Translations under genes and position numbers: made by a program
In this document: in pieces, positions 1-21,669 of the stretch
Numbering within the stretch: position 1 is the stretch's first letter
How the letters are laid out: every line of letters starts with the position of its first letter
Notes under the pieces: generated by a model
Database searches by the model: none
The model's input: only the letters and a program-made list of their open reading frames with translations
Told to the model about the DNA's origin: nothing
DNA from: a virus
Length of the DNA: 21,669 bases
IMG/VR virus record: IMGVR_UViG_3300035688_000074
Span: 1-21,669 of that record
Reading direction: 5' to 3' (one strand)

Positions 1-1493
1 TGACCGAAAGTGAATTCGGGAAACTCTTCGAGGAATTCCAGAAAGGCAAGTTGCCGGGGCCAGAAAGCAGAACGCGAGTCGTTGATTCGCTCGGCCACTC
101 TCTTGAAGTCGTTCCCGTCATGATACCCAAGATCCTTGACGGAATGCACACCGACATCATTGAACGGCCAATCATAGATATTCCGAAACCCGTCAGCGGC
201 CCCGCTGAACACATGAAGAAATATCGCCCCGTCCCAGGAGGCGTCTCACTAATCGCCTGCGACTCCTCGGCTTGCAGCTCACACTTCTGGGTTCGAGGAG
301 ATCCAACACACAAAGCCCACAAGGATTGTCTGAACTCTGGCTGGTATGGTACCATAGAGCTCGCTGGGAAGAAGTACACAGGCTGCTGGCATCTCGCCCA
401 GAACTACCACTGCGGAATGAACTTCAGCACTGACGGCTCGCCCTATCCTGCGGGCCACGGATGGGCTCAGCCCTCACCCTATGATGGTGGGCTCTGTCCA
501 GGCGACGTCGTCTCCTATCGGCATACTTTCATCATTCCTGTTCAGCCATACCAGGAGAACGAATTTGACTATCTACTGACGAATGCAGCCGATCTGAATT
601 ATGTCAGCGCTGATGTTCTAGACTTTGGCGGAATCAGCATCGTCTATTGGGAACCGCAGGTCGATTGGGAATGCTGGAGCTCTTCACGGACAGAAGGAAC
701 CACTTCAGGTAAGATCATAGCCACTGAAGTCATGATCGGTGTCAACTATGAATTCTTCATCGCCTATGTGAACCATTGCATCGAGCATACAGCGAAGATC
801 TCTGGCGGAAGCTCAGGCTCGAGCTTTCTCGCCAGGCCGTCGGGAGCAGCCATTGGCCTCGCAGGAGTCAACTTCGCAGGATCCTCGACAACGAACTACG
901 CTATCGCTCTCCCTGCCATCGCTCGAGATTACGGAGTCGAGTTTGATTGGGCCGCTCATCCTGATGGTGAGCAGCCGCCTGAATGTCCGCCCGGCCAGCA
1001 TTGGGATCCAACACAAGGCAAATGCGTGCCCGACCAGCCTGAATGTCCGCCAGGGCAACATTGGGATCCAGACCAGGGCAAATGTGTCCCTGACGAAGAA
1101 CCGCCGACCGATTGCTGGACACCATTCCTCGAATGCATCATGGGCTGGGATGGCTCTGATCTAGACTACCTCATCAACTGCATCGTTGGCCTAGTCATGT
1201 GCCTAGTAGAGCAGGGCATGATAACGCGCAACCAGAAGCAAGCAATAGTCAACTTGGTGTTGAGCAAAGCCCGAGATAAGAAGCAGGTAAGCAAGGTCTT
1301 GGAGAAGTACCAACTAAAGGAGAAAGACTATCGAGGAGCATTCGCTCTCGGAACTCTGTTCGCATGCGGCATCTTCGGTGCCCTTTCGATCTGGTTCCCG
1401 AACGCGCTCGCGATATTCACTTTCTTCGGCGGCCTCACAGCCCGCGAGATCGAACACTACTTCAGCGCCAAGAGCAAAGCGCCCAGCGCGTGA
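1..1493 (+). CDS. Trypsin-fold serine protease with Cys repeats and membrane-anchored C terminus
   Basis: The frame is open from the first bases. The window begins 'tgacc' in this frame, so the base just outside probably completes an ATG/GTG/TTG start, giving about 497 residues; a TTG at 51 is an inferior start. Numbering is from that inferred start. The core resembles chymotrypsin-fold proteases of bacterial and phage genomes: RPVPGGVS (~76-83), then GCWHLAQN with a likely catalytic His (~131), an Asp-rich stretch (~198-208) that may supply the acid, RTEGTTSGKI (~230, like the family's GRTTG-TTG strand) and GGSSGSSF with the candidate nucleophile Ser (~272), followed by AIGLAGVNFAGSST. Two tandem Cys repeats follow (~327-365). 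The last ~120 residues hold one or two hydrophobic segments (~390-405 and ~445-480), suggesting membrane anchoring. It may process a virion or envelope protein, or act on the host. Fold assignment is fairly sure; substrate unknown. Confidence 0.72.
   Translation, partial: TESEFGKLFEEFQKGKLPGPESRTRVVDSLGHSLEVVPVMIPKILDGMHTDIIERPIIDIPKPVSGPAEHMKKYRPVPGGVSLIACDSSACSSHFWVRGDPTHKAHKDCLNSGWYGTIELAGKKYTGCWHLAQNYHCGMNFSTDGSPYPAGHGWAQPSPYDGGLCPGDVVSYRHTFIIPVQPYQENEFDYLLTNAADLNYVSADVLDFGGISIVYWEPQVDWECWSSSRTEGTTSGKIIATEVMIGVNYEFFIAYVNHCIEHTAKISGGSSGSSFLARPSGAAIGLAGVNFAGSSTTNYAIALPAIARDYGVEFDWAAHPDGEQPPECPPGQHWDPTQGKCVPDQPECPPGQHWDPDQGKCVPDEEPPTDCWTPFLECIMGWDGSDLDYLINCIVGLVMCLVEQGMITRNQKQAIVNLVLSKARDKKQVSKVLEKYQLKEKDYRGAFALGTLFACGIFGALSIWFPNALAIFTFFGGLTAREIEHYFSAKSKAPSA
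978..1097 (+). repeat. Two tandem 60-bp repeats (Cys-rich protein repeat)
   Basis: Two in-frame copies of a 60-bp unit (978-1037 and 1038-1097), each coding PECPPGQHWDP-QGKCVPD. They differ mainly at synonymous or conservative positions. Each copy carries two cysteines, which looks like a small disulfide-bonded extracellular repeat between the protease domain and the C-terminal membrane region. Confidence 0.85.
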
Positions 1494-1559
1494 AGTCGTG
1501 TTAGGTTTCGTTCTCGACCTAGCGGAGGCTGAATCTTCGATGTTGGAGTGCATGCCAAA

Positions 1560-2540
1560 ATGAAGAAGAAAGAAACCCTGTTCAACATTCCCGTAGTTGT
1601 TGCTGTGGGTTCAGGCGGCGGAAGAATCCTATCATCCCTTAACACGAAATCCTTCAACGGCTACAAGATAGCGGTAAACAACAGCGTTCGCGACTTAGCT
1701 CTTCTCAAGAATGTTGACAGTAAAATCTGTGTTGGCAACGATCAAGGCGGTTCGGGGATGAGTGTGGAGAAAGGCAGGAGAGACTTCCTTCAGGGCGCAT
1801 CTCAAGTTCTCCGAGTGATGAAAACTCAATGCAGAACAAAACCAGACATCATCCCTGTCATAGCTACACTAGGCCACGGGTTCGCTTCCGGTTCAATACC
1901 TGAAATGCTACGCATTCTCAAAAGAACCTATCCTGACTCTGTTACATTAGCTTGGTGCATTACGCCGTTCGACCTTCAAGGCAACGAGATCCGAGGGCGT
2001 GCCTACGAATCCCTACGGAAATGCCGAGAAGTAGGCGCAACCATAACCCCAATCTCAAATCAAGTAGCCATCAACAAATTGGGCTTATCCCAGCGAATGC
2101 CGCTGGGCCAACTATACCAAACAATCAACCGAGAAATCACCGACATCCTATCCGACCTATTCGAAGCCTTCACGACAACTGAAGGTGTCATAGAATCCCT
2201 TGACAGAAACGACCTGAAACAAATCTGGGTTGGAGAGTCAGCGCTGATTTCTCGTGTTACGTATCCTGATGCTTCATCCATTAATGGGGGTTCATTGAAA
2301 GACGCCGAGCAACGTTTACTCGTAGATGTCAACTATCTTGAAGGAGCAGAGCAACCCACTGCAACCTACATCATTGATGGGCCTGGGGAAATCACCGTAG
2401 ACCAAATGACTGAACTATCCAACAGCCTAATTGCAGATTACAAGGCCGACATGACCTACTTCAAACCTTTAATCATCCAACGCAAGCGCCAGAACACCAG
2501 TTTCATTCTGATACGGGGCAAAATGAGGTTGGGAATATGA
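1560..2540 (+). CDS. Divergent FtsZ/tubulin-superfamily GTPase
   Basis: A 326-residue protein with the ordered motifs of FtsZ/tubulin. Positions count from ATG 1560: T1 loop VGSGGG (~16-21), AVNNSVRDL (~38-46, like FtsZ INTD-L), GGSGMSVEKGR (~63-73, T3), LGHGFASGS (~104-112) where FtsZ has GGGTGTG (T4), ITPFDLQG (~134-141, T5), PISNQ (~164-168, T6) and a T7 loop SLDRNDLKQIW (~213-223). The T7 loop keeps both catalytic Asp (215, 218) of NxDxxD. The C-terminal domain has GGSLKDAEQRLL and IIDGPGEITVDQMTEL (~271-286), matching FtsZ's second domain. No FtsZ-type C-terminal tail is visible. Start: GGAG at 1544-1547 lies 12 nt before ATG 1560; GTG 1548 is possible but abuts that site. The next gene overlaps by ATGA. 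Likely a filament-forming GTPase; viral relatives by role include PhuZ and TubZ. The superfamily call is strong; whether it is closer to FtsZ, CetZ or TubZ cannot be settled here. Confidence 0.82.
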   Translation: MKKKETLFNIPVVVAVGSGGGRILSSLNTKSFNGYKIAVNNSVRDLALLKNVDSKICVGNDQGGSGMSVEKGRRDFLQGASQVLRVMKTQCRTKPDIIPVIATLGHGFASGSIPEMLRILKRTYPDSVTLAWCITPFDLQGNEIRGRAYESLRKCREVGATITPISNQVAINKLGLSQRMPLGQLYQTINREITDILSDLFEAFTTTEGVIESLDRNDLKQIWVGESALISRVTYPDASSINGGSLKDAEQRLLVDVNYLEGAEQPTATYIIDGPGEITVDQMTELSNSLIADYKADMTYFKPLIIQRKRQNTSFILIRGKMRLGI

Positions 2541-2815
2541 ACAGGGTCGCATCATCCGCATTAGCCTTCTGGATCGGCGTCGCTCTCTCCACGGTTTCAG
2601 CCTACATCGGCAGTCAACTAAACATGCCATTCTCATATGCAATTGTCGGTCTAATCGCGGGGTCAGGCTCCACAGTAGCTCTCATCACCATCAATAATGA
2701 AATTACTAGAAGGCAGCATGAACGAGAACTTGAAAAAAGGCGCCAAGCTGACCTAGAACGTAAACATCAAAGAGAACGAGAAAAGAAGCAACCCGGTTCG
2801 TATGCAGTACCATAA
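2537..2815 (+). CDS. Small two-helix membrane protein with charged coiled-coil tail
   Basis: 92 residues. Two hydrophobic helices (~7-25 and ~32-52) are followed by a highly charged Arg/Glu/Lys-rich segment (~57-88) with coiled-coil character and a short C-terminal tail. The start ATG overlaps the stop of the FtsZ-like gene (ATGA, 2537-2540), so the two are almost certainly translationally coupled. By position and architecture it could anchor the FtsZ-like protein to the membrane, as ZipA- or FtsA-type adaptors do for FtsZ; this is inference and no homology to those proteins is seen. A holin- or spanin-like role cannot be excluded. Confidence 0.75.
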   Translation: MNRVASSALAFWIGVALSTVSAYIGSQLNMPFSYAIVGLIAGSGSTVALITINNEITRRQHERELEKRRQADLERKHQREREKKQPGSYAVP

Positions 2816-2841
2816 GATTTGATTCTACGAGGGATACTTTC

Positions 2842-3006
2842 ATGCCTACCATAACTGGAACTTGGCTGTCACCGCTCAACCGATTTCTAGGCATCTTTTG
2901 CCGAGTCCTAATCCGAATTGAGGACGACAAGAACGCTGAGATCATCGGCCGCTACCATATCGTGACAGTCGCACAGTACGGATTCGCATGTGGACATCAG
3001 ATGTGA
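2842..3006 (+). CDS. 54-residue protein of unknown function
   Basis: ATG 2842 is preceded by GAGGGA (2829-2834) at good spacing, and the frame runs 54 codons to TGA 3004-3006. The protein has an amphipathic/hydrophobic stretch (LNRFLGIFCRVLIRI, ~12-26), a charged middle (EDDKN) and a C-terminal FACGHQM. It is not recognised. Its TGA is followed at once, in the same frame, by the TTG of the next gene, so the two are contiguous apart from this stop. A peripheral membrane or regulatory role is possible. Confidence 0.55.
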   Translation: MPTITGTWLSPLNRFLGIFCRVLIRIEDDKNAEIIGRYHIVTVAQYGFACGHQM

Positions 3007-3528
3007 TTGACCTTGAAAGGCCCAAGGCTCGAATACCTAACAAGCATCGTCGTGACCCTGACCTTCGCGATACTCTATGGCGTTCTGGAATACTACTGGA
3101 TAATCACGGACCGAGACGTGCCTTTCCGATATGGCCACACACCGATCTTCATCGGCTTCCAGCTCTACCATATCGCGGTGATGATGCCGATCCTGTTTCT
3201 GGTCGGCTTCGCTCCTTTCATTGATGATCTGATAGGCGTGAGTCAGATAATCGAGAAATGGTACACGGCTTCGCTCGGTTTCGCAACAACTGTCTTCGCT
3301 GTTATGCTTGAAGATATCGTGTGGTTCCTAGCAAGAGTTCTGAATCCGCTCTCAATGGATCCGCTGGGCGGCCAGTGGATTCAGGCTACAGACTGGACCG
3401 CAAGATGGAATTCTATTCCATTTCCTGGCGGCGTCATTCCAACCTGGTACTGCCTGATCGCAGTCTTCGCAGGTGTCATGTGGATATGCGTCTTCAGACA
3501 TGAGGCGATAAGATCTGACACCCGGTGA
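3007..3528 (+). CDS. Integral membrane protein, about four helices
   Basis: 173 residues from TTG 3007; TTG 3013 is an alternative. Hydrophobic segments lie near 12-32, 45-70 (through HIAVMMPILFLVGFA), 85-110 and 145-162. Polar loops include DPLGGQWIQATDWTARW. No family is recognised. No good ribosome-binding site precedes the TTG; translation may depend on termination at the TGA directly upstream. The end overlaps the next membrane gene if that one starts at CTG 3515. It sits in a run of small membrane proteins after the FtsZ-like pair. Confidence 0.65.
   Translation: MTLKGPRLEYLTSIVVTLTFAILYGVLEYYWIITDRDVPFRYGHTPIFIGFQLYHIAVMMPILFLVGFAPFIDDLIGVSQIIEKWYTASLGFATTVFAVMLEDIVWFLARVLNPLSMDPLGGQWIQATDWTARWNSIPFPGGVIPTWYCLIAVFAGVMWICVFRHEAIRSDTR
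3502..3507 (+). promoter_or_regulatory. Ribosome-binding site favouring a CTG start at 3515
   Basis: GAGGCG lies 7 nt before CTG 3515, inside the end of the preceding gene. It is the only Shine-Dalgarno-like site near either candidate start of the HH-motif membrane protein, so it argues for the longer, non-ATG-initiated form. Confidence 0.35.
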
Positions 3529-3775
3529 AGTCTTCTGGGCAACCGCCTTTCTAGCTACGCTCTTGACTAGACTCCTCGCTGACTATGTGAAGATTCGCCT
3601 GCACGTCAAAGGTGTCCATGTCCATCATTACGTCTGGGGCATCGTTGCCGCTTTCGGAGCCATTGGGGCACTCTACTGGAATCAGATTTACGTGGGCGTC
3701 TTCGCAGCAGGCATTGGTGTCGCTCTCATTGCGAGCGAAGCCAAGGAGCTCGTTCTCCAGAAATGGGGTCGATAG
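3515..3775 (+). CDS. Small membrane protein with VHVHHYVWG motif; probable CTG start
   Basis: The frame is open from 3512. A conventional start exists only at TTG 3563 (70 residues), with no ribosome-binding site and cutting through a hydrophobic segment. CTG 3515 has GAGGCG at 3502-3507, 7 nt upstream, giving 86 residues beginning LTPGEVFWATAFLATLL; this is preferred but uncertain. Two to three hydrophobic helices are visible (~6-22, ~40-57, ~60-78). A His cluster VHVHHYVWG (~33-41) sits at the membrane face before helix 2, reminiscent of small archaeal membrane proteins with an HH-x3-G motif; a metal or lipid headgroup role is speculative. With the CTG start it overlaps the preceding gene by 14 nt. 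Confidence 0.6.
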   Translation: MTPGEVFWATAFLATLLTRLLADYVKIRLHVKGVHVHHYVWGIVAAFGAIGALYWNQIYVGVFAAGIGVALIASEAKELVLQKWGR

Positions 3776-3776
3776 C

Positions 3777-4352
3777 TTGACGCTGAACACTTACGCAAAA
3801 TATCTCGACTACTTCACGCTGAAGCCAAGGCAGAGGCGCATAAAGAACGATGTGATCACGATCGAATTTCCGAAGGCCGTAACTATCCTTGCTGGACGGG
3901 TTTGGGTAGGATATGATGAGGGAAGCACATTCGAGGCCGCCCTGTCAATCTGGCTTCAGCCCAAGGCGAATTCATTACGGCGCTATCTCAGAGCGCTTGT
4001 GCGTTCCCTAAAGAGACTGCCGTCTGAAACCCCTGCAACCCCATACAGCTATGATTCATGTTCAGATGAAGCCGACGCAGATATCGTAGATCTTCCAGTT
4101 GGCGCAGTGCCGCCTAAGGATCCTGGCAGCGCCTTCAGCGGCAACGTCTACATCGGCGGAGTCTACATGCACAGGCATACGAGTGCAACCTCTCAGCAAG
4201 ACTACTATCCGCTCAATGAGCTTCATGCGCTCAAACCGATTCGGGTCAACGCAGGCAGCAGGGTCATCGTGAACCGAGACATCTTCAACATAGATCCCGC
4301 GAAAACCTTCAACGCTTGGGACTGCGAGCTCATCCTAGTCGTAGATGAATAG
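3777..4352 (+). CDS. Beta-rich protein, probable virion component
   Basis: 191 residues from TTG 3777, two bases after the previous stop, with a GGGGT run ~7 nt upstream. The frame is open further upstream but there it overlaps the membrane gene. The start LTLNTYAKYLDYFTLKP is followed by alternating hydrophobic residues (DVITIEFPKAVTILAGRVWV), a middle helical Arg-rich segment (SLRRYLRALVRSLKRL, ~63-78), a linker, then a C-terminal beta region (NVYIGGVYMHRH, PIRVNAGSRVIV, WDCELILVVDE). The closing pattern 'strand, xAGSxVxV, strand' resembles small jelly-roll virion proteins and is similar in style to the protein at 21118-21621. No specific family is recognised. Confidence 0.6.
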   Translation: MTLNTYAKYLDYFTLKPRQRRIKNDVITIEFPKAVTILAGRVWVGYDEGSTFEAALSIWLQPKANSLRRYLRALVRSLKRLPSETPATPYSYDSCSDEADADIVDLPVGAVPPKDPGSAFSGNVYIGGVYMHRHTSATSQQDYYPLNELHALKPIRVNAGSRVIVNRDIFNIDPAKTFNAWDCELILVVDE

Positions 4353-4354
4353 CC

Positions 4355-4570
4355 TTGAACAAGGACATTCCCGAAGAGATACAAGCCGCCCTAGATGATC
4401 CCAAAGAAGACTGCGGCCCCTTCGTCACGCAAATAGCCTGCCTCAAACAGCAGCTCAAGCTAGAGAAGAGGCTCACAAGGCTCGAATCCCTCAACACAAT
4501 CAACATACTCATCTCCCTAGGAGCCCTTGCTAGCCTGCTCGCGGCGCTTTGGAAACTCTTCGGAGGGTAA
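4355..4570 (+). CDS. Small coiled-coil protein with C-terminal membrane helix
   Basis: 71 residues from TTG 4355, two bases after the previous stop. An acidic N terminus (NKDIPEEIQAALDDPKEDC) is followed by an amphipathic coiled-coil-like helix (~28-48) and a C-terminal hydrophobic segment ILISLGALASLLAALWKLF (~51-69), the layout of a tail-anchored or bitopic protein. This resembles small phage proteins of the hemolysin XhlA/holin-associated type in architecture only. Unknown function. Confidence 0.6.
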   Translation: MNKDIPEEIQAALDDPKEDCGPFVTQIACLKQQLKLEKRLTRLESLNTINILISLGALASLLAALWKLFGG

Positions 4571-4575
4571 AGAGA

Positions 4576-4701
4576 ATGAACAAAACATGCGCGAGATGTG
4601 GACACAGCCTCGCAGCGCATGACGACTCAGGCTGTAGAATGTGCTACGACGAGAAATGCCGCAGACGCGGAGCAATCCTGGCAAAAGCCCAAGAACCGTG
4701 A
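4576..4701 (+). CDS. 41-residue zinc-binding mini-protein
   Basis: ATG 4576 is preceded by GGAGGG (4562-4567) with 8-nt spacing, a strong ribosome-binding site. The protein has CARCGHSLAAHDDSGC (~5-20), then CRMCYDEKC. The C-x2-C-GH ... H ... GC-x-x-C arrangement resembles the CGH-x4-H-x3-GC zinc-ribbon mini-proteins seen in archaeal genomes. The C terminus is basic. A nucleic-acid or protein-binding accessory role is likely; the exact function is unknown. It sits directly upstream of the terminase genes. Confidence 0.7.
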   Translation: MNKTCARCGHSLAAHDDSGCRMCYDEKCRRRGAILAKAQEP

Positions 4702-4712
4702 AATGAGCCCCC

Positions 4713-5174
4713 ATGACCAAGAAAAGACGGAAACGCGGGGGTCGTGTCCGAAAGCGCCGGAAAGAAAGGGGCCATAGCCACACCCCCCCTTACTCTCCGC
4801 CGAGCGTGGATCCGAAGATTAAGGGTCAGTATCTGAAGGCTCAGATTAGGAAGATCGAACGGCAGCTCGCTCCTCTCGGCATCAAGATTAACATAAACTC
4901 GCTTGAGGATCTCAAGGCTTTCGTCAACAAGCTGATGCAGCTTCAGGCGGACAAGAAGATCGAAAGCCACGAAACGAGAGTCCTGAATGATTCATGCGAG
5001 ATCTTGAGGAAGATCTATCAGCCAAGCGATCTCGAGGAAACCGTGAATGAGCTTCTCAAAGAGGCGCAAAGTCTCCGAGAAAGTGTCTCTGATCTTAGGA
5101 AGCATGGCGTCGGCCAAGGCGGAGCTCGAGGCGGTACGCAACCCGATTCCTCAGGATCCAGTCCAGTGGGCTGA
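4713..5174 (+). CDS. Basic coiled-coil protein, candidate terminase small subunit
   Basis: 153 residues. The first 22 residues are almost solid Lys/Arg (KKRRKRGGRVRKRRKERG), followed by a Pro linker and helical, charged segments (~37-125) such as YLKAQIRKIERQL and VNELLKEAQSLRESV. The Gly/Ser-rich C terminus is where the reading frame overlaps the terminase large-subunit gene. Position immediately upstream of and overlapping TerL, a basic DNA-binding N terminus and an oligomer-like helical body together suggest the small terminase subunit. No classical helix-turn-helix is visible, so the call rests largely on context. Confidence 0.6.
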   Translation: MTKKRRKRGGRVRKRRKERGHSHTPPYSPPSVDPKIKGQYLKAQIRKIERQLAPLGIKININSLEDLKAFVNKLMQLQADKKIESHETRVLNDSCEILRKIYQPSDLEETVNELLKEAQSLRESVSDLRKHGVGQGGARGGTQPDSSGSSPVG

Positions 5175-6663
5175 ACGCATCCGAATCCTCAAGGGCGCTC
5201 CGTTCAGCTTCCAGGATCGAGACTATCTGCTTCCGCTCTACCGCGACAACTCGCACCGAGTCATCATCGTGAAATCTCGGCAGATGGAGATGACCGAGTG
5301 GATCGTCAACTGGCTTCTCTATAAGCTGACCACGTATCCCTTCATAACCGCAATCTACACCGCGCCGCGAATGGATCAGGTTTCAAGATTCAGCCACGAC
5401 CGATTCCGCAAAGCCCTATTCGACAGCCCAGAGCTCCGCGACTATATCAGCAAGGCGCGAGAGGCAGAGCTTGGAGAAACCGCGATCGGCAGAATCCCCT
5501 TCTCGAACGGCTCAATCTGCTATCTCATCAGCGCATGGGGAGACTTCGACGCTCTAAGAAACATTCCAGCAGACTTCGCAGCCATAGATGAAATGCAGGA
5601 CGTCCAGCAAGAAGCGATCCCTGTCCTTGAAGAGACACTCAGCCACAGCCAATTCGGAACAATGATCATGGTTGGAACCGCAAGCGATGAGGGCTCGGAA
5701 TTCTCGCGACTCTGGCAACAAAGCGATATGAACGAATGGGATCCAGAATCAGGCGCATGGATTCCGCAGAGACCTCAGAACCGATTCTACTCAGGATATC
5801 ACATAGATCAACGCATGGCTCCGTGGATCAACAGCCTCCCGCCCACTCATCCCAACAGCATAGAAGCCAAACGCATCCGCTACCGAAGCGAGCGCAGATT
5901 CCTCAACGAAGTTCTCGGCCTCTTCTATCGGGGTCTTGCTAAGCCGTTGATCTCTGAGGATCTTCTAGCTTGCAGAGACTTCCAATTCGCCCTGATGGAT
6001 CACCTTGATCCGCCATACGTCTCGTATGCTGGCATTGATTGGGGCGGCGGACAACACGCCTTCACCGTCGTCTGGATCATGGCGAAGGACGATAAAGACC
6101 GCTGGCGACTCATCTACGTTCGCAAATTCGATGAACGCGACCCCATGAAGCAAGTCCAGATCATCAGCAACCTCATCCCGCTCTTCAATGTGAAACAGGC
6201 CGTGGCAGACATCGGATACGGTGCCGTACAAGTCAGCGAGCTCCAGAAGAAGTTCGCTGATCGACTCCTCGGCTGCCAATACACTCGCAGACCCGAGATC
6301 CCTCTTGAGCGTCGAACCTCAGACGAGTATGGCAAGCGCGTTGCCCAGATGATTCTCCTAGCTGACCGCTCATTCTGGATTGAGACCGCTATCGAGCTCA
6401 TCAAGCATAAGGATCCAACTGGCGCAGTCAATCCGCTGCTCGTGCTTCCGTGGAAGGAACCGCTTGACGTCGAATGGCTCATGGACCACTTCACCTGCAT
6501 CGAGATGGAAGAACAGGAGACAGTTAGCGGCAAGAAGTATCATCACTACACGCATCCCGAAGGCGAACCTGACGACGCACTCCACGCTTTCATCTACGCA
6601 TTGATCGCTGACGCCTATGGCCGCATGGCTCCGCCTCTAGTCGTACAAGACCTATTCGGATGA
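5104..6663 (+). CDS. terL: Terminase large subunit (TerL), ATPase-nuclease
   Basis: 519 residues from ATG 5104, which has AGGA just upstream and still overlaps the previous gene by 71 bp; an in-frame ATG at 5047 would lengthen it by 19. The enzyme pumps viral DNA into the prohead and cuts it. Numbered from 5104: a deviant Walker A, KSRQMEMTE (~57-65); Walker B FAAIDEMQD (~158-166) with the catalytic Glu; a coupling motif VGTASDEGS (~190-198). The RNase H-like nuclease domain shows AGIDWGGG (Asp ~312), AVADIGYG (Asp ~369) and PDDALHAFIYAL (Asp ~490-491), a complete acidic triad. Length and motif order are normal for TerL. The Walker A lacks the usual GK[S/T], as in a number of terminases with SRQ-x-x-x-[ST]-E. 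High confidence. Confidence 0.93.
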   Translation: MASAKAELEAVRNPIPQDPVQWAERIRILKGAPFSFQDRDYLLPLYRDNSHRVIIVKSRQMEMTEWIVNWLLYKLTTYPFITAIYTAPRMDQVSRFSHDRFRKALFDSPELRDYISKAREAELGETAIGRIPFSNGSICYLISAWGDFDALRNIPADFAAIDEMQDVQQEAIPVLEETLSHSQFGTMIMVGTASDEGSEFSRLWQQSDMNEWDPESGAWIPQRPQNRFYSGYHIDQRMAPWINSLPPTHPNSIEAKRIRYRSERRFLNEVLGLFYRGLAKPLISEDLLACRDFQFALMDHLDPPYVSYAGIDWGGGQHAFTVVWIMAKDDKDRWRLIYVRKFDERDPMKQVQIISNLIPLFNVKQAVADIGYGAVQVSELQKKFADRLLGCQYTRRPEIPLERRTSDEYGKRVAQMILLADRSFWIETAIELIKHKDPTGAVNPLLVLPWKEPLDVEWLMDHFTCIEMEEQETVSGKKYHHYTHPEGEPDDALHAFIYALIADAYGRMAPPLVVQDLFG

Positions 6664-6681
6664 ATGAGGCAGGATAGATGA

Positions 6682-6816
6682 ATGAACCTCGAAACGAAAA
6701 GATACCACGTCTTCGACCCTAGAACAGGCACGATCTACGAAATCGAAATGCGAGGATCACAAATAACCAAATGGGCATGGCTTGCTGAGACCATCATGAA
6801 AGTGAGACCGTTATGA
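6682..6816 (+). CDS. 44-residue protein of unknown function
   Basis: ATG 6682 follows GGCAGGAT (6668-6675) at suitable spacing, shortly after the terminase stop. The sequence has a YHVFDPRTGTIYEIEM stretch (two predicted strands) then a helix with KWAWLAETIMKV. Its stop overlaps the next start (ATGA, 6813-6816). Unknown function; the tight coupling supports it being real. Confidence 0.55.
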   Translation: MNLETKRYHVFDPRTGTIYEIEMRGSQITKWAWLAETIMKVRPL

Positions 6817-6956
6817 AACTGCATGTAATCAACACCGTCGAATCTAGCCGCCATCTGCGAGAATGCCCGCAATGCTCTCAGCATGGAAGACAGTTCACAT
6901 ATCATCTGATGATCAGAGGAAACGAAGCTACATTCTCAGCCGTGATCAACAGTTGA
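6813..6956 (+). CDS. 47-residue protein with a CPQC pair
   Basis: It starts with ATG overlapping the previous stop (ATGA). Contains ECPQCSQHGRQFTYHLM (~17-33): one C-x2-C knuckle with two nearby His, possibly half a zinc ribbon. Its last 21 bp overlap the possible reverse-strand gene ending at 6936. Function unknown. Confidence 0.5.
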   Translation: MKLHVINTVESSRHLRECPQCSQHGRQFTYHLMIRGNEATFSAVINS

Positions 6957-7136
6957 GACTTCCGACGCGGTTGGCTTGTCGGGCTTAAGACCGAAATGTT
7001 CGTTGATGAAAGAAGCAATCGCTGATTCTGCTTCTGCTATGAATGCTTCCCAATCATTTGCCTGTGCATTTCCTTCAGCGCATTTCATCAAGATCTCATG
7101 AATCGCTTTCTCGCATTCGGTCCAGTTCAATAACAC
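6936..7136 (-). CDS. Possible reverse-strand small helical protein
   Basis: 66 residues from GTG at 7136. The composition looks like a genuine soluble helical protein (WTECEKAIHEILMKC, WEAFIAEAESAIASFINEH) with an acidic amphipathic helix pair and a polar tail. It fills an otherwise gene-free stretch of about 190 bp and runs against its neighbours, overlapping the end of the CPQC gene by 21 bp. No Shine-Dalgarno site is seen before the GTG, so it may be leaderless or spurious. Confidence 0.45.
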   Translation of the reverse strand: MLLNWTECEKAIHEILMKCAEGNAQANDWEAFIAEAESAIASFINEHFGLKPDKPTASEVSTVDHG

Positions 7137-7146
7137 TTACAAATCA

Positions 7147-7425
7147 ATGGTGGCGCCGGATTCTCATAAGGGTTGCCTGATGGTCTTGAAGGAAAATAAG
7201 GTGCTTGGCCTCTACTGCCCGCGCTGCGGAAAGAAAGGCTTCACCGTGCAAGTTCATGAAGGCATCACGACGCCTCGCGGCAAACTAGACTTCCCACACT
7301 ACCGCTGCTCCAAGTGCCTTCAAATGTGGTACGAGCAGGCAGATGTGCTCGCGTACGTGTTTGCGACAAGCGGCCAACAGGTGCCGATAGCTGGCCCCGA
7401 AGTCGCACTCAAGAAAGCTGCATAA
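7147..7425 (+). CDS. Zinc-ribbon protein
   Basis: 92 residues from ATG 7147; ATG 7180 is an alternative start that would keep the whole zinc ribbon. It has LYCPRCGKKG (~23-32) and YRCSKCLQMWYE (~52-63), a classic two-knuckle C-x2-C ... C-x2-C ribbon, followed by a short helix. The layout is like archaeal zinc ribbons of transcription- or translation-associated proteins. Not assignable to a named family. Confidence 0.7.
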   Translation: MVAPDSHKGCLMVLKENKVLGLYCPRCGKKGFTVQVHEGITTPRGKLDFPHYRCSKCLQMWYEQADVLAYVFATSGQQVPIAGPEVALKKAA

Positions 7426-7479
7426 TCACGCCTCAACAGGCCAACAGCAACTACCCATTGCCGCCGAGGTCGAGAAGCG

Positions 7480-7734
7480 ATGAGTGCAGCTTTAGAAAAA
7501 ACAAATCAAATCCTAGCAGTACTCAAGAGTCATCCAGAGATTCAGGTCCAAGACCGACTGGAAGACTCTGAAATGACATGCACTTGCAACAACTGTCATC
7601 AGGAAATCTACAAGACAACTTACGGTGAGTTCAAGACGAATCCTGAACTCTTCGATCAGAAGCAGCGAGACCATCTGAAAGTCTGCAAGGTAACGACCGC
7701 AAGCGAAACGAAGATTTCTTGGGATGAAGAATGA
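7480..7734 (+). CDS. Small zinc-finger-like protein upstream of the RelE-like gene
   Basis: 84 residues. ATG 7480 has GAGGTCGAG upstream. An N-terminal helix (ALEKTNQILAVLKSHPEI) is followed by CTCNNCHQEIY (~34-44) and a distal DHLKVCK (~64-70), giving a C-x2-C ... H-x3-C zinc-finger-like set. Its stop overlaps the next start (ATGA, 7731-7734), so the pair is coupled. By position it could be the partner of the RelE-like protein, but it does not look like a known antitoxin. Confidence 0.65.
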   Translation: MSAALEKTNQILAVLKSHPEIQVQDRLEDSEMTCTCNNCHQEIYKTTYGEFKTNPELFDQKQRDHLKVCKVTTASETKISWDEE

Positions 7735-8069
7735 GCCGCCGATCAAGAAGGCGATTTGAGAGGATTCACACTAAGCGAGCGAAAGCTGGGTTTCCCCGCG
7801 TCAGCCCAAGCATTCTCCATAAAGACGGGACCATTGAAGCGGCGCCACAGCAGCGATACAGAGTGCGATACAGAGCCGTTCTCTCTCCGACAGTTCAAGA
7901 GCAGCTGCGAGGTCTAAGCTCAAAGGACCAGCAGGAGATCATGCAGGCTGTCCAGAAACTTCAAGGGAATCCCTATCGAGGCAGGCGAATCATCGCCTCT
8001 CCGCTCGAGCGGATTCATGACTGGCTTCTCTGGCTCTGGCATGAACTGAGATTTCGTCTCCGGATCTGA
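7731..8069 (+). CDS. RelE/ParE-like small basic protein
   Basis: 112 residues. A very basic N terminus (SRRSRRRFERIHTKRAK) precedes a region resembling RelE/ParE toxins: YRVRYRAVLSPTVQEQLRGL (~44-63), then KDQQEIMQAVQKLQGNPYRG (~66-85), matching the two-helix and 'NPyrG' pattern of the family. The usual following strands (R-x-G-x-Y-R-x-x-Y) are not clear; the protein ends with WLLWLWHELRFRLRI, so it may be truncated or diverged. It could be a RelE-type ribonuclease or a DNA-binding protein built on that fold. Coupled to the upstream zinc-finger gene by ATGA. Confidence 0.5.
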   Translation: MSRRSRRRFERIHTKRAKAGFPRVSPSILHKDGTIEAAPQQRYRVRYRAVLSPTVQEQLRGLSSKDQQEIMQAVQKLQGNPYRGRRIIASPLERIHDWLLWLWHELRFRLRI

Positions 8070-8129
8070 ATCACGGTCACGGCTCTAAGAGCTTTGACAA
8101 AATAACTGAAAGAGGTAAGTGAAACAAAA
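8070..8129 (+). promoter_or_regulatory. Short intergenic region with a palindrome before the portal gene
   Basis: 60 bp between the RelE-like gene and the portal. It holds a short perfect palindrome GCTCT-A-AGAGC (8082-8092) and an A/T-rich stretch (TTTGACAAAATAACTG). The AGAGGTAAGTGA (8111-8122) before TTG 8130 is the ribosome-binding site of the portal gene. A promoter or operator here is possible but not proven. Confidence 0.35.
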
Positions 8130-11100
8130 TTGGTTTCAGCATTACGCATAGTCTCAGCGGATCCCCTAGTTCGGGATAGGCTCAACCGCCTAGAAGACAA
8201 CACTATCACGAAAGGCGTCATGGACACGATCTATCCCTGGTGGTGGGATGAGAGAGAGTTTCCACGCCGCGCCGTCATGACAGAGTGGTTCTATAATCCG
8301 CTGAAAGGTCAGCCTAGGTACATAGATGTCTACCGTTACCGTAGCCTAGCGGCTTCTGAATGGGTAGCCATGTGCGTCATGACAATCATTGAAGAGGTCG
8401 CGCAGATTCCATGGGAGATCATCCCGAAGGATCCTAAACTCCGCGAATCTCCGCCGGAAGATATTCTAGCGGACATTGATGAGGCCACATACTTCTTCAA
8501 CAATCCAAACGACAACAAAGGCGAAACGCTCAACACGCTTCTGCGAGCTCTCATACGGGACAGCCTAGAACTTGACGCGGCAACGCTTGTGAAAGGCTTC
8601 TCACTCAACAGCTATGTGCAGCATCCCGCAGGCGGATTCGAACTTAAACCCAGAGGCCAAAGACAACTCAGCGAACTCTTCTGCCGCGACGGCGCCAGCT
8701 TCCTAAAGGAAACTGATGTGAACGGAATCGAGTACCGCTATTGGCAGTACAGCTACCTGCATCCCGCTGTCGCACCGATCGAGTTTGATGTGAATGAGAT
8801 CGCCTATGCGATGCGTTACAACCGCTCATACAGCGTCTACGGCTGGGCTGAGACTCAAAGCGCTGAAACGATTCTGAACTGTCTCATCAACTCGGCTTTC
8901 ACGAACGCCAGCATGTTCCAGGAATACGCTGTGCCCTCAGGCGTCGTTTCCTTCACTGGCAGCGAGGAAGATGAACAGAGGCTACGGGAATACTTCCGAA
9001 CCGAGATCAAAGGAAGATTCCACAAAGTCGCCATACTCAACAAAGAAGCAAAATTCACGCCGCTAACCTACACGAACCGAGACTTAGAGTTCATCAAAGG
9101 CCAAGAATGGTTCGCAAAAATCATGTGGGCGATCTACAAACTCACACCAAGCGAAGTCGGCTTCACCGATGATATTCGAGCTACAGGCGCGGCGATGTCC
9201 GCTCAAGGCACGATCCAAAAACGCAAAGCCATCCTGCCATTACTCAGACTCCTAGAACAGATCCTGAACAATCAGATCCTGAATGAAATCTCTGACCGCA
9301 TAGTTTTGTCGTTCAAGTATGTTGACAAGGAACAGGAAGCTCTCGAAGATCAGATGGATTTCCAGAAGATTCAGCAAGGCATTATGAAAATCAACGAGTA
9401 CCGTGCCAGAAAGAAGTTAGGCCCGTCTGTTCCATGGGGTGAGAAACCGCTTCAACTAACCCTCGCCGAACTGAAAGGAGGCCAACAGCCCGGCCTCTTC
9501 GGAGCTCCCAAGCCACATCTGAACATTCCAACAGGACCAGAAAAGGGCATACCGAAGATACCGCTCACAGCCGAAGACCAAGCCATCGTTGAAGGCATGA
9601 AAGCATGGGGCGGCGTCCCAACTGAAGGCTACGATTTCGCAGAGGGCTCACTCGGCGGAAACAATCTCTACGCGGCTCCAGTTCTCACCTATGATAACAG
9701 AACCGGCCAGGTGAAAATTCTCCCACAAGGCGCAATGACGATCCCAGGCCGACGCTACATAACCCGAGATGGAAAAGTATTCTATGTTCCACAACGGAAG
9801 CCGCTGCCCATTAAACCATCAGAGCCAACGAAGACGATCCTACGTTCACCAAAGACGAAAGCGTTCACTGACACCGCGCATGATGTTCTGAAACAATACT
9901 TGAAGCCAACTCGAGAACCTTTCATCGGCCCCTATGAAGGCGACCGGAAACCGCGACCTAAGCCCATGAGCGGAGTTGGCGGCAACCCAAAAGAATCAAT
10001 CCGGGACGGCATGATGCTGCCTGGAGAAAGCCCTGAAGAAATACGTCGAAGCCGCGATGCAACCGGGCCTAAAGCTGGGAGACCAAGAGCACGCCAAAGC
10101 GGCGGATCCGACCAGGACTACCCGATGGGCGCGTTAGCGTACAGGCCCGACGAGCCCGTTAGAGACAACGACCTCGGCCCAGAGCAAACCCCTGAAGGAA
10201 TCGCCCGCGCTCGCGTCAGCAGGGAATATGAGCGGCCCACGAAACCCTTCGGACCAATCCATCACACTGACACACAAAGAACAGGACCAAAAGATTCCTA
10301 CCAAGGCGGACCCGGCAACATCGGCGGAAAATACAAGCGCCGTCAAGGCGGACGCATACGCAAGATCGGCCATCCACCGCCTGGAGAAGGCCCGCAATCT
10401 ACAGGTGAAGTTTGGCGTGGAAAACAGGAAGGACCAGAGAAGGGCGACCTGCATAAAGGCGGCATGGGTGCCCATCGCTGGGAACGTGACGAAACCAATG
10501 TTCCAATCGCAACAGTCACAGAAGAATCCGGCGCTCACATAGATCCGCACTACATGAAGAAACCTTACCCGGGCAGACATCGAGAAATCACTGAAGGCGG
10601 CGGTTATGATGTTGAATCAAGAATCGTTCCCACACGAGCCGACAGCCCGAAAATCATTGACGCTTCAATTCCTCATGATGACCGCGCCTATCTAGATCGT
10701 AAGTTTGTTCGTGTGAAGCTGTCTAAAGCTGATTTGAACGTGGACAAGGTGTGGAAAACCCATGACCTGTCTGAAGCGCGAATGAACGAATACTTTGACA
10801 TGTTCGATAAAGAACGGAAGGAACACCCAGATTTCATGCGGGAGCAAATTTGGCAAATCGTCAAAGACGACATGGAGAAGAAAGGTTTAGCGCCGAAAGC
10901 TCGGAAACGACCAACACAGCCAGATAACGCTCCAGTCGCTCCACTCGCCAAGCCAAGAGAGAACTTGGATCCTACAGGCGGAGCCAGCACAGAACAAGCC
11001 CCACGACTGAAACCAACACCTACAATTCCGCGAGGCCCGAAATATCCGAAAGATGTTCCACCCATTCAGCCTGATACAGGCGCAGTAGGCGCTATGAGAG

Positions 11101-11789
11101 CAACGGCTCCAAGCGGAGCCAAATATGTTCTACGGGATAAGCGGGGAGCTCCGCCACCATTCAAGAAATCTGAGAGCACGGATACGGGCAGCCTCGGCCC
11201 AGACCACCGCGAAACCCTCGGCTACACGGAACGTGACTTATCGAAAATTCATGATGGCGTGCAGCGCACCGCCTGGGCTGACAAAGGCATCAAAGTCAAC
11301 CCGCACACAATACAAGAAGCTACAGGCATCCCACCCCCAAACAAGAAACAGGTGAACGCTTACGATGCTCGCCAAGAATGGAAAGGCGGACGCCTAGAAA
11401 CCCATCTCATCCCCGCCCCGAAGAAATCTGACATTCAGAAGCGAAGAAAAATGCGACTAGCCAACAAAACCATCATCGGCCCTGAGCATGGACATGCACC
11501 AGTCTTTCAGGGCAGCGTGAAAGCTGAACGTGGACTAGCCCGCAAACTCACAGAGATCATGAAAGCCTTCCGCGCTGGCAGCATGAGTCGAGAAGCTGCG
11601 CTTAAGGCAGCCGTCAAGGCGATTGATGAGAACCAGGCTCGAATCAGCGAGATCGCTAGGAAACATGCAAGCCGAGTAATTGGCAAAGAAATCAGCGAAC
11701 TCGCCCCAGAGGTTGCAGAGCGACTTGAAAGAATTCGCACTCAAGCTGTCGGCGACTTCGAGAGCATTCTGAAAGATGCAGCAAGTTGA
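8130..11789 (+). CDS. Portal protein with ~700-residue C-terminal extension
   Basis: 1219 residues from TTG 8130, with AGAGGTAAGTGA upstream. The first ~450 residues look like an HK97-type portal: an N-terminal YRYRSLAASEWVAMCV helix, LIRDSLELDAATLVKGF, an AYAMRYNRSYSVYGWAETQS stretch, KLTPSEVGFTDDIRATGAAM (~340-360) and a stem-like helix with ILPLLRLLEQIL. Phage portals are usually 400-600 residues. Beyond ~480 the protein is Pro/Gly/Arg/Lys-rich, with an internal near-repeat (GESPEEIRRSRDA / EQTPEGIARARVS), a globular-looking stretch (~845-930, RKFVRVKLSKADLNVDKVW) and an Ala-rich helical C terminus (~1145-1219). The extension may be a fused internal-scaffold or ejected protein. Portal identity is well supported; the extension is unexplained. 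Confidence 0.8.
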   Translation: MVSALRIVSADPLVRDRLNRLEDNTITKGVMDTIYPWWWDEREFPRRAVMTEWFYNPLKGQPRYIDVYRYRSLAASEWVAMCVMTIIEEVAQIPWEIIPKDPKLRESPPEDILADIDEATYFFNNPNDNKGETLNTLLRALIRDSLELDAATLVKGFSLNSYVQHPAGGFELKPRGQRQLSELFCRDGASFLKETDVNGIEYRYWQYSYLHPAVAPIEFDVNEIAYAMRYNRSYSVYGWAETQSAETILNCLINSAFTNASMFQEYAVPSGVVSFTGSEEDEQRLREYFRTEIKGRFHKVAILNKEAKFTPLTYTNRDLEFIKGQEWFAKIMWAIYKLTPSEVGFTDDIRATGAAMSAQGTIQKRKAILPLLRLLEQILNNQILNEISDRIVLSFKYVDKEQEALEDQMDFQKIQQGIMKINEYRARKKLGPSVPWGEKPLQLTLAELKGGQQPGLFGAPKPHLNIPTGPEKGIPKIPLTAEDQAIVEGMKAWGGVPTEGYDFAEGSLGGNNLYAAPVLTYDNRTGQVKILPQGAMTIPGRRYITRDGKVFYVPQRKPLPIKPSEPTKTILRSPKTKAFTDTAHDVLKQYLKPTREPFIGPYEGDRKPRPKPMSGVGGNPKESIRDGMMLPGESPEEIRRSRDATGPKAGRPRARQSGGSDQDYPMGALAYRPDEPVRDNDLGPEQTPEGIARARVSREYERPTKPFGPIHHTDTQRTGPKDSYQGGPGNIGGKYKRRQGGRIRKIGHPPPGEGPQSTGEVWRGKQEGPEKGDLHKGGMGAHRWERDETNVPIATVTEESGAHIDPHYMKKPYPGRHREITEGGGYDVESRIVPTRADSPKIIDASIPHDDRAYLDRKFVRVKLSKADLNVDKVWKTHDLSEARMNEYFDMFDKERKEHPDFMREQIWQIVKDDMEKKGLAPKARKRPTQPDNAPVAPLAKPRENLDPTGGASTEQAPRLKPTPTIPRGPKYPKDVPPIQPDTGAVGAMRATAPSGAKYVLRDKRGAPPPFKKSESTDTGSLGPDHRETLGYTERDLSKIHDGVQRTAWADKGIKVNPHTIQEATGIPPPNKKQVNAYDARQEWKGGRLETHLIPAPKKSDIQKRRKMRLANKTIIGPEHGHAPVFQGSVKAERGLARKLTEIMKAFRAGSMSREAALKAAVKAIDENQARISEIARKHASRVIGKEISELAPEVAERLERIRTQAVGDFESILKDAAS

Positions 11790-12042
11790 AGCCTTAATGA
11801 CAATTATCCTCGACTACGGTTTGGTAATTGAACATGCGATACGGACTAATCTTGTACGATGGGAACTAGCACATCTGCCCGTTGACATTTACTTAACTGC
11901 TAATCGAACATTTGCGCGAGACTACTTTGGTTGGCACAGACCAGCAATAACCGATTGGGAATGTATGCATGACCCGGACTGGATCCAATTTGAGTGTCGC
12001 GGTCGAAGATTATTGGAAATCATTGAAAGGCCTCTTAGCTAG
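11776..12042 (+). CDS. Unrecognised 88-residue ORF, AT-richer than its neighbours
   Basis: The ATG at 11776 overlaps the end of the portal gene; ATG 11797 is an alternative. The protein begins with a hydrophobic/helical part (LMTIILDYGLVIEHAIRTNL) and continues with aromatic-rich sequence (ARDYFGWHRPAITDWECMHD). No family is recognised. Codon choice is visibly richer in A/T than the portal before and the MuF-like gene after it, and its last 74 bp overlap the MuF-like gene in another frame. It may be a recently acquired small gene, or the remnant of a longer N-terminal part of the head protein after a frameshift. Confidence 0.5.
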   Translation: MQQVEALMTIILDYGLVIEHAIRTNLVRWELAHLPVDIYLTANRTFARDYFGWHRPAITDWECMHDPDWIQFECRGRRLLEIIERPLS

Positions 12043-12298
12043 GCTCGCGGATCTCTCGCATCACCTAACCTGGAGCACTGTGAACACAGCCATCAAAGAA
12101 CAACTCGCCGTCGTTGAAGATGACTACCAAGCGACAACCGGGGAACCGTCAGGCCTCAAACTCTATTGGACAACGATGGACGATGAGAATGTCTGCGACT
12201 ACTGCAACGACCAACAAGGCGAATACTCATTCGATGATCCATTCCTGCCCATGATTCCCGGTCATGTTATGTGCAGATGTTTTTGGTTGATCGAATAG
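11969..12298 (+). CDS. MuF/SPP1 gp7-like head morphogenesis protein (short form)
   Basis: 109 residues. Starts at ATG 11969, the first usable start in this frame (open only from 11951). The C-terminal half carries the MuF-family signature: YWTTMDDENVCDYCNDQQG (~65-83) then PGHVMCRCFWLIE (~97-109), that is D-x4-C-x2-C ... P-x-H-x2-C-R-C. A helical N-terminal part (LADLSHHLTWSTVNTAIKEQL) precedes it. MuF proteins are minor head proteins encoded just after the portal, as here; typical members are 250 or more residues, so this one is short. The missing N-terminal helical part could reside in the portal's C-terminal Ala-rich helices. Confidence 0.75.
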   Translation: MTRTGSNLSVAVEDYWKSLKGLLARLADLSHHLTWSTVNTAIKEQLAVVEDDYQATTGEPSGLKLYWTTMDDENVCDYCNDQQGEYSFDDPFLPMIPGHVMCRCFWLIE

Positions 12299-12310
12299 CC
12301 TACGAGGAAA

Positions 12311-12317
12311 GGAAGGA
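12311..12317 (+). promoter_or_regulatory. Ribosome-binding site that decides the methyltransferase start
   Basis: GGAAGGA is 7 nt before TTG 12325. The alternative ATG at 12271 lies within the MuF-like gene and has no comparable site. Confidence 0.55.
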
Positions 12318-12324
12318 TTCAACT

Positions 12325-13044
12325 TTGATCAGCGAGCAGCTAATCGAGGAAATCCTAGCCCAGAAGAGCGCTCCTGCCCACATCACGAAACCTGAAGAGC
12401 TCAACATTGAAAAGCAGCGGCAACGAGCAGACGCCGCCCGATACCTCAGCAATCATCGCACGATCCTCGAGCTCTACGCTGGCGAGGGAAATCTCAGCGA
12501 GAAAGTCTACGCTCCACTGAATCCGCGCCGAATGGTTCTGGTCGATGATGATGCCCGCGCCCTGGAGAAAGCCAAGGTTCGCCTGGCAAGGTTCGGTGTA
12601 AAGAAAGAATTCTATCCGATGTCAAACGAGCAATTCATCAAACGTGGATATCTCCGCAAGTATCCTGACATCAGCCTTGTCGATTTCGACGCCTACGGTT
12701 CGCCAGGCCGCATGGTTCAACTATTCTTCGATAACTATCGCGTCAGGCAGCCGATGATCGCAGCGTTGACAGACGGCTTCCCAACTGACATGAGACGCTG
12801 GAAGCGAGTGGACTGGTCTGATATGTATGCCCTGAAACAGGCGAGGCCGCCCACGCTTGGAGAGATCTGCACGTTCCATGATACGATGATGCGAAACTTG
12901 GGAGCTCGCAGACGATTCAAGTCTTGGCGAATTGGTCGAGCGTTCGGGGGGAAGTCTGGTCGAGCGGTCTACGGAGCTTACTTGCTGCGGCCTCTGGATA
13001 CTGGTTCCAAGTCTTTCCATCCAGGTCCCTTCCCAGGATCTTAG
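12325..13044 (+). CDS. Class I SAM methyltransferase, Trm1-like
   Basis: 239 residues from TTG 12325 (ATG 12271 would add 18). Rossmann-fold motifs: ILELYAGEGN (~47-56, SAM-binding motif I), MVLVDDDARALEKAK (~70-84, acidic motif II) and SLVDFDAYGSPG (~117-128, motif IV). The last recalls the D-x-DP-[FY]-GSP of Trm1 tRNA (guanine-N2) methyltransferases; here FDA replaces DP. It is followed by a hydrophobic strand IAALTDG. Substrate could be tRNA or DNA. It lies between head genes and converges with the reverse-strand DUF5131 gene, overlapping it by 128 bp. TcmP proteins, which co-occur with that family, also have a methyltransferase-like fold, so a functional pair is possible. Confidence 0.75.
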   Translation: MISEQLIEEILAQKSAPAHITKPEELNIEKQRQRADAARYLSNHRTILELYAGEGNLSEKVYAPLNPRRMVLVDDDARALEKAKVRLARFGVKKEFYPMSNEQFIKRGYLRKYPDISLVDFDAYGSPGRMVQLFFDNYRVRQPMIAALTDGFPTDMRRWKRVDWSDMYALKQARPPTLGEICTFHDTMMRNLGARRRFKSWRIGRAFGGKSGRAVYGAYLLRPLDTGSKSFHPGPFPGS

Positions 13045-13711
13045 GAGCAAACCCGGACCACTGCTTAAAGAAGAACGGGACGCCTTGCCCGACGCATTGA
13101 TCTCTGATGTCGCGAGGCCAATCAGGATTCATAGGTCGGAAATGGGGTCCACTCTCTCCGCCGACAATCACCCAGGAGATTCCTGAAAGATCGAGCGGTG
13201 CCAAGGCGCTGAGAAGCGGTTCACAACTGATGAATCGCACTCGAACAGGAACCTGACGGAGCAGATCAATTCGCCGCTTCGTTGAAGCATCCTCAACGGT
13301 CACGCCCATCCAGACGTAATCGGGAATCGGGCCGTGGTCTTTCACGTATTGCTGAGTGAACGCAAGCATCCTTTGAGGCCGCTTCGTGAGAATCTGATAG
13401 ATATGCCAATCAGCCGCCTTCATGACATCGAAGACTTTCAATAGAAACCAAGTCGGCATCTCTTCATGAAAGAGATCGCTCATAGAATCTACGAAGATCA
13501 GCCGCGAGCGTTTCCATCTGATCGGAATGTCCAAGGCATCAGTATGGATCGTGAACTGAAATCCATCGCGATACTTCGGAGCTCCTGCCAGCTTAAGCCT
13601 CACAGCGTAAGAGCAAGCGTAACAATTCTTGCAGCCTGCTGAGACCTTCGTGCATCCTGTTGACGGATTCCAAGTCGCTTCCGTCCATTCGATCTTAGAC
13701 TTCGGCCCCAT
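12917..13711 (-). CDS. DUF5131 / phage Gp37-Gp68 three-Cys-motif protein
   Basis: 264 residues, read from 13711 down. It starts SKIEWTEATWNPSTGCTKVS and has C-x6-C-x2-C (Cys 20, 27, 30; plus Cys 33) as GCTKVSAGCKNCYAC. Further family features are FVDSMSDLFHEEMP (~73-86), ILTKRPQRM (~107-115), WMGVTVED (~134-141), FISCEPLLS (~160-168), WVIVGGESG (~180-188) and PFFFKQWSGF near the end. These match the phage Gp37/Gp68 family. Biochemical function is not established; the Cys triad suggests an iron-sulfur cluster of radical-SAM type (inference). Last gene of the reverse operon. GGTGCGAG just upstream of ATG 13711 serves as a weak ribosome-binding site. Confidence 0.9.
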   Translation of the reverse strand: MGPKSKIEWTEATWNPSTGCTKVSAGCKNCYACSYAVRLKLAGAPKYRDGFQFTIHTDALDIPIRWKRSRLIFVDSMSDLFHEEMPTWFLLKVFDVMKAADWHIYQILTKRPQRMLAFTQQYVKDHGPIPDYVWMGVTVEDASTKRRIDLLRQVPVRVRFISCEPLLSALAPLDLSGISWVIVGGESGPHFRPMNPDWPRDIRDQCVGQGVPFFFKQWSGFAPKILGRDLDGKTWNQYPEAAASKLRRPLDQTSPRTLDQFAKT

Positions 13712-13749
13712 GCTCGCACCAGTCCGCTATTCGTATTGTGAGCCGATGA

Positions 13750-13875
13750 TCAAAAAGGATTGCTGAAAGCCTCATCATGCCAGGTGTGATGTCTCGCAGC
13801 CTCATGGCAGAGGCAATCGCAGTTAGGATCCTCGCAGTCGAAGTGCGCCGAGCCTTGGCATAGTTTCGACATCAT
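13750..13875 (-). CDS. 41-residue Cys/His-rich mini-protein
   Basis: Read from ATG at 13875 (a second ATG follows at once), overlapping the preceding gene's stop as TGATG. Contains LCQGSAHFDCEDPNCDCLCHEAARHH, paraphrased: five Cys and four His in about 27 residues, with C-x4-C-x-C-x-C-H. A zinc- or other metal-binding mini-protein is very likely. Function unknown. It sits 38 bp before the DUF5131 gene. Confidence 0.65.
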   Translation of the reverse strand: MMSKLCQGSAHFDCEDPNCDCLCHEAARHHTWHDEAFSNPF

Positions 13876-14138
13876 CAGACCCTCACCCCCTTGAGCCGCT
13901 GATCCATCAGCGCCTTGTTCTCAGCATAGCTCACCATTGGATCCACATGATCGAGGAACTCGCCCTCCACATCAACATTGAAGCAGTCGCGACCGAGCTC
14001 CTTGAGCCTCTGGCGAACGTGGATCTCGAGAGCAAGCATCTCGATCAGATTCATGGCAGGGCGATGCAGCCGATCAAGCCGCTTCCGATACTTCGAGAGA
14101 TCCACGCCGACTAGAAGATCAGTCACCTTGAAAGTCAT
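13875..14138 (-). CDS. Small helical protein of unknown function
   Basis: 87 residues read from ATG 14138. Charged and helical: LVGVDLSKYRKRLDRLHRPA then LIEMLALEIHVRQRLKELGR, an acidic stretch VDVEGEFLDHVDPM, and a basic end. The ATGA overlap with the preceding gene (14135-14138) and TGATG overlap with the next show it is a coupled operon member. Not recognised. Confidence 0.65.
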   Translation of the reverse strand: MTFKVTDLLVGVDLSKYRKRLDRLHRPAMNLIEMLALEIHVRQRLKELGRDCFNVDVEGEFLDHVDPMVSYAENKALMDQRLKGVRV

Positions 14139-14305
14139 TTCCCTAGAACCTCCGAGACTCTCAGAAACTCGCGCTTGTCCACGCCGAAGACCAGTTTCTC
14201 TTTCGCCGGAATCGTGACGACGATAAGGTCGTCGTGCTCTTCTAGCAGCATCGTGGTTTCCATGCGCTCGGGCTCATGTACCCAAATCTTCAATTCAACT
14301 TTCAT
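14135..14305 (-). CDS. 56-residue beta-rich protein of unknown function
   Basis: ATG at 14305 has GGAGG 8 nt upstream; the longer in-frame start at 14332 is less likely. Sequence alternates strands: KVELKIWVHEPERMETTMLL, DDLIVVTIPAKEKLVFGV, ending in a helix EFLRVSEVLG. It may be a small adaptor or inhibitor-like fold; no family recognised. Overlaps both neighbours by ATGA. Confidence 0.65.
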   Translation of the reverse strand: MKVELKIWVHEPERMETTMLLEEHDDLIVVTIPAKEKLVFGVDKREFLRVSEVLGK

Positions 14306-14697
14306 CGTGACTTCCTCCGATGACGATTGCATGGGCGCTTGCTAGGATGCTTCGCGCATTCAGGCCCGACCGAATCGGCTGTCTTAGTCAGCAGCAAGCC
14401 GCAGCAGGCGCAGTCATGGGCGACTCGGAGCTCCGCGACCGCTCGATCAAGATTCTTCTGGATCGCTCGCAGATGCTTGTCTAGCAGTCTGGGATCCATC
14501 TGGGACTTCTGCCGATACTCGAAAGCGTAGGGGCCGAACCGTTGCAGATGCACTCGCTGAACATGGTACTCCCAATACTCGACGCGCTGCCTGCAAGCCT
14601 CAATCGTGGTCGGCCTTGGCGGTTGTCCGCGAAATCGGTCAGGGATCCGGTCGGGATCTAAAACCTCTTCCTTGGAAACGTTGATCATCTGCGTCAT
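14302..14697 (-). CDS. 131-residue protein with C-terminal CACCG zinc motif
   Basis: Start ATG 14697 overlaps the preceding stop (TGATG); longer starts upstream would overlap that gene heavily. The body is helical and charged (CRQRVEYWEYHVQRVHLQRF, LRAIQKNLDRAVAELRVA). The C-terminal part has DCACCGLLLTKTADSVGPEC (~94-113), then KHP-x4-PC. The C-x2-CG-x2-L-x5-SVGP-x-C pattern resembles the zinc motif of small phage proteins of the DUF6011 type (from memory). The last residues are basic. Likely nucleic-acid associated. Confidence 0.65.
   Translation of the reverse strand: MTQMINVSKEEVLDPDRIPDRFRGQPPRPTTIEACRQRVEYWEYHVQRVHLQRFGPYAFEYRQKSQMDPRLLDKHLRAIQKNLDRAVAELRVAHDCACCGLLLTKTADSVGPECAKHPSKRPCNRHRRKSR
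14314..14318 (-). promoter_or_regulatory. GGAGG ribosome-binding site deciding the start at 14305
   Basis: On the minus strand GGAGG sits 8 nt before ATG 14305 and lies within the upstream gene's last codons. It favours the short 56-residue form over the in-frame ATG at 14332. Confidence 0.6.
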
Positions 14698-14945
14698 CAC
14701 TGAGCCAGCTCCGCAACGGAGGCGTTCACTCGCACCAGGTATGCAGGCACGAATTCGCAGCAAATCTTCGCGAAGTCTGTCGGATCGAACGGAGCCTTTG
14801 CGTCAGGCTTCCCAGGATCCTCGAATTGTCCCTGGAGGCCTTTCAGAGTCCGCACGATCAGGCAAACGGAATTCTTCACGCAGACTTTACAGGACGCTGG
14901 CGGATTCTCGGTCTCGCCAGAATCCATCGTCTGAATCTTGGCCAT
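14697..14945 (-). CDS. 82-residue Cys-containing protein
   Basis: Start ATG 14945 with GGAG about 11 nt upstream and 7 nt after the previous stop. Contains SCKVCVKNSVCLIVR (~19-33) and a distal ICCEFVPAY (~61-69); five Cys in all, possibly a metal site. Otherwise charged. Function unknown; coupled within the reverse operon. Confidence 0.6.
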   Translation of the reverse strand: MAKIQTMDSGETENPPASCKVCVKNSVCLIVRTLKGLQGQFEDPGKPDAKAPFDPTDFAKICCEFVPAYLVRVNASVAELAQ

Positions 14946-14952
14946 CTCTCTC

Positions 14953-15867
14953 TCAGCTCCTGAAAAGCACGGACTGAACGACCTGGTACTGCTGCATCTT
15001 CGTGTCCCAGCCGCCCTTTGCATCATGCGTCAATAGATCCGTCAAATCGTTCCAGACTTGGAGCTCAGTCACATCGCCCGCGAATTCGACGCTGCTCTTC
15101 TTGCCTGCTTTCTTCTCGACCGCGAAGCCGCTGACTTTCTCCAGGTACTTCAACGGAATTCCCCTGATCAGCTGATCAGCTTTCTTCTCAGTCAGCTTCA
15201 CTTCGGCCATGCGTCGAAGTCTCTCGACAACTAGCTTCCCTGACTCGATCACGTCTCGAATCACAGGCACGATCTCGTTGGGATCCACAAGCCGCTCGGT
15301 CTCTTTGCCGTAGTGAATCTTCCAAAGCCAGGATAGCACTCTTCGATCATCGAAGACTTGGCCGGGCGTGTCTGTCTCCGTGCCTTGACCGCGCCATGCT
15401 TTCATCAGGAACATATTCGCGCAGGCATGTCGGAACGTGAACATTCCGACGCCAAAGGCTGCTCCGCCGTCAATTCCATTCCGCACGGAAAAGCCGACGT
15501 GAATCTTGTCGCCTGGCTGAATCTCTACGGGTTCATTGAACGCATACAGCGCGACCATCCTGGTCTGCTCAGCATTCATCATGACGTGCTTCGCTGTCTT
15601 ACAGTACCAAGGTCCCGAGAAATCCTCGAAAGGAGTCGCGCCCAGGATCTTCGCTGCATCGTCAGCTGCCTTCAAAGCAACCGGATTCGGGACCAGGACA
15701 TAGCCTCTGCTCGTGATCGCAATCGGGTCGCCGTCACGCACGATCAGCTTATAGCCCGTCTCGACGTCGCGCAGCTTAATCCCGACTTCCGCTAAGCCGT
15801 AATCCTTCCAGCGTTCATCGAGCCAACTCGTCTGCACTTCGAAGGATTCAGGAATCTTCGAGCTCAT
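14953..15867 (-). CDS. DUF932-like phage/plasmid protein
   Basis: 304 residues from ATG 15867, which overlaps the preceding stop (ATGA) and has GGTGAGG 5 nt upstream. Features that resemble DUF932 phage/plasmid-like proteins: RGYVLVPNPVALKAADD (~54-70), a central IQPGDKIHVGFSVRNGID (~116-133) and FGVGMFTFRHACANMFLMK (~138-156), where the family has a conserved R-x-x-C-x-N. A helical C-terminal half (VVERLRRMAEVKLTEKKADQ) follows. DUF932 members are common on mobile elements, near replication or recombination genes; no activity is established. Moderate to good confidence in the family. Confidence 0.65.
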   Translation of the reverse strand: MSSKIPESFEVQTSWLDERWKDYGLAEVGIKLRDVETGYKLIVRDGDPIAITSRGYVLVPNPVALKAADDAAKILGATPFEDFSGPWYCKTAKHVMMNAEQTRMVALYAFNEPVEIQPGDKIHVGFSVRNGIDGGAAFGVGMFTFRHACANMFLMKAWRGQGTETDTPGQVFDDRRVLSWLWKIHYGKETERLVDPNEIVPVIRDVIESGKLVVERLRRMAEVKLTEKKADQLIRGIPLKYLEKVSGFAVEKKAGKKSSVEFAGDVTELQVWNDLTDLLTHDAKGGWDTKMQQYQVVQSVLFRS

Positions 15868-16097
15868 TTCGACCTCACCTCTCTGTCCGCGCTCTCGCGC
15901 TTGGCAATCCACGCGGCTCTCTCCCAAGGCTCCAAGCCGTCCACATGCCGCACCTGGACAACTCTTCGATCCTCGCGAATCCGATCGCCAAAGAATCGGC
16001 CATTCGCAAGGCTCGCGCCCAAATTCACGCTTCTTTCGCCATATCCGCCCAATTTCTTCGCCTTTCCTTGCCTATAATGCGGAAGGCGGAAAGTCAA
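15864..16097 (-). CDS. Small basic protein, first gene of the reverse operon
   Basis: Up to 77 residues from TTG 16097; an internal TTG about 15 codons in is an alternative. Rich in Arg and Lys (RLPHYRQGKAKKLGG, RIREDRRVVQVRHVDG, EPWERAAWIAKRESADREVR). No Shine-Dalgarno site precedes the TTG, so the transcript may be leaderless. The stop overlaps the DUF932 start (ATGA, 15864-15867). A DNA-binding or regulatory role fits the charge but is inference. Confidence 0.55.
   Translation of the reverse strand: MTFRLPHYRQGKAKKLGGYGERSVNLGASLANGRFFGDRIREDRRVVQVRHVDGLEPWERAAWIAKRESADREVRSK
15873..15879 (-). promoter_or_regulatory. GGTGAGG ribosome-binding site deciding the DUF932-like start
   Basis: Archaeal-type Shine-Dalgarno site on the minus strand, 5 nt before ATG 15867. 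It argues against the longer in-frame start at 15927. Confidence 0.65.
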
Positions 16098-16237
16098 TAA
16101 AGCTATCGGTCAAGGACTCGTATTAACGCCTAAAACGAGCCGATTTAGACGGCTTGGAAGGAACATCGGATATCCGTATTTCGAGCGGCGATGGCCCTGT
16201 CAGCCTTTGCGAATTTCTGAATCCATGAGGATCCCAA
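16098..16237. promoter_or_regulatory. Divergent intergenic region between the reverse operon and the Hjc operon
   Basis: 140 bp with no gene. It separates the two divergent operons and must hold promoters for both. On the minus strand CGTTAATACG (~16119-16128) lies about 27 nt before TTG 16097, the right distance for a TATA-like box of a leaderless archaeal transcript. On the plus strand A/T-rich patches (GATTTAGAC, GATATCCGTATTTCG) are candidates. GAGGATC before ATG 16238 is the resolvase ribosome-binding site. Confidence 0.5.
16136..16156. repeat. Imperfect inverted repeat, possible operator
   Basis: CGAGCCG-ATTTAGA-CGGCTTG: two 7-nt arms with a 7-nt spacer and one G-T mismatch (wobble in RNA). 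It lies centrally in the divergent promoter region, a natural place for a regulator to control both directions. Confidence 0.5.
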
Positions 16238-16525
16238 ATGCCAAATCGAGCCTACCGGAAAGGACGGTCCGCTGAATACAGAGCTATCACCAGGCTCCGA
16301 CGCCTCAACTTCCTCTGCATCAGAAGCGCAGGCAGCCACGGACCAGCCGACCTCATCGCCGCAAGCCCTGACGGTGAAAGATTCGTCATACAAGTCAAAT
16401 CAGGGAACGCGAAGCCGACGCAGCAGGAACGAATCAGCCTGAAGTTTCTGGCTTCACGATTTCAAGCCAAAGCAGAAGTCTGGACATTCAAGAAGAGACA
16501 GCCTCTCAAAGTTGAGCCCCTATGA
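16238..16525 (+). CDS. hjc: Archaeal Hjc-type Holliday junction resolvase
   Basis: 95 residues from ATG 16238 with GAGGATC upstream. PD-(D/E)xK nuclease layout of Hjc: N-terminal RKGRSAEY (~7-14, with Glu 13), RRLNFLCIRSAGSHGPADLI (~21-40, Asp 38) and FVIQVKSG (~49-56, Lys 54), then helical C-terminal KFLASRFQAKAEVWTF. Hjc resolves four-way DNA junctions made during viral replication and packaging. The residue that is usually Glu in the E-x-K motif is Gln 52 here. Length is slightly short but within the normal range. Its stop overlaps the following start by ATGA. Confidence 0.85.
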   Translation: MPNRAYRKGRSAEYRAITRLRRLNFLCIRSAGSHGPADLIAASPDGERFVIQVKSGNAKPTQQERISLKFLASRFQAKAEVWTFKKRQPLKVEPL

Positions 16526-17052
16526 CGATGACAAATCAAGTCAGCCGCTGTTTCATCTGCGGCCACTTGAGCTCCGAGTTCAAGACGAAAGGCATCTGGA
16601 TCGCGGGCAAATGGCATTGCCCGAACTGTGTGAAGAGGCTTGCGAATCGACGGGAGAATCTCACCGCTTACCGCTCAGAATGCTACACTTGTGCTGAGTA
16701 TCGCGTGAATATGTTCGGCGGCCTCAGCTTAGATGGAGAACCGGAGAATCCCCGCTACATCTGCTTCAAATTCGAAGCCAAACAGAACTGCCTCTTCGAT
16801 GAGCCTGAGCCTGTCCGCGTGGTAAGGACCGCTGCCGCATCCGGGACCGATACGGGTCCAAGTCTGACGCCTCTAAGGGTAACATCCATAGGGCCTGAAC
16901 CAAAACTGCCATCAATTCCTGAATCGCTGCCACCGAAGCCGCAACCTATCAGTTTGCTCGGAGCCGTCTCAAATCTCCCCGCCCCCCCGCATGTTGAGAG
17001 CCCAGCTCTGAAACGGAAGCCTCCGCCTCGAAGACAAAGGCGAGCGCCATGA
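16522..17052 (+). CDS. Multi-zinc-knuckle protein with Pro-rich tail
   Basis: 176 residues. CFICGHLSSEF (~10-20), WHCPNCVKRL (~32-41), ECYTCAEYRVN (~54-64) and YICFKFEAKQNCLF (~79-92) give about eight Cys in paired knuckles. The second half is Pro-rich and low-complexity (LPPKPQPISLLG) and ends in a basic tail KRKPPPRRQRRAP. It is likely a nucleic-acid-binding accessory protein with a disordered tail. Coupled to the resolvase by ATGA and to the next gene by ATGA. Confidence 0.7.
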   Translation: MTMTNQVSRCFICGHLSSEFKTKGIWIAGKWHCPNCVKRLANRRENLTAYRSECYTCAEYRVNMFGGLSLDGEPENPRYICFKFEAKQNCLFDEPEPVRVVRTAAASGTDTGPSLTPLRVTSIGPEPKLPSIPESLPPKPQPISLLGAVSNLPAPPHVESPALKRKPPPRRQRRAP

Positions 17053-17300
17053 TTGATGTTCCAAAGGGCCGAGATGATTTAGGAATCGGCGAACCTCAGA
17101 ACGGAATGTTTTGGCGACCACTCCAGAAGTCTGATGGATCTCAGACAGCTTGGTTTCGTTGCCCGAAAGGTCATCTTGGAATGTTGAGCGCTCACACGAT
17201 CGGAGCAGACGGAACAGTAACGCCGTCCGTAGTCTGCCCGACTGAAGGCTGCGGCTTTCATGAATACATCAAATTGAAGGATTGGACGCCCCCGACTTGA
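17049..17300 (+). CDS. Small zinc-ribbon protein
   Basis: 83 residues. FRCPKGHLGMLSAHTI (~36-51) and VVCPTEGCGFHEYIKL (~61-76) form a ribbon-like C-x3-H ... C-x4-C set. The N terminus has MFWRPLQKSDGSQTAWFRC. Coupled to both neighbours (ATGA before, TTGA after). Similar style to zinc ribbons of the other small genes here; function unknown. Confidence 0.65.
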   Translation: MIDVPKGRDDLGIGEPQNGMFWRPLQKSDGSQTAWFRCPKGHLGMLSAHTIGADGTVTPSVVCPTEGCGFHEYIKLKDWTPPT

Positions 17301-17560
17301 GTTTCTCGGATCGGCGCCGGAAGCTCTCAACCCGAGATTATGTAACGCTGAAACTTGCGAGCGAAAACCACAGCATCAGGGAACTCAGCAAAATCTTCAA
17401 CATACATGAGAACTGGGTTCGCAGGATCCTACGGACCCCGAATCTACGCTGCCCAATATGCCATAAATGGAAACTGCGAGGAACCATTTTGAAGAGCGAA
17501 ACAAACCCCGAGTATTTCCTCTGGATTTGCCAAGACTGCATCAAAACGGAATGCGCTTGA
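17297..17560 (+). CDS. Helix-turn-helix plus zinc-knuckle protein, candidate regulator
   Basis: 87 residues from TTG 17297, whose TTGA overlaps the previous stop; TTG 17282 is an alternative. An N-terminal helix-turn-helix is seen: DYVTLKLASENHSIRELSKI then FNIHENWVRRILR (~12-46), of the resolvase/MerR-like 'small HTH' type. It is followed by CPICHKWKLRG (~50-60) and ICQDCIKTEC (~76-85), a zinc knuckle pair. The HTH-zinc layout suggests a transcription factor; the adjacent intergenic regions would be natural targets. Function inferred only. Confidence 0.65.
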   Translation: MSFSDRRRKLSTRDYVTLKLASENHSIRELSKIFNIHENWVRRILRTPNLRCPICHKWKLRGTILKSETNPEYFLWICQDCIKTECA

Positions 17561-17646
17561 CGTTTTCAGCCTAATAATAGTGTAGTTAGGGCAACCTCGC
17601 TGCTACCTTCGTTCGAAAGAGAGTGCTCTAGAGGATAGGTCAAGCC
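17561..17646 (+). promoter_or_regulatory. Intergenic region before the capsid operon
   Basis: 86 bp. CCTAATAATAGTG (~17570-17582) is a TATA-like patch. CTCTAGAG (17626-17633) is an 8-bp palindrome. AGAGGATAGGT overlaps it and serves as the ribosome-binding site for ATG 17647. It probably contains the promoter of the protease-capsid genes. Confidence 0.4.
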
Positions 17647-19845
17647 ATGCCGAAGCGTCCGACGAAAGCCTGGTGGCGTAAGATGCGTGCCCAGATAGGG
17701 CGGACTCCGAAGTATCGAAAACGCAGCGACGAGGATAAGGACGCTATTACGGCGGGCATCTGGCATGGTTACTCGGATGAAACTAAGAAACGTCTTGCAG
17801 CTCGCGAAGGCAAGAAATCATTCTTCTTGGCAGCTAAGACATACTATTTGATGGTCAAACGTTTTCAGGCACTACAAGCTGGCTCAAATGTAAAAGACTT
17901 CGGCGGCTGGACTTCACAGAATCTCGATTGGGAAAGAGGCTACAGGGAAGGGGAAAGAAAAGAGGAAGATCGCGAGCGGGGAATCCAAGTTCAACGCTCA
18001 AGACAGCCGCAACTCGGCAAGAAGCAGAGTCAACAGCTTCAACGCTACACGGACCCTGATAATCCGGTTCGCATCGAACAGCGCAGGGAAAGACGATCTG
18101 GACTAGGCTATCGTGCTGGGGAACGAAAAGAGCAACATCAAGAACCTGGCACCGTAGTCGCAAGCGCAGGCGGAAAGAAAGACCATCTCGGCCCCTTAGC
18201 TGACCCTGAGTTTCACGGCGAACCATTCTATGAGGATGCAGAGGAAGAGCCGACCTATGTTGACTTGGGCGATGTGGTTGAAGGCAAAGCCAAAGTTCAG
18301 AAGCAATTCTATGGGCGCGGCCCGGTTGTTCTGCCGCTGAAGATCAAGCGGTATTCGCTCTGGATGCCATTCGAAGTCAAAGTAGCTACAAAATCATTCG
18401 GCGAAGTTCAGAAAGGCGATTTGATTGTTGAAGGCTTCGTAAGCGCACCAATCAAAGACCTACAGGGCGACGTGCTTGAAACCCCAGCTATGGTTGAAGC
18501 TAAAGAAGCGATGGTTCGAGCGCCGCATAACCTAGCGTGGTTAGATCATGAATCGCCTTACGCGAAACCGCTTGAGAACCAAACCACGCCCCCGATTGCG
18601 AAATGTGTTGAAGCCAAGATTCTGAAGATCAGCGGATTACCCGCCCTCTGGGCTCGCTGGCTTGTCAACAAAGCTCATCCGAACTTCAAACAGGTCGCTT
18701 ACGAACTGAAGAACGGATTCTACAACGCCATGAGCATGGAGTTCGTGCCCATTCGTCAAGGGCAGAAATGGATTGGAACGAAACTCGTTAACGCGATTTC
18801 CAGCATCAAATATTTTGCGACTTGCTTTGTGCGAGCGCCCGCCAATGAAGTGGCGACGATAACTCGAGTGTACGAGAAGGCGTTCGCAAATTCTTCACGG
18901 TTCTTGCCCATTCGCGTCAAAAGCGCGATGGGTTTTGGACAAACCGTAATAACAAAAGGAGAAATAAGAAAATTGCCAAAAAGAAAGGAAGCGGAACCCG
19001 AAAACGAACCAGAACCAGAACTTGAACCAGAACTAGAGCCAGAACTCGAACCTGAACTAGAGCCCGAACCTGAACCGGGACGCGCAGCCATCAAAGAAGC
19101 GGAGCCTGAACCTGACAGCGATTCGGACGATGGAGATGGCGACGATGATGACGATGACGGGACACCAGAATTTCCCTACTCGCGTAAGGACTACGACCGG
19201 GAAACCGGTTACGTGGCCCCAGAGAGGGCTACAACCGCGATAGGTGAATGGGGAGATCCCGCCCTCGAAAAAGGTCGCGCCGCTATCAAGCGCATCAACC
19301 GAATCGAGAAGTATCTCAGCGATAGCAGCAAAGCCATCAACAAAGGCATGAACACCCTCTACGGCAACGAGCTTCACCTAAGAAGCCAAGGTCAACGGCA
19401 CACAGCATTCTTGAAAGCCATCGCGAAAGCGGTAGGCGTCGAGACGAAAGGAATCGACGAGGACACCCCTGAGACATTGGGTGTCTACGAAGATTTCGCC
19501 ACGATAACCGATGAGCAGAAGCCGCCTGAAGTCAAGCCGGGCAAATTGAAGCCACGCCCGCAACGATTCATCAGCACCTTCCCAACAGACGACGAGGACA
19601 CTGAGGACGCGGAAGATCAGGAAGTCGGCGGAGAACCCGTCAGCGTCAAAAGCCTACAACGCTACGTCAAAGGCTTAGTCAGAAAAGTGGTTGACGAAAC
19701 TGTTCAGAGAAAGATCGTTGTCCGGAAAGGTTACGCGGAACACGCTGGACCTGTGCCGGAGAGCGTTCGCAGAATGCAAGCCATCCAACAGGACGACGGC
19801 AGCATAGACTCGCAGCTCGCAGTCGTTGAAGCAGGAGGTCAATAG
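17647..19845 (+). CDS. Prohead protease-scaffold fusion
   Basis: 732 residues. Segments: a basic N-terminal part (KAWWRKMRAQIGRTPKYRKR); a charged linker rich in Arg/Gln/Glu (~95-210); a protease-like domain (~240-410) with IVEGFVSAPIKDLQGDVLE, NLAWLDHESPYAK (His ~301) and GFYNAMSMEFVP (Ser ~363), as expected of the His-Ser (S78/XkdF-like) herpes-type prohead proteases; then an acidic tail with an EPELEPE repeat (~450-478) and Asp run (~490-505); then helical C-terminal regions typical of scaffolds (~545-610, ~670-710). Position immediately before the capsid gene is standard for such fusions: the protease cleaves scaffold and capsid delta domains during head maturation. Good confidence for the protease role, lower for the full length being one scaffold. 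Confidence 0.75.
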   Translation: MPKRPTKAWWRKMRAQIGRTPKYRKRSDEDKDAITAGIWHGYSDETKKRLAAREGKKSFFLAAKTYYLMVKRFQALQAGSNVKDFGGWTSQNLDWERGYREGERKEEDRERGIQVQRSRQPQLGKKQSQQLQRYTDPDNPVRIEQRRERRSGLGYRAGERKEQHQEPGTVVASAGGKKDHLGPLADPEFHGEPFYEDAEEEPTYVDLGDVVEGKAKVQKQFYGRGPVVLPLKIKRYSLWMPFEVKVATKSFGEVQKGDLIVEGFVSAPIKDLQGDVLETPAMVEAKEAMVRAPHNLAWLDHESPYAKPLENQTTPPIAKCVEAKILKISGLPALWARWLVNKAHPNFKQVAYELKNGFYNAMSMEFVPIRQGQKWIGTKLVNAISSIKYFATCFVRAPANEVATITRVYEKAFANSSRFLPIRVKSAMGFGQTVITKGEIRKLPKRKEAEPENEPEPELEPELEPELEPELEPEPEPGRAAIKEAEPEPDSDSDDGDGDDDDDDGTPEFPYSRKDYDRETGYVAPERATTAIGEWGDPALEKGRAAIKRINRIEKYLSDSSKAINKGMNTLYGNELHLRSQGQRHTAFLKAIAKAVGVETKGIDEDTPETLGVYEDFATITDEQKPPEVKPGKLKPRPQRFISTFPTDDEDTEDAEDQEVGGEPVSVKSLQRYVKGLVRKVVDETVQRKIVVRKGYAEHAGPVPESVRRMQAIQQDDGSIDSQLAVVEAGGQ
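18994..19077 (+). repeat. Degenerate 12-nt repeat coding (Glu-Pro-Glu-Leu)n
   Basis: A run of Glu-Pro/Glu-Leu dipeptides in the protease-scaffold protein (residues ~450-477), followed by Asp-rich sequence. The DNA units vary at third positions (GAA/GAG, CCA/CCT/CCC, CTT/CTA/CTC), so the repeat is maintained at protein level. Confidence 0.8.
19833..19839 (+). promoter_or_regulatory. Strong AGGAGGT ribosome-binding site of the capsid gene
   Basis: AGGAGGT lies 8 nt before ATG 19848 and overlaps the last codons of the upstream gene. It is among the best Shine-Dalgarno matches in the window, fitting the highest-copy virion protein. Confidence 0.8.
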
Positions 19846-19847
19846 AA

Positions 19848-21101
19848 ATGAGCCACCTGAAATTAGTTGACCCCGAACAAGGCAGAGCTACAGGAGCAGG
19901 CGCAGGAGAAGCTGCTCGACCATACTACAGCACAGTAGACAATGCTGTTCTAACACCGCCCGTTCAAGGAGGAACACCCGCAGGTATCCTTGCTGGCCTC
20001 GTTGGATTAGCAGCCTTCCCTGAAGGCACAGTAATCTACGAGGGCTTGAAGGATAACGGGGAACTCGGCCTAGACCACCGCCAAATGTACCTCGGCTGGA
20101 TCCGCAAGAAGATGCGGATGCGAAGCCTACGCACGAAAGGCTTCCTAGACTCAACCAGCGCCATCGTACACACCACAACCGACCAAGAGATCATAGATAC
20201 CACACGCCGAGAAACACCACTCCTAGAACTCATCGCCCAAGAAACCGCCCGAGGTAAGGTTGCGAACTACGATGTGCTAACCGCCCGAGGAGCAGCATTG
20301 GGTGTCACTGAAACTGTTGCTGCTCAAACACCAGCCTCAGACACCTTCGTGAATGCCGGAAAAGCCTTGGGCATCTTCACAGCATGGGGTGGATGGACTG
20401 ACTTCGGCTTAGCCGCAATGGCAAGCCAGTACCCAACCCGTGACGCAAGAGCCATCGAAATCCGCAACAAAACATGGAGCCTCAACGAAACCGATGAGAA
20501 CGAAATCCTCAACGGAGGAACCACGCTTGAATCAGCCTTCAACGCAGGCTCAGTCGGATTCAACGGCATACGGGCTGAGATAATCGGCTCAGTCGGAACC
20601 TACGCAGCACTACAGTCAAACCTGAACGGCGCAGACGCAAACGACAGCGACATTGACAACATGATCGCTCAAATGGTCCAGTTGAACGTCAAACCGAACC
20701 TAGCCATCACGGACTTGATGACATGGCAGAAGATCAAGCAACTCATGATGTCCATAGTCCGGTACATGAACCCTGAGACCGAAATCGCTTGGGGACTCAA
20801 AGCACTCGCATGGGCTACACCTTACGGTGTCATGCCGTTCATAGGCAGCAAGTTCATGCCAACCACAGCAGGCAGCCGAGAAATCATCTTCCTCGACACC
20901 AAGTTCCTTGCACAGCGCTTGCTACTGGACAGCACGATGGAGATGCTTGCGAAAGTCAGCATACAGCAACCCTTCGTCATCAAACGGTTCTTCAACTTCA
21001 TAGACAAGACAGATTCGAAGCCGCCAACCTACACGTACAACACGAACCCGAGCTCAACGGACGCTACCTCCAAGATGGGCCGCATCTACGGCGCAGCCTA
21101 A
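19848..21101 (+). CDS. Major capsid protein, HK97-fold candidate
   Basis: 417 residues. An N-terminal region with ARPYYSTVDNAVLTPPVQGG and a helical arm (QMYLGWIRKKMRMRSLRTKG), then LLELIAQETARGKVANYDVL, a central WGGWTDFGLAAMASQYPTRD and an A-domain-like LAITDLMTWQKIKQLMMSIV, TPYGVMPFIGSKFMP, IIFLDTKFLAQRLLLDST and KRFFNFIDKTDSK. The 'interface-target-strand' sequence YGVMPFIGSKFMP ... IIFLDTKF is typical of HK97-type capsids. Strong ribosome-binding site, position after the prohead protease, and length all agree. No clear close family is recognised. Confidence 0.8.
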   Translation: MSHLKLVDPEQGRATGAGAGEAARPYYSTVDNAVLTPPVQGGTPAGILAGLVGLAAFPEGTVIYEGLKDNGELGLDHRQMYLGWIRKKMRMRSLRTKGFLDSTSAIVHTTTDQEIIDTTRRETPLLELIAQETARGKVANYDVLTARGAALGVTETVAAQTPASDTFVNAGKALGIFTAWGGWTDFGLAAMASQYPTRDARAIEIRNKTWSLNETDENEILNGGTTLESAFNAGSVGFNGIRAEIIGSVGTYAALQSNLNGADANDSDIDNMIAQMVQLNVKPNLAITDLMTWQKIKQLMMSIVRYMNPETEIAWGLKALAWATPYGVMPFIGSKFMPTTAGSREIIFLDTKFLAQRLLLDSTMEMLAKVSIQQPFVIKRFFNFIDKTDSKPPTYTYNTNPSSTDATSKMGRIYGAA

Positions 21102-21117
21102 AGGAGCTGAACTGTAG

Positions 21118-21621
21118 ATGCCCGGCTTTGTTCGTGGAGCCCGATTCTTCATCCATGCATTCGCCTGCCTGTTCTTCACAGGCACATGGACAGCAACGCT
21201 TGCCTCAGCCGTCGCTTTCATGCGAAAGACAGCCGCAGCGGAAACAGCAACAGCCATCATTCCTCTCCAAGTGCAGATGAGGATTCGACCTGGATCAAAG
21301 ATGAAAGTCAATCGAATCCGATTCTACTACGCTGTCGGAACCGCAGCTCTATCCAGCGCCATAGTATTTCGCATTCAAAGAGGAACCCTGCCAGCGGATG
21401 GAACCGTTGTTTCAAGTGCAAACATAGCAGGGACAAAGGACATCTCGGACGCTACAAGTCTCGCAACAGGCAACCACACTTGCATAGTGACGCCCACCGT
21501 AGACGTTTACATTCAAGACGGACAGTGGATTCATCTGGAAGTAGATTTCCCCGCAGCCGCCACAACAGTTCTGGACTTCAAAGGCGCTCTGGTCGAGTAC
21601 ACCGAGCCACCGCAATTCTAG
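21118..21621 (+). CDS. Beta-rich protein after the capsid gene, probable virion accessory protein
   Basis: 167 residues from ATG 21118 with GGAG ~10 nt upstream. The N terminus has basic residues then a hydrophobic stretch (RFFIHAFACLFFTGTW, ~9-24) that looks like a signal or membrane segment. The rest is beta-rich: PLQVQMRIRPGSKMKVNRIR, SAIVFRIQRGTLP, TCIVTPTVDVYIQDGQWIHL, VDFPAAATTVLDFKGALVEY. The closing strands resemble small jelly-roll decoration or head-fibre proteins. Position right after the capsid gene suits a decoration or head-completion protein. Unknown family. Confidence 0.6.
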   Translation: MPGFVRGARFFIHAFACLFFTGTWTATLASAVAFMRKTAAAETATAIIPLQVQMRIRPGSKMKVNRIRFYYAVGTAALSSAIVFRIQRGTLPADGTVVSSANIAGTKDISDATSLATGNHTCIVTPTVDVYIQDGQWIHLEVDFPAAATTVLDFKGALVEYTEPPQF

Positions 21622-21648
21622 GCTCAGTAAATCATTCCCCGCTTTCTT

Positions 21649-21663
21649 CCCGAAACTATCGGG
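21649..21663 (+). terminator. Hairpin with following T-rich end, possible terminator
   Basis: CCCGA-AACTA-TCGGG (5-bp stem, 5-nt loop), then GCTTTA at the window edge, 27 bp after the last gene. A second pairing CCCCG ... CGGGG (21637-21664) is possible. It may end the capsid transcript; the downstream U-run cannot be judged because the window ends. Confidence 0.45.
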
Positions 21664-21669
21664 GCTTTA

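Follow-up and report, generated by a model that had tools for sequence, protein, structure and literature searches.

Phages of bacteria are known to encode cytoskeletons; none has been described for archaeal head-tailed viruses in the literature searched, and the main texts of two papers treating Bathyarchaeia viruses and archaeal proviruses mention neither FtsZ nor tubulin (PMC10848311, PMC11705971). The locus described here raises the question of whether such a virus encodes a tubulin of its own, to which branch of the superfamily this protein belongs, and what it could do in the infected cell. The window, i.e., the whole stretch of DNA that was analyzed, covers all 21,669 bp of an IMG/VR virus record, a linear fragment that carries the hallmark genes of a head-tailed virus (TerL, portal, MuF-like, and capsid; Table 1).

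An intact tubulin-like protein with a variant T4 loop

The viral protein matches the Pfam Tubulin family (PF00091) with an E value of 7.9e-10 and 39.8 bits, above the curated cut-off of 33 bits. Its score against the NCBIfam ftsZ model is 37 bits, far below the equivalog cut-off of 295 bits, and in phmmer its residues 11-317 align with FtsZ1 of M. jannaschii (E 2.5e-8). A GTG at position 1548 is an alternative start. AlphaFold2 (AF2), run from a five-member alignment, predicts a complete two-domain FtsZ-like fold (pLDDT 82.2, pTM 0.86). With this model, Foldseek retrieves structures of FtsZ, CetZ, and TubZ (best E 2e-15; TM 0.74 to FtsZ), and only ten viral models match at E < 0.001, the named ones being tubulin/FtsZ-like. 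The initial annotation had read the gene as encoding a tubulin-superfamily GTPase, and the profile searches and structure prediction it proposed both bear this out. Its FtsZ-like second domain holds in the predicted structure, where the domain is modeled and aligns over its full length with FtsZ structures, but not in Pfam, where neither FtsZ_C nor CetZ_C is matched.

Table 1. Positions of the tubulin-like gene, its loops, the surrounding cassette, and the virus hallmark genes in the window
Feature	Position	Strand	Basis
Protease-like gene (phrog protease), upstream flank of cassette	51..1493	+	95.6% identical in sister virus L002
Accessory cassette	1526..3007		blastn alignment with L002 ends at 1525 and restarts at 3008
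Tubulin/FtsZ-superfamily GTPase, 326 aa from ATG	1560..2540	+	Pfam Tubulin, AF2, Foldseek
T1 loop VAVGSGGGRI	1599..1628 (residues 14-23)	+	Alignment
T3 region GNDQGGSGM	1734..1760 (residues 59-67)	+	Alignment
T4 loop TLGHGFASGSIPE, non-canonical	1866..1904 (residues 103-115)	+	Alignment
T7 loop ESLDRNDLKQI, catalytic-type Asp pair D215 and D218	2193..2225	+	Sequence, alignment
92-aa membrane hairpin protein	2537..2815	+	Sequence, hydropathy, AF2
54-aa ORF inside cassette	2842..3006	+	ORF list
Membrane-protein-like gene, downstream flank of cassette	3007..3528	+	96% identical in L002
Terminase large subunit	5047..6663	+	phrog_675, E 8.6e-73
Portal protein with long C-terminal extension	8130..11789	+	PF04860, E 8.8e-24
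Major capsid protein	19848..21101	+	phrog_25898, E 1.9e-8

The loops can be followed in order, as had been noted at the outset, and were compared in an alignment of 146 proteins. The arginine of T1 is shared with CetZ-type proteins at a position where FtsZ has asparagine, and the GSGM of T3 is specific to the clade described below. T5 is CITPFDLQGNEIRG, T6 is PISNQVA, and T7 retains both aspartates. The reported departure of T4 from the GGGTG[ST]G signature is real: the core of this phosphate loop reads LGHGFASGS, with phenylalanine in place of threonine and histidine in place of glycine, and the glycine frame is retained as in the cellular relatives. The signature GGGTG(S/T)G is usual across the superfamily and not strictly universal (PMC2875224). 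Given the T4 substitutions, the GTPase activity of the viral protein may be weak or altered. Judged from sequence and model, the gene product is an intact tubulin/FtsZ-superfamily GTPase with a predicted two-domain fold.

The viral protein belongs to a rare archaeal tubulin clade

A search of 257 Bathyarchaeia genomes with the viral protein returned ordinary FtsZ proteins of only 22-30% identity and, in one MAG (G056), a pair that is clearly closer (E 1e-24 and 3e-18). Further members were found in G312, G335, and G461 by a Thermoproteota-wide search. The viral protein is 39% and 37% identical along its length to the proteins of G335 and G461, respectively, and 25-28% identical to those of G056 and G312.

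In three trees the viral protein and four cellular proteins are monophyletic (support 99-100), their branch is longer than two changes per site, and the viral protein lies nearest to those of G335 and G461 (UFBoot 99-100, SH-aLRT 94-97). It is a member of a rare archaeal clade apart from FtsZ1/FtsZ2 and PhuZ, the last of which is distant and on a very long branch, and apparently also from the CetZ groups, which join it with support of only 44/15. Forcing the viral protein inside a 32-member FtsZ group costs 133 log units (p-AU 1e-82), which rules out a host FtsZ captured by the virus. Searched against PDB, the family profile prefers CetZ (3zid, 2.3e-28) to FtsZ (1e-14), and TubZ reaches 1e-7. 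These results overturn the initial annotation where it placed the protein closer to FtsZ, and also its suggestion of a distinct viral branch, given that the nearest kin are cellular; its separation from PhuZ and TubZ is upheld. The AU test does not reject a topology with the viral protein as outgroup to all cellular members (p 0.076); acquisition of the gene by the virus from a cell is favored, but neither direction of transfer is proven.

The variant T4 loop extends across this clade. All five members in the alignment, i.e., the four cellular homologues and the viral protein, depart from GGGTG[ST]G. The loop reads [SL/SV]GHGFGSGSLPE, SAGFGFGSGSGPK, or TAGYGCGSGAGPE in the cellular kin, with LGHGFGSGSLPE / VGHGFGSGSLPE common to the G335 and G461 proteins. 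Because it is common to the cellular homologues, the odd loop is a trait of the clade and not a mark of decay, and the reading as a degenerate gene is rejected.

The cellular genes sit in two kinds of surroundings. In G335 and G461 they adjoin an Hdr-linked operon for a group-4-type hydrogenase, which includes HdrB-like and antiporter subunits, and their products end in an amphipathic C-terminal tail (muH 0.47-0.56). In G056 and G312 they lie within operons with a TadA-type ATPase and TadC-type membrane proteins. TadA/TadC-type operons ending in a tubulin of this clade occur at L081:1-9538 and L082 and at L113:8908-19446; in the Bathyarchaeia MAG concerned, a paralogous tubulin preceded by the same gene lies on a second contig. 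The L113 locus has HerA- and NurA-like genes nearby and so may be a mobile element.

A deep, uncharacterized FtsZ-like clade between FtsZ2 and CetZ has been reported from Culexarchaeia, with members also in Thermoplasmata, Bathyarchaeia, and Geothermarchaeales, as cellular genes only, and in Culexarchaeia a hydrogenase is tied to HdrBC as well as to an antiporter subunit (PMC9723716). G335 and G461 fit this account, matched by description, through their hydrogenase type and their class, a group of 40 genomes that includes a Methanomethylicales MAG. The cellular clade, and with it that of the viral tubulin, is therefore probably the Culexarchaeia FtsZ-like clade.

Members are rare. No other genome of the 40-genome class has a clade gene, and profile searches found no further member in the class of G312 (44 genomes) or in the re-searched Bathyarchaeia. 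In the phyla that include a Methanocellales MAG (247 genomes) and a Jordarchaeum MAG (227 genomes), no score exceeded 103 bits, the level of CetZ/FtsZ proteins, compared with more than 430 for clade members, which are themselves in the profile. Two other kinds of FtsZ-like genes were encountered. Bathyarchaeia proteins of about 450 aa with the T1 loop GLGHCGGKI (L049:898-2274, L109:1327-2664) form a separate long branch. Thermoproteota tandem arrays of three to four genes of about 312-345 aa (L118:6785-11012, L116:5118-9343, L117:5921-10458) form a clade apart from FtsZ1/FtsZ2; they were rejected as kin of the viral protein for their canonical or near-canonical T4 and different clade.

The cassette, the virus, and its host

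Terminase and capsid searches gathered 12 related virus records (L002-L017). The terminase of the sister virus L002 is 98.5% identical to that of the tubulin virus, and nucleotide identity is 94.8% up to position 1525 and 96.9% from 3008 (blastn). The intervening 1.48 kb holds the tubulin gene and the 92-aa ORF; in sister viruses the slot is occupied by other genes, a P-loop ATPase gene (185 aa) in L002 and an 82-aa membrane protein in L005. The cassette edges coincide with gene borders, and the slot is variable in other relatives too. Of the 25 genes, the tubulin gene and the 92-aa ORF are the poorest in GC, both overall (0.47 versus 0.49-0.58) and at third positions (0.51 and 0.43). The P-loop ATPase of L002 (L002:7354-7911) has a weak PADLOC match to mad8 (2.4e-8), and a similar gene lies elsewhere in the related record G004 (L019:5040-5636).

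The start of the 92-aa ORF overlaps the stop codon of the tubulin gene (ATGA). Hydropathy indicates two transmembrane stretches (approximately residues 4-28 and 32-53) and, after them, a helical tail with charged residues; AF2 from the single sequence predicts helices at 2-28 and 32-84, a hairpin in which one helix is long (pLDDT 78). Neither this protein nor the 54-aa ORF has a homologue among the compared loci. PADLOC matched neither the tubulin gene nor the 92-aa ORF, and a defense-system reading of the cassette was rejected. The overlapping membrane-protein gene and the accessory nature of the cassette were absent from the initial annotation.

A clade tubulin is known from a single virus among those searched. 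The 11 related records that were checked whole contain no tubulin homologue, and a maximum-sensitivity profile search of the compared viral loci found none. No further viral member emerged from IMG/VR, searched with the single protein and two alignments, from a DNA pattern search for T4, or from a search of phage records; plasmids searched with the L114 protein held no further clade member.

The best indication of the host comes from G004, the record of L005, whose terminase is 85% identical to that of the tubulin virus. At its end lie CarS (CDP-archaeol synthase; PF01864, E 1e-19) and an OST3/OST6-like gene, a pair that is adjacent in six Bathyarchaeota MAGs; among the CarS loci compared, the OST3/OST6-like gene was present at no other. 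Because this sister record ends in host DNA with a Bathyarchaeia gene order, an archaeal host is supported, as the initial annotation had supposed for a head-tailed virus. From this sister record only, we infer that the tubulin virus most likely infects a member of the sediment-dwelling Bathyarchaeia. A further related record, G006, carries an integrase, and alignment of the terminase against genome contigs revealed no provirus.

Other features of these genomes deserve mention. A DUF5131 gene lies on the minus strand at 12917-13711 (PF07505, E 5e-94) and matches the PADLOC candidate families PDC-M30B/M41B (E 1e-100). Its tail overlaps that of a plus-strand methyltransferase-like ORF at 12271-13044, which has a DFDAYGSP motif and no Pfam match. 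In L002, a small ORF after the terminase (L002:11632-11781) is 68% identical to 50 aa of the portal, apparently a partial duplication.

Possible roles and comparison with known systems

The reading we prefer, with a probability of roughly 40%, is that a GTP-driven, membrane-recruited tubulin filament, partnered with the hairpin protein and encoded by a horizontally acquired gene, reshapes or organizes the infected cell. The protein would bind GTP, polymerize head to tail, and use the T7 aspartates for GTP hydrolysis. The hairpin protein, translated together with it, would bring the filament to the host membrane, standing in for the amphipathic C-terminal helix of the nearest cellular kin. The filament might then reorganize the host envelope or interior during infection or the provirus state, acting on cell shape, on division, or at a membrane-bound site where virus is made. 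The donor of the gene would have been a cellular archaeon or a different mobile element. Consistent with this mechanism are the fold, the T7 aspartate pair, the support for the clade, the ATGA overlap, and the borders and low GC of the cassette; the TadA/TadC-type operons of cellular relatives, being membrane machines, favor a membrane role. Since the hairpin protein has no homologue, it is the gene overlap that points to its partnership with the tubulin.

A filament that centers or segregates the viral genome, a kind of role put forward in the initial annotation, is less probable, though it has precedent: both characterized types of phage tubulin position or partition genomes (PMC7950403), and archaeal Borg elements also bear tubulin-like genes. 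Partition is less favored here because direct repeats are absent near the gene and its neighbor encodes a membrane protein rather than a DNA-binding, TubR-like one. An integrase in one related record and host DNA in another point to integration, a state in which a partition system is unneeded; the gene is also missing from near-identical viruses and so is not essential. PhuZ-type positioning may nevertheless apply. Viral accessory genes often target the host, many Bathyarchaeia have FtsZ proteins, and the altered T4 could suit a divergent tubulin that poisons host FtsZ, assembles together with it, or interferes with the site of division. This inhibitor role, which the initial annotation also raised as a block of host division, is unlikely: at only 22-30% identity co-polymerization with host FtsZ is improbable, and the altered T4, being typical of the clade, is not a crippling mutation. 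It would be no less surprising if the gene were provirus cargo (a moron) serving the host, for instance in cell shape or a surface-filament machine, instead of virus reproduction. Sister viruses integrate, the slot is variable, and cellular relatives are housed in TadA/TadC operons, but the viral cassette has no TadA/TadC gene. An assembly artefact or a decaying passenger gene is very unlikely; a single copy, a low-GC segment, and a linear fragment would fit, but the ORF is complete with conserved motifs and the segment is bounded by gene borders in a slot that varies in other relatives. By sequence and model, the virus-borne tubulin of an unusual clade thus appears real and intact.

A tubulin-like gene next to one for a small membrane protein in such a virus hints that viruses of archaea, like those of bacteria, may deploy a cytoskeleton of their own inside host cells. 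The gene also ties an uncharacterized deep tubulin clade, hitherto seen in a few uncultured archaea, to mobile elements. The interest lies in the host domain, the clade, and the T4 loop, with a putative function and a single viral example, and the compact 326-aa protein is suited to direct study of the altered loop.

Among known systems, PhuZ (201phi2-1 gp59) and TubZ are likewise filament proteins of the tubulin superfamily borne by viruses or plasmids. They differ in context, PhuZ occurring in lytic jumbo phages and TubZ in plasmid-prophages, and PhuZ keeps a GGGSGS T4 on its distant branch. The sequence affinity of the viral tubulin to PhuZ and TubZ is not above that to FtsZ and CetZ, and the TubR-like adaptor and centromere repeats typical of TubZ were not found beside it. 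Borg elements offer another tubulin-like gene on an archaeal mobile element (PMC11208441, PMC12660748), but by description they are huge Methanoperedens elements and not head-tailed viruses. FtsZ1 and FtsZ2 share the fold, the two domains, and the T7 aspartate pair and differ in T1, T3, and T4. CetZ, whose Methanothrix/Methanosaeta structure is the best PDB match of the family profile, is alike in having R/K at the FtsZ asparagine position of T1; CetZ-type groups have SGGTGSS or GGGTGSG in T4 and their own branch, while the viral protein lacks GGTGS. Set against the Culexarchaeia FtsZ-like proteins, the viral one differs in having a membrane-protein partner and no amphipathic C-terminal tail. 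A viral member of this Culexarchaeia-type clade is new within the literature searched. The chance falls slightly short of even that an archaeal head-tailed virus independently captured, from an archaeal clade that is neither FtsZ nor CetZ and has a phosphate-loop sequence of its own, a filament-forming tubulin along with a dedicated anchor to the membrane, which would add a third viral tubulin system to the two formed by PhuZ and TubZ.
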